Source: Weeksella massiliensis
GTDB lineage: Bacteria; Bacteroidota; Bacteroidia; Flavobacteriales; Weeksellaceae
Direction of reading: 5' to 3'
Length of the DNA stretch: 64,000 bases
Assembly (NCBI GenBank): GCA_000751595.1
Contig: CCMH01000009.1
Span: forward strand, 1 to 64,000
This document shows, piece after piece, positions 1 to 64,000 of this stretch. Under the pieces are notes generated by a model. It saw only the letters and a program-made list of their open reading frames with translations. It was not told the origin of the DNA and searched no databases. A program made the position numbers and the translations under genes. Each line of letters opens with the position of its first letter. Position 1 is the first letter of the stretch.

Positions 1-341
1 CCCGCCATTAAAAAGACATTTTTCTTTTCGAGTTGAATCTGATTCATGATTTCTACCCCAGAATGTGTATGTCGTTTCGCAAGTTCTTCGGTGCTGATTG
101 TAAATGCTTTGAGGGTTTCTACCAAATAGTCGGCAAAGTTTTTATAGAATTCTTTTTGGATTTGTTTAATCTCTCGATTGGATTTTTCGGGAAAGGAGTT
201 TTTCAGATTGTTGAAAATTACCTTGCGTCGATAGCCGATCAAATAATTCAATACGATATAAATAATATCCGAAAGAAAATATAAGACCGAAAAAGGTAAC
301 TTAGAAAAGGCTTTTACCACCCAAAACACAAGCTGATTCAT
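1..341 (-). CDS. LpxL/HtrB-type lipid A acyltransferase family protein (partial, N-terminal part)
   Basis: Reading the minus strand from an ATG at 341 gives an open frame of about 113 residues that runs off the left edge. The start reads MNQLVFWVVKAFSKLPFSVL, followed by a hydrophobic stretch and then YRRKVIFNNLKNSFPE. That arrangement (N-terminal membrane anchor, then an RxxVxxNLxxsFPE block) is typical of lysophospholipid/lauroyl acyltransferases that acylate lipid A at the inner membrane. The catalytic HxxxxD motif would lie outside the window, so the call rests on the N-terminus alone. A consensus -7 element at 361-368 supports the start. Family assignment is fairly secure; the exact acyl transfer is unknown. 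Confidence 0.75.
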   Translation of the reverse strand, partial: MNQLVFWVVKAFSKLPFSVLYFLSDIIYIVLNYLIGYRRKVIFNNLKNSFPEKSNREIKQIQKEFYKNFADYLVETLKAFTISTEELAKRHTHSGVEIMNQIQLEKKNVFLMA

Positions 342-360
342 ATCCTAAAAAAAATGCCTA

Positions 361-368
361 CAAAGGTA
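361..368 (-). promoter_or_regulatory. Predicted -7 promoter element TACCTTTG for the acyltransferase
   Basis: On the minus strand the sequence reads TACCTTTG, an exact match to the Bacteroidota housekeeping -7 consensus TAnnTTTG, 19 nt before the ATG at 341. Predicted from sequence only. Confidence 0.55.
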
Positions 369-373
369 CGGAT

Positions 374-1057
374 TTACTCAAAACCTAAAGTTGCATCCCA
401 CAAAACATCTTTCGGTGGAGGTGCAATAATCGAGATTTCTTCTTTGGTAACGGGATGCGAAAAGGTTAATTTTCTTGCATGCAAAGAAATGCTTCCGTCT
501 GGATTAGAGCGTTTAGCACCGTATTTCAGATCACCTTTTATGGGGCAACCGATAAAACTTAGCTGTGCACGAATTTGGTGAGAGCGTCCGGTGAAAAGAT
601 GCACATCGAGCACTTCATACGAATCCAAACTACCTACCCAATCGTACTCGAGAATTGCTTCTTTGGCATTGTTGGTGGGTTGGCTAAAAACGGTCGTCTT
701 GTTATTTTTCGGATTTTTACGAAGGTAATGCGTCAAACGATCGTGTTCTTTTGGCGGTTTTCCTTGTATCAATGCGCGATAAACTTTGGTTACTTCCCGC
801 TTCTGGAAGGCATCATTCATGCGTGCCAAGGCTTTCGATGTTTTTGCAAAAACTAAAATTCCAGATGTTGGTCGATCCAATCGGTGAATCAGACCCAAAA
901 AAACATTGCCAGGTTTATGATCGCGTTCTTTGATGTAGGCTTTCAGGCTTTCTACCAACGGGATATCGCCAGTGTTATCGCCTTGTGCCAATTCGCCAGG
1001 TTTTTTATTTACGATCAATAAATGATTGTCTTCGTATAGAATATCGGGGTTTTCCAT
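374..1057 (-). CDS. RluA family pseudouridine synthase
   Basis: The 227-residue protein matches the catalytic domain of RluA/RluD-type enzymes, which isomerise uridine to pseudouridine in rRNA or tRNA. The key motif HRLDRPTSG (about residues 58-66) contains the catalytic Asp; many family members have HRLDKDTSG instead. The later GRSHQIRAQL segment is also diagnostic. It lacks an N-terminal S4 domain, so it is the short single-domain form. It lies 93 bp downstream of panB on the same strand, with an imperfect hairpin between them. The target uridine cannot be told from sequence. Confidence 0.92.
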   Translation of the reverse strand: MENPDILYEDNHLLIVNKKPGELAQGDNTGDIPLVESLKAYIKERDHKPGNVFLGLIHRLDRPTSGILVFAKTSKALARMNDAFQKREVTKVYRALIQGKPPKEHDRLTHYLRKNPKNNKTTVFSQPTNNAKEAILEYDWVGSLDSYEVLDVHLFTGRSHQIRAQLSFIGCPIKGDLKYGAKRSNPDGSISLHARKLTFSHPVTKEEISIIAPPPKDVLWDATLGFE

Positions 1058-1150
1058 GGACTATTAAAGATGAAAAATTTTGAGTTTTCGGTAGGATGAA
1101 TATCAGAACTCATCCTCAAAACTTAAAATTATTTGGTTGTATAAACTATA

Positions 1151-1966
1151 TTAATATTGTTCATTTTCGTTCGGGAAATCAGAAGATTTCACATCGGCTA
1201 CATAATTTTCGATAGCAGATTTTACTTGGTCTTCTAATTGTAAATATTTTCGAACAAATTTAGGGTTGAATTCATTGTTGAGGCCCAACATATCGTGTAC
1301 CACCAAAACTTGACCATCGGTTCCGTTTCCGGCACCAATCCCAATCGTAGGAATTTGGATAGTATCGGTAACTTCTTTGGCCAAATCGGCAGGGATTTTT
1401 TCCATTACCAAGGCAAAGCAACCCAATTCTTCTACCAATTTCGCATCGCTGATGAGTTTCTGAGCTTCAGAATTATCTTTGGCACGCACTTTATACGATC
1501 CGAATTGATAAATCGATTGAGGTGTAAGTCCTAAATGTCCCATAACCGGAATTCCTGCATTGACGATTCTTTTGATCGATTCTTCGATTTCTTTTCCGCC
1601 CTCTAATTTCACGGCATGTGCACCTGATTCTTTCATGATTCTTACGGCAGATTCCAAAGCCTTTTGCGGATCAGATTGGTACGTACCAAATGGTAAATCT
1701 ACCACAACTAAAGCTCTTTTTGCACCACGAACGACACATTGCGCGTGGTAAATCATTTGGTCGAGGGTAATTGGTAGCGTAGTTTCGTGACCAGCCATTA
1801 CGTTGGCTGCAGAATCTCCTACCAAGATAATTTCGGTGCCAGCAGCGTCTACTAAAGTAGCAATCGTAAAATCATAAGCCGTTAACATCGATATCTTTTC
1901 GCCCGAAAACTTCATTTTACGGATTGTTTCGGTCGTTATGCGTTTTAATTCTTTGGTTACAGACAT
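1151..1966 (-). CDS. panB: 3-methyl-2-oxobutanoate hydroxymethyltransferase
   Basis: The 271-residue protein is PanB, which transfers a hydroxymethyl group from 5,10-methylene-tetrahydrofolate to 2-oxoisovalerate to make ketopantoate, the first committed step of pantothenate (coenzyme A) synthesis in the cytoplasm. Visible family motifs are SMLTAYDFTIA near residue 25, VGDSAANVMAGHETTLPIT with the metal-binding Asp, VKLEGG with the substrate Lys, and FALVMEKIPA with the catalytic Glu. Length is normal for the family. No other pantothenate genes are in the window. It is transcribed away from ugd, with a 200-bp spacer between them. Confidence 0.97.
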   Translation of the reverse strand: MSVTKELKRITTETIRKMKFSGEKISMLTAYDFTIATLVDAAGTEIILVGDSAANVMAGHETTLPITLDQMIYHAQCVVRGAKRALVVVDLPFGTYQSDPQKALESAVRIMKESGAHAVKLEGGKEIEESIKRIVNAGIPVMGHLGLTPQSIYQFGSYKVRAKDNSEAQKLISDAKLVEELGCFALVMEKIPADLAKEVTDTIQIPTIGIGAGNGTDGQVLVVHDMLGLNNEFNPKFVRKYLQLEDQVKSAIENYVADVKSSDFPNENEQY

Positions 1967-2134
1967 GCTATTTTATATTTCTTGGTAAAGGTAAATTGAT
2001 TTTTAAGGAACTACTAATGTTTAACGAGAATTTATTTTAGAAACAAGCTCGTAAAATTGTAGTATTTTGGATTATAAAATTGTGAAACTTTTCATAAGTC
2101 AATGTAGCAGATAGTAATATTCGTACAAAATATG

Positions 2135-2142
2135 TAATTTTG
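2135..2142 (+). promoter_or_regulatory. Predicted -7 promoter element TAATTTTG for the polysaccharide locus (ugd)
   Basis: TAATTTTG matches the Bacteroidota TAnnTTTG consensus and ends 25 nt before the ugd ATG at 2167. It is the best promoter candidate in the 200-bp divergent region between panB and ugd and may drive the left part of the glycan locus. No clear -33 TTG at ideal spacing was seen. Confidence 0.55.
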
Positions 2143-2166
2143 TTCACTTAAATTACCTAAAAAACG

Positions 2167-3477
2167 ATGAATATAGCTATTGTAGGAACAGGATATGTGG
2201 GCTTAGTTAGTGGAACATGTCTTGCCGATTTCGGGAATCATGTGATTTGTGTTGATATTGACGAAGCCAAAGTAGATAAAATGCGCAACGGGCATGTCCC
2301 AATTTATGAACCCGGTTTAGAAGAAGTTTTTTTACGCAATGTAAAAAGTAATCGTATCGAGTTTACCACGGATATCAAAGAAGCTTTAGAACACAGTGAT
2401 GTTATTTTCTTGGCTTTGCCAACACCTCCTGGTGAAGATGGTTCTGCCGATTTATCGTATGTATTGAGTGTCGCTAACCAGATTGGGGAATTGATGACTT
2501 CTTACAAATTGATCGTTAATAAAAGTACGGTTCCGGTTGGGACAGCCGAAAAGGTTCGCGAAGTAATTGCGAGTAAAACTACCCAGCCGTTTGATGTGGT
2601 TTCTAATCCGGAATTTTTACGAGAAGGCTATGCCGTTCAAGATTTTATGAGTCCAAACCGCGTGGTTGTAGGTGCTTCATCTCAAAAAGCTTTTGATTTG
2701 ATGCATCGGATTTATCGTCCGTTGACCGAAGCTGGGATTCCGGTGATTATGATGGATGAAAAATCGTCTGAACTTACCAAATATGCCGCAAATTCTTTCT
2801 TGGCAACCAAAATTACCTTTATGAACGAGGTGGCTAACTTTTGTGAGTTGGTCGGGGCAGATGTGGATAAAGTGCGTCTTGGAATGGGATCAGATGAACG
2901 AATCGGGAATCGATTCTTGTTTCCGGGAATTGGTTATGGTGGTTCTTGTTTTCCGAAAGATGTAAAAGCTTTGGTAAAATCGGGGAAACAACAACAATAT
3001 ACGTTCGAGGTTTTGGAAGCGGTAGAAAATGTTAATAAACGTCAGAAAACCATTTTAGTTCCTGCTATTAGCGAATATTTAGGAGGATTGAAAGGAAAGA
3101 AAATTGCACTTTGGGGCTTGGCTTTCAAAGAAAATACAGATGATATTCGCGAAGCATCTTCATTAGAAATTATAGACGAATTGCTGAAAGAAGGAGCAGA
3201 AGTTGTGGCGTATGATTCGGCTGCAATGCCAAATGTGCAACGAGTTTTAGGCGATAAAATCCAATATGCAGACAATATGTATGCTGCGATAGAAGACGCC
3301 GATGCCTTGTTGATTGCGACAGAATGGTCGGAGTTTAGAAATCCGAAATTCGATTTGATGAGCGAGAAACTTAAGAATAAAGCTATCTTTGATGGTAGAA
3401 ACTTATACGAATTAGATGTGTTAGAAGAAAAAGGATTCTTCTATAAATCAATTGGTAGGAGAACAGTTTACAACTAA
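2167..3477 (+). CDS. ugd: UDP-glucose 6-dehydrogenase
   Basis: This enzyme oxidises UDP-glucose to UDP-glucuronate with two NAD+ in the cytoplasm. The 436-residue protein starts with the NAD-binding fold GTGYVGLVSG (residues 7-16). It has the central helix around KYAANSFLATKITFMNE and the catalytic-cysteine motif YGGSCFPKD (Cys near residue 262), then the C-terminal UDP-binding domain (ALWGLAFKENTDDIREA). It is the first gene of the glycan locus, 15 bp before rfbB. Its product is a substrate for the UDP-glucuronate epimerase-like gene at 15206-16252, so the polymer probably contains glucuronic or galacturonic acid. Confidence 0.96.
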   Translation: MNIAIVGTGYVGLVSGTCLADFGNHVICVDIDEAKVDKMRNGHVPIYEPGLEEVFLRNVKSNRIEFTTDIKEALEHSDVIFLALPTPPGEDGSADLSYVLSVANQIGELMTSYKLIVNKSTVPVGTAEKVREVIASKTTQPFDVVSNPEFLREGYAVQDFMSPNRVVVGASSQKAFDLMHRIYRPLTEAGIPVIMMDEKSSELTKYAANSFLATKITFMNEVANFCELVGADVDKVRLGMGSDERIGNRFLFPGIGYGGSCFPKDVKALVKSGKQQQYTFEVLEAVENVNKRQKTILVPAISEYLGGLKGKKIALWGLAFKENTDDIREASSLEIIDELLKEGAEVVAYDSAAMPNVQRVLGDKIQYADNMYAAIEDADALLIATEWSEFRNPKFDLMSEKLKNKAIFDGRNLYELDVLEEKGFFYKSIGRRTVYN

Positions 3478-3492
3478 AAAGAGAGCAATTTT

Positions 3493-4539
3493 ATGAAAAC
3501 GATACTCATTACCGGAGGAGCAGGTTTTATTGGTTCGCACGTGGTTCGCGAGTTTTTGCAGAAACATCCGAACTACACAATTGTGAATGTAGATGCCTTG
3601 ACGTATGCCGGGAATTTAGAAAACCTGAAAGATGTAGAACAGCATCCGAATTATCGCTTCGAGAAAGTAGATATTGTCGATGCAAAAGCGGTGAATGATT
3701 TGTTCGCGCGTTATCAGCCCGATGGAGTTATTCACTTAGCAGCTGAGTCGCATGTGGATCGCTCGATCAGCAATCCGATTGATTTTGTGATGACGAACGT
3801 AATCGGAACGGTTAACTTGTTGAATGCTGCAAAAGCAACTTGGCAAGACGATTTTACAGGCAAACGTTTTCATCATGTTTCGACCGATGAGGTGTACGGA
3901 ACCTTAGGAAGCGAAGGTTTTTTTACCGAGGAAACTTCGTACGATCCGCACTCTCCGTATTCGGCTTCCAAAGCATCTTCAGACCATTTTGTGCGGGCGT
4001 ATCATGATACGTATGGTTTGCCGATTGTGATCACGAATTGTTCTAATAATTATGGACCGAATCATTTCCCAGAAAAATTGATTCCTTTATGCATTCATAA
4101 TATCCTAAATAAAAAACCTTTACCGATTTATGGTGACGGAAAATATACCCGCGATTGGTTGTATGTGATCGATCATGCGAAAGCAATCGACTTGGTTTTC
4201 CACGAAGGTAAAACAGGAGAAGCCTACAATGTAGGTGGATTCAATGAATGGACGAATATCGATTTGGTGAAAGAATTGTGTCAGCAAATGGATGAGAAAT
4301 TGGGCAAAGAAGCAGGAACTTCGGAACAATTAATCACGTATGTAAAAGACCGTCCGGGGCATGATTTGCGTTATGCGATTGATGCTACAAAAATAAATAA
4401 AGAATTGGGATGGAAACCTTCGGTAACCTTCGAAGAAGGCTTATCGGCAACGATAGATTGGTTTTTAGCCAATCAGGAATGGTTGGATAATGTAACTTCT
4501 GGTGATTATCAGAAATATTATGAGAAGCAATATAGTTGA
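3493..4539 (+). CDS. rfbB: dTDP-glucose 4,6-dehydratase
   Basis: RfbB/RmlB converts dTDP-glucose to dTDP-4-keto-6-deoxyglucose. The 348-residue extended short-chain dehydrogenase has the NAD-binding TGGAGFIGSHV (residues 7-17), STDEVYG carrying the catalytic Asp-Glu pair, and YSASKASSDHF carrying the YxxxK couple. The family marker TNCSNNYGPNHFPEKLIP is present. It is followed by a repeat-flanked insertion (4544-4991) that separates it from rfbA, which normally lies next to it. The later rhamnose genes rfbC and rfbD are not in the window, so the final sugar made from this intermediate is unknown. Confidence 0.96.
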   Translation: MKTILITGGAGFIGSHVVREFLQKHPNYTIVNVDALTYAGNLENLKDVEQHPNYRFEKVDIVDAKAVNDLFARYQPDGVIHLAAESHVDRSISNPIDFVMTNVIGTVNLLNAAKATWQDDFTGKRFHHVSTDEVYGTLGSEGFFTEETSYDPHSPYSASKASSDHFVRAYHDTYGLPIVITNCSNNYGPNHFPEKLIPLCIHNILNKKPLPIYGDGKYTRDWLYVIDHAKAIDLVFHEGKTGEAYNVGGFNEWTNIDLVKELCQQMDEKLGKEAGTSEQLITYVKDRPGHDLRYAIDATKINKELGWKPSVTFEEGLSATIDWFLANQEWLDNVTSGDYQKYYEKQYS

Positions 4540-4543
4540 AGGG

Positions 4544-4591
4544 GTTAAATTGTTAAGTAGTTAAGAGGTTAGGTAGTTAAGATGTTAAAGC
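4544..4591 (+). repeat. Left array: six tandem 8-bp units GTTARRNN
   Basis: Starting 5 nt after the rfbB stop codon, six consecutive 8-bp units begin with GTTA: GTTAAATT, GTTAAGTA, GTTAAGAG, GTTAGGTA, GTTAAGAT and GTTAAAGC. The period is exact. An array of the same motif in the opposite orientation follows the four-helix-bundle gene (4957-4990). Together they bracket the gene as inverted repeats and could pair in DNA or RNA. Confidence 0.85.
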
Positions 4592-4608
4592 ATCAAGATT
4601 ATTAATTC

Positions 4609-4962
4609 ATGGATATCAAATCACACAAAGATTTAAAAGTTTGGCAAGAGTCCATTACTCTTGTGGAAGATATTTACCAACTAACAGCTAAATTTCCAAA
4701 AGAAGAACTATTTGGATTAACCAGTCAGATGCGTAGAGCCTCAGTTTCTGTACCTTCTAATATTGCTGAAGGAGCTGGCAGAAAAGGTAAATCAGAATTT
4801 ATTCGATTTCTCTACATTTCTTTAGGTTCATTAAGTGAATTAGATACCCAATTAGAAATTGCAATTCGATTAAAATATATAAAAGATGATAAAATAGTTA
4901 TAGAAAGAATTTATTTTATAAAAAATATGATTTCTAAGCTAATCATTAGTTTAAATAACTAA
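4609..4962 (+). CDS. Four helix bundle protein (23S rRNA intervening-sequence protein family)
   Basis: The 117-residue protein is a small, fully helical protein of the S23/IVP four-helix-bundle family. Recognisable blocks are KDLKVWQESITLVEDIYQLT at the N-terminus, FPKEELFGLTSQMRRASVSV, then PSNIAEGAGRKGKSEFIRFL and a SELDTQLEIA helix. Relatives are encoded inside intervening sequences of 23S rRNA genes in other bacteria, occur as free-standing genes in many Bacteroidota, and share a fold with the Avd accessory protein of diversity-generating retroelements. Biochemical function is unknown. Here the gene interrupts rfbB-rfbA in the same orientation, with octamer arrays on both sides, the right one beginning within the last codons. 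That looks like a small inserted cassette (inference). Confidence 0.9.
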   Translation: MDIKSHKDLKVWQESITLVEDIYQLTAKFPKEELFGLTSQMRRASVSVPSNIAEGAGRKGKSEFIRFLYISLGSLSELDTQLEIAIRLKYIKDDKIVIERIYFIKNMISKLIISLNN

Positions 4963-4990
4963 CATTCTAACCATCTAACTTACTAACATA
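4957..4990 (-). repeat. Right array: four tandem 8-bp units, inverted relative to the left array
   Basis: CTAAC pentamers start at 4959, 4967, 4975 and 4983, exactly 8 bp apart. On the minus strand they read GTTAGTAA, GTTAGATG, GTTAGAAT and GTTAGTTA. The array overlaps the stop codon of the four-helix-bundle gene and ends just before rfbA. It is the inverted counterpart of the array at 4544-4591. Confidence 0.85.
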
Positions 4991-5000
4991 AAAAAATACT

Positions 5001-5861
5001 ATGAAAGGAATTATTTTAGCTGGCGGATCGGGTACGCGACTCTATCCGTTGACTATTTCTGTCAGTAAACAATTAATGCCGGTGTACGACAAGCCGATGA
5101 TATATTATCCTTTATCGACGCTTATGTTGGCCGGAATTCGAGAAATCCTCATCATCACCACTCCTCATGATTCAGAAGCTTTTGAGCGTTTATTGGGCGA
5201 TGGTTCGCAAATCGGTTGCCGAATAGAATATGCAATTCAGCCGCAACCCGAAGGATTAGCACAAGCTTTTGTTATTGGCGAAGAATTTATTGGCGATGAT
5301 AAGGTTGCGCTGGTTTTGGGTGATAATATTTTCTATGGTGCAGGTTTAGCGAAGTTACTACAAAGCAAAACCGATGTAGAAGGCGGTTGCGTGTTTGCGT
5401 ATCAGGTTTCTGATCCGGAGCGTTATGGAGTTGTTGAGTTTGATGAGCAACAAAAAGTAGTCTCGATAGAAGAAAAACCTACTCATCCGAAATCGAATTA
5501 TGCGGTTCCGGGAGTTTATTTTTACGACAATCGAGTGGTGGAAATTGCTAAGAATTTGAAACCTTCGGCGCGAGGTGAATTGGAAATTACCGATGTAAAC
5601 AAAGTGTACTTGGAAAGTGGAACGCTAGAAGTGGGCATCATGGGACGGGGAACAGCTTGGCTGGATACCGGTACGTTCGAGTCTTTGCACGAAGCATCGG
5701 AGTATGTTCGGGTGATCCAAAAAAGACAAGGTTTTAGTATCTCTTGCATCGAAGAAATCGCTTATAGAAACGGATTTATTAACAAGGAACAACTTCTGGC
5801 TGCAGCTGAGAAATATGGTAAAAGCGGTTATGGAGAATATTTGAAACAGATATTGGAGTAG
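5001..5861 (+). CDS. rfbA: Glucose-1-phosphate thymidylyltransferase
   Basis: RfbA/RmlA joins dTTP and glucose-1-phosphate to make dTDP-glucose, the substrate of RfbB. The 286-residue protein begins with the nucleotidyltransferase signature [11 protein letters not shown] (residues 8-18). It has the sugar-binding [12 protein letters not shown] block, the metal-binding LGDNIFYG and the C-terminal [10 protein letters not shown]. Length is typical. Its stop codon overlaps the GTG start of the next gene by one base (TAGTG), so the two are probably translated together. Confidence 0.96.
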
Positions 5862-7657
5862 TGGATAAGCTAAAGAAAAATAGTGAGATTTCTTATTACG
5901 GCTATTTTAAGTATGTAAAAGGATTTATCGGAAATCGTTTTTACGTATATGTATTTCTGAATTTCCTGATAGGATTATTTGATAGCTTAGGATTAGCCAT
6001 GTTTATTCCTTTGTTGGCAATTGCAACAAATTCTGATAGTTCTGGCAATGAATCTTTAGGTAATTTACAGCCTTTATTAGACTTTTTACAAGAGAAGAAT
6101 ATAGAAGTAAACTTAAGCAATATTCTTCTCATCATGATTATACTTTTCATACTAAAAGGGGTGTTTTATTATTTGAAAGGTAATTATTTGAATAAGACAC
6201 TTTTAATAGCATTGAGAAAGATACGCTTGAAGCTATTGGCAGGACTAAATGGCTTAAGCTATGAAGGCTTCACTCATTTGGATGCAGGAAAAGTACAAAA
6301 TATTATGGTTGCTCAGACTGGTCAGGTTATGACTAGTATGAATGCCTATTTTATGTCTATACAGCATGTTGTGATGCTAATTACGTATGTTTTAATGGCT
6401 TTTTTAGCAAATTGGAAATTTGCAATAATGATTGCTTTCGGTGCGGGATTGACTAATTTTTTATACAAATACATCAATAAAGTTACTAAAAAACATGCAG
6501 GAGAATTGTTGAGTATTGGTAATAGCTTTAGTGGGAAACTGATACAAGTTAGTAATAACTTTAAGTATCTTAAAGCGACCAACAAATTCACTATTTTTAA
6601 AAGTCGTTTAGAAAATGATATTAAAAACTCTGAAAATATATCTTATAAAATAGGATTAATTGGTACAATAGCTGAGTCATTGCGTGAACCAATGATCATC
6701 ATAATTATTGCTGTTGTGCTTTATTTACAAGTTGAAGTATTACAGAATGACTTTTCATCAATTATGGTGAGTTTATTGTTGTTTTATAGATCATTGAATT
6801 ATCTTGTTTCTCTACAAAGTACTATAAATAGTTTCATAAAAACTTCTGTAGGAGTAAATGCAGTAGAGAATTTAATTGTTGAAATGGATGATTTTAAAGA
6901 AAATATTTCTGAAGAAAAAATCGATCATATTAACAATATAGAATTACAAAATGTTCATGTGACATTTGGAGAAACCCGAGTTTTAAAAAATATTAATCTT
7001 CAAATTCGTAAAAATACTTCGATTGCTTTAGTTGGAGAGAGTGGTGCAGGTAAAACAACTTTGGCTAATATTATATGTGGGTTAATTATCCCACATGAAG
7101 GTCAGATGTACAGTGATGAGGAGAGTATAGATAAGTTTGATATACGGTCTTATCGTGAGAAAGTTGGATATATTACACAAGAGGCAGTTATTTTTGATGA
7201 TACTTTGTTTAATAATATTACAATGTGGGATGAAAAAAACGAAGAAAATTTAGAGAAATTTCATCAAACATTGAAAATGGTAGCTTTGGATAGTTTCTAT
7301 GCTGGGCTAAAAGATAAAGAAAACACTGCATTAGGTAATAATGGAATACTGGTTTCTGGAGGACAGAAGCAAAGAATTTCAATCGCAAGAGAGTTGTATA
7401 GAGAAGTAGATTTACTTATTCTTGATGAGGCAACATCTGCTTTGGATTCCGAAACCGAAAGATATATTAAAGATAGTATCGATTTGCTACAAGGGAAAAC
7501 AACAATAGTTATTATTGCTCATAGATTATCCACAATAAAAGATGTGGATTGTATTTACTTGATGCACGATGGAGAAATTGTAGAAAGTGGTGAATATCAA
7601 AATTTACTAGCCAAATCAGAAAAGTTCAGAAAAATGGTTCAACTACAAGAATTATAG
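5861..7657 (+). CDS. ABC exporter, fused membrane and ATPase domains (candidate lipid-linked glycan flippase)
   Basis: The 598-residue half-transporter has an N-terminal six-helix membrane domain (about residues 25-335) and a C-terminal ATPase. Visible ATPase motifs are Walker A GESGAGKTT near residue 392, signature VSGGQKQRISIAREL near 497, Walker B LLILDEATSALD near 520 and the His loop IIAHRLST near 552. Proteins of this layout include MsbA and the PglK flippase of protein-glycosylation loci. It sits inside a glycan locus that shows no Wzx-type flippase, so a role in flipping a lipid-linked oligosaccharide is plausible but inferred. The start is GTG and overlaps the rfbA stop by one base. 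Base composition is more AT-rich than rfbA. Confidence 0.88.
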   Translation: MDKLKKNSEISYYGYFKYVKGFIGNRFYVYVFLNFLIGLFDSLGLAMFIPLLAIATNSDSSGNESLGNLQPLLDFLQEKNIEVNLSNILLIMIILFILKGVFYYLKGNYLNKTLLIALRKIRLKLLAGLNGLSYEGFTHLDAGKVQNIMVAQTGQVMTSMNAYFMSIQHVVMLITYVLMAFLANWKFAIMIAFGAGLTNFLYKYINKVTKKHAGELLSIGNSFSGKLIQVSNNFKYLKATNKFTIFKSRLENDIKNSENISYKIGLIGTIAESLREPMIIIIIAVVLYLQVEVLQNDFSSIMVSLLLFYRSLNYLVSLQSTINSFIKTSVGVNAVENLIVEMDDFKENISEEKIDHINNIELQNVHVTFGETRVLKNINLQIRKNTSIALVGESGAGKTTLANIICGLIIPHEGQMYSDEESIDKFDIRSYREKVGYITQEAVIFDDTLFNNITMWDEKNEENLEKFHQTLKMVALDSFYAGLKDKENTALGNNGILVSGGQKQRISIARELYREVDLLILDEATSALDSETERYIKDSIDLLQGKTTIVIIAHRLSTIKDVDCIYLMHDGEIVESGEYQNLLAKSEKFRKMVQLQEL

Positions 7658-8527
7658 ATGATTACAATATTTACACCAACCTATAATCGTGCTCATTTAT
7701 TGCCAAGACTTTTTGAAAGTTTAGTAACACAAAAAAATAAGAATTTCAAATGGCTTGTGGTTGATGATGGTTCTACAGATAATACTAAAGAACTAATTGA
7801 TCAATTTTCTACTGAGGCAGATTTCAAAATAACTTATATTTTTCAATCAAATCAAGGAAAACATGTCGCGATCAATACTGCTTTAGAGAATATAGATACT
7901 ACCTATTTCTTAACCATAGATAGTGATGATAAAATGGTGGAAAATGGAATAAATCTTATTTATAAAAAAATAGACCTAATAGATGAAGACGATACATTGG
8001 CTGCAATAGCATCTCCTATTTATGTTGTTAATCACCCTAATTTAGATAAATACAAACCACTGGCAAAAGACAATCTTATCTATAATTCATTTGGTTCTGG
8101 AAAAGGATATGAAAAGAATTTATTAGGAGAGAATTCATATATATTTAAAACTAAAATTGCAAAACAATATCCATATCCAGTTTTTGAAGGGGAAAAGTTT
8201 TTAAAAGAATCCATTGTTTTTAAAAGAATTAGTTGTCTTTATAATTTTTTATATATAAAAGATACTGTCGTTGTTGCTGAATATCAAGAAGATGGTTTAA
8301 GTTCTGATTTTATTCAACTACTAAAGAATAACCCAAAAGGAGCAGCAATTTCCTTTGAAGAGTTGATGAATTATACTCAAATCCCTTTTAAGAAAAGAAT
8401 TCATTACGCTTTGGTTTATTGGGATTTTGAAACATTGTCTGGAGAAACATCTTTCTTAAAAAGATTAAGAAAAATAAAAAGCAATCGATTGAAAATTGCT
8501 TTTATTCTAAAAAAATACTTCTTGTAA
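7658..8527 (+). CDS. Glycosyltransferase family 2
   Basis: The 289-residue protein has a GT-A fold N-terminus: FTPTYNRAHLLPRLFESL at residues 4-21, then VVDDGSTDNTKEL (nucleotide-binding Asp) and the metal-binding TIDSDD near residue 89. It lacks membrane segments, so it is probably a cytoplasmic enzyme acting on lipid-linked sugar at the inner face of the membrane. The ATG directly follows the stop codon of the ABC exporter, indicating one operon. The N-terminus closely resembles the GT2 at 62237-63148 (shared PTYNRAH, DDGSTD.TKEL), suggesting paralogues with related acceptors. Donor and linkage are unknown. Confidence 0.92.
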   Translation: MITIFTPTYNRAHLLPRLFESLVTQKNKNFKWLVVDDGSTDNTKELIDQFSTEADFKITYIFQSNQGKHVAINTALENIDTTYFLTIDSDDKMVENGINLIYKKIDLIDEDDTLAAIASPIYVVNHPNLDKYKPLAKDNLIYNSFGSGKGYEKNLLGENSYIFKTKIAKQYPYPVFEGEKFLKESIVFKRISCLYNFLYIKDTVVVAEYQEDGLSSDFIQLLKNNPKGAAISFEELMNYTQIPFKKRIHYALVYWDFETLSGETSFLKRLRKIKSNRLKIAFILKKYFL

Positions 8528-8559
8528 GAAAATTGATAGAAACAATTATTTTCTATTTT

Positions 8560-8597
8560 AATCAATCTGATATTCATTAACAGATTGATTTTTTTTT
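8560..8597 (+). terminator. Rho-independent terminator after the first GT2
   Basis: A 10-bp perfect stem (AATCAATCTG at 8560-8569 with CAGATTGATT at 8581-8590) and an 11-nt loop are followed by a run of T to 8597. It lies 32 nt after the stop of the GT2 gene and would end the ugd-rfb-ABC-GT2 transcript. Confidence 0.75.
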
Positions 8598-8703
8598 ACA
8601 CAAAAATCCAAAACCAGAACTATCCATTCAATTTTTTGAATAGAAAAATAGAAATAGTTTTTCATCATTTTTATGGTGTTGAAAGAGGGATAAAAGCTAT
8701 AAG
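8598..8703. other. Intergenic spacer, no gene seen
   Basis: About 100 bp of AT-rich sequence between the terminator of the left glycan operon and the 3' end of the HTH gene. No open frame and no strong promoter were recognised. A weak CATTCAA/TTGAATA inverted pair near 8625 could form a small hairpin for the minus-strand transcript. Confidence 0.4.
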
Positions 8704-8991
8704 TTATTTTCTTTCTTTTTCTAAGGGCACTTGGTAGAGTTGCAATAAATCTAGGTATAAAATTAGGCGGATATAATAATATCGTCCACCGATTTTAATG
8801 AATTGTATAAAACCTTTTTTACGGTATTCGAAAAGACTTCTTTTAGAAATCTTTAGAATTTTCATGACTTCTTCGTCGCTTAAAATATCATCATCCGTAA
8901 ATATGAGCTGATCTACATTTTTCTTGATTAATTTTTTGGTTGTCTTTCGTAAGACTTGTAGATAATGTTCAGAGTAAGTAAAATTATTCAT
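8704..8991 (-). CDS. Small helix-turn-helix (HTH_17/excisionase-like) DNA-binding protein
   Basis: This 95-residue protein has a winged-helix excisionase-like domain from about residue 37: SDEEVMKILKISKRSLFEYR, then KKGFIQFIKIGGRYYYIR. That is the usual helix-turn-helix followed by a wing that carries the G-R-x-Y/W-R signature. Such proteins are common in Bacteroidota mobile elements and as orphan regulators. It has no integrase neighbour here. It is AT-rich and sits in a short non-glycan island with the DUF6266 gene, both on the minus strand and opposite to the adjacent glycan genes. Its target is unknown. Confidence 0.8.
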   Translation of the reverse strand: MNNFTYSEHYLQVLRKTTKKLIKKNVDQLIFTDDDILSDEEVMKILKISKRSLFEYRKKGFIQFIKIGGRYYYIRLILYLDLLQLYQVPLEKERK

Positions 8992-9111
8992 ATTGTTAAG
9001 CTTTAGTAGTTAACGAAAATATTATATAGTCATTGGTAAGATGTTTAAATTGAGTTAGTTAAGTTAAAGAAAAACTTTTAAATTTCAAAATTAAAAATCG
9101 TGTAGTGTATA

Positions 9112-9161
9112 AAACTCAAATCAGCATGGTGGGAATGATTTTCCAATGCTGATTTGAGTTT
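9112..9161 (-). terminator. Long perfect inverted repeat between the DUF6266 and HTH genes, probable terminator
   Basis: AAACTCAAATCAGCAT at 9112-9127 is exactly complementary to 9146-9161, separated by an 18-nt spacer. On the minus strand the hairpin begins 6 nt after the DUF6266 stop codon and is followed by TTTTAT. On the plus strand it is followed by a T-run (CTTTTTTT). It may terminate in both directions, although no plus-strand gene enters it from the left nearby. Confidence 0.65.
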
Positions 9162-9167
9162 CTTTTT

Positions 9168-9809
9168 TTAGGAGATTAAAGTTCCTGCATAAAACGAATT
9201 CGCTACCTCACTGTTGTCCTCTGACCTGAAAGATAGCCAAAGGTGAATTGTTTTTCCGCTCTGTATTGGTGGAATAATCGCGGTGAAGGTTTCTGTACTA
9301 CGTTTCGCTGCATTTTCTAAGAAGATGGTGTTTGCTTCCCCTTCTGTAGCAATCAGTACTTGTAGCCAATCATTTTCTCGTTCGGTGATTGATCCTGCGT
9401 TGTTTTGCCAATTAATTTCTAGGGTATCATTAGAAGGCATGTTGAAGGTAACGCCAATAATTCCCATCAAATTTCCTTTCGCAAAATAAATCGTAGGGTA
9501 GTTGATGTTGAAAGTTTGTGTATCGTAATCAATACTAAAATTTTCGAGTAAATTGGTCATCGCCAAATTGTAGCAAGAGTTCATTCCCACTCTCTTCCCA
9601 TAATGGCTACAAGCAAAAGAACGGTAAGACGCCATAAATTCTGCGCATTTTTTCATGCGAAGCTGAATCAGTGCTTGTTTTTGTGATGGCTTTTTCGTTC
9701 TCTTTCGAGGTCTAATTTTGGAAATTTCATTTCCAAAAACATTGGCAACTACAATACGGCCTGTGCGTCCTGATGTGCCCGACAATAATGAATCATTGAT
9801 TTTTCCCAT
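9168..9809 (-). CDS. DUF6266 family protein
   Basis: The 213-residue protein begins MGKINDSLLSGTSGRTGRIV and continues with RPRKRTKKPSQKQALIQLRM, the N-terminal pattern of DUF6266 proteins found in flavobacteria and relatives. The C-terminal half is rich in beta-strand-like sequence and ends in a segment resembling an immunoglobulin-like or fibronectin-like fold. No signal peptide, membrane segment or catalytic motif is seen, and function is unknown. Members are often scattered singly or in tandem in accessory regions. Here it has its own terminator-like inverted repeat and lies inside a glycan locus without an obvious link to sugar metabolism. Confidence 0.8.
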   Translation of the reverse strand: MGKINDSLLSGTSGRTGRIVVANVFGNEISKIRPRKRTKKPSQKQALIQLRMKKCAEFMASYRSFACSHYGKRVGMNSCYNLAMTNLLENFSIDYDTQTFNINYPTIYFAKGNLMGIIGVTFNMPSNDTLEINWQNNAGSITERENDWLQVLIATEGEANTIFLENAAKRSTETFTAIIPPIQSGKTIHLWLSFRSEDNSEVANSFYAGTLIS

Positions 9810-10109
9810 TTTATAGAAAATTAAATGTACCCATAAAGGTGGCTCAGCTTTTTCTATTAAGCTAAGTTGCTTCCGAGATTTGCCGATTTTTACATGAATT
9901 TGCCTATCAAAGTCCTTTTGTTAGACTTTGTAAGACCATTCTTCAATGAGTGTAAGACTTTTGTATATCCGTTCTCTATCCACGGTATATCCACGGAGAG
10001 TCGGAGCAATGTTTTTATTGGGGATTAATTTTTCTAATAAATATAGATTCTGATTATTGAGTCGTTAGATAAACTGTATATTTGTTTAACCTAAAATGTA
10101 ACCAACCAC
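9810..10109. other. 300-bp intergenic region with short direct repeats
   Basis: This divergent spacer between the DUF6266 gene and the next GT holds a pair of identical 9-mers TATCCACGG at 9977-9985 and 9988-9996 (11-bp spacing, about one helical turn). These are flanked by CTC and GAG. Near 9920-9960, GTAAGAC occurs repeatedly. The right end has the promoter at 10077-10084. No open frame of note was found. The paired 9-mers look like a protein-binding or attachment site, but this is a guess. Confidence 0.5.
10077..10084 (+). promoter_or_regulatory. Predicted promoter, TTG-N17-TATATTTG
   Basis: TATATTTG at 10077-10084 matches the Bacteroidota -7 consensus. A TTG at 10057-10059 lies 17 nt upstream, near the expected -33 spacing. 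The ATG of the next gene is at 10110, giving a leader of about 20 nt. Confidence 0.65.
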
Positions 10110-10955
10110 ATGTTAGAACGAATAAAAAAAGCGATCAAAATACTTATCGGTCGAGAAACAGAGAAGAAAGAAAAAGTATTTACGTCTTTTCAAGCAATTG
10201 ATCCATTGGATTCGACTTTTTTAGAGAAAGTAAACGTTTATCAATACGAATTTATTTTCACCGAATTTGGAGAAGAACGAGTAAATGCAGGAGGCGCCGT
10301 GCTTAGTCAGCAAAATAGATTAGAACCTTCACTTTCGGGTATAAAAAAATATTTCCCAAACGCTAAAATCACCGTTTATACTGATTTCGATTGGCAAGAA
10401 ACGGGTGGGCTAAACATCATAAAAGTGCAATCTCCAGTTGTCGATGCGGATCACCCAAGGTTTGGTTATCGGACCGGTAATTATTTTAAGTTTAAAGGAT
10501 TGCTAGAATCCAAAGCCGATTTCGCTTGTGCACTTGATTCGGATATGTTCTTCGTCAATGAAAATGTTTATTCATTGGTAATGCTTACTCAAAAATTTGG
10601 ATTTTGTGCGCCATACAATATTCGTCAATTACTGAAACAAGACATGGTGCAATCTTTGGATACGCAGCCTATAAAAGATGAAAGTTTAGGCATGGGAAGA
10701 TCATATAACCAAAGTCCGATGACGCTATGGAAAAATCATGAAGCCGGAAGAAAATATTATACAGCATGTATGGAGATCATGAAAAATGATCCTTCTCGTG
10801 GTTCTTTGGTCATGTGGAAAGCTGCCTGGGAAACAGGGGTACATCCGTATGTTTTACCAAAACAATTCTGTGTTTGCGATGGCGATATAGGTTGTGACGA
10901 TGAGGTAATCTTGCATGTTGGGCACCCAAGTGTAGCAAAATATTATAAATTATGA
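10110..10955 (+). CDS. Glycosyltransferase-like protein (GT-A type, family not assigned)
   Basis: The 281-residue protein shows a GT-A-like layout: YFPNAKITVYTDFDW (a nucleotide-sugar-fold strand), then FALDSDMFF-type sequence (ACALDSDMFFVNEN near residue 145) that provides a DxD metal site. A C-terminal CVCDGDIGCDDEVILHVGHPS segment resembles the terminal His motif of such folds. No membrane segment is seen. I could not place it in a named GT family. It has its own promoter and converges with the GT8 gene, leaving only 3 bp between their ends. It probably acts on the same glycan, but donor and acceptor are unknown. Confidence 0.7.
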   Translation: MLERIKKAIKILIGRETEKKEKVFTSFQAIDPLDSTFLEKVNVYQYEFIFTEFGEERVNAGGAVLSQQNRLEPSLSGIKKYFPNAKITVYTDFDWQETGGLNIIKVQSPVVDADHPRFGYRTGNYFKFKGLLESKADFACALDSDMFFVNENVYSLVMLTQKFGFCAPYNIRQLLKQDMVQSLDTQPIKDESLGMGRSYNQSPMTLWKNHEAGRKYYTACMEIMKNDPSRGSLVMWKAAWETGVHPYVLPKQFCVCDGDIGCDDEVILHVGHPSVAKYYKL

Positions 10956-10958
10956 TTC

Positions 10959-11888
10959 TTAAAAATAATTATATAATAGTTGTTTCGATTTAGAAATTTT
11001 GATATTATTTTCCTTTAAAATATCTTTTATAAAAGGAGACTTACAAGCGTAGTAGAAAAAGAGATTGCTGTCAATAAACTCTAGAGATTTCCAAGGTTTT
11101 TCTTGCCCTACATAATGATAGATAATAAATAATTTTGGATTCACATATAGACCGAATTTCCGCTTTAATCCATTTAAAAGAAGTCTATTGGTTGTAGTCT
11201 TGTATTTTCTTGTAGTATTAAATTTTTTATCAATTAGTTTAACACCCCCATATTGAGAAAAAACTGAATTTAATATGTCTTGATCTTGTAATTTTGGTTT
11301 TTTGATTTGCTCTAAAGCATCAAAAAGTTTTTCTTGAATTTTATTTTTTCTAATTTTCTTTAAATTATAAACCATAACACCTGCGTTAAAATATTCTTCA
11401 GGTTTATTCATCTTCAAAGTATCGGTGAAATATTCTAATGGATAATCTTTATCATTTTTTTGTAGTATTTTTTTCAAAATATATGGACTCGAACAGCATA
11501 AAGCTAGCTTGTCATTGAAAGAAATCGTTGCTAAATCAGATATATCAAAGTCAACAATTAAATCACTGTCTAAATATAAGATTCTATCATATTTATCAAA
11601 AATCTCTGGAATGTAAAATCTGTAATATGTTGTTGCATTCATATAAGAATTTAAGAAAAACTTCTCTGCTTCGAAGTTTTTTAGCTCTATGAAATTAACA
11701 CTGACATTTTTATATTTTTTGATTTGCCTTTCTGTAATGTGTTGATTATTAATACTAATGTACTCACTTAAAATATTTATTTCATATTTGGTGTTTTTAT
11801 TAAGGTTTTCTAAAATAGATGTTATAACGACATTCGCATATTTGTAATATTTATCATCACAAGTAAGTACAATAGGTAAAAGGCTCAT
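10959..11888 (-). CDS. Glycosyltransferase family 8
   Basis: The 309-residue protein is a GT8 (LgtC/RfaJ-type) retaining glycosyltransferase, a family that uses UDP-glucose or UDP-galactose. It begins LPIVLTCDDKYYKYANVVI. The DxD motif is RILYLDSDLIVDFDISDL near residue 102, followed by the YFNAGVMVYNLKKIR acceptor-side block and the C-terminal IYHYVGQEKPW typical of the family. It is transcribed from its own promoter, divergent from the epimerase-like gene at 12003. Base composition is clearly more AT-rich than that of neighbouring plus-strand genes, suggesting separate acquisition. Confidence 0.92.
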   Translation of the reverse strand: MSLLPIVLTCDDKYYKYANVVITSILENLNKNTKYEINILSEYISINNQHITERQIKKYKNVSVNFIELKNFEAEKFFLNSYMNATTYYRFYIPEIFDKYDRILYLDSDLIVDFDISDLATISFNDKLALCCSSPYILKKILQKNDKDYPLEYFTDTLKMNKPEEYFNAGVMVYNLKKIRKNKIQEKLFDALEQIKKPKLQDQDILNSVFSQYGGVKLIDKKFNTTRKYKTTTNRLLLNGLKRKFGLYVNPKLFIIYHYVGQEKPWKSLEFIDSNLFFYYACKSPFIKDILKENNIKISKSKQLLYNYF

Positions 11889-11914
11889 TAATCTAATTTT
11901 AATCTAGGTTGAAA

Positions 11915-11922
11915 CAAATCTA
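11915..11922 (-). promoter_or_regulatory. Predicted -7 element TAGATTTG for the GT8 gene
   Basis: The minus strand reads TAGATTTG, matching TAnnTTTG, 27 nt before the GT8 ATG at 11888. A second identical element faces the other way at 11971-11978, forming a divergent promoter pair. Confidence 0.6.
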
Positions 11923-11970
11923 GAAATAATAATTGTATTAAATAATGAATTACTAAATAGATATTAGTTG

Positions 11971-11978
11971 TAGATTTG
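11971..11978 (+). promoter_or_regulatory. Predicted -7 element TAGATTTG for the epimerase-like gene
   Basis: TAGATTTG matches the Bacteroidota -7 consensus, 25 nt before the ATG at 12003. It is paired divergently with the element at 11915-11922. Confidence 0.6.
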
Positions 11979-12002
11979 ATTGAATATTGTTAAACATTTA
12001 TC

Positions 12003-12674
12003 ATGATCATAGGAAAAGGTTTGATTGCGACTCAATTTGCTGATGTTGATTCAGATAAAATTTTGTTTTTTGCTTCGGGTGTTTCGAATTCTTCTGAAAC
12101 AGATCCGAGTCAGTTCATGAGAGAGCAAAAATTAATCGAAGAAACGATAGCGCAATTTCCGAATCTGCTCTTTGTGTATTTCAGTACGTGTTCTATTTAC
12201 GATTCGTCCAAATACAATAGTCCTTATGTGTTGCATAAATTGCACATGGAAGAAATCATCAAAGAAAAAGCAAGCAGTTATTTAATTCTGCGCGTGAGCA
12301 ATGCCGTAGGGAAAGGTGGGAATCCCAATTTGTTGATGAATTATCTCTCTCGACAATTTATGGATCAAGCAGCCTTAACGATACATCAATTTGCCACGCG
12401 TAATTTGATTGATGTCGAAGACGTGAAAAACATCGCTCTTTCTTACATACAACACGATAAGAAAAACCAAATTGTTAATGTTGCTTATACCGAGAATTTT
12501 CATATTCCAGAAATTATCGATGGTTTCGAGAAGGCGTATAAATCAAAAGCAAATGTCGATTTGGTACCCAAAGGCGAACATTATAGTATTGATGTGAGCG
12601 AATTGGCCTATCGTTTTGAAATCACCAACAAAACAGACTATTTAGAAAATTTGATCAAGAAGTATTATGGATAA
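12003..12674 (+). CDS. Short NAD(P)-dependent epimerase/dehydratase-like protein
   Basis: The 223-residue protein looks like a compact extended-SDR sugar-nucleotide enzyme. It starts with MIIGKGLIA, a minimal GxGxxA-type nucleotide-binding turn. It has VYFSTCSIYDSS (the catalytic-Ser strand) and YVLHK as the YxxxK couple near residue 79. Then come LRVSNAVGKGGNPN and TRNLIDVEDVKNIALSY, which parallel the RDxxYVxDxa region of epimerases. It is about 80-100 residues shorter than typical GalE/RmlB proteins, mainly at the N-terminal Rossmann part. Related short proteins occur in GT clusters. It could act in deoxysugar or pyranose-furanose chemistry, but the substrate is unknown. Confidence 0.75.
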   Translation: MIIGKGLIATQFADVDSDKILFFASGVSNSSETDPSQFMREQKLIEETIAQFPNLLFVYFSTCSIYDSSKYNSPYVLHKLHMEEIIKEKASSYLILRVSNAVGKGGNPNLLMNYLSRQFMDQAALTIHQFATRNLIDVEDVKNIALSYIQHDKKNQIVNVAYTENFHIPEIIDGFEKAYKSKANVDLVPKGEHYSIDVSELAYRFEITNKTDYLENLIKKYYG

Positions 12675-12784
12675 ATTTGGCGAATTACTTGTTCTTGTTC
12701 ATTGATGTAGTTTTATCTTCTCATTAATTATTGGCTCTTCTAGGTTAATAAGTATTTTATATTAGATTTCAGTACCATTTTCAA

Positions 12785-14065
12785 TTACATCACACTTATC
12801 ACTTTTGTAATGTAATTCATCAACATGATTATGGAGTTTGTAAAAGCATACGGTTTGTTACCAAACTCTAAATGAGGTATTATACAAAAATAACAGACCA
12901 CATAAAACATCTGTTTGTTAGAGTGTATAAATGTAGAAAATATTTTGTCTGATATAGTAGCAAATTGCTTGATGCGATGCGAGAATATTGGCTTTATACT
13001 TATATGTTTTAACTCCATAAAATATACAAGAGAACTTAGTAAACATAAGGAGATAAATCGACTCCAATCAATTGCAATTACGAAAATTGGTAGCATGGCA
13101 AGTAATTGAAAGCAAAAGATAAAAAACAGATTAGGGGTAAAATTAGTCTTGGCTTTATTTTTTAAGTTGTTAAAGTACAAGGTTATGTATAAAAGCGCAA
13201 TAACAAAAATCACATAAGTGACACCTCTAGAGAACCCGTTCCATATCTTTCCTTTAAACATACTAATAACTTTATTTTCAGTATTTTCACCTAAAGCTCT
13301 TAATCCGTCAGAAATTTCTAAATTGGTAGCGTATGCTGGTATTAAACCAAGAGATTCCTTATACAGGTTTTGTGCTATTTCGGGTGTACCATGGTATATA
13401 ATTGTCAGAATTAAGGTAACGAAAGAAGGTAAGAATATACCAAAAGACTTAAGGGTTGTAATTATTAGTTTTTTCGGTTGATAGTTTTGATTGACGAGAA
13501 AAATAAAAATGAAAGGAATCGATATGAAAAAGAAAATCTCATGAATCAAAATACCGATAATTGTTATTATATTGATCCAGAGGTATTTAATAATACTCTC
13601 TTTTTTTAGAAGATATACAACGAAGATTATTAATAGGATTTGAAAATAATCTTTAAATTCTATAACACCGCTAAGTAATGTATAACTTAATGTGAAAGGT
13701 AAAAAAAGGAAATTTAATGAATAGCCATTTTTTTTAAACAAATAATAGAAATATATAAATACAAAAATTAATATTATAATACTGAAAATTTTGATGAATA
13801 TAAAAGTATCAAAATTTAATTTCGCAACTATTTTGGTTACTTCACCGAATAAGCCTCTTCTTATAAAACCATACGAATAGGAAATATAGTTGCTTTGCAG
13901 CATATATGTAAATTCAGTGCTTCTTAGGTAATCAAGAAATTTATAGAGTACATTAAAAATGAAAAACACATTAAAAAATAGGATTGCTTTTCTAGTCATA
14001 GTTGTATAATAAATAGAGTAAAGTGGTTTTTTGATAGTTGGCGTAAAGTTAAATGTTTTTAACAT
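12785..14065 (-). CDS. Multi-pass membrane protein, candidate GT-C glycosyltransferase or polymerase
   Basis: This 426-residue protein has roughly nine to eleven hydrophobic membrane segments and no soluble domain. A polar segment before the second helix carries YGFIRRGLFGEVTK, and a long loop lies around residues 215-270. Multi-pass proteins of this size with charged residues in the first outer loop include GT-C lipid-sugar-dependent transferases and O-antigen polymerases. A separate EpsG-type polymerase (25734-26849) is present in the locus, so a GT-C enzyme using a polyprenyl-phosphate sugar, possibly the D-arabinofuranose made at 18839-22370, is an attractive but unproven idea. It is strongly AT-rich. 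An internal ATG at 13999 (MTRKAILFFN) is an alternative start. Confidence 0.65.
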   Translation of the reverse strand: MLKTFNFTPTIKKPLYSIYYTTMTRKAILFFNVFFIFNVLYKFLDYLRSTEFTYMLQSNYISYSYGFIRRGLFGEVTKIVAKLNFDTFIFIKIFSIIILIFVFIYFYYLFKKNGYSLNFLFLPFTLSYTLLSGVIEFKDYFQILLIIFVVYLLKKESIIKYLWINIITIIGILIHEIFFFISIPFIFIFLVNQNYQPKKLIITTLKSFGIFLPSFVTLILTIIYHGTPEIAQNLYKESLGLIPAYATNLEISDGLRALGENTENKVISMFKGKIWNGFSRGVTYVIFVIALLYITLYFNNLKNKAKTNFTPNLFFIFCFQLLAMLPIFVIAIDWSRFISLCLLSSLVYFMELKHISIKPIFSHRIKQFATISDKIFSTFIHSNKQMFYVVCYFCIIPHLEFGNKPYAFTNSIIMLMNYITKVISVM

Positions 14066-14199
14066 TTCTACACGAATTAATCGTAGCGAACTCTATTTTT
14101 GTATACTTCTGTTGCCTAAGTTTACAAATCACAAGTTATACCTAATAATAAAAAGACCTGAATAATAAAAATTCATCACCCAAAACAAGCCTCTAACTT

Positions 14200-15201
14200 T
14201 TATCCATTGTACCTTTTCTTGAATAGTCGATACCCTATTTCGGCAGGAAGATTATACAAGATATTTGCTTTCTTTTCTTTTTTGGTGAAATCATTGGTTA
14301 GATAATCCGACAGTTTCAGGCTCGGTGCTTTTTGCGTTCTGCGGTAATTTTGTTTCCAATAGGTTACATCGTCGCGCATGAATTTATACTGCATGATCAT
14401 CGTTAAATCTTTGAAATTCACAATTTTCTTGCGAATCCATTTTTTGCGATCTGCATTCTTACTCTGATGATACGATTTTGTAAACCATTCTAATATCGTC
14501 TGATGATTTTCGAAATTAACTTTCTTTTTATTGGCAATTACTGATTTGCTATGCAAATAATAAATATAGGTGGTGTCGTGGATAAAACTGATTGAATGTA
14601 ATTTTTCTGCACAATGAAATGCCCAAAGCTCATCTTGCGAATAGAGATTCGGGACAAAACGTAAATTGTTCTTCGTAATAAAACTTTTTAGATATAATTT
14701 ATTATGAGCCATTACAGGCCAATCACCATAAACAAATCGTTTGAAGATTCTTTCGTTTTCCATCACGATAGAATTGATACTGTTGATACGAAAAAGATAA
14801 GCGCGTTCTCCAGTATCTTCGTATTCGCAAACCGTTTCGGCAACCGAAATTTCTACATTGTATTTTTCTGAGTTGATCACTAGTTTCTCGATGCAATCTG
14901 GGGTGATGTAATCATCACTATCCAACATATAAATATATTTCCCAGAAGATTCGTCAATTCCGCGATTGCGAACAACCGATAGGCCTTGATTTTTTTCTAA
15001 ATGAACCAAACGCATTGACAGTTGAGGATTTTTTTGGATAAAATCTTCTATCAGCGCAACACTATTATCGGGAGTAGCATCGTTTACAAAAATCGTTTCA
15101 ATGTTCGGGTAGGTCTGTGCTTTCACCGATTCCATGCAACGTAGGATATACGCCTCGCACTTATAAACCGGAATGTTGATACTAACTAAAGGTTGCTGCA
15201 T
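14200..15201 (-). CDS. Glycosyltransferase family 2
   Basis: The 333-residue protein has a canonical GT2 N-terminus: VSINIPVYKCEAYILRCMES, FVNDATPDNSVALIEDF, then NRGIDESSGKYIYMLDSDDY with the DxD-type motif near residue 95. A C-terminal basic helix-rich tail follows (KKWIRKKIVNFKDL). No membrane segments are seen, so it is cytoplasmic or peripheral. It lies 4 bp downstream of the epimerase gene on the same strand and is surely co-transcribed. The donor may be UDP-galacturonate or UDP-glucuronate from the neighbouring gene, but that is inference from context only. Confidence 0.92.
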   Translation of the reverse strand: MQQPLVSINIPVYKCEAYILRCMESVKAQTYPNIETIFVNDATPDNSVALIEDFIQKNPQLSMRLVHLEKNQGLSVVRNRGIDESSGKYIYMLDSDDYITPDCIEKLVINSEKYNVEISVAETVCEYEDTGERAYLFRINSINSIVMENERIFKRFVYGDWPVMAHNKLYLKSFITKNNLRFVPNLYSQDELWAFHCAEKLHSISFIHDTTYIYYLHSKSVIANKKKVNFENHQTILEWFTKSYHQSKNADRKKWIRKKIVNFKDLTMIMQYKFMRDDVTYWKQNYRRTQKAPSLKLSDYLTNDFTKKEKKANILYNLPAEIGYRLFKKRYNG

Positions 15202-15205
15202 AAGG

Positions 15206-16252
15206 TTATTTGTTATAATATTCCGTGTACCAATTTACGAAATTTTTAACACCTTCTTCTATACTTGTGGTAGGATGATAATCTAAATCGGCAATCAAAT
15301 CGCTGACATCTGCATAGGTGCTTGGCACGTCGCCTGCTTGTATGGGTAGGAAATTTTTTTTGGCTTCGGTTTGTAGATTTTTTTCAATTTCTTTGATAAA
15401 ATCCATCAACTTCACCGGTTGATTATGACCGATATTATAAATTTTATAGGGTGCAGTCGAAACCGACGGATCCTGATCGTCTATGTGTTCTTTTCCTTTT
15501 GGTGGATTGTCATTGACACGAATTACACCTTCTACGATATCGTCAATATAGGTGAAATCTCGTTCCATCTTCCCAAAGTTGAAAACGTCGATTGCTTTGT
15601 TTTCGGTAATGGCTTTGGTAAAAAGAAAGAGCGCCATATCGGGTCTGCCCCAAGGTCCATAAACGGTGAAAAAACGCAAACCAGTGGTCGGAATTCCGAA
15701 AAGATGACTATAGGTATGCGCCATCAGTTCGTTGCTTTTTTTGCTTGCTGCATACAAACTTACCGGATGATCGACAGAGTCTTTGGTAGAAAAAGGTTGC
15801 TGTTCATTGAGTCCATACACGCTCGAGCTACTTGCATACGTAAGATGTTGTATGGCATGATTTCTACAAGCTTCGAGAATGGTCGCAAAACCAACAATAT
15901 TCGAGTCGATATATGCTTTCGGATTGCTCAGCGAATAGCGAACACCCGCTTGGGCAGCCAAATGTATGACATGGGTAAAGTTTTCTTGCTCAAACAAAGC
16001 TTCAAGCTGCTCGCTGTCTTCTAGGTTGAGCTGAATAAACTGATAGTTGCTGTATTTTTCACTCGCTACAAGTTGATTGTAATGTATTTTATCGGTTGGA
16101 ATCCCTGTTTCGGACAGTCGATCGAATTTGAGTTGAGGATCATAATAATCGTTGATATTATCCAAACCGACCAATTGATCGCCTCTTTTTGCGAGTTTTT
16201 CTATCAAATGAAAGCCGATGAAACCAGCAGCTCCCGTAATTAATATTTTCAT
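15206..16252 (-). CDS. NAD-dependent epimerase, UDP-glucuronate 4-epimerase-like
   Basis: The protein (348 residues from the chosen start) interconverts UDP-glucuronate and UDP-galacturonate, judging by similarity to the CapI/LspL group. It has the NAD-binding motif [32 protein letters not shown], the [15 protein letters not shown] block and [14 protein letters not shown]. The [19 protein letters not shown] segment carries YxxxK, and [15 protein letters not shown] is diagnostic of this group. The frame extends upstream to a TTG at 16273, but that codon overlaps the predicted -7 element (16271-16278), so the ATG at 16252 is preferred. Its presumed substrate is made by ugd (2167-3477). Confidence 0.88.
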
Positions 16253-16270
16253 ATAGTTGAAGATTGCAAA

Positions 16271-16278
16271 CAAAGTTA
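16271..16278 (-). promoter_or_regulatory. Predicted -7 element TAACTTTG for the epimerase-GT2 pair
   Basis: The minus strand reads TAACTTTG, matching TAnnTTTG, 19 nt before the ATG at 16252. It overlaps the upstream TTG codon at 16273 and so decides the start. It is divergent from the element at 16300-16307. Confidence 0.65.
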
Positions 16279-16299
16279 ATGAGAATAGTTAAGGTTTAT

Positions 16300-16307
16300 T
16301 ATCTTTG
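16300..16307 (+). promoter_or_regulatory. Predicted -7 element TATCTTTG for the operon starting at 16316
   Basis: TATCTTTG matches the Bacteroidota consensus and ends only 9 nt before the ATG at 16316, so the 5' leader should be a few nucleotides at most. It probably drives the arabinofuranose operon to 22370. Confidence 0.6.
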
Positions 16308-16315
16308 AAATAAAA

Positions 16316-16975
16316 ATGATAAAAAGACCAACTAAAAAATTAAAAGACTCTATTCTTACTTATATCAATCAACGTAGAGATATTCCTAAAAAGTATCCTT
16401 TTATCATGCATGAAGATGAAAAGGAGTTGTTGAAAAAGTATTTAAAAAACGCACAAAATTATCTTGAATTTGGATTAGGAGGAAGTACTATTTTCGCTTT
16501 AATACATTCTAAAGCTAAAGTTATTTCTGTCGATACGAATGAATCTTGGATTGCAAGTATGATGAAATATAGAATAATAAGAAAAAATATTCCATCTCGT
16601 CTAGAGATTTTATTTGTTAATATTGGTCCGACCAAATTTTGGGGGTACCCTATTAATAATGAGAAAAAACATACATTCGAGCGATTTTCTAAAGAAGTAT
16701 ATGAAAAATACCCAGATAATCTATATGATTTCGTTTTAGTAGATGGTCGTTTTAGAGTAGCGTGTGTATTGCAAACAATAATTTCTCAAATAAATAATAA
16801 GAAAATTATAATTGCTGTACATGATTATTCTTTTAGAAAAGATTATCAGATAATTGAGGAATTTTTAGAAATTAAAGAAAAAGTAAACTCTTTATATATT
16901 TTTGAAATGAAGGAAAATATTGATATTGATGTAGTTAATAAAATATATAATGATTATAAAGAAATTACTGATTAA
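16316..16975 (+). CDS. Methyltransferase-like protein (class I SAM fold suggested)
   Basis: The 219-residue protein has a Rossmann-like core: NYLEFGLGGSTIFAL near residue 46 resembles SAM-binding motif I (E-x-G-x-G-G-S). AKVISVDTNESWI supplies the acidic strand-2 end, and LYDFVLVDGRFRVAC resembles motif IV. Such proteins in glycan loci are usually annotated as class I methyltransferases or FkbM-like, but I see no motif that proves methyl transfer, and a glycan-modifying role is inferred. It is the first gene of the operon and is far more AT-rich than the genes that follow, which suggests a separate origin. It is nearly leaderless by promoter position. Confidence 0.6.
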   Translation: MIKRPTKKLKDSILTYINQRRDIPKKYPFIMHEDEKELLKKYLKNAQNYLEFGLGGSTIFALIHSKAKVISVDTNESWIASMMKYRIIRKNIPSRLEILFVNIGPTKFWGYPINNEKKHTFERFSKEVYEKYPDNLYDFVLVDGRFRVACVLQTIISQINNKKIIIAVHDYSFRKDYQIIEEFLEIKEKVNSLYIFEMKENIDIDVVNKIYNDYKEITD

Positions 16976-16978
16976 GTT

Positions 16979-17794
16979 ATGAAATTTTCTATCCTTATAG
17001 CGCACTATCAGAATTGGGATTATTTTCAACAATGTTATCAATCGATTCAAAATCAGACGTATAAAGATTTTGATATTATCATTGTTGATGATTGTTCGAA
17101 AGATGATTCGTATCAAAAGCTACAAGAGTTGGCGGCGCTTAATCCGGTTATTCAATTGTATCAGAATCAAGAAAATAAAGGAGTTGGATTTACCAAAAAT
17201 CGGTTGTTGTCTTTGGCAACGGGAGATGTTTTTGGGTTTGTAGATCCGGATGATGCATTGGAAAAAACAGCGTTAGAAGAAATGAAAAACACTTACGATA
17301 ACAATCTTTCAATTGTTGCGGTTTATTCTCAGATGATGTTGTGTGATGATGATTTACAGCCACTTCGTCCTTTCGAACGAACTTCTAAAATTCCTGCCAA
17401 TGATCAATTGTTTGTGAATATCAATACTTCAATTGCCCATTTTTTTACATTCAGAAAAGAAGCATTTCAGCAAATAGAAAATATTGATATAAGCTTGAAA
17501 TCTGCTGTAGATCAGGATTTGTATTTAAAGTTGTATGAAGTTGGTCCGTTCTGTTTTTTACCAAAACCTTTGTACCTATATCGATTGCATGAAAAAGGAG
17601 TTTCTCAGCAAAAGAATAAAGGTGCTGCAAAAGATGATTTCAAAAAAGTGATAAGAAATACTTTAGAAAGAAGAGGAGTAGAAAAATTAGAAGGAAAATT
17701 GTTGATGGATTTATCGAATGATGAGGTGTATCAACTCTTATCGAAAAGAGAAAATTCATTGTTCAAAAAACTTCAACGAAAAATAGGCTGGTAA
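16979..17794 (+). CDS. Glycosyltransferase family 2
   Basis: The 271-residue protein is a GT2 enzyme: FSILIAHYQNWDYFQQCYQS at residues 3-22, IIVDDCSKDDSYQKL, KGVGFTKNRLLSLATGD, then GFVDPDDALEKTALEEM with the metal-binding DPDD. A C-terminal basic tail (LFKKLQRKIGW) may contact the membrane. It follows the methyltransferase-like gene by 3 bp and precedes the next gene by 1 bp, inside a tightly packed operon that also carries the D-arabinofuranose genes. Donor sugar is unknown. Confidence 0.92.
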   Translation: MKFSILIAHYQNWDYFQQCYQSIQNQTYKDFDIIIVDDCSKDDSYQKLQELAALNPVIQLYQNQENKGVGFTKNRLLSLATGDVFGFVDPDDALEKTALEEMKNTYDNNLSIVAVYSQMMLCDDDLQPLRPFERTSKIPANDQLFVNINTSIAHFFTFRKEAFQQIENIDISLKSAVDQDLYLKLYEVGPFCFLPKPLYLYRLHEKGVSQQKNKGAAKDDFKKVIRNTLERRGVEKLEGKLLMDLSNDEVYQLLSKRENSLFKKLQRKIGW

Positions 17795-17795
17795 T

Positions 17796-18827
17796 ATGGA
17801 AATTCTTATCAAATCTTTCAATCGACCACATTATCTCGATCGGTGTTTGCAGTCGATAGAAAAATATGTTACCGGATACGATTCTATCACTGTCCTTGAT
17901 GATGGTACACCTGCAAAATATCTGGATCGAATCAGACAAAAATACCCGCATATAGAAATTCGATTATCCAAACAATATGAACAGAAATCAGAATCCATTG
18001 AAAATCATCGTTTTGATACGGATAAACTCAACGGATTTACGATTCCGACCGATTTATGGGTGGACGCCGTGCAGCGAACCAAGTCGTATGTATTGGTGAC
18101 CGAAGACGATGTGTGGTTTACAAAAAAAGTATATTTGTCGGCTTTGGTAAACGAAATGCAAAAAGATAAAATAGGTTTGGTGAAATTGGGTTGGCTCGGC
18201 AATGCAACAGATGACGAAAATTTAACAATTTCTTCTTTGTCAAAAAACTTAGACCGAACAATTCCTAAAAAGCTTTTTACTGCTCCCGAATTTTTGATGG
18301 ATATTTATATGTTCAATCGTTATAAATTTTTCTCCCTTTTGTATCGCTTGGGGTTGGTGGATAATGATACGAAACGAAAATATTGGGCTTTGAATTCTAT
18401 CTTGATGGGATTGTACCATAGAGATTATTGGTTGTATATTTGGAAAGATTCTGTAAATCAGTTGAATGAGAAAATACAATTGCGCAATGCGGCGGTTTAT
18501 TATCATCAACACAAAAAAAATAAAAACCTTTTGTGTAGGACCAAATCAGAGGTAATGCAAACGACTTTTCGTTCGACTGCCTCGGGGGTTTATCATGATT
18601 ATGGAATCGATTTGGATATCAATCGAGTGAATTTTATTTTGAATGAAGCTTGGTTGAATCATCAATTGGATGCGATGGAAAACTTTCCGAAAGACTTTTC
18701 AGATCATCAAATACAACAATTGTTAGAAAAAGAAAATCACCCTGATGCTCAGTTTGTGCAATGGAAAAAATGGACAGAACATTTCAAGCAGCAATACCGA
18801 AATTTAGGGGCAAACGTTAATACTTAA
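17796..18827 (+). CDS. Glycosyltransferase-like protein, GT2-like N-terminus
   Basis: The 343-residue protein starts like a GT-A enzyme: MEILIKSFNRPHYLDRCLQS, then SITVLDDGTPAKYLDRI. Around residue 100, VLVTEDDVWFTKKVYLS contains an EDD triad in place of the usual DxD. The C-terminal half has no recognised domain and is rich in aromatic and basic residues (RDYWLYIWKDS, YYHQHKKNKN). I know of no specific family for it beyond GT2-like. Its place between a GT2 gene and the UbiA-type gene (11 bp) suggests it works on the same glycan, perhaps adding or priming an arabinose-containing branch, but that is speculation. Confidence 0.65.
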   Translation: MEILIKSFNRPHYLDRCLQSIEKYVTGYDSITVLDDGTPAKYLDRIRQKYPHIEIRLSKQYEQKSESIENHRFDTDKLNGFTIPTDLWVDAVQRTKSYVLVTEDDVWFTKKVYLSALVNEMQKDKIGLVKLGWLGNATDDENLTISSLSKNLDRTIPKKLFTAPEFLMDIYMFNRYKFFSLLYRLGLVDNDTKRKYWALNSILMGLYHRDYWLYIWKDSVNQLNEKIQLRNAAVYYHQHKKNKNLLCRTKSEVMQTTFRSTASGVYHDYGIDLDINRVNFILNEAWLNHQLDAMENFPKDFSDHQIQQLLEKENHPDAQFVQWKKWTEHFKQQYRNLGANVNT

Positions 18828-18838
18828 AACCTATATTA

Positions 18839-19723
18839 TTGAAATCTATAACCAAACTAACTGCTCTTTTACAATTGATGCGTGTGCATCAATGGGTGAA
18901 GAATTTATTTGTATTCTTACCTATATTCTTTGCTGCAAAAATACTCGATGTCGAACTCTTAGGTAAATCTATTATTGGGTTTATTGCCTTCAGTTTAGTG
19001 GCGAGTAGTGTGTATATTCTCAATGATTATATGGATATTGAGGCAGATCGCTTGCATCCTGAAAAGAAAAGTCGACCCTTGGCAAGTGGTGTTTTAAGTA
19101 AAAAAATAGCTGTCATTTTATTGTTCTTTTTGCTATTCTCTTCAGTCACGTTGGTTATGGTGATGGGCAATTGGAAGGTATTGTTTTTGTTGTCTGTTTA
19201 TTTTTTTATGAATATCGGCTATTCGATGGGGTGGAAGCATATTCCACTACTCGATGTTATGATAATTGCCTTTGGTTTTCTGCTGCGAGTTTTGGTAGGA
19301 GGATATATAACCGATTTACCCGTTTCTGATTGGACGGTGATTCTTACTTTTTCTCTTGCACTTATCATGGCTTTGGGGAAAAGACGTGGCGAATTGATGA
19401 ATGCAAATCTTACCGGAAAAACCAGAAAATCATTAGAAGGATATAGTATAGAATTTCTCAACGTTACTTTGGGAATGGTTTGTGGAATCACCATCGTTTT
19501 CTACATTATGTTTGTGTTGTCAGACGAAGTGCAGAATCGTTTTCATCACTATGTTTTTCATACATTTATCTTTGTCTTTTTAGGGGTTTTGCGATATTTG
19601 CAACAAACAATGGTTTTCAACGCAACCGAATCGCCAACCAAAATGGTGTACAAAGATCGCTTCTTGCAAGTGATTCTTTTGCTTTGGGGGTTGGCCTTTA
19701 CGTTTTTAATCTATTTGAAATAA
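18839..19723 (+). CDS. ubiA: UbiA-family polyprenyl-phosphate phosphoribosyltransferase (DPPR synthase-like)
   Basis: The 294-residue membrane protein resembles decaprenyl-phosphate phosphoribosyltransferase (mycobacterial Rv3806c), which transfers 5-phosphoribose from PRPP to a polyprenyl phosphate. Diagnostic features are LMRVHQWVKNLFVFLPIFFA at residues 13-32 and the Asp-rich motif NDYMDIEADRLHPEKKSRPL near residues 62-81. About eight to nine membrane helices follow. The start is a TTG at 18839, 11 bp after the preceding stop; no ATG is available before the conserved N-terminus. It is followed at 1-3 bp spacing by DprE1-, DprE2- and phosphatase-like genes, which together make the D-arabinofuranose donor. 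The carrier here is probably undecaprenyl phosphate (inference). Confidence 0.88.
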   Translation: MKSITKLTALLQLMRVHQWVKNLFVFLPIFFAAKILDVELLGKSIIGFIAFSLVASSVYILNDYMDIEADRLHPEKKSRPLASGVLSKKIAVILLFFLLFSSVTLVMVMGNWKVLFLLSVYFFMNIGYSMGWKHIPLLDVMIIAFGFLLRVLVGGYITDLPVSDWTVILTFSLALIMALGKRRGELMNANLTGKTRKSLEGYSIEFLNVTLGMVCGITIVFYIMFVLSDEVQNRFHHYVFHTFIFVFLGVLRYLQQTMVFNATESPTKMVYKDRFLQVILLLWGLAFTFLIYLK

Positions 19724-19724
19724 A

Positions 19725-21047
19725 ATGATACAACCAACTAAAAAACAAGTGAGTAATTGGGGGAAATATCCTGAAATTATTAGTGCAGAATATACCCCAC
19801 AAACAAGAGAAGAAATACAAGAAGTTTTAGCCCAAGAATCGACCATCATCGCTCGTGGTAATGGACGTTGCTATGGAGATGCTTCTTTGCAAGATAGTTT
19901 ACTTTCGACCAAAAGATTGAATTATTTCATTGATTTCGATAGAGATAACGGGATCATCGAATGCGAATCGGGAGTCCTCTTATCCGAAATTCTTGAGGTG
20001 GTCATCCCAGAAGGTTTTTTTATTGCAGTGACACCCGGTACAAAATTTATTACAGTAGGAGGAGCGATAGCTTCGGATGTTCACGGTAAAAATCATCATA
20101 TTGATGGATGTTTTTCAGAACATGTTCTTTATTTTGATTTGATGATCGAAAATGGTGAAGTACTTCGCTGTTCGAGAGAAGAAAATACCGCTCACTTCTG
20201 GGCTACAATTGGAGGCATGGGGCTTACGGGCATTATTTTGTCTGCTCGGTTTCAACTCAAAAAAATAGAAACAGCCTACATACAACAAGAAGCAATACAA
20301 GCCAAGAACTTAGACGAAATGTACCAATTGATGGACGATTCGGAAAGTTGGACGTATACTGTTGCTTGGATTGATTGTTTACAAAAAGGTAAAAATTTAG
20401 GCAAAGGATTATTGCTTCGTGGTGAGCATGCTGTGCAAAACCAATTGTCAGGAAAATTATATGAGCAACCTTTGGCTGTAAAAAAGAAATTTCATCTTAA
20501 CATACCCTTCAACTTTCCGTCGTTTGTTCTCAATCCGTGGTCGATTAAAATCTTTAATTTTCTGTATTATCATAAACAACTCAAGAAAAAAAGTGGACAA
20601 ATCATTGATATTGATTCGTTTTTTTATCCGTTGGATGCTGTTTTTCATTGGAATAGAATTTACGGGAAGAAAGGGTTTATACAATATCAGTTTGTTATCC
20701 CAAAAGAGAATGGAAAAGAAGGTATGCGCAAAATTTTAGAAACGATTGCCAATAGTGGGAATGGTTCTTTTTTGGTGGTACTAAAACTTTTCGGGCTTAA
20801 TAATCCACAAGCCTATAACTCGTTTCCGTTTCCGGGTTATACACTCGCGTTGGATTTTAAATTGAACAAAGATTTACCACATTTGGTACAACAATTAGAT
20901 GCTTTGGTAAAGGAATATGGTGGTCGAATTTATCGAACCAAAGACGCAATGTCTGATGCAGCCTTAACCGATTATTTGCAAAATACGGAGTCGAGTAAAT
21001 TCGACTCTCTTCAAAATCAACGAATTCATCTCTTTAAAAATAAATAA
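19725..21047 (+). CDS. dprE1: DprE1-like FAD-dependent polyprenylphosphoryl-ribose 2'-oxidase
   Basis: DprE1 oxidises polyprenyl-phospho-ribose at C2' to the keto sugar, the first half of an epimerisation to arabinose. The 440-residue protein has the vanillyl-alcohol-oxidase type FAD domain: RGNGRCYGDASLQ near residue 44, then TPGTKFITVGGAIASDVHGK near 102-121, followed by NHHIDGCFSEHV. This is an almost motif-for-motif match to mycobacterial DprE1, whose FAD pocket reads [20 protein letters not shown]. The C-terminal part has the substrate domain, ending near FPGYTLALDFK and GGRIYRTKDAM. Length is close to the family's 460. It lies between the UbiA-like and DprE2-like genes. Confidence 0.92.
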   Translation: MIQPTKKQVSNWGKYPEIISAEYTPQTREEIQEVLAQESTIIARGNGRCYGDASLQDSLLSTKRLNYFIDFDRDNGIIECESGVLLSEILEVVIPEGFFIAVTPGTKFITVGGAIASDVHGKNHHIDGCFSEHVLYFDLMIENGEVLRCSREENTAHFWATIGGMGLTGIILSARFQLKKIETAYIQQEAIQAKNLDEMYQLMDDSESWTYTVAWIDCLQKGKNLGKGLLLRGEHAVQNQLSGKLYEQPLAVKKKFHLNIPFNFPSFVLNPWSIKIFNFLYYHKQLKKKSGQIIDIDSFFYPLDAVFHWNRIYGKKGFIQYQFVIPKENGKEGMRKILETIANSGNGSFLVVLKLFGLNNPQAYNSFPFPGYTLALDFKLNKDLPHLVQQLDALVKEYGGRIYRTKDAMSDAALTDYLQNTESSKFDSLQNQRIHLFKNK

Positions 21048-21050
21048 ATC

Positions 21051-21776
21051 ATGGTAGTTATTGGTCCAAATTCGGATGTGGCAAGAGCTTTTGTCGAAAA
21101 AATATTGACAGAAGGAGAACGATTTCCGATGCTCTACTTATTGACTTCAAACCCTAAACTGACCGAAAAGTTTGCGCAACATATCGAGGTGAAATACAAA
21201 CAAAATTGTCAGGTGCAAGCAATTGATTTACGGCAGGCAAGTGATTTTTCTTTTGTAGATGAGATTTCATCTGACTTGGTTTTTTGTGCGTCGGGTTTTT
21301 TGGGTAAAAATTCGGAAGAAGGTTTGTTCGATGATCAAAACTCGAACAATATTATTGCTATCAATTACGCGAACTTGGTTGTTTTGCTTAATCATTTTGC
21401 TCAGCAAATGGCCGAAAAAGAGAGAGGGACAATCATTGCTTTGTCTTCTGTAGCTGGAGAAAGAGGGCGTCAAAGTAATTTTATGTACGGAAGTGCGAAA
21501 GCGGGCTTTTCGACGTATTTGGCAGGATTACGAAATTATTTATTTGCCAAAAAAGTACATGTACTGACGGTGATACCTGGTTTTATGGACACGCAGATGA
21601 CCGCAAATATAGAAACGCCAAAACCTCTGACAGCTTCGCCACAGCAAGCAGCGAACAGTATTTATCGAGCTTATAAGAAAAAGAAAAATACAGTTTATGT
21701 GAGTTTTGTTTGGAGATATATTATGTTGATAATAAAATTGATTCCAGAATTTGTGTTCAAACGTATGAAAATGTAA
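21051..21776 (+). CDS. dprE2: DprE2-like short-chain reductase (polyprenylphosphoryl-2-keto-ribose reductase)
   Basis: DprE2 reduces the 2-keto intermediate with NAD(P)H to give polyprenyl-phospho-D-arabinofuranose. The 241-residue SDR has an N-terminal nucleotide-binding turn (VVIGPNSDVARAFVEKIL) rather than the usual TGAS start. It has DLVFCASGFLG near residue 78 and the catalytic segment SSVAGERGRQSNFMYGSAKA with YxxxK near 145-149. That segment closely resembles mycobacterial DprE2 (SVAGERVRRSNFVYGSTKAG). A C-terminal hydrophobic helix (FVWRYIMLIIKLIPEFVF) suggests membrane association near the lipid substrate. It follows the DprE1 gene by 3 bp. Confidence 0.92.
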   Translation: MVVIGPNSDVARAFVEKILTEGERFPMLYLLTSNPKLTEKFAQHIEVKYKQNCQVQAIDLRQASDFSFVDEISSDLVFCASGFLGKNSEEGLFDDQNSNNIIAINYANLVVLLNHFAQQMAEKERGTIIALSSVAGERGRQSNFMYGSAKAGFSTYLAGLRNYLFAKKVHVLTVIPGFMDTQMTANIETPKPLTASPQQAANSIYRAYKKKKNTVYVSFVWRYIMLIIKLIPEFVFKRMKM

Positions 21777-21779
21777 ACG

Positions 21780-22370
21780 ATGAAAAGAAAACTTTATTTA
21801 TTCGATTTTGATGGTACGTTGACCAAAGTTGATTCTCTGTTCGATTTTCTGAAATTTAGTTTTCCTACCGAATACAACCGAATTTTTAGGAAACATTTCA
21901 TTTCGTTTGTTCTGAGCAAACTGAAAATTACCGATACTGCCAAAGCCAAAGAAGCTTTTATTGCTGATTTTTTGCAAGGTAAAAGTAGAAAAGAGATTGA
22001 ACAATTGGCACAAGCCTATTTTCAGGCAAAAAAAGATGTTATTTTTCATGATAAGGCGAAAAAGTATTTAGAAGAAATCCATAATTATCACGATAAGTTT
22101 ATTGTGTCTGCTTCGCTTGATATTTGGTTAGAACCTTTTGCTGATTATTTTGGTTGTGGCTTAATTTGTACACAAGCCGAGTATGATGAACGTGATGTGT
22201 TTACGGGTAAATTTGCGTCAGAAAACTGTAATTATCAACAGAAAAAAATCCGAATAGAGAAAGAAATTGATTTGTCACTTTATGATGAGATTTTGGCTTT
22301 TGGTGATACCAAAGGCGATGCTGCCATGTTGAGTTTGGCTACAGAACCGCATTTTCGTTTTTTCGAATAA
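21780..22370 (+). CDS. HAD-IB family phosphatase, likely polyprenyl-phospho-5-phosphoribose phosphatase
   Basis: The 196-residue protein is a HAD-superfamily IB hydrolase: FDFDGTLTKVDS with nucleophile Asp9 and Asp11, IVSASLDIWLEPFADYF near residue 107 as motif II, and LAFGDTKGDAAML near 174 as motif IV. HAD phosphatases of this type are found with UbiA/DprE1/DprE2 in arabinofuranose clusters, where removal of the 5-phosphate is the step needed between phosphoribosyl transfer and oxidation. That role fits here by position (3 bp after the DprE2-like gene, last of the operon). The activity itself is inferred. Confidence 0.82.
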   Translation: MKRKLYLFDFDGTLTKVDSLFDFLKFSFPTEYNRIFRKHFISFVLSKLKITDTAKAKEAFIADFLQGKSRKEIEQLAQAYFQAKKDVIFHDKAKKYLEEIHNYHDKFIVSASLDIWLEPFADYFGCGLICTQAEYDERDVFTGKFASENCNYQQKKIRIEKEIDLSLYDEILAFGDTKGDAAMLSLATEPHFRFFE

Positions 22371-22513
22371 GGATTCATACCATAAACTTCTAGAAAGTTG
22401 TTATCTATAGATTGAGAAATAAACTTAGGTATTTAGTAAACTTTTCAACGAGTAGTTTGATTAATTTTCACAGTTTATTTGGTTAATCTTTTTATAGAAT
22501 GCGTAAAAATAGT

Positions 22514-22521
22514 TACTTTTA
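22514..22521 (+). promoter_or_regulatory. Possible -7 element TACTTTTA for the export/assembly operon
   Basis: TACTTTTA differs from the TAnnTTTG consensus only at the last base, the same variant seen before the genes at 36302 and 58155. It ends 15 nt before the TTG start at 22536 and lies in the 165-bp gap after the arabinofuranose operon. Confidence 0.4.
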
Positions 22522-22535
22522 CACAAACCTAAACA

Positions 22536-23687
22536 TTGAAAAAGAAAATTCTCATTCGCATCGGATCGTTGCGGCATGGTGGTGCCGAAAAAATGGTGGT
22601 GAGTTTACTCAATCAATTGTCGCCAGAAAAATATGAGGTCGATTTATTGATCAATATTCGCTTTGGCAAATACCTCGATTTTGTGCCTTCATGGGTCAAT
22701 CTTGTTTGGTTAAACAAAGGAGAAATCATCGAAACCAACCGTTGGTACGAGATTCCGATCAAGGCTTATCGTGTTCTGTATCAGGCTTTTTATAATCGAA
22801 ACCTGAAATTACTTTATAAAACCAAGCTTCGTAATAAACAATACGATGTAGAAATAGCTGCCATTCAGGGGGCTGCCGAATGGATTTTGAATTCGCCTAA
22901 CCAATCGTCTAAGAAAATTCTTTGGATTCATAACGATCTCAGTAATTTCCCAGAATATACAGAAGAGAAAATTCAACGATTTTTTGAGTTTGATCGGATT
23001 ATGGTTATTTCGGACAAAATCCAACAATGGATGCAAGGTTTTGCTCAGAATGAAGAACACAAAAAGAAAATTGTTCGGATTTATAATCCAATTGATACCG
23101 AAGAAATTTTAGCACTTTCTAAAGAAAAAGTAGAAAATCCCTTTCAGAATTCTTACCCGATTTTTTTGGGTGTAGGAACGGTTTTCAATCAAAAAGGATT
23201 TGATCGACTTCTAGAAGTTCATCAGCAATTGATGGAAGAAAAGATTTTTCATAATGTCATGATCGTCGGCAATGGGATTGATTTGGATAGGTTGCAAGCT
23301 TTGGTTATTGAAAAAAAACTACAAGAAACTTTTAAGTTTTTAGGATTTCAAACGAATCCGTATCCGTATTTCCAATTGGCTGATTTCTTTGTGCTTTCTT
23401 CTCGTTATGAGGGTTATCCTACCGTACTTTTCGAAGCTTTTGTGTTGCAGAAACCTATTGTTGCAACTGATGTTTCGGGCGTTGTAGAAATTTTAGAAAA
23501 TGGGCGTTTAGGAAATATTGTAGAAAACAATGAAAACGGAATTTATACCGGAATGAAAGCTTTGTTGACAGATGCTGAATTGGGCAAAGAATACCAAAAA
23601 AATATACAACAAACCGAATTGCCTTTTACGTTAGAGAAGGCTGTGGCTGGAATAGAAAAGATTATCAATGAAAATGAATCTGCATGA
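22536..23687 (+). CDS. Glycosyltransferase family 4
   Basis: The 383-residue GT-B enzyme has the N-terminal IRIGSLRHGGAEKMVVSLLN acceptor-side block. Its C-terminal donor domain has FLGVGTVFNQKGFDRLLEV, GNGIDLDRL and the Glu-containing motif YEGYPTVLFEAFVLQKPIVA (the EX7E motif) near residue 295. No membrane segment is present, so it is likely a peripheral inner-membrane enzyme. The start is TTG at 22536; the next Met is residue 20, inside the conserved block, so the TTG is needed. It overlaps the next gene by 4 bp. It resembles the GT4 at 61090-62247 in its N-terminal block. Confidence 0.92.
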   Translation: MKKKILIRIGSLRHGGAEKMVVSLLNQLSPEKYEVDLLINIRFGKYLDFVPSWVNLVWLNKGEIIETNRWYEIPIKAYRVLYQAFYNRNLKLLYKTKLRNKQYDVEIAAIQGAAEWILNSPNQSSKKILWIHNDLSNFPEYTEEKIQRFFEFDRIMVISDKIQQWMQGFAQNEEHKKKIVRIYNPIDTEEILALSKEKVENPFQNSYPIFLGVGTVFNQKGFDRLLEVHQQLMEEKIFHNVMIVGNGIDLDRLQALVIEKKLQETFKFLGFQTNPYPYFQLADFFVLSSRYEGYPTVLFEAFVLQKPIVATDVSGVVEILENGRLGNIVENNENGIYTGMKALLTDAELGKEYQKNIQQTELPFTLEKAVAGIEKIINENESA

Positions 23688-24748
23688 AAACTGTCTTTTT
23701 TATTCTACCCAATCTTCATCAAGGAGGTGCAGAGAAAATTATTACAACCATTTGTAATGAGCTCGATCGGAAACAATTCAACCCTGTATTATTACTTTTT
23801 CAGAAAGAAGGGCCTTTTCTCAAAGATCTGAAGCCAGATGTAGAAATCATAGAACTGAAAACGAAGCGTATTCGCTTTGCTATTTTTCCGATTTTACAAG
23901 AGATTTACAAACGAAAACCATCTATTGTCTTTTCGGGCTGGGGAGAGATTTCAGCGTTTTTATCTTTTTTTATTCCGCTTTTTCCGAAAGTGAAATTTGT
24001 TTCAAGGGAAACGAATGTGGTTTCTAAACATGTCGTTCGGAAAGAAATCTTATTTTTTTATAAGTTTTATCATCGTTTTGATGCGATTATTGCTCAAAGT
24101 GAAGATATGCGTCAAGATTTGATAGAAAACTTTCATTTAGCCAAAGAGAAAATAATCAAAATTCATAACCCTGTTGATTTCGAATTATTGGATCAGAAAC
24201 AAAATCAACCCATAGAATTGCCTTTTTCATCCAACCAAAAAAATGTCATTGCCATTGGAAATCTTACAGCGCGCAAAGGTTTCGATTTGTTGTTGAATGT
24301 TTTTGCAGAATTAAAAAACACACCTATTCAACTTTATATTTTAGGAGATGGTGTGGATAAGGAAAAACTCGAACAACAGAAAGAATCGCTTGGTCTAGAA
24401 AAGGTACATTTTTTAGGTCATATAGAAAATCCGTATCCGTATTTAGCGGCGGCAGATTTATTTGTTTTGTCTTCTCGATACGAAGGTTTTCCTAATGTTT
24501 TGCTCGAAGCGGGTGCGTGTGGCACGTATGCTTTGTGCAATGATTGTTTGGGTGGAATCAATGAAATCATACAAAATAAACGCAATGGAGAAATCGTTGC
24601 GATTGAAAATACAAAGGCGTTTGCTGAGCGAATTGTTCATGTTTTGGATGAAAGACATGATGCGTCGAGCATACGAGAATCGATAAAAAGTAGATTCGAA
24701 AAGAATTTAATTGTTCAACAATACGAAGAAATTTTAGCAAAGTTGTGA
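23684..24748 (+). CDS. Glycosyltransferase family 4
   Basis: The 354-residue GT-B enzyme begins MKTVFFILPNLHQGGAEKII. In the donor domain it has VIAIGNLTARKGFDLLLNVF near residue 189, LGDGVDKEKLEQ and YEGFPNVLLEAGACGTYALC (the EX7E motif) near 266. Its ATG lies inside the end of the preceding GT4 gene (ATGA overlap) and its stop overlaps the following GTG start, so translation is probably coupled across three genes. Donor sugar is unknown. Confidence 0.92.
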   Translation: MKTVFFILPNLHQGGAEKIITTICNELDRKQFNPVLLLFQKEGPFLKDLKPDVEIIELKTKRIRFAIFPILQEIYKRKPSIVFSGWGEISAFLSFFIPLFPKVKFVSRETNVVSKHVVRKEILFFYKFYHRFDAIIAQSEDMRQDLIENFHLAKEKIIKIHNPVDFELLDQKQNQPIELPFSSNQKNVIAIGNLTARKGFDLLLNVFAELKNTPIQLYILGDGVDKEKLEQQKESLGLEKVHFLGHIENPYPYLAAADLFVLSSRYEGFPNVLLEAGACGTYALCNDCLGGINEIIQNKRNGEIVAIENTKAFAERIVHVLDERHDASSIRESIKSRFEKNLIVQQYEEILAKL

Positions 24749-25734
24749 AGCATCCTACCAAAATATCAGTGATTGTGCCGGTGTACAAAACCGAGGAATA
24801 TTTGCGTAAATGTTTGGATTCTTTGGTGGCGCAAACGTTGCATGAGATAGAAATTGTGGTGGTAAACGATGGGTCGCCCGATCAGTCGCAAACGATTATT
24901 GATGAATTTGTGGCGAAAGATGAACGCGTGAAAAGTTATCAGAAACCAAATGGAGGTTTGAGTGATGCAAGGAACTTTGGGATAGAAAAGGCAAGCGGAA
25001 AGTATTTTGCTTTTGTGGATTCGGATGATTTTGTCGATGCTGAAATGATGCAAACCTTGTATTCTTTGGCCGAAAAACACAAGGCTGAAATTGCTTTTTG
25101 TGATTTGGTGAAAGTGAATGAAAAAGGTGAGGAGTTTCGCGATTTGCAACAATCGCCGCAATTGCCGGAGAAAATTGTGTTGGCTGAAGATTTTACACTT
25201 TTCGGAGAAATGTCTTGTTTTGCTTGCAATAAGATTTTTGATAGAAAACTTTTTGATCAACATCGGTTTGCGCTCGGGAAACATTTTGAAGATATAGAAC
25301 TGATTCCCAAATTGGTTTTGGATTCTACGATAATTGCGAAAGTGAATCAAGCTTTTTATAAATATTTCGAACGTGATGATTCTATCACAAAAACCCATAC
25401 CGAAAAAGGGTTGGATATGTTTTGGGCCGTTGAACAGGTAACGAATTATTTTTACGGAAGTCAATACGCAGAACGAAAGCAAGATTTAGAAAGATTTCAG
25501 ATTTTTCAGGGATATTATTCGTATTTGGGTTATGTGGCGTACATCAAAGACCGAGCATTAAAATCAAAAATGATTGATGAATTGATGATTTTTTTGAAAA
25601 AATATCATTTAGAATTGAATAAAATTAAACATTTACAGCGTTTCGGAAAAAATTATATAGTAAGTTTGCCTTTGAAGAAAAAGGTGTATTACCGACTTTC
25701 TTTTTTTAACCTAAATCTACTGAAGAAAATTTAA
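24745..25734 (+). CDS. Glycosyltransferase family 2
   Basis: The 329-residue GT2 protein has ISVIVPVYKTEEYLRKCLDS at residues 6-25, VVNDGSPDQSQTIIDEF, GGLSDARNFGIEKASGKYFA and FVDSDDFVD with the metal-binding DSDD near residue 91. The start is GTG at 24745, overlapping the previous stop by 4 bp (GTGA). Its stop overlaps the next ATG by one base. The C-terminus ends in a basic, aromatic helix (KKKVYYRLSFFNLNLLKKI). It is one of several GT2 enzymes expected to extend the repeat unit. Confidence 0.92.
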   Translation: MKHPTKISVIVPVYKTEEYLRKCLDSLVAQTLHEIEIVVVNDGSPDQSQTIIDEFVAKDERVKSYQKPNGGLSDARNFGIEKASGKYFAFVDSDDFVDAEMMQTLYSLAEKHKAEIAFCDLVKVNEKGEEFRDLQQSPQLPEKIVLAEDFTLFGEMSCFACNKIFDRKLFDQHRFALGKHFEDIELIPKLVLDSTIIAKVNQAFYKYFERDDSITKTHTEKGLDMFWAVEQVTNYFYGSQYAERKQDLERFQIFQGYYSYLGYVAYIKDRALKSKMIDELMIFLKKYHLELNKIKHLQRFGKNYIVSLPLKKKVYYRLSFFNLNLLKKI

Positions 25735-26849
25735 TGAGTTTAATATACTACATCATAATTTTTCTTTTGGCATTCGGCTCTATTCAAGAAGTATCGAGAG
25801 ATCAAAAGTTGGATAAAAGCTACTACCAATTAACCCTTGCTGTGATGATGCTTACGGCTGGTTTGGGCTTTAATTTAAGTCCCGATTGGTTGGCGTATTA
25901 CAACGCTTTTTATGCGTCCGGAGAATTGTTGTATTTGTCGGAAGTTCCCATGTTTGCCAAAATGGTAGGGATGGAAAGTGGTTATGTTTACATGAATCGA
26001 CTTTTCTATAAGTTAGGATTTGATTTCGGTATTGTGAGTTTGGTGTTGGTTATTATCTCTCTTTCTCTAAAGTTTTCTACCCTGAAAAGATATTCTGCTT
26101 ATCCTATGTTGGCGCTATTTATGTATACTGTACCAAACTTTTTTTTTGAAGAACATATACATATCCGTCAAGGGATTGCGACGGCAATTTGTTTATATAG
26201 CGTACGTTATGTGCTGGATCGCAAGTTCTGGAAATTCCTGCTTTGTTTGGTGATAGCCTATCAGTTTCATCAATCGAGTATGGTTTTTTTCTTGGCTTAT
26301 TGGTTGGTAAGAGTGCGAATTTCTACTCCATTAATTGGAGTATTTGTAGGAATTGCTATTGTAGCAAATTATACTGGTTTAACTTCTGTTATTGATGCAA
26401 TTATGGAGGTTATGCCAATCGGACAAGAAAAGTTTGAGGCATACGAATCTGATTTATATAAGTCAGGAGGGGTTGCAGTGGGGGATATTGTAAAAATAAT
26501 TACCGTTGTCCTTATTATGATTTATAACAAGGCCGTTGAACACGATAAAAATTATATCGCTTTCAGAAATTTATTTCTGATGGGAGTGATGTTGTATTTC
26601 TTTCTTGGAAAAGGAATTTTCGGAATTCGGTTACCGGGTTATTATTTGGTATTTCTTGGGTTGGTTGTTTGTACTATTTTGTATAACATTAAAGATCGTG
26701 TGTTTGAGAAAAACTTGGTGTTTTATACCTTTTTTTGCTACACGATAGCCTTATTCTTTTGGTTCCAATTAAAACAAGCACACAAAACAAATTTTAATAA
26801 TTATTCGACTATCTTTAGTTCCGAATCAAATTACGGATTATGGCGTTAG
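25734..26849 (+). CDS. EpsG-type polysaccharide polymerase (Wzy-like membrane protein)
   Basis: The 371-residue integral membrane protein has about ten hydrophobic segments and the EpsG-family look. It starts with SLIYYIIIFLLAFGSIQEV and has LGFNLSPDWLAYYNAFY in the first outer loop. Further on are the FEEHIHIRQGIATAICLYSV segment (the R-Q-G-I-A signature common in EpsG/Wzy proteins) and FHQSSMVFFLAYWL. It is the likely polymerase that joins lipid-linked repeat units on the periplasmic face. It overlaps neighbours by 1 and 10 bp. The family call is firm; linkage specificity is unknown. Confidence 0.85.
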   Translation: MSLIYYIIIFLLAFGSIQEVSRDQKLDKSYYQLTLAVMMLTAGLGFNLSPDWLAYYNAFYASGELLYLSEVPMFAKMVGMESGYVYMNRLFYKLGFDFGIVSLVLVIISLSLKFSTLKRYSAYPMLALFMYTVPNFFFEEHIHIRQGIATAICLYSVRYVLDRKFWKFLLCLVIAYQFHQSSMVFFLAYWLVRVRISTPLIGVFVGIAIVANYTGLTSVIDAIMEVMPIGQEKFEAYESDLYKSGGVAVGDIVKIITVVLIMIYNKAVEHDKNYIAFRNLFLMGVMLYFFLGKGIFGIRLPGYYLVFLGLVVCTILYNIKDRVFEKNLVFYTFFCYTIALFFWFQLKQAHKTNFNNYSTIFSSESNYGLWR

Positions 26850-27586
26850 TATCAATCATTACACCGGTTTATAATTCGGAAGCGTATATTTTAGAAGTAT
26901 ATGATTCGATAAAAAATCAGACTCATACACAATGGGAATGGTTGGTAGTAGATGATTGTTCTACCGATTCTTCTTATCAAATACTTTTATCGATTGATGA
27001 TTCACGCGTGAAGGTTTTGCAATTGCCTGAAAATTCGGGCGCTGCAGAAGCAAGAAATTTAGGTCTGAAAAATGCGCAAGGAACCTATATTTCTTTTTTG
27101 GATAGTGATGATTTATGGTTGCCTACTTTTTTAGAGAAAACCATTGCTTTTCTACAAGAAAATCAAGAAGCTTTGGTTTATACTAATTACAAAAGAGTTG
27201 ATGAAAATTTGCAGCCTATTTTAGAGGATTTTGTAGCCGTAGATTACGTAGATTTTAATCGCTTGCTATACAATTGTCCGATTTTTTTATGTGCTTCTGT
27301 TTACGACAGAAGAAAAGTAGGAGATATACAAATACCTAAAGTAGATCTGCGAGAAGATCATGCTATGTGGTTTTTGATTCTGACCAAAATAAACTATGCG
27401 CGCGCGCTGAATGAAGCTTTGGTGGTGTACAGAATACGAGAAAACTCTGTTTCACGTGATAAGGTGAAAATGATGTATAAACAATACGATGTTTATCGAA
27501 AATATTTAAAATTGAACCCACTAAAATCGGCATATTATACCTTTTGTTGGGCACTAAACGGACTGAAAAAGTATGGAAGGATTTAG
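26840..27586 (+). CDS. Glycosyltransferase family 2
   Basis: The 248-residue GT2 enzyme has VSIITPVYNSEAYILEVYDS at residues 4-23, WLVVDDCSTDSSYQILL, SGAAEARNLGLKNAQGTYIS, then FLDSDDLWLPTFLEKTI with the DSDD motif near residue 93. A REDHAMWFLIL segment near 175 is the typical catalytic-base (ED) region. It overlaps the polymerase gene by 10 bp and the WecA-type gene by 14 bp. It is short, without membrane segments, and probably adds an early sugar to the lipid carrier. Confidence 0.92.
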   Translation: MALVSIITPVYNSEAYILEVYDSIKNQTHTQWEWLVVDDCSTDSSYQILLSIDDSRVKVLQLPENSGAAEARNLGLKNAQGTYISFLDSDDLWLPTFLEKTIAFLQENQEALVYTNYKRVDENLQPILEDFVAVDYVDFNRLLYNCPIFLCASVYDRRKVGDIQIPKVDLREDHAMWFLILTKINYARALNEALVVYRIRENSVSRDKVKMMYKQYDVYRKYLKLNPLKSAYYTFCWALNGLKKYGRI

Positions 27587-28682
27587 GATTTTAGATTACT
27601 TATATACCTTAAGTTTATCTCCAATTTATACCAATATTATTGGGGCATTCTTGGTGGCTTTATCGATCACTCTTATCTCTATTCCGAAAATTATTCGAGT
27701 AAGTCATCGTAAACAATTGATGGATGAGCCTGGGATTAGAAGCTCGCATACACGAAAAGTTCCTACCCTTGGAGGGGTGGCAATTTATTTTGCATTGGTT
27801 ATTTCTTTTTCGATTTTTTCGTCAGAAATCAACTATAATTACTCCTTTTTCATGTCATCGATTACGATTTTATTTTTTATTGGTCTGATGGATGATTTGT
27901 TGGTGGTAGCTCCAGATAAGAAAATATATGCACAGCTAATTAGTTCATTATTAATTATTTTTGGTTCTGGGATACAAATTTCAACTTTCGGAGGTTTGTT
28001 TGGAATCTATCAAATTCCTTATTTAGTAAGTGTGATTCTTACCGTTTTAGTGTTTTTGATTTTGAATAACTCCTATAACCTAATCGACGGTTTAGACGGG
28101 TTGGCAAGTTTCATTGGGATTATTATCTGCTTTGCATTTGTGGTGATTTTTTTCCGCTTGTTCGATTATTCTGCTGGTACTTTGGCCGTTTCTTTACTGG
28201 CTGCTTTGCTTGGTTTTATTCGGTATAATTTATCAGAACGATATAAAATTTTCATGGGCGATACCGGTTCGATGGTCGTTGGTTTTGTACTTACTTTTTT
28301 ACTGATTCGCTTTTTGTTTATCAGTTCACAACCGAATTACTCGCTCAATTCTGCCCCTGTAATTGGATTGTACATTTTTGTCATTCCGATAGTAGATACC
28401 GTTTCGGTTATTATTGTACGTTTACGACAAGGTAAAAATCCAATGAAAGCCGATAAGAATCACCTGCATCATCAACTTATTTTTTTAGGATTGGATCATA
28501 TCAAAACGGGATTGGTATTAGGCGGAATTAATGTTATTTTTATTGTCATTGCTTTCGTACTACGCAGAAGTAATATCAATTTTCTTTTTTTGTTATTTTT
28601 AATATTATCAATTAGTTTTGTCCTATTTATATATTATTTAGTGAATCGAAAACAGCAAAAGCTTAACCTATATGAAAAATAA
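27573..28682 (+). CDS. WecA/MraY-family undecaprenyl-phosphate sugar-1-phosphate transferase
   Basis: The 369-residue polytopic enzyme would start glycan synthesis by moving HexNAc-1-phosphate (or a related sugar) from a UDP-sugar to undecaprenyl phosphate. Family landmarks are RSSHTRKVPTLGGVAIY near residue 51, the metal-binding GLMDDLLVVAP near 107, NNSYNLIDGLDGLASF near 166, FMGDTGSMVVGF near 227 and the KNHLHHQL His box near 293. About ten membrane helices are visible. A second initiating-type enzyme of the unrelated PglC/WbaP fold occurs at 31984-32532, so the locus may begin two chains or the enzymes may act in different pathways. Confidence 0.92.
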   Translation: MEGFRILDYLYTLSLSPIYTNIIGAFLVALSITLISIPKIIRVSHRKQLMDEPGIRSSHTRKVPTLGGVAIYFALVISFSIFSSEINYNYSFFMSSITILFFIGLMDDLLVVAPDKKIYAQLISSLLIIFGSGIQISTFGGLFGIYQIPYLVSVILTVLVFLILNNSYNLIDGLDGLASFIGIIICFAFVVIFFRLFDYSAGTLAVSLLAALLGFIRYNLSERYKIFMGDTGSMVVGFVLTFLLIRFLFISSQPNYSLNSAPVIGLYIFVIPIVDTVSVIIVRLRQGKNPMKADKNHLHHQLIFLGLDHIKTGLVLGGINVIFIVIAFVLRRSNINFLFLLFLILSISFVLFIYYLVNRKQQKLNLYEK

Positions 28683-29469
28683 ATTATTTCTATTCTTTTC
28701 TATGATGTGCGTCTTTTTCTCTTTGCAATCCTGCATCTCTTTAAAAGACTTACAATTGATACAACCTGACGAAAAATTAAAGCTCGATAATCGAGGAATG
28801 ATTGCCTATAATCGACCTGTGTATCATATTCAAAAATTCGACAATATTGTCATCAAAGTTTCATCTCGTGAACCTGGAAGCATGGGGATATTAAGTGATT
28901 TTATTGCTCGAGGTAATCAACAAAATACTAATAACAACACTTTGGGTGGAGTATATGTCCGTGAAGATGGTGCAATTGAATTGCCACGAATCGGAAAGAT
29001 TCATGTAGAAGGACTTACATTGGCTGAAGCCCGTGAAAAAATTAAATCAGAATTTTATAAAATTTACACACCCGACGGAACTTTTATCGATGTTGATTTG
29101 GCTGGGATAGAATACACGATTGTTGGAGAAGGAGTCAACGGAAATTTTACAAGTAGAAAACGAGATTTCAGTATGCTCGAAGCCTTGGCAAGTACCGGTG
29201 GAGGAACAAATAATATCTACTCTGACCTGAAAAATGTTCGCGTGATCAGAACAACTCCTTCGGGAACACAACAAGTTTATATTGATATGACAAAAGAATC
29301 GATCATGAATTCTGAGTTCTTTTGGGTACAAAACAACGATATCATCGTTGTTAATCCACGCAAAGAAAAAGTGTGGGGGGTAGGTCTCAATCCATTGTCG
29401 GTCGTAACGACTGTGATGGGTGTATTGGCAACCGTTTTGGGTGCGTATTTATTTTTTGATAAACTTTAA
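28672..29469 (+). CDS. Wza-like polysaccharide export outer-membrane lipoprotein
   Basis: The 265-residue protein has a lipoprotein signal peptide ending in LQSC with acylated Cys21. A polysaccharide biosynthesis/export domain follows (YHIQKFDNIVIKVSSREPGS, then VREDGAIELPRIGKIHVEGL), with a SLBB-like repeat (YTIVGEGVNGNFTSRKRDFS) and a short C-terminal hydrophobic segment (VVTTVMGVLATVLGAYLFF). In Wza-type exporters this forms the outer-membrane channel that works with Wzc. It overlaps the WecA-type gene by 11 bp and is followed 5 bp later by the Wzc-like gene. Confidence 0.93.
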   Translation: MKNKLFLFFSMMCVFFSLQSCISLKDLQLIQPDEKLKLDNRGMIAYNRPVYHIQKFDNIVIKVSSREPGSMGILSDFIARGNQQNTNNNTLGGVYVREDGAIELPRIGKIHVEGLTLAEAREKIKSEFYKIYTPDGTFIDVDLAGIEYTIVGEGVNGNFTSRKRDFSMLEALASTGGGTNNIYSDLKNVRVIRTTPSGTQQVYIDMTKESIMNSEFFWVQNNDIIVVNPRKEKVWGVGLNPLSVVTTVMGVLATVLGAYLFFDKL

Positions 29470-29474
29470 CCAAT

Positions 29475-31967
29475 ATGCAACAACATAACACAAATGACCC
29501 CAATTCTCAGAAAGACAAGAAAATATCGCCTCTTGCTTTTGATTTCGAGCGGTTAATTCCTCGATTAATCAATCATTGGCCAATGTTTATCCTTTCTATT
29601 GGTCTTGCATTGGGAATTGCTTTTTATCTCAATAGTTGGTATTTTAATAACCTTTATAAATCTTCTGCGACTTTTCGCATCGGCTCGGGTATCAATAATT
29701 CGAATACCATGAGTGCCTCTAATTCGATTAACTTCATTTGGGGTGGATCGAATAACCGGGTACAAACCTTATCGTATGTGATGTCATCGAGAACACATAA
29801 CAATTTTGTGGTGAAAGAAACCGAAGGTTATGTTTATTATTACGAAGAAGGAAAACTGAAAAAGAAAGATTCGTATAAAACAGATGCGCCTTTCAATGTA
29901 GTGGTGGATACGGTTCATACCCAAATTATCAACCAAGAAATTAGCGTAGAACCCATCAATGAATATTCTTTCCGCTTGAAACAAGCGAGTAATTCTGGTG
30001 TAGGAAAAGTGTATAATTACGAACAAGATTCGCTGTATGCTAAAAACTTGAATATCGAATTACCGGTTGAAGCGCGTTATGGGCAGTGGATTTCGGGCAA
30101 GAATTTCCGATTTAAAGTTAATCGTACCAAAAATCCGTATTTCGAAGGAAGCAATTATACTTTCAAGCTCGTTTCGCTCAACGAAGCGATTCAACGTACT
30201 TCAAGTAGTATCTCGATAACGCCTGTACAAACTGGCGCCAATATAGTTTCGGTGAGTAAAACGGCCACCAACCTCAACGAGGCTGTAGATGTCATCAATA
30301 CTTCTCTTAAAGTTTTGATTAGAAACGAAATGGCCGAAAAGAACTTGGCAACGATCAAAACCAAAGAGTATTTACAATCTCAGCTTGATAAAGTAAAAAT
30401 AAAACTTGATAGCGCTTCTCAAAATCTTACCGATTTACAAAAAAGAGAAGGGATTTATGATTTTGGAAGTAAAAAAGGCGAGGTTATTTCGTCGATTACT
30501 TCTTTGGATCGTGAACGAGTGATGCAAATAGACCGAATCAATGCACTAAATTCTTTGATTCCGAAATCGAATTCGAGTGTGAATAATATGATCGCTCTTA
30601 ATATTGCTGGGCTTGATGTGCAATATTATATGAATTATGTTGCCGAAATCGAAGCGTTAGAGAACCGCAAGAAAGAGATGTTGTTAACTTATCAACCGCA
30701 ATCGGAAGAAATTCAGTTGCTGAATCAGCAAATTGCCGAAGCGCGTAGATCAATCGATAATGTGGTGAGCGCTCAACGTCAGAAATTGAATTCGGATTTG
30801 CAAGACATCGAACGAAAATTAGGCGAGTTCGAAAGTCAAGCTCAATTCTTACCGCAACAAGAATTTTCTTTCTTAGAAGCGAATCGTGGCTTTGCTATCA
30901 ATGATGAAATGTATAATAGTCTGATGACGCAGCTCAACGTAGCCGATATGCAAATTGCTTCCAATGTCTCGGATATTTTGATTGTGGATAATGCCAAAAA
31001 TTTATCACAAGGTCCTATTGCGCCCGATCGAAAACAAAATTATATCATGGCCTTGTTAATCGGTTTGATTATTCCGGTAGTTTACGTAGTGCTAAGAGAA
31101 TTGTTAGATACCAAGGTAAAAGTAATCAAAGATATTACTTCACGCACCAAAATTCCATTGATCGGAGTAATCGGAAATTTAAGTGGTATGAATCCTTTAG
31201 TGGTGATCGATCGACCAAAGTCAGGGATATCAGAAAGTTTCCGTGCAGTTCGCTCGAATCTGAAATTCTTGTTCAAAAAATCTAGCACTCATCCTAACAA
31301 CAAAACGATTCTTATTACATCTTACATCGGTGGTGAAGGGAAAACCTTTGTGTCGATGAATATTGCATCGGTTTTGGGTGCAGGTGATAAACGAGCGGTT
31401 TTGGTTGGATTGGATTTACGCAAACCGAAGATTTTCGATGATTTCCGATTGAATAATCATATTGGGGTTACCAATTACTTGGTAGATGAAGCTGGATTAC
31501 AAGACATCATTCAACCTACAAAATTGCCGAATTTAGATATCATCACAGCCGGACCAATTCCACCAAATCCATCAGAGTTGATTCTGAGTGCGAAAATGGA
31601 TGAGTTGATGAACGACCTAAAAGATCGTTATGATTTTGTGATTCTCGATACGCCGCCCATTGGGTTAGTATCCGATTCGTATGATTTGATGAAATTTGCA
31701 GATGCAACGCTTTTCATTACTCGATACAATTATTCTGAACGTAATTTCTTGCGTGCTGTACAATCGAGATATGAAGATGGTGAACTGAAAAATATCGGAA
31801 TCATCCTCAACGATTTCCAAGTGAAAATGGGCTATGGTTATGGTTACGGAAACGAGTATGGTTACGGTATGACCTACGGTTATGGTTATTTTGAAGAAGA
31901 TGAATATTTCGAAGATAATTTTATCGGTAGGATAAAACGCTTCTTTCGAAACTTCAAAAGACGATAA
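29475..31967 (+). CDS. Wzc-like polysaccharide copolymerase with BY-kinase domain
   Basis: The 830-residue inner-membrane protein controls chain length and export. It has a Wzz-type domain between two membrane helices (residues about 35-52 and 522-540), with a coiled-coil-rich periplasmic part and the GNVR-like FLEANRGFAINDEMYNSLMT. It ends in a cytoplasmic tyrosine-kinase domain: Walker A GGEGKT near residue 617, Walker A' LVGLDLRKPKIF, and Walker B VILDTPPIGLVSD near 721. The C-terminal tail is a tyrosine cluster, with nine Tyr in about 30 residues, mainly as YG repeats, the expected autophosphorylation site. It is followed by a sugar transferase in the same operon. Confidence 0.94.
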   Translation: MQQHNTNDPNSQKDKKISPLAFDFERLIPRLINHWPMFILSIGLALGIAFYLNSWYFNNLYKSSATFRIGSGINNSNTMSASNSINFIWGGSNNRVQTLSYVMSSRTHNNFVVKETEGYVYYYEEGKLKKKDSYKTDAPFNVVVDTVHTQIINQEISVEPINEYSFRLKQASNSGVGKVYNYEQDSLYAKNLNIELPVEARYGQWISGKNFRFKVNRTKNPYFEGSNYTFKLVSLNEAIQRTSSSISITPVQTGANIVSVSKTATNLNEAVDVINTSLKVLIRNEMAEKNLATIKTKEYLQSQLDKVKIKLDSASQNLTDLQKREGIYDFGSKKGEVISSITSLDRERVMQIDRINALNSLIPKSNSSVNNMIALNIAGLDVQYYMNYVAEIEALENRKKEMLLTYQPQSEEIQLLNQQIAEARRSIDNVVSAQRQKLNSDLQDIERKLGEFESQAQFLPQQEFSFLEANRGFAINDEMYNSLMTQLNVADMQIASNVSDILIVDNAKNLSQGPIAPDRKQNYIMALLIGLIIPVVYVVLRELLDTKVKVIKDITSRTKIPLIGVIGNLSGMNPLVVIDRPKSGISESFRAVRSNLKFLFKKSSTHPNNKTILITSYIGGEGKTFVSMNIASVLGAGDKRAVLVGLDLRKPKIFDDFRLNNHIGVTNYLVDEAGLQDIIQPTKLPNLDIITAGPIPPNPSELILSAKMDELMNDLKDRYDFVILDTPPIGLVSDSYDLMKFADATLFITRYNYSERNFLRAVQSRYEDGELKNIGIILNDFQVKMGYGYGYGNEYGYGMTYGYGYFEEDEYFEDNFIGRIKRFFRNFKRR

Positions 31968-31983
31968 ACCAAATTGATAAAGT

Positions 31984-32532
31984 ATGCTGAAAAGCATTTT
32001 CGATAAAACCTTTGCATTAATCCTACTACTTTTGTTGGTAGGATTAATCTTTTTATTGATAATCTTCGCAACGATTGATACGCGACAATTCGGATTGTTT
32101 AGACAAAAAAGAGTAGGGCAACACGCAAAACTTTTTACTATTTATAAAATCAGAACTATCCGAACCAAAAACGAGCAAAATCAAATTACACCTTTGGGGA
32201 AGATTCTTCGAAAAACAAAATTAGATGAGTTCCCACAATTGTATAATATTTTGATTGGTGAGATGAGTTTCGTTGGTCCTCGACCAGATTTGCAAGGTTA
32301 CGCGGATGAATTACAAGGCGAAGATCGAATAATTCTACAAGTGAAACCTGGACTTACAGGGCCTGCACAATTGAAATTTAGGAATGAAGAAGAACTTCTT
32401 GCGCAACAAGAAAATCCATTGCAATACAATGATGAGGTGATTTGGCCACAGAAAGTAGCGATCAATAAAGAGTATGTGAAACATTGGTCCTTCGAGAAGG
32501 ATTTGTATTATATCTATAAAACAATCGTATAA
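31984..32532 (+). CDS. Bacterial sugar transferase (PglC/WbaP-type phosphoglycosyl transferase)
   Basis: The 182-residue protein has a single N-terminal re-entrant or membrane helix (ALILLLLLVGLIFLLIIF), then the core of the monotopic phosphoglycosyl transferase family: LFRQKRVGQHAKLFTIYKIR, LRKTKLDEFPQLYNILIGEM with the catalytic Asp-Glu pair, SFVGPRPDLQGYADEL and VKPGLTGPAQLKFRNE. It is small, like PglC, and transfers a sugar-1-phosphate to undecaprenyl phosphate at the cytoplasmic face. It is the last gene of the operon and is followed by a strong terminator. The sugar is unknown; N-acetylated deoxysugars are common for the PglC group. Confidence 0.93.
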   Translation: MLKSIFDKTFALILLLLLVGLIFLLIIFATIDTRQFGLFRQKRVGQHAKLFTIYKIRTIRTKNEQNQITPLGKILRKTKLDEFPQLYNILIGEMSFVGPRPDLQGYADELQGEDRIILQVKPGLTGPAQLKFRNEEELLAQQENPLQYNDEVIWPQKVAINKEYVKHWSFEKDLYYIYKTIV

Positions 32533-32551
32533 ATTGTATTATTTACAAAAA

Positions 32552-32588
32552 CAGAAACGCCTTCCGTCGGAAGGCGTTTCTGTTTTAT
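32552..32588. terminator. Strong bidirectional terminator at the end of the glycan locus
   Basis: A 14-bp perfect stem (CAGAAACGCCTTCC at 32552-32565 with its complement at 32569-32582) with a 3-nt loop is followed by TTTTAT on the plus strand and preceded by an A-run that gives a T-run on the minus strand. It separates the sugar transferase (+) from the acyl-CoA carboxylase gene (-), which converge here. Confidence 0.9.
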
Positions 32589-32609
32589 ATGTTCTATAAG
32601 CTTCTATTT

Positions 32610-34238
32610 TTAGGTCTGAATAACGCCTAAATTAAAAGGTTTCTCGATGGGTGCATGATTGGCCGCTTCGATTCCCATAGAAATCCATTTTCGGGTATCC
32701 AGCGGATCGATAATACCATCGGTCCAAATTCTTGCAGCCGCATAATACGGACTTGTTTGTTTGTTGTATTTTTCGGTGATTTCGGAAAGTAGCTCGTTCT
32801 TTTTAGTTTCGTCCACTTCGATCCCTTTACTTTTCAGTGCAGATTCTTTGATTTGCAACAACACTTTGGCTGCTTGTTCGCCACCCATAACTGCTAATTG
32901 CGCAGAAGGCCAAGCAGCAATTAAACGTGGGTCATAAGCTTTACCGCACATGGCATAATTTCCGGCGCCATACGAATTTCCGACAATGATGGTGAATTTC
33001 GGTACAACTGAATTGGAAACTGCGTTCACCATTTTTGCTCCATCTTTGATGATTCCACCATGTTCTGATTTCGATCCGACCATGAAACCGGTAACATCTT
33101 GTAAGAAAACCAATGGAATCTTTTTCTGATTACAATTGGCAATAAAACGAGTTGCTTTATCGGCTGAGTCAGAATAAATCACTCCACCAAACTGCATTCC
33201 GTCTTTTTTAGACTTTACAACAGTTCGTTGATTGGCCACAATTCCAACAGCCCAACCATCGATTCGTGCATAAACACAAATTATCGTTTTACCATAATCG
33301 CCTTTGTATTCATCATACTCAGAATTATCAACCAAACGTTTGATGATTTCGTACATATCGTATTGTTCGGCGCGAGAAATAGGTAAAATACCGTAAATAT
33401 CCTCTTCTTTGAGGGCTGGTTTTGCAGCTTCTATCCGATTGAATCCAGCTTTTTCGTAATCACCAATTTTACTCATAATCGATTTTATACGATCAAGAGC
33501 ATCTTTATCATCTTTGGCTTTGTAATCGGTAACTCCAGAAATTTCGCAGTGCGTGGTTGCACCACCCAAGGTTTCGTTGTCTATATCTTCGCCAATAGCG
33601 GCTTTTACCAAGTAACTTCCGGCCAAAAAGATAGAGCCCGTTTTATCAACAATCATGGCTTCGTCACTCATGATAGGGAGATAAGCACCTCCGGCAACAC
33701 AGCTTCCCATGACCGCAGAAATTTGGGTAATTCCCATCGAGGACATGATTGCATTGTTACGGAAAATACGACCAAAATGTTCTTTATCTGGGAAAATTTC
33801 GTCTTGCATCGGTAAATAAACACCTGCACTATCGACCAAGTAGATAATCGGTAAGCGATTTTCCATGGCGATTTCTTGCGCGCGTAGATTCTTTTTTCCG
33901 GTAATTGGGAACCAAGCGCCCGCTTTTACGGTAGCGTCATTGGCTACAACAATACATTGTTTGCCAGAAACATATCCAATTTTCACGACAACCCCTGCAG
34001 AAGGACAGCCGCCTTCTTCTTCGTACATTCCATCGCCAGCTAATGCAGCAATTTCTATGCTCGGTTTTTTAGGGTCTAATAAATAATCGATTCGTTCGCG
34101 AGCCGTTAATTTTTCTTTTGCTTTGTGCGATGCGATTTTCTTTTCACCGCCACCCAAATACACTTCTTTTAATTTGCGTTTGAGCTTGCTTAATTCTAAT
34201 TTATTGTAATCTTCTCTTTTGTTAAATGTAAGATCCAT
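32610..34238 (-). CDS. Acyl-CoA carboxylase beta subunit (carboxyltransferase)
   Basis: The 542-residue protein is a biotin-dependent carboxyltransferase of the propionyl-/methylcrotonyl-CoA carboxylase type, which moves CO2 from carboxybiotin to an acyl-CoA in the cytoplasm. It has KEKLTARERIDYLLDP near residue 42, the acyl-CoA site region YLVDSAGVYLPMQDEIFPDK and MGSCVAGGAYLPIMSDEA in the N-half. The C-half has FLQDVTGFMVGSKSEHGGII and GNSYGAGNYAMCGKAYDPRL. The VDSAGxxLPxQ pattern and overall layout favour the methylcrotonyl-CoA carboxylase branch (leucine breakdown), but substrate is not proven. The biotin-carrying alpha subunit is not in the window. Confidence 0.9.
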   Translation of the reverse strand: MDLTFNKREDYNKLELSKLKRKLKEVYLGGGEKKIASHKAKEKLTARERIDYLLDPKKPSIEIAALAGDGMYEEEGGCPSAGVVVKIGYVSGKQCIVVANDATVKAGAWFPITGKKNLRAQEIAMENRLPIIYLVDSAGVYLPMQDEIFPDKEHFGRIFRNNAIMSSMGITQISAVMGSCVAGGAYLPIMSDEAMIVDKTGSIFLAGSYLVKAAIGEDIDNETLGGATTHCEISGVTDYKAKDDKDALDRIKSIMSKIGDYEKAGFNRIEAAKPALKEEDIYGILPISRAEQYDMYEIIKRLVDNSEYDEYKGDYGKTIICVYARIDGWAVGIVANQRTVVKSKKDGMQFGGVIYSDSADKATRFIANCNQKKIPLVFLQDVTGFMVGSKSEHGGIIKDGAKMVNAVSNSVVPKFTIIVGNSYGAGNYAMCGKAYDPRLIAAWPSAQLAVMGGEQAAKVLLQIKESALKSKGIEVDETKKNELLSEITEKYNKQTSPYYAAARIWTDGIIDPLDTRKWISMGIEAANHAPIEKPFNLGVIQT

Positions 34239-34279
34239 TTCTCATTTTTGTTTGTGGTTAAAGCTAAGAAAATTTGATC

Positions 34280-34861
34280 TTATCTAAAAAGAAATCTTCG
34301 GCAATTCTGCTCTAATTGTGGGTAAAAAGCAAGAAAGTTATTTTCTAGAGCCGAAAGATGTTGTCGGAGAATTGGTAAAGTATTATCCAAGTGATTCTCA
34401 AACTTTGTGCGTTTGCCAATATTGCGTAAGGTGAGCGCAACGCCTTCTAATGAAGCATAATTCTCGAACCAATCGTGCAAAAGTAAATGATGTACAATGT
34501 ATTGTAGTTTTGGTGGGAAGGTTTGTTCGGAATTTCTAAATAACTGATAACAATTTTGTTTGAAACTCTCGAACGGTTGTGCCACGAAATTCTCCCAATG
34601 TTGAATCAAAAAATAATCAAAAATAACATCAATTACGATAGGAGAAAATTTTCCTTGATCGGCATGTAAAAGAGCAGAGCTTTCTTTTACAATAGGATGT
34701 GCATCGGTAAAAGTATCAATATGTCGATGCAACAATATCCCTTGTTGTAAGTTGGGTGAGTATTTTTGGTGTTGATTTCCTTTTACTACTTCGCCCAACA
34801 GATTTCCTAACTGAAGATTCGGATCGTCAAAAGATAAAACTTGGTGTGCTACGTAGTTCAT
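34280..34861 (-). CDS. acpH: Acyl carrier protein phosphodiesterase (AcpH family)
   Basis: The 193-residue protein matches ACP phosphodiesterase, which removes the 4'-phosphopantetheine arm from holo-ACP. Family blocks are MNYVAHQVLSFDDPNLQLGN at the N-terminus, LHRHIDTFTDAHPIVKES with the metal-binding HxxxD-type residues near 47-60, and SPIVIDVIFDYFLIQHW near 73-89. It is HD-like in layout. Length is usual. It lies 41 bp upstream of the carboxylase gene on the same strand. Confidence 0.88.
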   Translation of the reverse strand: MNYVAHQVLSFDDPNLQLGNLLGEVVKGNQHQKYSPNLQQGILLHRHIDTFTDAHPIVKESSALLHADQGKFSPIVIDVIFDYFLIQHWENFVAQPFESFKQNCYQLFRNSEQTFPPKLQYIVHHLLLHDWFENYASLEGVALTLRNIGKRTKFENHLDNTLPILRQHLSALENNFLAFYPQLEQNCRRFLFR

Positions 34862-34934
34862 TTGTTGGTAATTTCTGTACTACAAGTTACGAATTCGCTA
34901 CAAGTTTATCGAATATTTTAGGATAGAATAAGCG

Positions 34935-36302
34935 TTATTCTTCGAATAAAAAACTTGTTTTATTAAAGAGGATAGGATATTTTTTATACATTTCTAATTT
35001 GAGAGATTCGTCTAATCGCACTGCAAGTTGAAAAGCATTAAATCCTTTTTCTTCCTGATTCAATAAATAATAACAGTTACTTAATTGATACAATAATTCG
35101 GCACGATTGAAATGGACCAATCCTTTTTGGACGGTTTCCACAGCGCGAGAAAAATCGCCAATCGCAATCAGTGTTTCTACCATTCCTAACCAATTGTAAA
35201 GGTTGAGCGGCTCATACTCCGTTAAGAATTGATAATCTTGTACCGCTTCTTCGTATTGTCCCAATTGAATATTGAGGTAAGCATGTCTTTTTCTGTATTC
35301 GGTAACATTCGAATCCAAACCTAAAGCACGATTGAGATAATACAAGGCATCTTGATAGTTTCCTATATTCTCGTAGGTGTCAGAGGCACAAATCCATGCT
35401 TTTTCTAATTGCGGATCGTCGTGTATCGCTTTGTGAAAAGCTTGCAAAGCTTTGAAAGGTTGTTTTAATTTTTTATAACATTCGCCAATTTTGATGTAGG
35501 TAAATGCAGCCGTATCATCCAAAGGCAAAGTTTCTTCGTACTCGAGAATAGCCGAAGCGTAATCCTGTAATTGCTCGAAACAAAAAGCTTTTTGGGTATA
35601 ACCCGAAATACTTTGCGGATTGATAATCGTTACAAAATCGAAAGCGCGATGTGCATCTTCGTATTTTTTTTGCCCCAAATATTGCACACCTAATTGATAC
35701 CAAGCATTCTCATTATAAGGATCTTTGTCGATAATATGGTTGAGAAATTCTATGCATTCATTGGATTGATGAAGCTCTTCGTAACATTGTATGGCAGAAT
35801 AGAAGGCATATTCGTTTTGAGGATTCTCATCCAAAGATTTTTTAAAATACACCAAAGCAGAGCTCAAAGCATCTAAATTGAGGTATTCGTTCCCGATACA
35901 ATTAAAAATATAATCGAGTTCTTCATCCCACATCAAGGCTTTTTGATAGAATTGTATTGCTTGTTTTGGGTTGTCTTTTAGACTCCAAAACTTAGCTACA
36001 GCCAACAGATAGTCCAAATCATTTTGTGCCAAATCTTTGAGATCCTTAATCATTTCAGCAGCGATAACCAATTTGTCGAGTAAGATATAATACTCTAATT
36101 CTTTGATTTGTATGCTTGTGTGGTCAGGATATAATTGATAGGCATATTTTAGGGCTTTCTGTGCATATTCGTAATCGCCAATCTCCAAATAAAAAGCAAT
36201 GATCTCACACATTTGCTCCGAATCGAAAAAAATGTTTTCATTGTTTTCGAGCATCGCTTCAAATTGCTCTATGAGATCATTGTTCATTAATTCATCATCC
36301 AT
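34935..36302 (-). CDS. Tetratricopeptide repeat protein
   Basis: The 455-residue protein consists almost wholly of TPR repeats, about eleven, for example YNENAWYQLGVQYLGQKKYE and the following blocks. The N-terminus is acidic (MDDELMNNDLIEQFEAMLEN). No signal peptide or membrane segment is seen, so it is probably a cytoplasmic scaffold. Conserved proteins of this kind occur beside glmM in flavobacteria. Its ATG lies 4 nt after a TAACTTTA element (36307-36314), suggesting a nearly leaderless mRNA. Specific partner unknown. Confidence 0.85.
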   Translation of the reverse strand: MDDELMNNDLIEQFEAMLENNENIFFDSEQMCEIIAFYLEIGDYEYAQKALKYAYQLYPDHTSIQIKELEYYILLDKLVIAAEMIKDLKDLAQNDLDYLLAVAKFWSLKDNPKQAIQFYQKALMWDEELDYIFNCIGNEYLNLDALSSALVYFKKSLDENPQNEYAFYSAIQCYEELHQSNECIEFLNHIIDKDPYNENAWYQLGVQYLGQKKYEDAHRAFDFVTIINPQSISGYTQKAFCFEQLQDYASAILEYEETLPLDDTAAFTYIKIGECYKKLKQPFKALQAFHKAIHDDPQLEKAWICASDTYENIGNYQDALYYLNRALGLDSNVTEYRKRHAYLNIQLGQYEEAVQDYQFLTEYEPLNLYNWLGMVETLIAIGDFSRAVETVQKGLVHFNRAELLYQLSNCYYLLNQEEKGFNAFQLAVRLDESLKLEMYKKYPILFNKTSFLFEE

Positions 36303-36306
36303 ATAA

Positions 36307-36314
36307 TAAAGTTA
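36307..36314 (-). promoter_or_regulatory. Possible -7 element TAACTTTA before the TPR gene
   Basis: The minus strand reads TAACTTTA, a one-base variant of TAnnTTTG, 4 nt before the ATG at 36302. The spacing is identical to that of consensus elements before the genes at 40478, 49262 and 58923. Confidence 0.4.
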
Positions 36315-36365
36315 GTGATATTCTTTTAGATAAACCAAAGGTTTACCAAGAGAGTTTTTCACTAT

Positions 36366-37748
36366 TTACAAAGAGTTTTTTATAGTTTCGATAACCGATT
36401 CTGCCAAAGTTTCTGCTTTTTCTTGCGAGGTACTTTCGGTATAAATTCGGATAATCGGTTCTGTATTCGATTTTCTAAGGTGAACCCATTCATCATCAAA
36501 ATCTATCTTTACGCCATCTACGGTATTGATGTTGGCATTTTGATAATGATTTTGGATGTTTTCTAATACTTGATCAACATCGATTTCGGGAGTTAATTCG
36601 ATTTTCTTTTTGGCCATAAAATATGCCGGATACGAATCTCGAAGTTCTTTCACGCTTTTGTTTTGTTCTGCTAAATGGGACAAGAAAAGTGCAATTCCGA
36701 CCAAAGAATCGCGGCCATAATGCAACTCTGGATAAATGATTCCTCCGTTTCCTTCGCCACCAATTTTCGCCTGCAATTCTTTCATTTTTTCTACCACATT
36801 CACTTCACCTACGGCAGAAGGCTCATAAACTTGTCCATGTTTTTGGGCAATGTCGTGCAAAGCACGCGAAGACGAAAGGTTAGAAACCGTTGCAGAAGGA
36901 GTTTTGCTCAACACATAGTCGGCAACAGCTACCAAGGTATATTCTTCTCCAAACATAGAACCGTCTTCGTTGATCAACGCTAAACGGTCAACATCAGGAT
37001 CCACAACAATTCCGAAATCTGCTTTTTCTTCGACAACTTTTTTCGAAATATCGGTAAGATGTTCTTTCAGTGGTTCTGGGTTGTGTGGGAAATGACCGTT
37101 CGGTTCGCAGTATAATTTTATATACGAAACCCCTAATTGATCTAATAATTTTGGGATAGCAATTCCGCCAGTTGAGTTTACGGCATCGATCACCACTTTG
37201 AAATTTTTCGCTTGGATTGCTTCTTTGTTGACCAAAGGTAAATCCAAAATCATTTCGATATGTTCGTCAATTGCGGTTGTATAGTTTTTATATACGCCAA
37301 GATCATCAACATCAGCAAACTGAAAAGCTTCGTTTTCGGCAAGATCCAAAATTCTTTGTCCTTCTGCTGCCGAAATAAATTCGCCTAATTCGTTGAGGAG
37401 TTTCAGCGCATTCCACTCTTTTGGGTTGTGAGAAGCAGTTAAAATAATTCCTCCATCGGCACCAAGTTTTGGCACCATAACTTCTACGGTAGGAGTTGTC
37501 GATAACCCTAAATCGATTACATGAATACCTAATCCAATCAAGGTGTTGATTACCAGTTGACTAATCATTTCACCCGAAATACGAGCGTCGCGACCAATTA
37601 CCACCGTTAGTGGTTGTTTATTTTTATTTTCTTGTAGCCAAGTGCCATAAGCAGCAGCAAATTTCACTGCATCGATAGGGGTGAGGTTATCACCGGTTTT
37701 CCCGCCAATAGTACCACGGATACCCGATATAGATTTTATTAAAGCCAT
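36366..37748 (-). CDS. glmM: Phosphoglucosamine mutase
   Basis: GlmM converts glucosamine-6-phosphate to glucosamine-1-phosphate on the way to UDP-GlcNAc. The 460-residue protein has the alpha-phosphohexomutase layout: SISGIRGTIGGKTGDNLTP at residues 5-23, the phosphoserine loop LTASHNPKEWNALK near 100, the metal-binding DPDVDRLALI near 246, the sugar-binding GEGNGGII near 328 and a C-terminal phosphate site RKSNTEPIIRIYTES. It belongs to the Bacteroidota GlmM/phosphomannomutase group. UDP-GlcNAc is a likely donor for the WecA-type enzyme of the glycan locus. Confidence 0.9.
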   Translation of the reverse strand: MALIKSISGIRGTIGGKTGDNLTPIDAVKFAAAYGTWLQENKNKQPLTVVIGRDARISGEMISQLVINTLIGLGIHVIDLGLSTTPTVEVMVPKLGADGGIILTASHNPKEWNALKLLNELGEFISAAEGQRILDLAENEAFQFADVDDLGVYKNYTTAIDEHIEMILDLPLVNKEAIQAKNFKVVIDAVNSTGGIAIPKLLDQLGVSYIKLYCEPNGHFPHNPEPLKEHLTDISKKVVEEKADFGIVVDPDVDRLALINEDGSMFGEEYTLVAVADYVLSKTPSATVSNLSSSRALHDIAQKHGQVYEPSAVGEVNVVEKMKELQAKIGGEGNGGIIYPELHYGRDSLVGIALFLSHLAEQNKSVKELRDSYPAYFMAKKKIELTPEIDVDQVLENIQNHYQNANINTVDGVKIDFDDEWVHLRKSNTEPIIRIYTESTSQEKAETLAESVIETIKNSL

Positions 37749-37777
37749 GCGTTTAGTTTAATATTTATTAACCGTTG

Positions 37778-37785
37778 CAAAGTTA
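37778..37785 (-). promoter_or_regulatory. Predicted -7 element TAACTTTG for glmM
   Basis: The minus strand reads TAACTTTG, matching TAnnTTTG, 30 nt upstream of the glmM ATG at 37748. Confidence 0.6.
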
Positions 37786-37931
37786 CGCTATATAATTGAA
37801 TTTCTTAGAAATGTTAAAATTTTAAGTTTTAAGTGTTTTTTTCTTTTTAGGTATGTTTTTTGTTTATTACATAATACTAACTTTAAAAAAATGTAAATAT
37901 GTTAATTTCAACTTTAATATTTGGTTTTATC

Positions 37932-38180
37932 ATGAATATTATTTCATGGGCCATTTTTGGATTAATTGCAGGGGTAATTGCTAAAATGATTTCTCCAGGT
38001 CAAGATCCGGGAGGTTTTTTTGTTACCATCATCATTGGGATTTTAGGTTCGATTTTAGGAGGATGGCTAGCTGGTTTGTTTTTCGATATCGATCAAGATA
38101 AATGGTCTTTGCAAGGTTTTCTTGTTGCTGTTCTAGGAGCTTTAATATTGCTATTTATCTATAAAAAATTAGCGCGATAA
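37932..38180 (+). CDS. GlsB/YeaQ/YmgE family stress response membrane protein
   Basis: A small, highly hydrophobic protein with three membrane helices, starting MNIISWAIFGLIAGVIAKMI and containing the glycine-rich IIIGILGSILGGWLAGLFF typical of the GlsB/YeaQ/YmgE (transglycosylase-associated) family. Members are linked to general or acid stress; the mechanism is unknown. The frame opens at ATG 37899 (93 residues), but homologues begin at the second Met, so 37932 (82 residues) is chosen. A TAACTTTA element at 37878-37885 fits either start. A convergent terminator follows at 38197-38235. Confidence 0.85.
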   Translation: MNIISWAIFGLIAGVIAKMISPGQDPGGFFVTIIIGILGSILGGWLAGLFFDIDQDKWSLQGFLVAVLGALILLFIYKKLAR

Positions 38181-38196
38181 ACCAAATTACTACAAT

Positions 38197-38235
38197 AAAA
38201 AAAGCCGCGAAATAGTAACATTCACGGCTTTTTTT
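38197..38235. terminator. Bidirectional terminator between the GlsB-type and DUF3276 genes
   Basis: AAAAAAAGCCG at 38197-38207 pairs with CGGCTTTTTTT at 38225-38235, extended inward by GAA/TTC around one mismatch. The A-run and T-run flank the stem on both strands. It lies between two converging genes. Confidence 0.85.
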
Positions 38236-38251
38236 GTTGATAAAATTTATA

Positions 38252-38635
38252 CTAAATATCTTCAAACTGAAGATCGGTAAAATCATTTGCTAACCCATTA
38301 TTTTGGGGATTCGAATATTCTTTCTTAGGATTGAAATCGTTCTGATGTTTTTCAGAAATCACCACTTCTCCTTTCTCCTTTAGAACATAGGCGGTTGTTT
38401 CGTCTAATAACTCTTTGAAATTAGCGAAATCTTCTTTGTACAAATAAATTTTGTGCTTTTTGTACTGGAAGTTTCCATCGTCTAAAGTATTCTTTTTACT
38501 CTCGGTAATAGTGAGGTAATAATCGCCTGCCTTGGTCTCTCTTACATCGAAAAAATACGTTCGGCGTCCTGCTCGTAGTACTTTAGAAAAAATCCCGTCT
38601 GTATCTACACTTTCATATTTTTCAAATTCGCTCAT
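38252..38635 (-). CDS. DUF3276 / PUR family DNA- and RNA-binding protein
   Basis: The 127-residue protein matches the DUF3276 (PUR-alpha-like) family of Bacteroidota and spirochaetes: IFSKVLRAGRRTYFFDVRET followed by GDYYLTITESKK, then KHKIYLYKEDFANFKELLDE. The fold binds single-stranded nucleic acid, and in Borrelia a homologue binds DNA. The tail is acidic and low-complexity (NPQNNGLANDFTDLQFEDI). It is monocistronic, with a promoter at 38671-38678 and a terminator after it. A role as a nucleoid or RNA-binding regulator is inferred from the family. Confidence 0.88.
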   Translation of the reverse strand: MSEFEKYESVDTDGIFSKVLRAGRRTYFFDVRETKAGDYYLTITESKKNTLDDGNFQYKKHKIYLYKEDFANFKELLDETTAYVLKEKGEVVISEKHQNDFNPKKEYSNPQNNGLANDFTDLQFEDI

Positions 38636-38670
38636 GTGTTTTAGGTAATTTGTTTTTAATACTTTATTAA

Positions 38671-38678
38671 CAAATCTA
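38671..38678 (-). promoter_or_regulatory. Predicted -7 element TAGATTTG for the DUF3276 gene
   Basis: The minus strand reads TAGATTTG, matching TAnnTTTG, 36 nt before the ATG at 38635. Confidence 0.55.
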
Positions 38679-38717
38679 AATAAATTTTAACTAAAAGCAA
38701 GGGATTCGAAAGATATT

Positions 38718-40478
38718 TTAGTTTTCCTTGAGTTGTTCTTTGTATAAGGTAGAAAAATAGTTTTCACTTTCCATTAAATGTTCGGGTGTATCAAACTCTA
38801 CCACCTTTCCTTCATTCAACACCAAAACTTCGTCTGCATTCTTGGCCGAAGAAATTCTGTGCGTAATAATAATCGCTGTTTTAGAACCGATTTCGGTATT
38901 TAGATTATTGAGGATTTGCTCCTCGGTTTCGGTATCCACAGCCGAAAGGGCATCATCGAAAATAAGAATCTGAGGATTTTTTACCAAAGCTCTTGCAATC
39001 GAAACTCGTTGTTTTTGTCCACCCGAAAGCGTTACGCCTCGTTCTCCAACAACGGTTTGATAGCCTTCTTTGAAGTTCTTAATATTGTCATGCACCACGG
39101 CTTGTTTGGCATAATGTTTTGCTTTTTCCTCGTCTTGTTCATCACTTCCGAAAAGAATATTATTTTGGATAGTGTCTGAAAATAAAAACGATTCTTGTGG
39201 TACAAAACCAATCGCCTCTCTTAGGTCGTGTAAATTGAAAGAATCCAAAGGTTTACCGTCCATAAGAATTTCACCCGATGTCGGTTGCAGCATGCGAGCA
39301 ATCAGTAAAGCAATGGTCGATTTTCCTGAACCTGTTTTCCCGATAATAGCCAAAGTTTCTCCTTTTTTTAGTTTGAAGGAAACATTGTCTAAGGCTTTGA
39401 TGCCTGTGTTTTCATAAACAAAACTCACATTACGAAACTCGATTTCACCTTCGATTGGGGTATGTTTTTCGGTATGATTGACAATCTCGGAATCTTGATC
39501 AAGAAACTCATTGATTCTTGCCATCGAAGCTTCGGCGCGCTGCACAATCATCGTTACCCAACCCAAAGAAGTAAACGGCCAAATCAACATATTAAGGTAC
39601 ATGAAAAACTGTCCGATCACGCCGATACTCAGTGTTCCGTCCATGTATTTCTTCCCACCTAAATATAAAATCACAAGATTACTAAGCCCAACAATGATGA
39701 TCATCAACGGACCAAAAGCGGCCTGGATTTGAGCCAACGAAAGCGCTTTTTCTTGGTATTGATCAGAACTTACTTCGTATTTTTTCATGATAAAATCTTC
39801 GGTATTGAAAGATTTTATAACTCGAATTCCAGCAAAGGTATCTTGTACCGAAGAAGAAATAAGCGATTGTTGCGCTTGTAATATTTTACTTTTTTTATTG
39901 ATCCGAAGTGCAACTTGATAAATCAATAACGATAAAATCGGTAAAGGTGCAAGGGTATAAAGTGTAAGATCGCGGTCGATTTGCATCATAAAGAAAAACA
40001 AAATTACGGTGCGTGAAATTAGATCGATCGGGTACATGATTCCGGGACCTAAATATTGCCGAACCAACGAAACATCTTCGGTAATTCGGTTCATTAAATC
40101 GCCCGTTTTGTTGTTTTTATAAAAGGTAAGCGATAGGTTTTGGTAATGATTGAAAATAACATTTTTCAGGTCATATTCTATCAGTCGAGAAGTGGCAATA
40201 ATCATTTGTCTAGTTCCGATTGTTAAGATTCCTGCCAAAATCTTCAAGCCAATAAAAGCCAAAACTGTCCATAAAAGCCCTTGTTTGAGGGTTTCTATAT
40301 CGAGATTTCCTTTTTCTTTATAATTGACCAACAATTCTTGAACTGAATTGAGGGCTTTACCAACGTAATTTACCGAAAATACATTGACATAGTTGGAACA
40401 AATGATGAGAAAAAATCCAAAAAGGAGTTTCCATTTATAGTTCCACAAGAATTTATTTAATTTCTGTAACGCTTTCAC
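38718..40478 (-). CDS. ABC transporter, fused permease and ATP-binding domains (MsbA-like)
   Basis: The 586-residue half-transporter has a six-helix type IV exporter membrane domain (about residues 15-325; LSLTFYKNNKTGDLMNRITE near 118). The ATPase has Walker A GKTGSGKSTIALL near 377, signature LSGGQKQRVSIARAL near 485, Walker B ILIFDDALSAVDTE near 508 and His loop IITHRISS. It lies outside the glycan locus next to nusB, a position seen in other flavobacteria, so a housekeeping lipid or drug export role is likely. The start is GTG, 4 nt after a TAATTTTG element (40483-40490), which implies a nearly leaderless transcript. Confidence 0.92.
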   Translation of the reverse strand: MKALQKLNKFLWNYKWKLLFGFFLIICSNYVNVFSVNYVGKALNSVQELLVNYKEKGNLDIETLKQGLLWTVLAFIGLKILAGILTIGTRQMIIATSRLIEYDLKNVIFNHYQNLSLTFYKNNKTGDLMNRITEDVSLVRQYLGPGIMYPIDLISRTVILFFFMMQIDRDLTLYTLAPLPILSLLIYQVALRINKKSKILQAQQSLISSSVQDTFAGIRVIKSFNTEDFIMKKYEVSSDQYQEKALSLAQIQAAFGPLMIIIVGLSNLVILYLGGKKYMDGTLSIGVIGQFFMYLNMLIWPFTSLGWVTMIVQRAEASMARINEFLDQDSEIVNHTEKHTPIEGEIEFRNVSFVYENTGIKALDNVSFKLKKGETLAIIGKTGSGKSTIALLIARMLQPTSGEILMDGKPLDSFNLHDLREAIGFVPQESFLFSDTIQNNILFGSDEQDEEKAKHYAKQAVVHDNIKNFKEGYQTVVGERGVTLSGGQKQRVSIARALVKNPQILIFDDALSAVDTETEEQILNNLNTEIGSKTAIIITHRISSAKNADEVLVLNEGKVVEFDTPEHLMESENYFSTLYKEQLKEN

Positions 40479-40482
40479 TATA

Positions 40483-40490
40483 CAAAATTA
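40483..40490 (-). promoter_or_regulatory. Predicted -7 element TAATTTTG, 4 nt before the ABC transporter start
   Basis: The minus strand reads TAATTTTG followed by TATA and then the GTG start at 40478. With transcription expected about 4-7 nt after the element, the mRNA would begin at or next to the start codon. Divergent from 40501-40508. Confidence 0.6.
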
Positions 40491-40500
40491 CAATTTTACG

Positions 40501-40508
40501 TACCTTTG
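40501..40508 (+). promoter_or_regulatory. Predicted -7 element TACCTTTG for nusB
   Basis: TACCTTTG matches TAnnTTTG and ends 32 nt before the nusB ATG at 40540. It lies 10 bp from the oppositely directed element for the ABC transporter, so the two promoters overlap. Confidence 0.65.
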
Positions 40509-40539
40509 CCAAAATTTAGGACGTTATATCATTGAAATT

Positions 40540-41493
40540 ATGTTGGGAAGAAGACAACTTCGAGAAAAAGTAATGCAAACTGTATATGCATACAATAGTC
40601 AAGGGTCGGATAGCGATGTGCGCATCATCGAGAAAAATATGATGACAGGCATCGATCAGATTTACGATTTATACCTTTACCTTCTTAATACCATCTTGAT
40701 ACAGAAAGACATTGCGCTTCAGAAAATCGAGGTAGCCAAAACCAAAAACTTTCCAACACAGGAAGACTTGCATCCGAATATGAAATTTGTCGAGAACAAA
40801 GTTTTTCATATTCTATCGATCAATAATGAGTTGAACGAATATGTAAGTAAAAACAAGCAAATTAGTTGGGATATTTATGATACCTACCCAAATAATATTT
40901 ACAAATCTTTGATAGAGAGTGATTTGTATGCTGATTATATGAAAAGTGAGGTACGTTCTTTGGATGAAGACAAAGCATTTATCACGCAATTTTTTGTAGA
41001 TTTTATTGCCGAAAATGAAGGTTTGCACGATTGGTTCGAGGAACAACAAATCAATTGGGCAGATGATATTCATATTGCCAATACAATGGTGTACAATACG
41101 ATACAATCTTTTACGGCAAAAAGTGGGGAAACTATCCGACTTTTTAAAGTGTATAAAGACGAAGATGATCAGAAATTTGCACAAGATTTATTCCGATTGA
41201 CGGCGAAGCATCAATCCCAAACCAAAGAGTTTATTGGCGAGATGGCCGAAAACTGGGAACTTGATCGGATTGCTGCTATTGATTTGATTATTTTAGAAAT
41301 GGCGATAACCGAGTTTAAACATTTTCCGAGCATTCCTACCAAAGTGACGATTAATGAGTACATCGAGTTGGCCAAGAATTATTCTACCGAAAAAAGTAGA
41401 ATTTTCGTGAATGGTATTCTGGATAAAGCTTTGAAAAAATTAACCGAATCGAATCAAGTGAATAAATTCGGTAGAGGATTATTTGAAAAATAA
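40540..41493 (+). CDS. nusB: Transcription antitermination factor NusB (Bacteroidota long form)
   Basis: NusB binds boxA RNA with NusE and supports antitermination of rRNA transcription. The 317-residue protein starts MLGRRQLREKVMQTVYAYNS, the usual NusB N-terminal helix. The remaining conserved core appears near residues 235-305 (ENWELDRIAAIDLIILEMAI, FPSIPTKVTINEYIELAKNY, FVNGILDKAL). Typical NusB is about 140 residues; the extra 150 or so between these parts is characteristic of Bacteroidota. It heads the conserved nusB-DUF1573-yajC group. Confidence 0.92.
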   Translation: MLGRRQLREKVMQTVYAYNSQGSDSDVRIIEKNMMTGIDQIYDLYLYLLNTILIQKDIALQKIEVAKTKNFPTQEDLHPNMKFVENKVFHILSINNELNEYVSKNKQISWDIYDTYPNNIYKSLIESDLYADYMKSEVRSLDEDKAFITQFFVDFIAENEGLHDWFEEQQINWADDIHIANTMVYNTIQSFTAKSGETIRLFKVYKDEDDQKFAQDLFRLTAKHQSQTKEFIGEMAENWELDRIAAIDLIILEMAITEFKHFPSIPTKVTINEYIELAKNYSTEKSRIFVNGILDKALKKLTESNQVNKFGRGLFEK

Positions 41494-41524
41494 TTTTGAG
41501 TATATTTGAAGAAATAATAAAAGT

Positions 41525-41977
41525 ATGAAAAAAAATAAATTCTTCTTATTAGGTGCTTTTGCAGTTGCGACAGCTTTCACAGCTTGTAAAAAAGAAAGTG
41601 CTGCCGATGTGTATACAGAGCAAGAAAAAACAGAAATTGCCGAAAATGTTGTTGATCCAGAAAATGCACCAGTTTTGGTGTTGAACGAATCGAACTTCAA
41701 TTACGGTGATGTAAAAATGAACCAAGCAAAAGATCATTATTTTGTGATTACCAACGAAGGCAAATCTCCGTTAGTGATTAAAGATGCTAAAGCAACATGT
41801 GGTTGTACAGTGCCAGAATGGCCAAAAGAACCAATTCCTGTAGGCGGAAAAGACTCGATCAAAGTTCAATTTACAGCCGGAACTGTTCCTGGAAATACAC
41901 AGAAAAAAGTAAGCCTTACGACCAATACAGCACAAGGTTTAGAGGAATTTACGATTTCTGCAAACGTTGTAGAATAA
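41525..41977 (+). CDS. DUF1573 domain lipoprotein
   Basis: The 150-residue protein has a lipoprotein signal peptide (FAVATAFTAC, acylated Cys21). A single DUF1573 domain follows: FNYGDVKMNQAKDHYFVITN, then PLVIKDAKATCGCTVPEWPK with the CGC motif and VQFTAGTVPGNTQKKVSLTT. The fold is immunoglobulin/MSP-like. Such proteins are abundant in Bacteroidota, and this copy regularly sits between nusB and yajC. Its molecular role is unknown; the link to the Sec-associated yajC suggests an envelope function. Confidence 0.9.
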   Translation: MKKNKFFLLGAFAVATAFTACKKESAADVYTEQEKTEIAENVVDPENAPVLVLNESNFNYGDVKMNQAKDHYFVITNEGKSPLVIKDAKATCGCTVPEWPKEPIPVGGKDSIKVQFTAGTVPGNTQKKVSLTTNTAQGLEEFTISANVVE

Positions 41978-42004
41978 GCAATTAAATTATAGAAAATAAA
42001 ACGA

Positions 42005-42322
42005 ATGACTTTATCAATTTTTTTACAAGCCGCAGGTGAAGGAGGCGGATGGGGAACATTGCTACTTTTTGGTGGAATGTTCATCATTATGTATTTCTTC
42101 ATGATTCGTCCGACAATGCAAAGACAAAAAAAGGAAAGACTTTTTCAGGACGAAGTAAAAGTCGGTGATCAGGTGGTAACAACCTCTGGTATTCATGGTA
42201 GAATAGGACAATTGGCCGATGACCATTTGATCTTGGAAACAGGAGCCGGAAAAATAAAAATGGAACGTTCTGCAATCTCGAAAGAATTGACGATTGCACG
42301 TTACAAAACTGCCGAAAAATAA
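42005..42322 (+). CDS. yajC: Preprotein translocase subunit YajC
   Basis: YajC is a small inner-membrane accessory of the SecDF-YidC complex. The 105-residue protein has one membrane helix (TLLLFGGMFIIMYFFMI, about residues 17-33), then the conserved RPTMQRQKKERLFQDEVKVG and GDQVVTTSGIHGRIGQLAD. It lies 27 bp after the DUF1573 gene and is followed by a terminator. yidC itself lies close by on the opposite strand (42984-44843). Confidence 0.95.
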   Translation: MTLSIFLQAAGEGGGWGTLLLFGGMFIIMYFFMIRPTMQRQKKERLFQDEVKVGDQVVTTSGIHGRIGQLADDHLILETGAGKIKMERSAISKELTIARYKTAEK

Positions 42323-42347
42323 ACGAGTTTAATAAGCTTGTAAGAGA

Positions 42348-42379
42348 AAGTGGAAAACCAATGGTTTTCCACTTTTTTA
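42348..42379 (+). terminator. Terminator after yajC
   Basis: A 12-bp perfect stem (AAGTGGAAAACC at 42348-42359 with its complement at 42363-42374), a 3-nt loop and a T-run follow the yajC stop. It ends the nusB operon and may also serve the converging TPM gene. Confidence 0.88.
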
Positions 42380-42385
42380 TTGTTG

Positions 42386-42928
42386 TTATTTGGTAGATTC
42401 TTGTCGTACGCGAATCAATTCATCGACCGTTGTGAGTAAAGCGTCGAAGATGTTTTTTTGGTCGAAAGCTGGTTGTAGGGTACTTTCGATTATCTTTTCT
42501 TTTATCGAATCTTGAATGAAATTTTTGCTGGTTTCGCCCGTTTGTATTCTCACTTCTTTTTGGGTAGGATTCACGATAACAAAAACAGCATTGGCAATTT
42601 CTTTTTTGGTCATATCCCATTGTTCGCCAAGGTTGTGGGCGAAATCATCTATCGTAGAATATTGATAATAATTGGGCACAGTAACCAATAGGATACGATT
42701 GTAGGTAAGATTATCGTAGCGTTGCAGTTTATCTTGTAGGATGTTTTTTTGAGTGATGGATAATATCGAATCGTAATCGTTGATATAACCAATCGGTTTC
42801 GGAAATCCATCTTGGGGTTTTGTTCTTTCTATGGTTTTGTTATACGCCAATTCTTTTTCATCAACCGAAGGGCGACATCCAAACCAAAAAACAGTACTGA
42901 GCAATAAGCCGTATCCTAAATATTTCAT
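42386..42928 (-). CDS. TPM domain lipoprotein
   Basis: The 180-residue protein has a short lipoprotein signal (STVFWFGC, Cys18). A TPM (TPM_phosphatase, formerly DUF477) domain follows: GYINDYDSILSITQKNILQD, NRILLVTVPNYYQYSTIDDF and KEIANAVFVIVNPTQKEVRI with a G-containing loop. The domain is found in envelope proteins linked to photosystem II repair in plants and of unclear role in bacteria. It is anchored in the envelope and follows yidC on the same strand, with a terminator between them. Confidence 0.85.
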   Translation of the reverse strand: MKYLGYGLLLSTVFWFGCRPSVDEKELAYNKTIERTKPQDGFPKPIGYINDYDSILSITQKNILQDKLQRYDNLTYNRILLVTVPNYYQYSTIDDFAHNLGEQWDMTKKEIANAVFVIVNPTQKEVRIQTGETSKNFIQDSIKEKIIESTLQPAFDQKNIFDALLTTVDELIRVRQESTK

Positions 42929-42934
42929 ATAAAA

Positions 42935-42958
42935 AAGCCTTATCCAAAGATAAGGCTT
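42935..42958 (-). terminator. Terminator after yidC
   Basis: A 10-bp stem (AAGCCTTATC at 42935-42944 with GATAAGGCTT at 42949-42958) and a CAAA loop are followed on the minus strand by a T-run. It lies between yidC and the TPM gene. Confidence 0.82.
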
Positions 42959-42983
42959 CTTGTTTTATTACGAGTTGAATGAA

Positions 42984-46536
<3,553 letters not shown>

Positions 46537-46547
46537 TTAAAAAAAAA

Positions 46548-46645
46548 GTGGCAAGCGACCTACATCACACCGCTACAACCGTTTACCTTTGCTACGTTCC
46601 CGTCCTGGAGGATTCAACAGGAGCTGGTTGTGTAGGACTTGCCGG
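46548..46645 (-). ncRNA. ffs: Signal recognition particle RNA (4.5S, bacterial small type)
   Basis: On the minus strand the segment starts GGCAAGTCCTACACAACC and ends in CTTGCC, so the two ends pair. The long hairpin is capped by the conserved SRP domain IV region: CCAGGACGGGAACGTAGCAA corresponds to the E. coli GGTCCGGAAGGAAGCAGCC loop. A run of T follows the 3' end, as a terminator. A consensus promoter (46648-46655) sits directly upstream. The RNA binds Ffh and guides co-translational membrane targeting. Exact ends are estimates to within a few nucleotides. Confidence 0.88.
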
Positions 46646-46647
46646 TG

Positions 46648-46655
46648 CAAATATA
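46648..46655 (-). promoter_or_regulatory. Predicted -7 element TATATTTG for SRP RNA
   Basis: The minus strand reads TATATTTG followed by CACC and the GGCAAG 5' end of the SRP RNA. This places the expected start of transcription at the mature 5' end and so supports both calls. Confidence 0.7.
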
Positions 46656-46708
46656 CAGTTATTTTTTGATATAGGAAATCTTCGCAAAAGAAACTTAATA
46701 AAATGTTT

Positions 46709-47788
46709 CTAAGGTGTTGATTTTGAGTTTGAAATTTTTATTATTTTATAATGATTGTAAAGAATAAGAGATAAGACAACTATAACTGCAATACCAAAGA
46801 TTGCTAATATACCGTATCGAAAGCTCACTTTTTCTTGATAAGGTTTCATTAATGATAGGTCTTGTAAATACAAGGATTGTTGAATTGCTTTTTGTGTATT
46901 CTGTTTAGTTTTTTGTTTATAATATGATAAGTTATTTTCGGTCTCAATATATTTATTCCAATCATTTAATCTTAGATATGTTATTACTAATTTTTCTGAA
47001 ATAGCAATTTTTAAATTATAATTATTCGTTTTGTCTGCAAATTGTTTTGCATTCAATAGGTTTTGTAAAGCGAGGCTATTCTTGTTGTTGGTTAAATAAA
47101 AACTAGCTAATCCTCTTAGGGCATATGCAGAGAGTTCATGGTCTTTTATTGTATTGGCATAAAAGACAGACTTCGTAAAGTTTTCTTTGGCCAATTGATT
47201 GTCTCTGAAACTCATGTGAGCATAACCTAAGTTTCTATATATAAAACTTTTAGTTTCAATAGCTTCTATTGTGTTTAGAGGTGATATTATCTTTTCAGCT
47301 TCGTAAAATGACTTGAGTGCGTTATGATTATTTCCCGATTGTGTTTCTATAATACCAGAAAAATTTTTGTTTTTTGCCAGTTCTATACTTTTGTAATTAG
47401 AATCATTAGAACTCATAATTAAAGGCAATGCAAGTTCAAGGTTTTTTTTTGCATCCCTCAATAACCTTAATACAATATATAATCTAGCATAGTGATGATA
47501 GATAGAAATTTTCTGTTCATTTTTGGTTGATTTATCAATCTCGAGATTTGCATAATATATTGATTGAATTGCTCTTTGATAATCCTTGTTATGAAAATAA
47601 ATCTCAGAATACTTTAACCAAAAATCTATTTTTTCTTTTGACGATAAATTTGGTGGTAAAGAGTTCTTTTGTTGTTCTAAAATGCTTATTGCAGTATAGT
47701 TTTTTTCGTAAACAGAATTTTGAGCAAATAAATTAAGTGCTAAAAAAAAGAATATATATAAAAAAAAATTAACTTTTTTTGTTTGCAT
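46709..47788 (-). CDS. Exported TPR protein with C-terminal membrane anchor (partner of the AraC-type regulator)
   Basis: The 359-residue protein has an N-terminal signal peptide (FFLYIFFFLALNLFAQ). Degenerate TPR repeats run across about residues 50-290 (YSEIYFHNKDYQRAIQSIYY; IYRNLGYAHMSFRDNQLAKE). One C-terminal membrane helix (YGILAIFGIAVIVVLSLIL) leaves a short cytoplasmic tail. That topology (periplasmic TPR, one helix) mirrors the sensor half of the adjacent regulator but without its DNA-binding domain. It overlaps the regulator gene by 20 bp. Function is unknown; a modulating partner is inferred. The gene is markedly AT-rich. Confidence 0.75.
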   Translation of the reverse strand: MQTKKVNFFLYIFFFLALNLFAQNSVYEKNYTAISILEQQKNSLPPNLSSKEKIDFWLKYSEIYFHNKDYQRAIQSIYYANLEIDKSTKNEQKISIYHHYARLYIVLRLLRDAKKNLELALPLIMSSNDSNYKSIELAKNKNFSGIIETQSGNNHNALKSFYEAEKIISPLNTIEAIETKSFIYRNLGYAHMSFRDNQLAKENFTKSVFYANTIKDHELSAYALRGLASFYLTNNKNSLALQNLLNAKQFADKTNNYNLKIAISEKLVITYLRLNDWNKYIETENNLSYYKQKTKQNTQKAIQQSLYLQDLSLMKPYQEKVSFRYGILAIFGIAVIVVLSLILYNHYKIIKISNSKSTP

Positions 47789-49178
47789 TTTCTAGACTAT
47801 TAATATAATTAAAGGGAGTATTGCCTGTATATTTCTTAAAGGCATTGATAAAGCTCTTAGTAGAAGAAAACCCAGCTTCATTTGCCAAAACGTCTATCTT
47901 ATATTTCAAAAAGGTAGGCTTATTAGAAAACTCATCTAAAAGATATCGGATTCGTAAATTATTAATATAATGTTTAAAACTAAATCCTCTATAATTAAAT
48001 ATTATATCAGAAAGGTACCGTGTATTAGTCCCAAATTCCTCAGATAATCTTTTTAGAGTTATCTCTTTGTCAAGAAATTTTTTATTCGCTTCAAATTTAT
48101 TTAATTCATATAGGATTTTGTGTTCTGTTGGTTTTGGTATATTTCGTTTCTTTTCTACATTTTGAGAATTTATTATTTCAAGAGCTTTAGAATGGAAACG
48201 TTCTAATTGTAAAATCTTTAGTTGTTTAACTTTTTTTCTTAAAAGAAAATAAAGACTTCCTAAAACAATAAAATGAATATAAATAACCCAATTTAATAGA
48301 TTTATCTTTTTTTTATAAAAAAATGCAGAACGCAAATTCATATAGTAATATATTGTTTCATTGACTTTTTCTTTTTCGTTTAAACTAGAATTTCTTAATG
48401 CTTTAATTGGAAGTGATAAAGTTTTTAGTTCTTCACTGTTGTCTTGCAATAAATAAATATGTGCAAGAAGTTCGTAATTTTTTAATAAAATATTATTATT
48501 TCTGAGGCTTGTAGCAGACTCATTAGTTAAATTTCCATAGTATATAGCTTGAGAGAAATTTTTATTTCTAAAATGATATTTGCTTAATAAATAGTTAGCT
48601 TTTGATTGATAATAAACACCAAAATCACCAGAAGAAATTCTTTCTAATTCTATAATGTTTTGATCCGATACGTAATTATCAAGATCAGTTAAGCTTTCTA
48701 GGTATAAAAAACTATCATTAGGTGTTTTTTTTTGATAATTAATAGTTTCTAGACTAAAATCTCTATTTGGATTATTTAGCTTGTCTTGATTTAATTGTAG
48801 TTGCGAGAAAAATAAGGGATCATAAGAATAGTAATCATTAATATAATCTTCCGAAAAATTTAGAAATAATTGGCTTTGTAAAATTGCTGTTTTAAAATAA
48901 GCAGCTGCTATATACCAACTTTTATTCTCTATTTTATATAAATGTGATAGAGCGCCAGCATAATCTCCCAAAAAATATTTTCCTACCCCAACATAAAATT
49001 CTCCCTTATCATAATCTTCATTAATTTTAATAAATTCTCCGTCTTTAATGGTTTGAATAGGGTTTATAAATAGTTTTTCTTGATCAATAATTTTTAAATT
49101 ACTATTCTGGCCAAGTGATTTTTTCACAGGAGAAAAGCAAAAAAAGATAATTAATATGTTGAAACAATAGAACCTCAT
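47769..49178 (-). CDS. Membrane-spanning TPR/AraC-family transcriptional regulator
   Basis: The 469-residue one-component regulator has an N-terminal signal or anchor (FYCFNILIIFFCFSPVKKSL) and a TPR-like periplasmic region (about residues 60-280). One membrane helix follows (LLNWVIYIHFIVLGSLYFLL, near 297-316), then a cytoplasmic AraC-type double HTH: TLKRLSEEFGTNTRYLSDII, then DVLANEAGFSSTKSFINAFK and KYTGNTPFNYINSL. It would sense a periplasmic signal and regulate transcription directly. Such proteins are known in flavobacteria; the ligand and targets here are unknown. AT-rich. Its promoter is divergent from that of DUF4199. Confidence 0.85.
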   Translation of the reverse strand: MRFYCFNILIIFFCFSPVKKSLGQNSNLKIIDQEKLFINPIQTIKDGEFIKINEDYDKGEFYVGVGKYFLGDYAGALSHLYKIENKSWYIAAAYFKTAILQSQLFLNFSEDYINDYYSYDPLFFSQLQLNQDKLNNPNRDFSLETINYQKKTPNDSFLYLESLTDLDNYVSDQNIIELERISSGDFGVYYQSKANYLLSKYHFRNKNFSQAIYYGNLTNESATSLRNNNILLKNYELLAHIYLLQDNSEELKTLSLPIKALRNSSLNEKEKVNETIYYYMNLRSAFFYKKKINLLNWVIYIHFIVLGSLYFLLRKKVKQLKILQLERFHSKALEIINSQNVEKKRNIPKPTEHKILYELNKFEANKKFLDKEITLKRLSEEFGTNTRYLSDIIFNYRGFSFKHYINNLRIRYLLDEFSNKPTFLKYKIDVLANEAGFSSTKSFINAFKKYTGNTPFNYINSLENANKKS

Positions 49179-49217
49179 TCAAAAGTTTAGATTGTTATTG
49201 CAAAGGGTTAGTTAGAG

Positions 49218-49225
49218 CAAATATA
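49218..49225 (-). promoter_or_regulatory. Predicted -7 element TATATTTG for the AraC/TPR pair
   Basis: The minus strand reads TATATTTG, matching TAnnTTTG, 40 nt before the ATG at 49178. It is divergent from 49250-49257. Confidence 0.6.
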
Positions 49226-49249
49226 CATTTTTTTTCAAGCGAGTTTCGT

Positions 49250-49257
49250 TATATTTG
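49250..49257 (+). promoter_or_regulatory. Predicted -7 element TATATTTG, 4 nt before the DUF4199 start
   Basis: TATATTTG is followed by CCAG and the ATG at 49262, predicting an mRNA that begins at or next to the start codon. Confidence 0.6.
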
Positions 49258-49261
49258 CCAG

Positions 49262-49828
49262 ATGAATCAATTGTCAGCTTTTTTCAAAGATGCCGTGATC
49301 TTAATCGCCGCAACTTTGGTTATTTTTTTTGGATATTATATGATTTTCAGTACCAACGGTTCCATTACTGCAAAATCTTTTTATAAAACCTCAATCTTTC
49401 TCAATGCCTTTGTTTTGGTGCCTTTGTACGGTGGTTACGCTTTCTACAAAGTTTTCACCTATTCGAAAAGAAAAGCCAAAACAGCAACTAAAGTCGATCA
49501 TTTGATGACCTTTCGAGAGGGACTTCGAGAAGGATTTTTGCCCTTGTTCTTAGGCGGAAGTGTGAGTCTGATTATTATTTTTATTTTCATGAATACTTCT
49601 GGCTTATGGTTACAAGACGTTCTTAAAGATGGTTTTATGGATACTTTTACCGATAATAATGAAGCGAGTATCACCGAGGATATCCAAAAATTACGCGAAG
49701 ACGAAAATGTGATGGGAATTAACTTGTTCTCTTTCCGAAACTTTTTTGCGTTTTATCCTTTGGTCTTGCTATATTACATCATGATTTCGGGCTTCTTTGC
49801 TCAATTTCTTAAAAAACGTTATTATTAA
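49262..49828 (+). CDS. DUF4199 domain membrane protein
   Basis: The 188-residue protein has four or five membrane helices (DAVILIAATLVIFFGYYMIF; AFVLVPLYGGYAFYKVF; SLIIIFIFMNTSGLWLQ; FYPLVLLYYIMISGFFAQFL) and the layout of the Bacteroidota DUF4199 family. Its stop overlaps the start of the following GT2 gene by one base, a pairing seen in other flavobacteria, so the two products may work together at the membrane. No enzymatic motif is visible. Predicted to be translated from a nearly leaderless mRNA. Confidence 0.88.
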   Translation: MNQLSAFFKDAVILIAATLVIFFGYYMIFSTNGSITAKSFYKTSIFLNAFVLVPLYGGYAFYKVFTYSKRKAKTATKVDHLMTFREGLREGFLPLFLGGSVSLIIIFIFMNTSGLWLQDVLKDGFMDTFTDNNEASITEDIQKLREDENVMGINLFSFRNFFAFYPLVLLYYIMISGFFAQFLKKRYY

Positions 49829-50790
49829 TGAAACTTTCGATTGTCGTTCCTTTGCTCAATGAGCAAGATTCTTTAGAAGAACTCTTTAGCCGCATAAAAA
49901 AAATATGTCATCAGTACGATTATTCGTTCGAGGTGATTTTTGTTGATGACGGAAGTACAGACGATTCTTGGCAAGTAATTGAGTATTTATCCAAATTCAA
50001 TACCGAAATTAAAGCGATTCGTTTTCGTAAAAATTACGGAAAATCTCAGGCGCTCAGTGCTGCATTTGCAATGGCGAAAGGTGAAGTTATCATTACAATG
50101 GATGCCGATTTACAAGATTTCCCAGAAGAAATTCCGAATCTCTATTCTATGTTGGTTAACAAAAATGCAGACATCGTTTCGGGGTGGAAACAAAAAAGAA
50201 AAGATCCAAAACTTACTAAAAATCTCCCATCTAAATTATTCAATTGGGTAGCAAGAAAAACTTCTGGAGTCGATTTGCATGATTTCAATTGCGGCCTGAA
50301 AGCCTATAAAAGTGAAGTCGCAAAAAGCTTAGAACTCTACGGTGATATGCATCGTTACATTCCTGTTTTGGCCAAAAATAATGGGTACAATGTTATCTTA
50401 GAAAAACAAGTGCGGCATCAGGCAAGAAAATATGGATACTCTAAATTCGGAGCAAGTCGTTTCGTGAACGGATTTCTGGATTTGATAACTTTGTCGTTTA
50501 TCTCGAAATTCGGAAATCGACCGATGCATATTTTTGGACTTTTAGGTACGTTGATGTTTGTGTTGGGATTCTTATTTTCGATGTATTTAGGATTTGATAA
50601 ACTACTCAAAGTCTATATTCTCGATAAACCGGCACGCTTGATTACCGATAATCCATTTTTTTATATCTCTTTGACTGTGATGATTTTAGGAACGCAATTG
50701 TTTTTGGCAGCATTTTTGGGCGAACTTATCGTAAGAAAAAAATCAGACAAAGCTTTGTACTCGATAAAAGATCAAATCAACGTCTATTAA
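49828..50790 (+). CDS. Polyprenyl-phosphate glycosyltransferase (GT2, DPMS/GtrB type)
   Basis: The 320-residue protein resembles dolichol-phosphate mannose synthase-like enzymes that load a sugar onto undecaprenyl phosphate. It has the GT2 core LSIVVPLLNEQDSLEELFSR at residues 3-22, VIFVDDGSTDDSWQVIEYLS and VIITMDADLQDFPEEIPNLY with the DAD motif near 92. The RHQARKYGYSKFGASRFVNG segment near 197 is diagnostic of this group. Two C-terminal membrane helices follow (FGLLGTLMFVLGFLFSMYLG; YISLTVMILGTQLFLAAFLG). Coupled to DUF4199. Confidence 0.93.
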   Translation: MKLSIVVPLLNEQDSLEELFSRIKKICHQYDYSFEVIFVDDGSTDDSWQVIEYLSKFNTEIKAIRFRKNYGKSQALSAAFAMAKGEVIITMDADLQDFPEEIPNLYSMLVNKNADIVSGWKQKRKDPKLTKNLPSKLFNWVARKTSGVDLHDFNCGLKAYKSEVAKSLELYGDMHRYIPVLAKNNGYNVILEKQVRHQARKYGYSKFGASRFVNGFLDLITLSFISKFGNRPMHIFGLLGTLMFVLGFLFSMYLGFDKLLKVYILDKPARLITDNPFFYISLTVMILGTQLFLAAFLGELIVRKKSDKALYSIKDQINVY

Positions 50791-50805
50791 AATAAATCTA
50801 ACATT

Positions 50806-51513
50806 ATGAAAAAAATATTTGCGTTTTCTATGGCGACTTTGCTTTTTGCATCGTGTCAATCGAATATTGATGGAGAAGGTCCATCGAACCTAAAAAATGT
50901 TTCGCAACTTATCGAAACTGCTCAGTCGGTAGAGGCAAATTGTAATTGTCAATTAACCTTGATTCCTGGAACTGAAAATAAAGTAGAAGTAGAAAGTCAT
51001 CAAAATATTCTCGATAATTTCACCATCGAAACCAAAGGGAAAACTTTGTTATTGAGCGAGAAAATGCCAGTGGATAAATACAACAATTATCAAGTTTTTG
51101 TTTATGTTACTCGAGATCTAAAGGATTTCGAAATCAGTGGTTTAACGGATGCAAAAGTTGCCGGAACACTCAATACAGATAATTTGGCAATTTCGTTGAA
51201 AGATCAATCGAAATTAAGCGAAACCTACCTTATTACCAATGATTTTGATCTGAAAGCTCAAAACCAAACCCAAGTCGATTTGAGGGGAACTGCCGTGAAA
51301 ATGAATTTAAAAGCCTACGATCAAGCGAACCTCAATTTAGCAAATTTCGAAGTGAATGATACCAAACTTGTGGCAGAAAATAATGCACAAATCATTGTAA
51401 ATTCTAGAAATTCATTGGTAGGAGATGCCAAAGGAACCGCGGTAGTAGAATATTTAGGAAACCCAAGAAAAGACACCAAAATTGCCGATCAAGCGCAAGT
51501 GATAAAAAAATAG
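50806..51513 (+). CDS. DUF2807 (head GIN domain) lipoprotein
   Basis: The 235-residue protein has a lipoprotein signal (MATLLFASC, Cys17) followed by a repetitive beta-helix-like DUF2807 domain. Regular strands such as LKDFEISGLTDAKVAG, NLAISLKDQSKLSE and FDLKAQNQTQVDLRG repeat a D-x-S/Q pattern. This fold is common in Bacteroidota envelope proteins (putative auto-transporter adhesin, head GIN). Function is unknown. It lies 15 bp after the GT2 gene and 6 bp before the phosphomutase. Confidence 0.85.
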   Translation: MKKIFAFSMATLLFASCQSNIDGEGPSNLKNVSQLIETAQSVEANCNCQLTLIPGTENKVEVESHQNILDNFTIETKGKTLLLSEKMPVDKYNNYQVFVYVTRDLKDFEISGLTDAKVAGTLNTDNLAISLKDQSKLSETYLITNDFDLKAQNQTQVDLRGTAVKMNLKAYDQANLNLANFEVNDTKLVAENNAQIIVNSRNSLVGDAKGTAVVEYLGNPRKDTKIADQAQVIKK

Positions 51514-51519
51514 TACAAC

Positions 51520-53235
51520 ATGAAAACAAGTTTAGAAAGAGCTCAGCAATGGTTGACAGAGGCGTACGATGAAAAAACACGCGAAGAAGTAAAAAGATTA
51601 ATCGAACAAGATCCAAAAGAAATGGACGATTCTTTTTACAAAGATTTGGAATTTGGTACTGGTGGAATGCGCGGAATAATGGGCGTAGGAACCAATCGGC
51701 TCAATAAATATACATTAGGTGCTGCAACACAAGGTTTGGCAAACTACATCAAAGAACAGTTTCCGAACGAAGAAAAATCTGTTGCAATTGCTTATGACGT
51801 ACGACACAATTCAGATTCGTTTGCTCGAATTGTAGCTGATATTTTGACTGCAAACGGAATAAAAGTGTATTTGTTCGACGGATTTCGTCCGACGCCAGAA
51901 TTGTCTTTTGCTGTCCGACATTTGCATTGCAACGCAGGAATTGTCCTTACAGCCTCGCATAATCCACCGATCTATAACGGCTATAAAGTTTATTGGAACG
52001 ATGGTGGGCAAATTGTACCACCGCACGATAAAGCTATTATAAAAAATGTGCAAAGCGTTCATCCAGAGGAAATTAATTTTTCTGGTAATGATGAGTTGTT
52101 GACTTTTATCGGAGAAGAAATTGATCAAGCTTTTATCGAAGCTGCCGTAGAAAATGCTCGTTTTAATGATGAAGGAAAAGAAGATGTGAAAATTGTTTTT
52201 ACTACGATTCACGGAACTTCGATTGCCATCACACCAAAAGCATTTGAAAAAGCAGGCTTTAAACAGTTTCATTTGGTAGAAGAACAAAAAGAACCCAATG
52301 GTGATTTTCCGACTGTGAAATCTCCAAACCCAGAAGAACCCGAAGCGCTTTCTATGGCCTTAGAATTGGCCGATAAAATCAATGCTGATTTAGTGATCGG
52401 GACTGATCCTGATGCCGATAGATTAGGAGTTGCTACTCGAGATTTAGATGGAAATATGGTCTTGCTCAACGGAAATCAAACCAATACTTTGCTTACTTAT
52501 TATTTACTTGAACAATGGCAAAAAGCGGGTAAGATTACCGGAAAAGAGTTTATTGGTTCAACGATTGTTACTTCAGATATCTTTTTCCCAATGGCTAAGA
52601 AATTTGGGGTAGAATGTAAAGTAGGTCTTACCGGTTTCAAATGGATTGCGGATATGATTCGCCGAGAAGAAGGTAAATTGAAATTTATCGGTGGTGGAGA
52701 AGAGTCTTTTGGTTTTATGGTTGGAGATTTTGTCCGCGATAAAGATTCGGTAACGTCTTCTTTGTTGATTGCCGAAATTGCCGCTGTAGAAAAAGCCAAA
52801 GGTCGATCATTGTACCATAAATTAATCGATATTTATGTTGAGTTGGGAGCTTACCAAGAAGATTTAATTTCTTTAGTAAAACCCGGAAAAGAAGGTGCCG
52901 AAATCATACAAGAAATGATGTTGACTTTCAGAGAAAATCCGCCAAAAGAAATTGCGGGTTCTGCGGTGATCAAAATCAATGATTATCAAACTTCTGTTTC
53001 TCGAGATCTCATTACGCAAGAAGAAGAACTTTTGGCAATACCGAAATCCAATGTGTTGATTTTTTATACCGAAAATGGAAGCAAAGTGGCTTGTCGTCCT
53101 TCGGGTACTGAACCAAAAATTAAGTTCTATTTTTCGGTTCATCATCCGTTAGCTTCTGCTGATCAATACCAAGAAGTGAAGAAAGATTTGTTGGCGAAAA
53201 TTAAAGTCCTAAAAGACGATTTCACCAAATTATAA
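51520..53235 (+). CDS. Phospho-sugar mutase (phosphoglucomutase/phosphomannomutase)
   Basis: The 571-residue alpha-phosphohexomutase interconverts hexose-1- and hexose-6-phosphates. It has FGTGGMRGIMGVGTNRLNKY near residue 46, the phosphoserine loop LTASHNPPIYNGYKVYWNDG near 146, the metal-binding GTDPDADRLGVA near 302, GGGEESFGFMVGDFVRDKDS near 392 and the C-terminal RPSGTEPKIKFYFSV. This long form is a broad-specificity or glucose-type mutase (PGM2/YhxB-like). It could supply glucose-1-phosphate for RfbA and UDP-glucose for Ugd. A convergent terminator follows. Confidence 0.93.
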   Translation: MKTSLERAQQWLTEAYDEKTREEVKRLIEQDPKEMDDSFYKDLEFGTGGMRGIMGVGTNRLNKYTLGAATQGLANYIKEQFPNEEKSVAIAYDVRHNSDSFARIVADILTANGIKVYLFDGFRPTPELSFAVRHLHCNAGIVLTASHNPPIYNGYKVYWNDGGQIVPPHDKAIIKNVQSVHPEEINFSGNDELLTFIGEEIDQAFIEAAVENARFNDEGKEDVKIVFTTIHGTSIAITPKAFEKAGFKQFHLVEEQKEPNGDFPTVKSPNPEEPEALSMALELADKINADLVIGTDPDADRLGVATRDLDGNMVLLNGNQTNTLLTYYLLEQWQKAGKITGKEFIGSTIVTSDIFFPMAKKFGVECKVGLTGFKWIADMIRREEGKLKFIGGGEESFGFMVGDFVRDKDSVTSSLLIAEIAAVEKAKGRSLYHKLIDIYVELGAYQEDLISLVKPGKEGAEIIQEMMLTFRENPPKEIAGSAVIKINDYQTSVSRDLITQEEELLAIPKSNVLIFYTENGSKVACRPSGTEPKIKFYFSVHHPLASADQYQEVKKDLLAKIKVLKDDFTKL

Positions 53236-53252
53236 AATCATTTATACATAAA

Positions 53253-53290
53253 AAGAAAGCGCTCGAATCAAAAGATTCGAGCGCTTTCTT
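53253..53290. terminator. Bidirectional terminator between the phosphomutase and M16 peptidase genes
   Basis: A 17-bp perfect stem (53253-53269 with 53274-53290) around an AAAA loop; arms contain GAAAGCGCTCGAATC. A-rich and T-rich flanks on either side suit termination on both strands, and the two genes converge here. Confidence 0.9.
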
Positions 53291-53302
53291 TATGAAGTTA
53301 AT

Positions 53303-56134
53303 TTAGAAGTTAAATAATTCTTCGATGGTTTTTTCTTCTACCGGAAGACCCAACTCTGCTAATCTTGGCAAGACTTCTTCTCGTTTTCCCATGATTGCAA
53401 GGTTCTGATTTTTGGGTACGATGTGTTGCTCGTAAAAAGCATTCAGGTCGGCAATAGTCATTTTTTCGATGGTCGGTAAAATTTCTTTTCGGTAATCGAA
53501 CGAAATTCCTTTGTCTTTCATCGACATCCAATAAAAGAAAATATCTGCTTGTTGATAACGTTTGCTCGAAATACTTTTTATCAAAGCTATTTTAGCTGCC
53601 TGAAACTGAATGGTAGCATTGGGCATTTTGTTCAGAATCGCATTCATACTTTTTATCGCATCCACCATTTTGTCGGGTTGCGTCCCGATTGAAGCCGTTA
53701 CATAACTGTAATCTTCGGCAGAATTTCCGGTTTCGTAATTGGCTCGAGCCGAATAAGCCAGCGATTTTGCTTCTCGTATTTCCTGAAAAACAACCGACGA
53801 AAGCCCGCTGCCGATCAACTCGTTGAACATCATTGCATAAGCAATTTTTTTCGGGTCGAATAAATCATCACGACTAACAAAATTTAGGTCGGTTTGCACC
53901 ATTTCATACGGTGCAAAATAAATCGTGCCGTTGCTTGCATCTTGTGAGAAAATACGTTTTTCTGGTACTTGTTTCACGGGAGGATGATATTGTTGCTGAA
54001 GAAGTTTTTTTACGTGATTCTTGTCCGATCCATACACGAAAATTTCTTTAGGATAAGCCGTGAATCGATGAAGACATTGCTCGAAATCTTTTCGTTCTAA
54101 TGTAGGAATCTTCTCGGTTTTGTACATGTTTCGTTGACGATTATTCGCGCCATATTTTGCCCACATATACAAAGCATTGTTGATTTTAGAACGATTTTGC
54201 ATTGCGTTTTCACGGTTCTTAATCAACTGAAATTTATATTCGTTGATCGTTTCTTGATCAAAGGTAAAATGGTACAGTAACTCATCGAATAAATGAAGTG
54301 CTTTTTCGAGGTTTTCTTCTAAGCAATTGATCGACAAAATAGAACGCTCGTTTCCGGTTTGATAGTCAAAATCTACTCCATATTTATAACAGATTTTTTT
54401 AAATTCTTCGGGCGAATAGTTTTTTGTACCTGCAAACTCCAACATACCCAAAGAGAAACTCAATAAAGCATCATGATCTTTTCCTACCTCGAAAATATAA
54501 TACACATTTACCAACTCATTATGTGGATTTTCGATATGATAAAACGGAAAATGAGCAATGGTATCTTCTTCAATCACTTGATCAAAATCGATGAATTGAG
54601 GTTCTATTGGCTTACTTTTTTGCTTTTTGAAATGGCTAAAAAACTCTGACTCTTCTTTTCTATTTATTTCAATAGGCGTAATGCTTGGACTTTCGACATA
54701 ATTCAAGGTTTTATTTTCACCTTCTCGCTTGAAAATCGTTACGCGGTATTGATAATTTTTTTGAACAAATTTCATCAATTCGTCTTTGGTGATTTTTTCC
54801 ATCACATCCAACTCATTCACAACATCTTCCCAAGGTTGATCGTTGATAAAAGAACGATAGAGCGAACTCCCCAAACTACTTGGTTTCACCCAATTTCTCA
54901 CCCGAGCTTTTTTGTAATCATTGACGACGGCTTGCATCAACCATTCTTCGAAATTTCCGTTTTTGATGTTCTCAATTTCCGCTAGAATCAATTTTTCAAC
55001 GTCTTCTAAACTTTGATCCGCTTTGGGCGAACCCGCAAAAAGATGCAGAGAATAATCTCTAAAAATACTGCTTCCACTCCCAACAGTTTGTGCTTTTTGT
55101 TGTTGATTAATGTTGAGGTCCATCAGGCCGGCAATGCTGTTGTTGAGCATCACATCGAGTAGTTTTAGGTAAGGAATATCGGTAGAATTTGCTCCGTTTA
55201 ATCGAAAAGAAAACTGAACACGTTCGGCCGAAGGACTATAAACATCTTGAGAAATATTTTGAGTCATCGGCTGTTCTTTTGCCTGATATTGTTGAGGTTC
55301 TGGACGTACAGGTAATTGTCCAAAAGTTGCATTTATCGCATCGATAGTTTCCTCGTAATCCAAATCTCCTACCATAATAATCGCCATATTATTGGCAACA
55401 TAATAGTGATGGAAATATTCTTTGATCGCTCGCATCGAAGGATTTTTTAGGTCTTTCGGACTTCCTAAAACGGTTTGTGTTCCATATTTCGAATCCGGAA
55501 ATTGAAGTTTCATTAAGGTGTTGAAAATCAGTCGTCCATCGTTGTCTTGGCTTCGATTATATTCTTCATAGACCGTTTCTAATTCGGTATGAAAAAGACG
55601 AAGGGCAATTTCAGAAAAACGACAATATTCTAAATCGAGCCATTTTTTTAACTCATTTTTCGGAATCGTATTGTAATAAATTGTTTCGTTGTAAGCTGTA
55701 TGCGCATTGACTTGCGACGCGCCAATAATCGAGGTGAATTTGTCGTATTCATTCGGCACAACCAATTTAGAAGCTTCATAAGAAAGACGATCAATCTCTT
55801 GATAAATCTTCTTCTTTTCTTCCAAATCTTCGGTGTTTCTGTGCGCTTCGAAAAGTTCTTCTAAGCGATCTAAGTATTTTTTTTCTTCTTCCCAATTCAA
55901 AGCACCAATTTTCGAATTTCCTTTGAACATCATATGTTCAAAATAATGCGCCAATCCGGTTGCTGTTTCAGGATCGTTGTTCGAACCTGTTTTTACGGCG
56001 ATATAAGTTTGAATTTTGGGTTCGTCTTCATTTTTACTCAAATACACTTTTAGACCATTATCTAACGTATAGATTCGAGTTTTTGTAGGATCATTTTCTA
56101 CAATTTGAAAAGGAATTATAGGATTATTTTTCAT
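53303..56134 (-). CDS. M16 family zinc metallopeptidase (double-domain, insulinase-like)
   Basis: The 943-residue protein contains two M16 halves. The N-terminal half carries the inverted zinc motif HYFEH (His63, Glu66, His67) in LAHYFEHMMFKGNSKIGALN, and a distal Glu around ELETVYEEYNRS. The C-terminal half (from about 520) is the inactive partner with the R/Y substrate region (REAKSLAYSARANYETGNSA). I see no signal peptide, lipobox or membrane helix, so this copy may be cytoplasmic, unlike many exported M16 proteins. Its start overlaps the crcB stop by 4 bp, and the set FAD dehydrogenase-crcB-M16 forms one operon. Confidence 0.92.
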   Translation of the reverse strand: MKNNPIIPFQIVENDPTKTRIYTLDNGLKVYLSKNEDEPKIQTYIAVKTGSNNDPETATGLAHYFEHMMFKGNSKIGALNWEEEKKYLDRLEELFEAHRNTEDLEEKKKIYQEIDRLSYEASKLVVPNEYDKFTSIIGASQVNAHTAYNETIYYNTIPKNELKKWLDLEYCRFSEIALRLFHTELETVYEEYNRSQDNDGRLIFNTLMKLQFPDSKYGTQTVLGSPKDLKNPSMRAIKEYFHHYYVANNMAIIMVGDLDYEETIDAINATFGQLPVRPEPQQYQAKEQPMTQNISQDVYSPSAERVQFSFRLNGANSTDIPYLKLLDVMLNNSIAGLMDLNINQQQKAQTVGSGSSIFRDYSLHLFAGSPKADQSLEDVEKLILAEIENIKNGNFEEWLMQAVVNDYKKARVRNWVKPSSLGSSLYRSFINDQPWEDVVNELDVMEKITKDELMKFVQKNYQYRVTIFKREGENKTLNYVESPSITPIEINRKEESEFFSHFKKQKSKPIEPQFIDFDQVIEEDTIAHFPFYHIENPHNELVNVYYIFEVGKDHDALLSFSLGMLEFAGTKNYSPEEFKKICYKYGVDFDYQTGNERSILSINCLEENLEKALHLFDELLYHFTFDQETINEYKFQLIKNRENAMQNRSKINNALYMWAKYGANNRQRNMYKTEKIPTLERKDFEQCLHRFTAYPKEIFVYGSDKNHVKKLLQQQYHPPVKQVPEKRIFSQDASNGTIYFAPYEMVQTDLNFVSRDDLFDPKKIAYAMMFNELIGSGLSSVVFQEIREAKSLAYSARANYETGNSAEDYSYVTASIGTQPDKMVDAIKSMNAILNKMPNATIQFQAAKIALIKSISSKRYQQADIFFYWMSMKDKGISFDYRKEILPTIEKMTIADLNAFYEQHIVPKNQNLAIMGKREEVLPRLAELGLPVEEKTIEELFNF

Positions 56135-56502
56135 AAATATGAGGCAATTTTTGCGCCTAAAAAACTAAGCGAAATTCCACCCAATAGGCTGGAAAGGATA
56201 TAAATAATAAATATAGAATATTGATTTTTTTCTAACAAGACAAGGCTTTCTAAACTGAAAGTGGAAAAGGTTGTGAAACCTCCACAAAAACCAGCAATCA
56301 GCAACCAACTGAAAATTGTTTGGGTAGGATGTTTTGCAAAATAGGTAAATAGAATTCCAATCAAAAAGCAACCTAGAAGATTAACAATTAGTGTTCCTGT
56401 TGGGAAATCTTTGTGCCAAAATTGCATCATGTATTTGGATAATGCAAAACGCAAAACAGATCCGATTCCTCCGCCTATGAATATGTAGAAAAAGGTTTTC
56501 AT
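56131..56502 (-). CDS. crcB: Fluoride efflux channel CrcB/Fluc
   Basis: The 123-residue protein with four membrane helices is a Fluc-type fluoride channel. It has the start MKTFFYIFIGGGIGSVLRFA, the family block FPTGTLIVNLLGCFLIGILF and the conserved GFCGGFTTFSTFSLES with the Phe-box and Thr-Thr-Phe sequence. The frame extends upstream to 56595, but that extension overlaps the FAD-dehydrogenase gene and lacks family similarity, so the ATG at 56502 is used. It overlaps both neighbours by 4 bp. It works as an antiparallel dimer in the inner membrane. Confidence 0.93.
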   Translation of the reverse strand: MKTFFYIFIGGGIGSVLRFALSKYMMQFWHKDFPTGTLIVNLLGCFLIGILFTYFAKHPTQTIFSWLLIAGFCGGFTTFSTFSLESLVLLEKNQYSIFIIYILSSLLGGISLSFLGAKIASYL

Positions 56503-58067
56503 TTTTGGATATTTTCGTACAAAGCTCGTGCTACTTTTGCTCCGTCCATTGCGGCAGAAATTATCCCACCAGCATACCCCGCACCCTCTGCACAAGGATA
56601 TAAACCATTGATTTCAGGATGCTGCATATCATGGTTATTTCTCGGGATTCTAATCGGAGAAGAAGTTCTACTTTCAGTTGCCAAAACATTGGCTTCTTCG
56701 GTAAGATAACCTTTCATTTTTTTTCCGAACGTCCGGAAACCTTCTCGCAAGGCATTGTTTACTTCTTTTGGGAGAACGTCTGACAAAAGAGCGCTCGTTG
56801 TTCCGGGTAAATAAGAACACGGATTGATTGAAGAAGAAAATCGATCGTTCACAAAATCTGTTAATCGTTGGGTAGGAGCTTTTAGTTTTCCACCACCCGC
56901 TTGCCAAGCTTTTCGCTCAACCATTTGTTGATATTGCATGCCGGCCAAAGGACCTTCAAACCCATATTTCTTGAAATCCGCTTCGTCAACCGTAACTACC
57001 ATTCCAGAATTTGAGAAAAATCCATCGCGTTTAGACGGTGACCATCCGTTTACGACCAATTCACCTTCGTCGGTAGAAGCAGGTGCGATGATTCCGCCCG
57101 GACACATACAAAAAGAAAAAACACCTCGTCCTAACTCTTGGCTCACCAAACTATAGGATGCAGGAGGAAGAAAGTCGCTTCTTTTTTGAGAAACTTCGCA
57201 ATGATATTGCGCGGCATCTATTACATTTTGGGCATGTTCTACCCGTAATCCTAGTGCATAAGATTTTGGTTCGATGAGAATTTTCTTTTCATGCAACATC
57301 CAATAAATATCTCGAGCAGAATGTCCGGTGGCGAGAATAATTTCCGAAGTTTTAATCCAATCTTTATGGTTGAGTTCAATCGCTTCGATGGCGTTTTGTG
57401 AACAGCGGAGATCGGTTAATTTTGTATCAAACAAAACTTCGCCACCACACTCGATAATGACTTCACGCATTTTAGCAATAATACCAGGTAGTTTATTGGT
57501 CCCAATATGTGGATGCGCATCGACCAAGATGCGTTCGGTTGCTCCGAAATACACAAACCATTGCAACGATTTTAGGATATTTCCGCGTTTTGTCGAGCGG
57601 GTATATAATTTCCCATCCGAATAAGTTCCAGCGCCACCTTCACCATAGCAGTAGTTGGATTCGGGATTCACGATTCCTTCTTTGTTCATGGCAGCCAAAT
57701 CTCTTCGGCGTTCGCGTACATCTTTTCCACGTTCAACGATAATGGGCTTCAGCCCCAATTCGATTAATTCTAATGCGGCAAATAAACCTGCAGGACCTGC
57801 ACCGATGATATAAATTTCTCGTTCGTTCTCGACATTTCGTAGTTGAGGTTCGAAAGCAAATTCATCATAAAATTCCTCATCAATAAAAACATTCAATTGC
57901 ATTTGCGAGACAATGTGTTTATTGCGCGCATCTAGCGAGCGTCGAATGACTTGATAAGCATTTATTTTTTCGGGTTGCACTCGTAATTCTTGTGCTATTT
58001 TTCTACGAATAAATTCATCGTTTTGTGCCTCCTGTATCGGAATGCGAAGCGTAAGCTTTTGCGGCAT
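56499..58067 (-). CDS. FAD-dependent dehydrogenase (NAD(P)/FAD-dependent oxidoreductase)
   Basis: The 522-residue flavoprotein has an N-terminal extension (residues 1-85), then the FAD-binding IIGAGPAGLFAALELIELGL near 92 and VERGKDVRERRRDLAAMNKE. A second nucleotide region has EIILATGHSARDIYWMLHE, then the C-terminal CAEGAGYAGGIISAAMDGAK that completes the FAD site. It belongs to the conserved but poorly understood dehydrogenase family often annotated as COG2509. The substrate is unknown. Head gene of the FAD dehydrogenase-crcB-M16 group; no clear consensus promoter was found upstream. Confidence 0.88.
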   Translation of the reverse strand: MPQKLTLRIPIQEAQNDEFIRRKIAQELRVQPEKINAYQVIRRSLDARNKHIVSQMQLNVFIDEEFYDEFAFEPQLRNVENEREIYIIGAGPAGLFAALELIELGLKPIIVERGKDVRERRRDLAAMNKEGIVNPESNYCYGEGGAGTYSDGKLYTRSTKRGNILKSLQWFVYFGATERILVDAHPHIGTNKLPGIIAKMREVIIECGGEVLFDTKLTDLRCSQNAIEAIELNHKDWIKTSEIILATGHSARDIYWMLHEKKILIEPKSYALGLRVEHAQNVIDAAQYHCEVSQKRSDFLPPASYSLVSQELGRGVFSFCMCPGGIIAPASTDEGELVVNGWSPSKRDGFFSNSGMVVTVDEADFKKYGFEGPLAGMQYQQMVERKAWQAGGGKLKAPTQRLTDFVNDRFSSSINPCSYLPGTTSALLSDVLPKEVNNALREGFRTFGKKMKGYLTEEANVLATESRTSSPIRIPRNNHDMQHPEINGLYPCAEGAGYAGGIISAAMDGAKVARALYENIQK

Positions 58068-58142
58068 GTTTTATTTTTTAGCTAAATTAGACAAATACCA
58101 TCAATTGTAGCGATTTCCACTACAATATTAAAAACAATAATG

Positions 58143-58150
58143 TATTTTTA
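58143..58150 (+). promoter_or_regulatory. Possible -7 element TATTTTTA before lolD
   Basis: TATTTTTA differs from TAnnTTTG only in the final base and lies 4 nt before the chosen ATG at 58155, the same spacing as at 49262 and 58923. It overlaps the upstream ATG at 58140 and so argues against that start. Confidence 0.45.
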
Positions 58151-58154
58151 CAGC

Positions 58155-58835
58155 ATGATAAAAGCGGTCAATATTCATAAAAAATATCAAGATTTAGAAG
58201 TTCTTAAAGGAGTTACTATCGATATTATGCCTAAAGAAATAGTGTCGATTGTAGGAGCTTCGGGTGCAGGAAAAACAACTTTGTTGCAGATTCTTGGGAC
58301 TTTAGAAAAACCTTCTGATCCGGTTGCGAATGCTACTTCTGTTTTGATAAAAGGAGAAGATATTACAAAACTTTCTGATGTGAAGTTGTCTAAATTTCGC
58401 AATGAAAATATTGGTTTTATTTTTCAGTTTCATCAACTTTTACCAGAATTTACGGCATTAGAAAATGTGATGATTCCCGCTTTTGTACGAAAAACTCCTC
58501 GCGCCGAAGCAGAAAAACATGCCAAAGAATTATTGTCGATGTTGGGATTATCGCACAGAATTAGTCATAAACCGAATCAACTTTCTGGTGGTGAACAACA
58601 AAGAGTTGCGGTTGCTAGAGCGCTGATTAATAAGCCTTCGGTGGTTTTTGCTGATGAACCTTCGGGGAATTTAGATTCAAAAAATGCTGATGAATTGCAT
58701 CATTTGTTTTTTAAGTTACGAAACGAATTAGATCAAACTTTTGTCATCGTTACCCACAACGAAGAATTGGCAAATATGACCGATCGTAAACTTGAAATAC
58801 AAGATGGTTTATTGGTGAAAGAAATTGTGCATTAA
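58155..58835 (+). CDS. lolD: LolD-like ABC transporter ATP-binding protein
   Basis: The 226-residue ATPase has Walker [16 protein letters not shown] near residue 36, the Q-loop in [18 protein letters not shown] (typical of the LolD/MacB group), signature [15 protein letters not shown] near 141 and Walker [16 protein letters not shown] near 160. LolD powers release of lipoproteins from the inner membrane together with LolC/E-type permeases, which are not in the window. The frame opens at 58140, but homologues begin at the second Met and the promoter variant overlaps the first, so 58155 is chosen. Confidence 0.88.
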
Positions 58836-58910
58836 TCCAAACCAAAAAAAACTTTTCGTCTTTTTCTACCTAAAAAATTAAGGTAGACAAATTATACTTT
58901 TCTTATTTTT

Positions 58911-58918
58911 TATCTTTG
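58911..58918 (+). promoter_or_regulatory. Predicted -7 element TATCTTTG, 4 nt before the TIGR02757 start
   Basis: TATCTTTG matches TAnnTTTG and is followed by TAAG and the ATG at 58923. The mRNA is predicted to have essentially no 5' leader. Confidence 0.65.
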
Positions 58919-58922
58919 TAAG

Positions 58923-59681
58923 ATGACAGAACTCAAAGAATTTTTAGATGAGAAAGTTCGGCAATACAATACGTTAGAGTTTATAGATTCGGATCCTATT
59001 CAGATTCCGCATCGGTATTCGCAGAAAGAAGATATAGAAATTGCTGGCTTTTTGGCGGCAACCATCGCATGGGGAAATCGAAAAATGATTATCCAAAATG
59101 CAGATAAAATGATGCAGTTGATGGGTAATTCTCCGTATGATTTTGTGATGAGTTTTTCGGATGATGATTTGGATAAGATGCAAGGTTTTGTTCATAGAAC
59201 CTTCAACAGTGATGATTTGCAATTTTTTATGAAAGCCCTTCGGAATATTTATCAACAACATGGAGGATTGGAAAAAGTTTTTGCACAACATCAAACTTCA
59301 ACTTCGATGCAAGAAGCTATTTCTGCATTTAAAAAAGTATTTTTCGAGATTGATCATTTGCCACGAACCATGAAACATATTTCAGATCCGATGAAAAATT
59401 CGGCAGCAAAAAGACTCAACATGATGCTCAGATGGTTTGTGCGTAGAGATCCGCAAGGAGTAGATTTAGGGATTTGGACTACAATTCCGGCCGCTATTCT
59501 ATCTTGTCCGCTCGATGTGCATTCTGGGAATGTTGCTCGAAAACTTGGACTTTTGACTCGAAAACAAAATGATGCAAAAGCTTTGAAGGAGCTAGATGAT
59601 GCCTTGAGGTCAATGGATCCTAACGATCCCGTGAAATACGATTTTGCTCTTTTTGGCTTGGGTGTTTTCGAAGGATTTTAA
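58923..59681 (+). CDS. TIGR02757 family protein
   Basis: The 252-residue protein matches the TIGR02757 family of Bacteroidota and relatives: LKEFLDEKVRQYNTLEFIDS, then DPIQIPHRYSQKEDIEIAGF, LAATIAWGNRKMIIQNADKM and, in the C-half, LNMMLRWFVRRDPQGVDLGI. A helix-hairpin-helix-like DNA glycosylase fold has been suggested for such proteins, but I see no clear catalytic signature and give no function. It is monocistronic with a predicted leaderless promoter. Confidence 0.88.
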   Translation: MTELKEFLDEKVRQYNTLEFIDSDPIQIPHRYSQKEDIEIAGFLAATIAWGNRKMIIQNADKMMQLMGNSPYDFVMSFSDDDLDKMQGFVHRTFNSDDLQFFMKALRNIYQQHGGLEKVFAQHQTSTSMQEAISAFKKVFFEIDHLPRTMKHISDPMKNSAAKRLNMMLRWFVRRDPQGVDLGIWTTIPAAILSCPLDVHSGNVARKLGLLTRKQNDAKALKELDDALRSMDPNDPVKYDFALFGLGVFEGF

Positions 59682-59782
59682 TGAGTTTTTTAATGGAAAA
59701 TATATCCTTTCCAATCAAAATCCTTTCCTACCCAAAAATACCTTATCCTAAAAGAGAAGACAAGATTTCGGTAGGAAATGAG

Positions 59783-59790
59783 TAACTTTG
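59783..59790 (+). promoter_or_regulatory. Predicted -7 element TAACTTTG for the esterase gene
   Basis: TAACTTTG matches TAnnTTTG, 19 nt before the ATG at 59809. It overlaps an upstream in-frame TTG at 59788, which therefore cannot be the start. Confidence 0.65.
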
Positions 59791-59808
59791 TGTATAGAAA
59801 ATTATGAT

Positions 59809-60474
59809 ATGAAAGAATTGAAAGGCATTCAGTATATAGAACGCAAACCTACTGTAGAAACCGAACGTGCATTTTTGTACTTGTTGATTCATGGGTACGG
59901 AAGCAATGAAGAAGATCTTTTTAGTTTCGCTAATGATTTGCCGGCAGAAGCGCATATTGTTTCGGTGAGAGGTCGATTTCCACTTATTTATGGTGGATTT
60001 GGTTGGTATAGTTTGGATTTTACCGATGGAGTGAAAATGACCAACTTCGAGGAAGGAATTGAGTCGAGAAATGCTTTAGTCGACTTTATTGATGCGTTCA
60101 ATAAGCAAGAGAATTTAGATGCTTCGAATGTTTGGATAAGTGGTTTCAGTCAAGGAGCGATTCTTAGCTATGCAATTGCGTTATCTTACCCAGAAAAAGT
60201 GAAAAATGTTCTGATTTTAAGTGGTTATCCTGAAGAACATTTTATTGATATGAAAGAAGATAGATCAACCTATAAGCACTTGAATTTCTTTGTTTCGCAT
60301 GGGACAGAAGATGTGGTTTTGCCGATAGAAGGTGCGCGTTTAGGGGATAAATTGCTCTCAGATTTGGGTATAGCGCATGAATATCATGAGTACAGAAGTG
60401 GACATGGCATAATACCACAAAACTATTTTGATATGATGACTTGGATCAAAAAAGAATTAGAAACCAACGCTTGA
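59809..60474 (+). CDS. Alpha/beta hydrolase, carboxylesterase/phospholipase family
   Basis: The 221-residue hydrolase has the layout of small bacterial carboxylesterases related to YpfH and acyl-protein thioesterase. The oxyanion loop is LLIHGYGSNEEDLF near residue 24, the nucleophile elbow WISGFSQGAIL (GxSxG, Ser near 108), the acidic residue in HGTEDVVLP near 161 and the catalytic His in YRSGHGIIPQ near 193. No signal peptide is seen, so it is cytoplasmic. The start is set by the promoter at 59783-59790. It converges with the Smr gene, leaving 9 bp. Confidence 0.88.
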   Translation: MKELKGIQYIERKPTVETERAFLYLLIHGYGSNEEDLFSFANDLPAEAHIVSVRGRFPLIYGGFGWYSLDFTDGVKMTNFEEGIESRNALVDFIDAFNKQENLDASNVWISGFSQGAILSYAIALSYPEKVKNVLILSGYPEEHFIDMKEDRSTYKHLNFFVSHGTEDVVLPIEGARLGDKLLSDLGIAHEYHEYRSGHGIIPQNYFDMMTWIKKELETNA

Positions 60475-60483
60475 GAATAAAAT

Positions 60484-60999
60484 TTATATAAATTTCACCT
60501 CGATAGCGTCGCCATGATATTCTTTGAAATTGGCGTCGTAAAATTCGAGATTGGTATAACGATACAATAAATTAATGAGTTCTTTTTTAAGAATTCCTTT
60601 ACCAAAGCCATGAATAAGAATCAATCGGATTTGATCCTCGTTCATGGCTTTTTCTATTTCTTCTCGTGCAACATCTAATTGGATTTGTAAGATCTCTGAT
60701 TGGTTGAGAAGTTGAGTTTTTTCTACTAAAAACTCTATATGCAAATCAATTTCTCGCGTGAGATAAGGTGTTCGGTGCGATTTCCGAAAAGTTTTAAACT
60801 TCGGTTTTTCAAAAGGTTTTTCTTCTTCTTCAGACGAAAAATCATACCCAATCGGCTGATCGAGAATCAACTCATTTTCCATAAAAACATAATCAAAACC
60901 ATGTTCATCCGACACCCAAATTTTGGGTAGATGAATTTTGGTAATCGTCCCTTGGACGTTTTCATCAATGGCTTTTACTTTGTCTCCTTTCTGAAACAT
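60484..60999 (-). CDS. Smr domain (MutS2 C-terminal-like) protein
   Basis: The 171-residue protein has an N-terminal beta-rich segment (KGDKVKAIDENVQGTITKIH) and a linker with an acidic stretch (SSEEEEKPFEKPKFKTF). A C-terminal Smr domain starts near REIDLHIEFLVEKT (DLH motif near residue 93) and has LILIHGFGKGILKKELINLL (HGxGxG motif near 135). Smr domains nick or bind nucleic acids in MutS2 and ribosome-rescue factors. This free-standing form is common in Bacteroidota (DUF2027-like). The frame starts at a TTG at 61017 that overlaps the -7 element, so the ATG at 60999 is used. Confidence 0.87.
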   Translation of the reverse strand: MFQKGDKVKAIDENVQGTITKIHLPKIWVSDEHGFDYVFMENELILDQPIGYDFSSEEEEKPFEKPKFKTFRKSHRTPYLTREIDLHIEFLVEKTQLLNQSEILQIQLDVAREEIEKAMNEDQIRLILIHGFGKGILKKELINLLYRYTNLEFYDANFKEYHGDAIEVKFI

Positions 61000-61014
61000 T
61001 TTAGGGCTTTGTGG

Positions 61015-61022
61015 CAAAAATA
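61015..61022 (-). promoter_or_regulatory. Predicted -7 element TATTTTTG for the Smr gene
   Basis: The minus strand reads TATTTTTG, matching TAnnTTTG, 16 nt before the ATG at 60999 and overlapping the upstream TTG codon. Confidence 0.55.
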
Positions 61023-61065
61023 TGGATTTTCTGTTAATTAGAATTTTTAACTATTTAAAACTTTG

Positions 61066-61073
61066 TATTTTTA
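61066..61073 (+). promoter_or_regulatory. Possible -7 element TATTTTTA for the second glycosyltransferase locus
   Basis: TATTTTTA is a one-base variant of TAnnTTTG, identical to the element before lolD, and ends 17 nt before the chosen ATG at 61090. It overlaps the extended frame that begins with TTG at 61063. Confidence 0.4.
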
Positions 61074-61089
61074 CCATGAAAACCAAACT

Positions 61090-62247
61090 ATGCAATCAAA
61101 AACTCAGAAAATAAAAGTGATGTTTCGGCTGCGCTCTTTAGAAATGGGCGGCGTACAAAAAGTGGTGTTGGATTTATTAGAAAACTTACCACGTGAGAAA
61201 TTCGAATTAAGTTTACTGGTCAATCTGCATCAAGGCGTATTGCGAACAGAAATTCCGAAACATGTTCATTATTATACCATTGTTGGCGGTCGAGAAGAAA
61301 TGAGTTCATTTTTTCCGATTCGATTTGTACAATTAGTTGCAAGAAATTTACGCTTGCGTTACTATAAAAAGTATCCGAAAAAATTATATAAAAAATTAGG
61401 CATTCAACATTTAGATCTCGAAGTTGCATCGAGTTATTCTGAATTAGAAGATGTGTTGAAGTCGCCACTTCCGACCAAAAAAATTGGTTGGTTCCATACC
61501 GATATTCGATTTTTAGAGCGTTCGATGGCCAAAAGATTTATCGGTTATATGCATCAGTATGATGTGATGATTTTTGGTGCGAAGCAAACGCGCGATGTCA
61601 TCAATGAATATTATCAAGAAGTTTTTCCGCATGGGAAAGTGATTTATAATGTGATGGATAAAGAATTGATCGATGAAAAAGCCAAAGAATTTACGGTAGA
61701 AAAAAGTAATATTCCGGTGTTTGTTTCGGTTGCTCGATTACAAAAAAGGAAAAATTTCCCGATGTTGATGCGTGCGCATAAACGATTGATTGATGAAGGT
61801 TTGGATCATAAAGTTTATATCATAGGAGATGGTGATCAGCGAGAAGTGCTTACCAAATTACATGAAGAATTGCAACTTGATGATCGTTTGCAAATGTTAG
61901 GCACCTTGAAAAATCCTTATCCGTATGTGAAGAATGCAGATTTTTTTATCCTACCATCGAAAACAGAATCTTACCCCTTGATTTTGGGTGAAACGCTATG
62001 TTTAGGCGTGCCAATAATCAGTACGAATGTGGGTGGAATTAGCGAAATGATTGACGATGAGGTTGATGGTATTTTGATTCAAGCAGACGAAAACGAAATT
62101 TATCAGGCAATGCGTCGATTCTTGACCGATCATGAATTGGTTGAACGATTGAAACAAAATGCTCAATCATCCTACCGAAAATTCGACAAACAAAAAATAT
62201 ATTCTCAAGTCACCGAAACCTTCGAAAATCTATATTATGGACACTAA
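61090..62247 (+). CDS. Glycosyltransferase family 4
   Basis: The 385-residue GT-B enzyme has the N-terminal block VMFRLRSLEMGGVQKVVLDL. Its donor domain has VSVARLQKRKNFPMLMRAHK near residue 217, YIIGDGDQREVLTKL and the EX7E motif in ILPSKTESYPLILGETLCLG near 295, followed by GVPIISTNVGGISEMI. The frame begins with TTG at 61063, but a promoter-like element overlaps that part, so the ATG at 61090 is used. It overlaps the next GT2 gene by 11 bp. It is the first gene of a second glycan locus and resembles the GT4 at 22536-23687. Confidence 0.92.
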   Translation: MQSKTQKIKVMFRLRSLEMGGVQKVVLDLLENLPREKFELSLLVNLHQGVLRTEIPKHVHYYTIVGGREEMSSFFPIRFVQLVARNLRLRYYKKYPKKLYKKLGIQHLDLEVASSYSELEDVLKSPLPTKKIGWFHTDIRFLERSMAKRFIGYMHQYDVMIFGAKQTRDVINEYYQEVFPHGKVIYNVMDKELIDEKAKEFTVEKSNIPVFVSVARLQKRKNFPMLMRAHKRLIDEGLDHKVYIIGDGDQREVLTKLHEELQLDDRLQMLGTLKNPYPYVKNADFFILPSKTESYPLILGETLCLGVPIISTNVGGISEMIDDEVDGILIQADENEIYQAMRRFLTDHELVERLKQNAQSSYRKFDKQKIYSQVTETFENLYYGH

Positions 62248-63148
62248 ATCGATTACGATAATTACACCGACCTACAACCGAGCGCATACGTTGCAACGGG
62301 TGTACGAATCGTTGTTAGAACAGACTTTTCAGGATTTTGTTTGGCTCATAATGGATGACGGTTCTACGGACGAAACCAAAGAGTTGGTAGATGAATTTGT
62401 GCAAGAAAAGAAAATAGCGATACAGTATTTTTATCATGAAAATCAACACAAATTTATTACTGTTTTCGAAGGAGTAAAAAAGGTGAAAACACCTTATTTT
62501 ATGGTGGTTGATTCGGATGATTCTTACCCGAAAACTTCTCTAGAAGTGTTGTTTAATGAAGCTGAACAAATCAATAATCAGGACGAATATATTTCTGTTA
62601 TGGGCTTATCGCAATACGAAGATGGTAGGATTGTGGGCGATCCATATCCGGGCGATGGTTTTGATGGATCTATTTTCGAGATGCGTTATCGATACAAAGT
62701 AATGGGCGATAAATTTGGCATTTTTATTACTAAAACTTATCAGCGATTGTTGGCCGATTTCGATTATTCATCTTACCAAGGAAAAGGTTATGTGCCGCAA
62801 TCGGTTTTTTACAATACTTATGATGCAGCAGGAATCAAAACTAGGTTTGTGAATAAAGTTGTCAGAACGTATCATTTTGATGTTTCGGATCAAAACTCTG
62901 TTTCTAATACACGTTGGACTGGGAAAAATACCTTTGGTTTGATGAAAGGTTATCAATCTTTTATCAATTCTTACGGAAAACAACTTCTGAACTATCCGAA
63001 AACGCTCATTAGAAATTTAGTTGGATATCAGGTATATTCGATTATCAATAAAAAGTCACTTACAGAGATCAATGCTGGACTCGATCACTTCAAATTCATG
63101 TCGTTACTTTTGTATCCGTTGAGTTATTTGTATTATAAACTAAAATAG
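62237..63148 (+). CDS. Glycosyltransferase family 2
   Basis: The 303-residue GT2 enzyme starts MDTKSITIITPTYNRAHTLQ. It has WLIMDDGSTDETKELVDEF and the FMVVDSDDSYPKTSLEVLFN metal site near residue 92. The frame extends upstream to 62159, but that part overlaps the GT4 gene and is not GT2-like, so the ATG at 62237 is chosen. Its sequence parallels the GT2 at 7658-8527 (PTYNRAH, DDGSTD.TKEL, then a quenched-looking acceptor domain with VVRTYHFDVSD or similar), suggesting a duplicated or shared function. Donor unknown. Confidence 0.9.
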   Translation: MDTKSITIITPTYNRAHTLQRVYESLLEQTFQDFVWLIMDDGSTDETKELVDEFVQEKKIAIQYFYHENQHKFITVFEGVKKVKTPYFMVVDSDDSYPKTSLEVLFNEAEQINNQDEYISVMGLSQYEDGRIVGDPYPGDGFDGSIFEMRYRYKVMGDKFGIFITKTYQRLLADFDYSSYQGKGYVPQSVFYNTYDAAGIKTRFVNKVVRTYHFDVSDQNSVSNTRWTGKNTFGLMKGYQSFINSYGKQLLNYPKTLIRNLVGYQVYSIINKKSLTEINAGLDHFKFMSLLLYPLSYLYYKLK

Positions 63149-63149
63149 A

Positions 63150-64000
63150 ATGAAGCAACGGAACGAAAGAAAAAGAATTTTATTGGTTTATTATAAACTT
63201 TTCAAGGCAGGAGGTGTTGCTCGCGTGATGACCAATCTTGCCAATGAATTGGTCGAGCAAGGATATGAAGTCTCTATTTTATTAATGGTAAAAAATACCG
63301 ATAGTTTTTTCAATTTAGATAAGCGTGTGAAAATAGAGTCGATAGATAGTTTTTCACATTGGGGATTTCAAAAAATCAATGTGAATTTGAATAAATATGC
63401 CTCTCGATTACCTTATAAAAATAACATAAAAAATTATGTTTATGATTTTGGTCAATGGCAAATGTTACATAAGTGGATGAATAAATATCATGAAAATTAT
63501 GATTTGATTATAAGTTGTTGGTATAAGTTATCGTCGCAATTAGCAACTCATAAAAAAGTTAGAAACAAAACAATTGCTTGGGAGCATGCTAATTTTCAGG
63601 TTGGAGGTGTTTGGTGGAAAGGTATAATGAGGAGAAACTACAAAAAACTAAAAGCAATTGTTTGTATTAATACAGACTCTTATAATCATTATAAATTATT
63701 AAATTCCTCAACTTGGTATATTCCAAATATCATTGGCTTACCATTTGAATCGTATGATTCTATACAAAATCCTCAAAAAGAAAACACATTAATATATGTT
63801 GGTCGTTTAGATGAGGATAAAAATGTAGAAGAGTTATTAAAGATACTTGATAATATTAATTTTGAAACGTTTCAGTTTAAAATTATTGGAGATGGACCAT
63901 CTAAAAATAAAATTGAAAAGAGAATAGAAGAGAACTCTCATTTAAAACAGCATGTTCAACTCTTAGGTTTATGTAGTATTGAAGAAATTTATAAAGAGCT
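63150..64000 (+). CDS. Glycosyltransferase family 4 (partial, C-terminus beyond window)
   Basis: The ATG at 63150, one base after the preceding stop codon, opens a frame of about 283 residues that is cut by the right edge. It begins MKQRNERKRILLVYYKLFKA and has GGVARVMTNLANELVEQGYE. The donor-domain start is TLIYVGRLDEDKNVEELLKI near residue 212, then FKIIGDGPSKNKIEKRIEE. The EX7E motif would lie beyond the edge. It is more AT-rich than the two genes before it, especially after about 63400. Co-transcribed with the GT2 gene. Confidence 0.88.
   Translation, partial: MKQRNERKRILLVYYKLFKAGGVARVMTNLANELVEQGYEVSILLMVKNTDSFFNLDKRVKIESIDSFSHWGFQKINVNLNKYASRLPYKNNIKNYVYDFGQWQMLHKWMNKYHENYDLIISCWYKLSSQLATHKKVRNKTIAWEHANFQVGGVWWKGIMRRNYKKLKAIVCINTDSYNHYKLLNSSTWYIPNIIGLPFESYDSIQNPQKENTLIYVGRLDEDKNVEELLKILDNINFETFQFKIIGDGPSKNKIEKRIEENSHLKQHVQLLGLCSIEEIYKE

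Follow-up and report, generated by a model that had tools for sequence, protein, structure and literature searches.

Our results show that genes of the PF05635 family are accompanied by arrays of short, regularly spaced words, and that they are so across phyla and far more often than other genes. We think it fairly probable that an array, the gene and a second array pointing back at the gene make up a self-contained cassette, in which a pentameric protein would read its own two cognate arrays. The family is widespread, and we know of no established function for it. The locus on which the analysis centers lies in a stretch of 64,000 nucleotides from Weeksella massiliensis (contig CCMH01000009.1, positions 1 to 64,000; hereafter the window). 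Its neighbors are two genes that we take to be rfbB and rfbA, names that come from the sequence-only reading of this DNA and from knowledge of the sequences (Table 1).

Table 1. The array-flanked gene of the window and its neighbors (positions counted from the first nucleotide of the window).
Feature	Position	Strand	Remark	Basis
rfbB (dTDP-glucose 4,6-dehydratase)	3493..4539	+	upstream co-directional neighbor	ORF
Left array, six octamers GTTARNNN	4544..4591	+	G-strand directed at gene	sequence, self-match scan, pattern search
Gene for 117-aa four-helix-bundle protein, PF05635 / TIGR02436 (S23 / 23S rRNA-IVP family)	4609..4962	+		ORF, profile scores
Right array, four octamers, GTTAGNNN on minus strand	4959..4987	-	inverted	sequence, self-match scan, pattern search
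rfbA (glucose-1-phosphate thymidylyltransferase)	5001..5861	+	downstream co-directional neighbor	ORF

Six octamers before the gene, four inverted ones after it, an exact 8-bp period and a right array that overlaps the stop codon had all been noticed in the sequence-only reading, and all stand up to inspection of the sequence, a lag-8 scan and shuffling. The left units read, in order, GTTAAATT GTTAAGTA GTTAAGAG GTTAGGTA GTTAAGAT GTTAAAGC; their six G's are spaced by exactly 8 bp, and the first unit begins 4 bp past the rfbB stop codon (TGA 4537-4539). The four right units, CTAACATT CTAACCAT CTAACTTA CTAAC, are inverted relative to the left array (plus-strand octamer CTAACNNN, minus strand GTTAGNNN), and the stop codon of the gene (TAA 4960-4962) lies inside the first of them. 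Over 1596 sliding windows covering the whole 64 kb, the lag-8 self-match reaches at least 14 at the two arms only; one lag-7 and one lag-6 site score 14 elsewhere. None of 2000 dinucleotide shuffles matches the left arm's score of 17, and two of 2000 match the right arm's 14 (best of periods 5-12). The ORF list holds no other open reading frame between the arms.

In its own 2.56-Mb genome the strict pattern (GTTARNNN three times, then GTTAR) finds the two arms only, with no dispersal beyond them, and it finds nothing in 13 other genomes; the control, the same pattern read backwards, matches once in the own genome and 39 times in one other genome. The genome carries two further PF05635 copies, each with arrays of different words: GTRAANNN octamers flank L003 and CTAGTCC-like heptamers flank L001. 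At L003 (contig 13, 47270-48669), we observed array blocks that recur over about 1.4 kb in either orientation, some of the arrays gene-less. The L003 motif, with 55 overlapping matches, is confined to this one 1.4-kb stretch of the genome.

The sequence-only reading assigned the protein to a family known from rRNA intervening sequences (IVSs) and likened it to Avd. Membership is clear from the profiles, with 132.6 bits for PF05635 (curated cut-off 33.8) and 127.7 bits for TIGR02436 (cut-off 24). The likeness to Avd holds for the fold but not for the profile, since the window protein scores 22.6 bits with the Avd model of diversity-generating retroelements (DGRs), far under the cut-off of 80. 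The AlphaFold2 model is a four-helix bundle (pLDDT 96.6; helices 10-26, 31-56, 61-87 and 95-116). Foldseek's closest matches to it are Xanthomonas XCC0516 (2gsc, TM 0.92) and Bacteroides thetaiotaomicron 2rld, and it also finds the Avd chains 8ube_D, 8ub7_E and 4dwl_C (TMq 0.64-0.77, weak E-values). The PDB entries 2gsc and 2rld contain five chains apiece, and Avd is a pentamer. By homology, going by the crystal chain counts and by the pentamer of Avd, the window protein may form a ring of five subunits. Candidate specificity residues are A56 at the end of helix 2, F64 at the start of helix 3 and residues 103-106 in helix 4.

PF05635 genes are carried by 193 of the 247 Bacteroidota genomes sampled and by none of 14 well-known control genomes. 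The window protein has no match among 50,697 phage records and matches 44 of 72,556 plasmid records. All five cyanobacterial plasmid matches that we inspected have a joint array, which is weak on the left at L386. With XCC0516 as the query, there was no match above 60% identity in 274 genomes, and no Xanthomonas was among the genomes reached.

How often do such arrays accompany the family? We scored the flanks of 119 usable Bacteroidota loci (phylum inferred) at periods 7, 8, 14 and 16. The loci, one genome per species, are mostly best-scoring family matches and not a random draw. L113, which has an internal stop, was left out with the length filter, and L100 was kept although its translated frame is wrong. 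A score of at least 12 was reached on the left at 73 loci, on the right at 68, on either side at 95 and on both at 46 (57-61% per side); at a score of at least 8 the numbers are 108, 105, 115 and 98. With other sets of periods, the same 119 loci reach 12 in 2 and 3 cases or in 0 and 1, at most 3 per side, and they reach 8 in 12 to 19. Only four of the 119 lack clear arrays, and one of these is the wrongly framed locus.

The arrays are not exclusive to PF05635. Among flanks of other open reading frames, taken at a distance of at least 400 nt, 14 of 143 and 20 of 142 score 12 or more at periods 7, 8, 14 and 16 (0-2 with other periods). Such flanks reach 8 in 35 of 143 and 42 of 142 windows, with 20-36 matches at other periods; flanks of neighboring open reading frames taken with no distance rule do so in 26-33%. 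At threshold 8, the control signal is mostly chance, whereas the solo 7/8-nt arrays at 12 or more are real. We had considered whether control scores spill over from the arrays at the gene and rejected this, since the rate persists in windows at least 400 nt away. Solo arrays thus occur in 10-14% of nearby control windows, four to six times more rarely per window than arrays at the gene. Altogether they were seen in 34 of 285 windows and at 29 of 107 loci, for example L088, L097, L109 and L095.

Beyond this set, 80 loci from named genomes have an array scoring at least 9 on either side in 77 cases and on both sides in 68, and three lack clear arrays. This speaks against the alternative named in the sequence-only reading, that homologues would lack arrays and the repeats would be chance. 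Among the 52 of these loci without a Bacteroidota-type label, the same score is reached on either side by 50 and on both by 45; other periods give 7 and 4. The named set includes Planctomycetota, Chloroflexota, Cyanobacteriota, Acidobacteriota, Pseudomonadota, 'Deltaproteobacteria', Bacillota, Fibrobacterota, Verrucomicrobiota, CPR and Methanophagales archaea. Besides Bacteroidota, array-bearing PF05635 genes occur in about nine further phyla of bacteria, in CPR and in archaea.

The anatomy of the arrays goes beyond what the window alone had suggested: period 7 is usual, about five units per arm are typical, and the word covaries with the protein. When the two arms of 223 loci were modeled jointly (27 of 34 viral loci were offered to the model), 157 elements scored at least 20, of which 141 have period 7 and 16 have period 8. 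The heptad model leaves out the 66 elements below 20 and the 16 of period 8. Aligned by EM, the heptad of the 141 elements reads N N N T(0.53) N A(0.71) G(0.94), and the two arms are alike in G content (0.97 and 0.96). The core of a unit is thus a nearly invariant G, usually AG, on the strand that reads gene-ward from both sides. The number of G's was grown from a three-unit seed, so that five was not built into the search. Its mode is exactly five, in 75 of 215 left and 103 of 215 right arms at period 7 and in 10 and 12 of 27 arms at period 8. From the last G of the left array to the start codon the median distance is 24 nt (period 7). Period 8, which is only sometimes used, appears to track particular residues, such as N at column 25 (11/18) and R at column 64 (17/55), in 26 elements with phylogeny uncontrolled.

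The two arms of one locus share words. Their ungapped score is 15.2 against 8.9 with the arm of another locus, and 67 of 119 loci lie above the 95th percentile of mismatched arms. The joint-array score by itself tells own from mismatched arms with moderate success at most (means of 25.0 and 16.7; 28 of 119 above the mismatched 95th percentile). The order of the units is hardly matched. In 88 elements, identity between arms is flat across offsets, with a gain of at most 0.1 base per unit, and the real order pairs slightly better than permuted orders (-28.3 against -27.1 kcal/mol, P = 0.03). Pairing within the sense transcript is not favored: wobble-compatible changes number 161 against 213 for the antisense, and the sense duplex is weaker (-28.3 against -30.2 kcal/mol). 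The fold of the window transcript is only a little better than that of shuffled sequences (z = -1.72; 5 of 100 do equally well). A hairpin stem in the sense RNA is not supported, given weaker arm pairing in sense than in antisense and a small order effect. The RNA-structured insertion offered as one option in the sequence-only reading is likewise unsupported.

Word and protein coevolve, and we regard this as firm. The 141 period-7 elements were thinned to 120 that share less than 80% protein identity. In these, covariation links the base after AG to alignment column 62 (z = 17.8), where helix 3 starts, and to column 54 (z = 14.3), where helix 2 ends, and it links the A of AG to column 103 (z = 9.0) in helix 4. 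With Y at column 62 the base after AG is G in 27 of 32 elements (18 of 20 outside Bacteroidota, viral contigs included), and with F there it is T or A in 60 of 76. At column 54, Q is paired with T (13/15), and Y (10/11) and H (9/11) with G. At column 103, E goes with A in 76 of 81 elements. On a tree of 186 tips, built with the tested columns omitted, edge-disjoint pairs were scored as concordant:discordant. Y62/F62 with G gives 13:0 (6 ties), Y/H/W at column 54 with G gives 7:0 (4 ties), and Q with T gives 6:0 (5 ties). E at column 103 with A gives 10:1 (18 ties), T/I/V with G gives 7:0 (5 ties), and C at column 54 with C gives 1:1. No control contrast between columns 62 or 103 and other word positions is significant (lowest P = 0.065).

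Which residues touch the word is a more tentative matter. Of 75 validation loci, 48 have period 7 and a score of at least 20, and 35 or 36 of these are below 80% identity to the training set. In these held-out elements, base 1 can be predicted from columns 54 and 62 together (P = 0.0015) and from column 62 by itself (P = 0.048), and base 6 is predicted by column 103 better than by any other column (P = 0.0005). However, at least eight other columns (2, 59, 105, 18, 14, 63, 3 and 74) beat 54 or 62 for base 1, and the trained links of column 105 to position 5 (P = 0.28) and 106 to position 4 (P = 0.91) failed; because of this, columns 54, 62 and 103 are put forward only tentatively as the contacts. 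Columns 54 and 62 also predict positions 2, 4 and 5 (P = 0.003, 0.009 and 0.002), a sign of general family signal, and Y62 goes with G in just two of four held-out elements. In the window, T follows G in all ten units, which is what an A at column 54 and an F at column 62 would lead one to expect; column 103 holds a residue other than E, and the units have no fixed A.

An upstream co-directional open frame (at least 80 codons, stop to stop) ends no more than 60 nt from the outermost G of the left array in 190 of 218 elements, and in 168 this G lies at -15 to +14 nt of the frame's end. The only yardstick for this, a minus-strand frame that ends equally near on the right, gives 73 of 218. The strands of both neighbors were resolved at 147 of 263 loci and are (+,+) in 139, (-,-) in 4 and mixed in 4. 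A rare exception to this co-directionality is L387 on Nostoc edaphicum plasmid pNe_5, where the cassette lies antisense between two ribonucleotide reductase genes.

That the gene had been inserted between rfbB and rfbA, as first proposed from the sequence, is supported by empty sites in relatives. Among 30 rfbA loci including the window, 14 have rfbB directly upstream and lack the gene (gaps of -4 to 63 bp), and genus-mate L275 is one of them. In eight loci, again including the window, a four-helix gene with arrays lies between rfbB and rfbA; one locus has a 418-bp gap and no gene, and seven have another gene upstream. The arrays of these eight are of several types. GTTARNNN is shared by the window and L287, which is from another genus and whose protein looks orthologous. 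The other types are GGTGATGA at L286, GTGAAGAT at L277, GTTGAGTG at L274 and L284, and CCACTAAA at L278 and L279. The proteins of L274, L284, L286 and L287 belong to PF05635 by profile, and those of L277, L278 and L279 were recognized by eye. By eye, too, L289 and L292, both among the 14 gene-less loci, have array-like remnants in the gap.

A second site, between argC and argD in 14 species of another genus, tells a similar story. The gene is present in nine (once frameshifted), with three array types paired with three protein types, and three sites are empty. At L375, both arms are joined and the gene is gone, which makes it an array-only derivative; at L369, weak arms surround a different gene (a WG-repeat-like lipoprotein, by eye). 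Because of these comparisons at rfbB-rfbA and argC-argD, array and gene can be said to be gained, lost and swapped as one, as far as sequences of relatives can tell. The small mobile cassette with octamer ends, which was the other option of the sequence-only reading, stands as a cassette, the site being empty, differently filled or array-only in relatives. Its mobility we infer from presence, absence and swaps.

Ten cassettes (L095, L164, L144, L150, L147, L036, L082, L099, L018 and L123) lie within or against a through-running open frame; eight come from the 218 elements of the gene-boundary scan, and L082 and L099 are additional. The host frame is always +2 relative to the cassette gene. Seven of nine scanned host frames match DNA methyltransferase families (Eco57I, N6_N4_Mtase, N6_Mtase, MmeI_Mtase), presumably of R-M or BREX type. 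Going by these frames, methylases seem tolerant of the cassette as a stop-free insertion. A different observation concerns one Anabaena genome, in which six other places (L240, L243, L244, L245, L247 and L248) carry short AGGGAAT arrays with the same word as the genome's cassette. A motif search found no four-helix gene within 1.5 kb of these six places. The cassette motif has 25 matches in that genome and one in 13 other genomes.

How might such a cassette work? Each subunit of the ring would probably take one word of an array of about five, with a single strand wound round the ring. Spacings of 7 or 8 nt do not stay on one face of B-DNA, which would make a single-stranded wrap the better fit. 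The pairing of pentamer with array would predict 5+5 units, against 6+4 in the window. Protein bound at both ends may hold or synapse the cassette. The strong co-directionality suggests either a promoterless cassette that rides on operon transcription or an RNA step that matters; we favor the former, a putative cassette relying on the transcription of its operon. The cassette has no recognizable enzyme, and therefore any movement would be by host or other machinery; it probably moves as a unit by machinery that the host supplies.

The cassette reading has to be weighed against others that use the same observations. A ring with spaced AG words resembles TRAP, and the protein could be an RNA autoregulator of that kind: the pentamer would wrap AG words in the 5' UTR of its own or the operon's mRNA, the CU-rich right array would act as a competing anti-array, and nothing would move. 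Co-directionality with the operon (139:4) and a left array just 5' of the start codon (median 24 nt, period 7) are what one would expect. We nevertheless consider this unlikely, given that the two arms are equally strict in their G's and in their number of units, that sense pairing is not favored (161 against 213 changes; -28.3 against -30.2 kcal/mol) and that whole cassettes are replaced as units and are missing from syntenic sites. That the two arrays are inverted and of equal quality suggests that the ends of a DNA segment, or both strands, are recognized, more than it suggests 5' UTR autoregulation alone. An ordinary transposon-like element, with diverged terminal inverted repeats, a transposase in trans and a periodicity that reflects transposase sites, would account for the inverted ends, the presence and absence at sites, the arms-only L375, the different cargo of L369 and the slight advantage of the real unit order (P = 0.03). 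It seems improbable to us: arm identity at the matching unit is hardly above that at other offsets (88 elements), the cassette lacks a transposase, its orientation to transcription is nearly fixed, and the motif tracks the four-helix protein.

The family name and the structural likeness to Avd (8ube, 8ub7, 4dwl) could also suggest a neutral or degenerate relic of an rRNA IVS or a DGR, with the arrays as relics of hairpin stems. There is no rRNA or other Rfam match at window positions 4300-5200 or in ten other loci, the genome has no reverse transcriptase match, and the arrays are conserved and covary with the protein; we hold a relic to be very improbable. Slippage can expand short tandem repeats, a few arms such as those of L059, L124 and L137 are long and almost perfect, and solo 7/8-nt arrays do occur near other genes (at 12 or more, in 34 of 285 control windows), all of which would fit slippage-driven or dispersed microsatellites unrelated to the gene's function. 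This we find scarcely credible. It is already largely contradicted by the rate of 57-61% per side at the gene, the spread across phyla, the fixed inverted orientation, the five-unit mode, the invariant G, the covariation with the protein and a window motif that is unique in its genome.

With the self-contained cassette as the favored reading, a wider proposal is possible, which we hold with less than even confidence. The elements, spread over many bacterial phyla and some archaea, may form a new widespread class, in which a pentameric word-reader is combined with its own two inverted arrays of about five 7/8-nt words, a residue-base code (at about columns 54, 62 and 103) and sense insertion behind operon genes, at times frame-open within DNA methyltransferase genes. 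Array-only relics of such elements would then be a source of the long-unexplained heptameric tandem repeats of bacteria. If members of the family do read the adjacent arrays, their function becomes testable, and for such tests there are already many natural pairs of protein and site, along with part of a residue-base code. The proposal would also provide the first concrete suspect for heptameric repeats that have been noticed repeatedly and left unexplained, as well as a small, naturally diversified word-reading ring protein.

As far as titles and abstract openings of the open literature show, flanking word arrays and their covariation with the protein are new for PF05635. Among the titles and abstract openings listed from open PMC text, none ties the family to flanking repeats. 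By score and fold, the window protein is a clear member of PF05635/TIGR02436 (S23). Compared to the S23 IVS proteins, its gene is free-standing in an operon and not inside rRNA; a 23S rRNA IVS was rejected for its place between rfbB and rfbA and the lack of an Rfam match. Avd of DGRs has the same fold class, and the likeness of PF05635 to Avd has been pointed out before (PMC10053308). The window protein differs in scoring far below the Avd cut-off and in coming from a genome without a reverse transcriptase: RVT_1 has no match in its 54 contigs (100% complete as stated), and a DGR or a reverse transcriptase acting in trans was rejected on this ground. A figure legend in one study places a 23S rRNA IVP in a panel on CRISPR adaptation modules (PMC10910872). 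On Anabaena sp. 90 plasmid pANA02 (L389), a four-helix cassette lies between cas6 and cas4; it is possible that insertion of this kind caused the reported association.

Transposons with terminal inverted repeats, and MITEs, share with our elements the existence of empty sites (14 of 30 rfbA loci; 3 of 14 argC-argD sites). In our elements the arms share words with a flat offset identity and a slightly better real order (P = 0.03); there is no further open reading frame between the window arms, and the strain pairs are too distant for a duplication to be read.

Heptameric tandem repeats have been described in two papers: GGGAATC in Xanthomonas, with 70-75 inverted pairs in each of two genomes, and GGGGA(C/T)T in Nostoc (PMC4692102), and TAACTGA in Beggiatoaceae (PMC4679880). 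G4 or translational regulators are discussed for them, and the terms '23S', 'four helix' and 'four-helix' are absent from the abstracts and passages of both. As there described, these repeats resemble our arrays in their 7-nt unit, few copies and intergenic position near stop or start codons. The other strand of TAACTGA is given as TTATCAG, which is compatible with NNNTNAG. A motif search found a four-helix gene in the flanks of none of 30 cyanobacterial GGGGATT loci; these represent about 20 distinct places, and 16 of the 80 genomes had a match. The link to the published Nostoc repeats is therefore unproven. A possible link to genome-wide heptamer repeats comes from one Anabaena genome and from the solo arrays, and it fails for GGGGATT.

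In the REPIN/RAYT system, a protein is paired with dispersed palindromes. Our elements share with it a protein that has cognate short repeats at its own gene, and array-only copies in one Anabaena genome. They differ in that no catalytic protein is known here, in that the repeats are word arrays and not palindromes, and in that the window motif is undispersed.

The trp RNA-binding attenuation protein, TRAP, is a ring that binds spaced (G/U)AG repeats, one word per subunit. Its fold is different, and the 7/8-nt spacing, about five words, two inverted arrays and element-specific words set our elements apart. As a mode of action, however, a short AG-containing word per subunit at fixed spacing may be common to both: a TRAP-like reader would be in keeping with a mode of five G's per arm and five chains per PDB entry, next to 6+4 units in the window.
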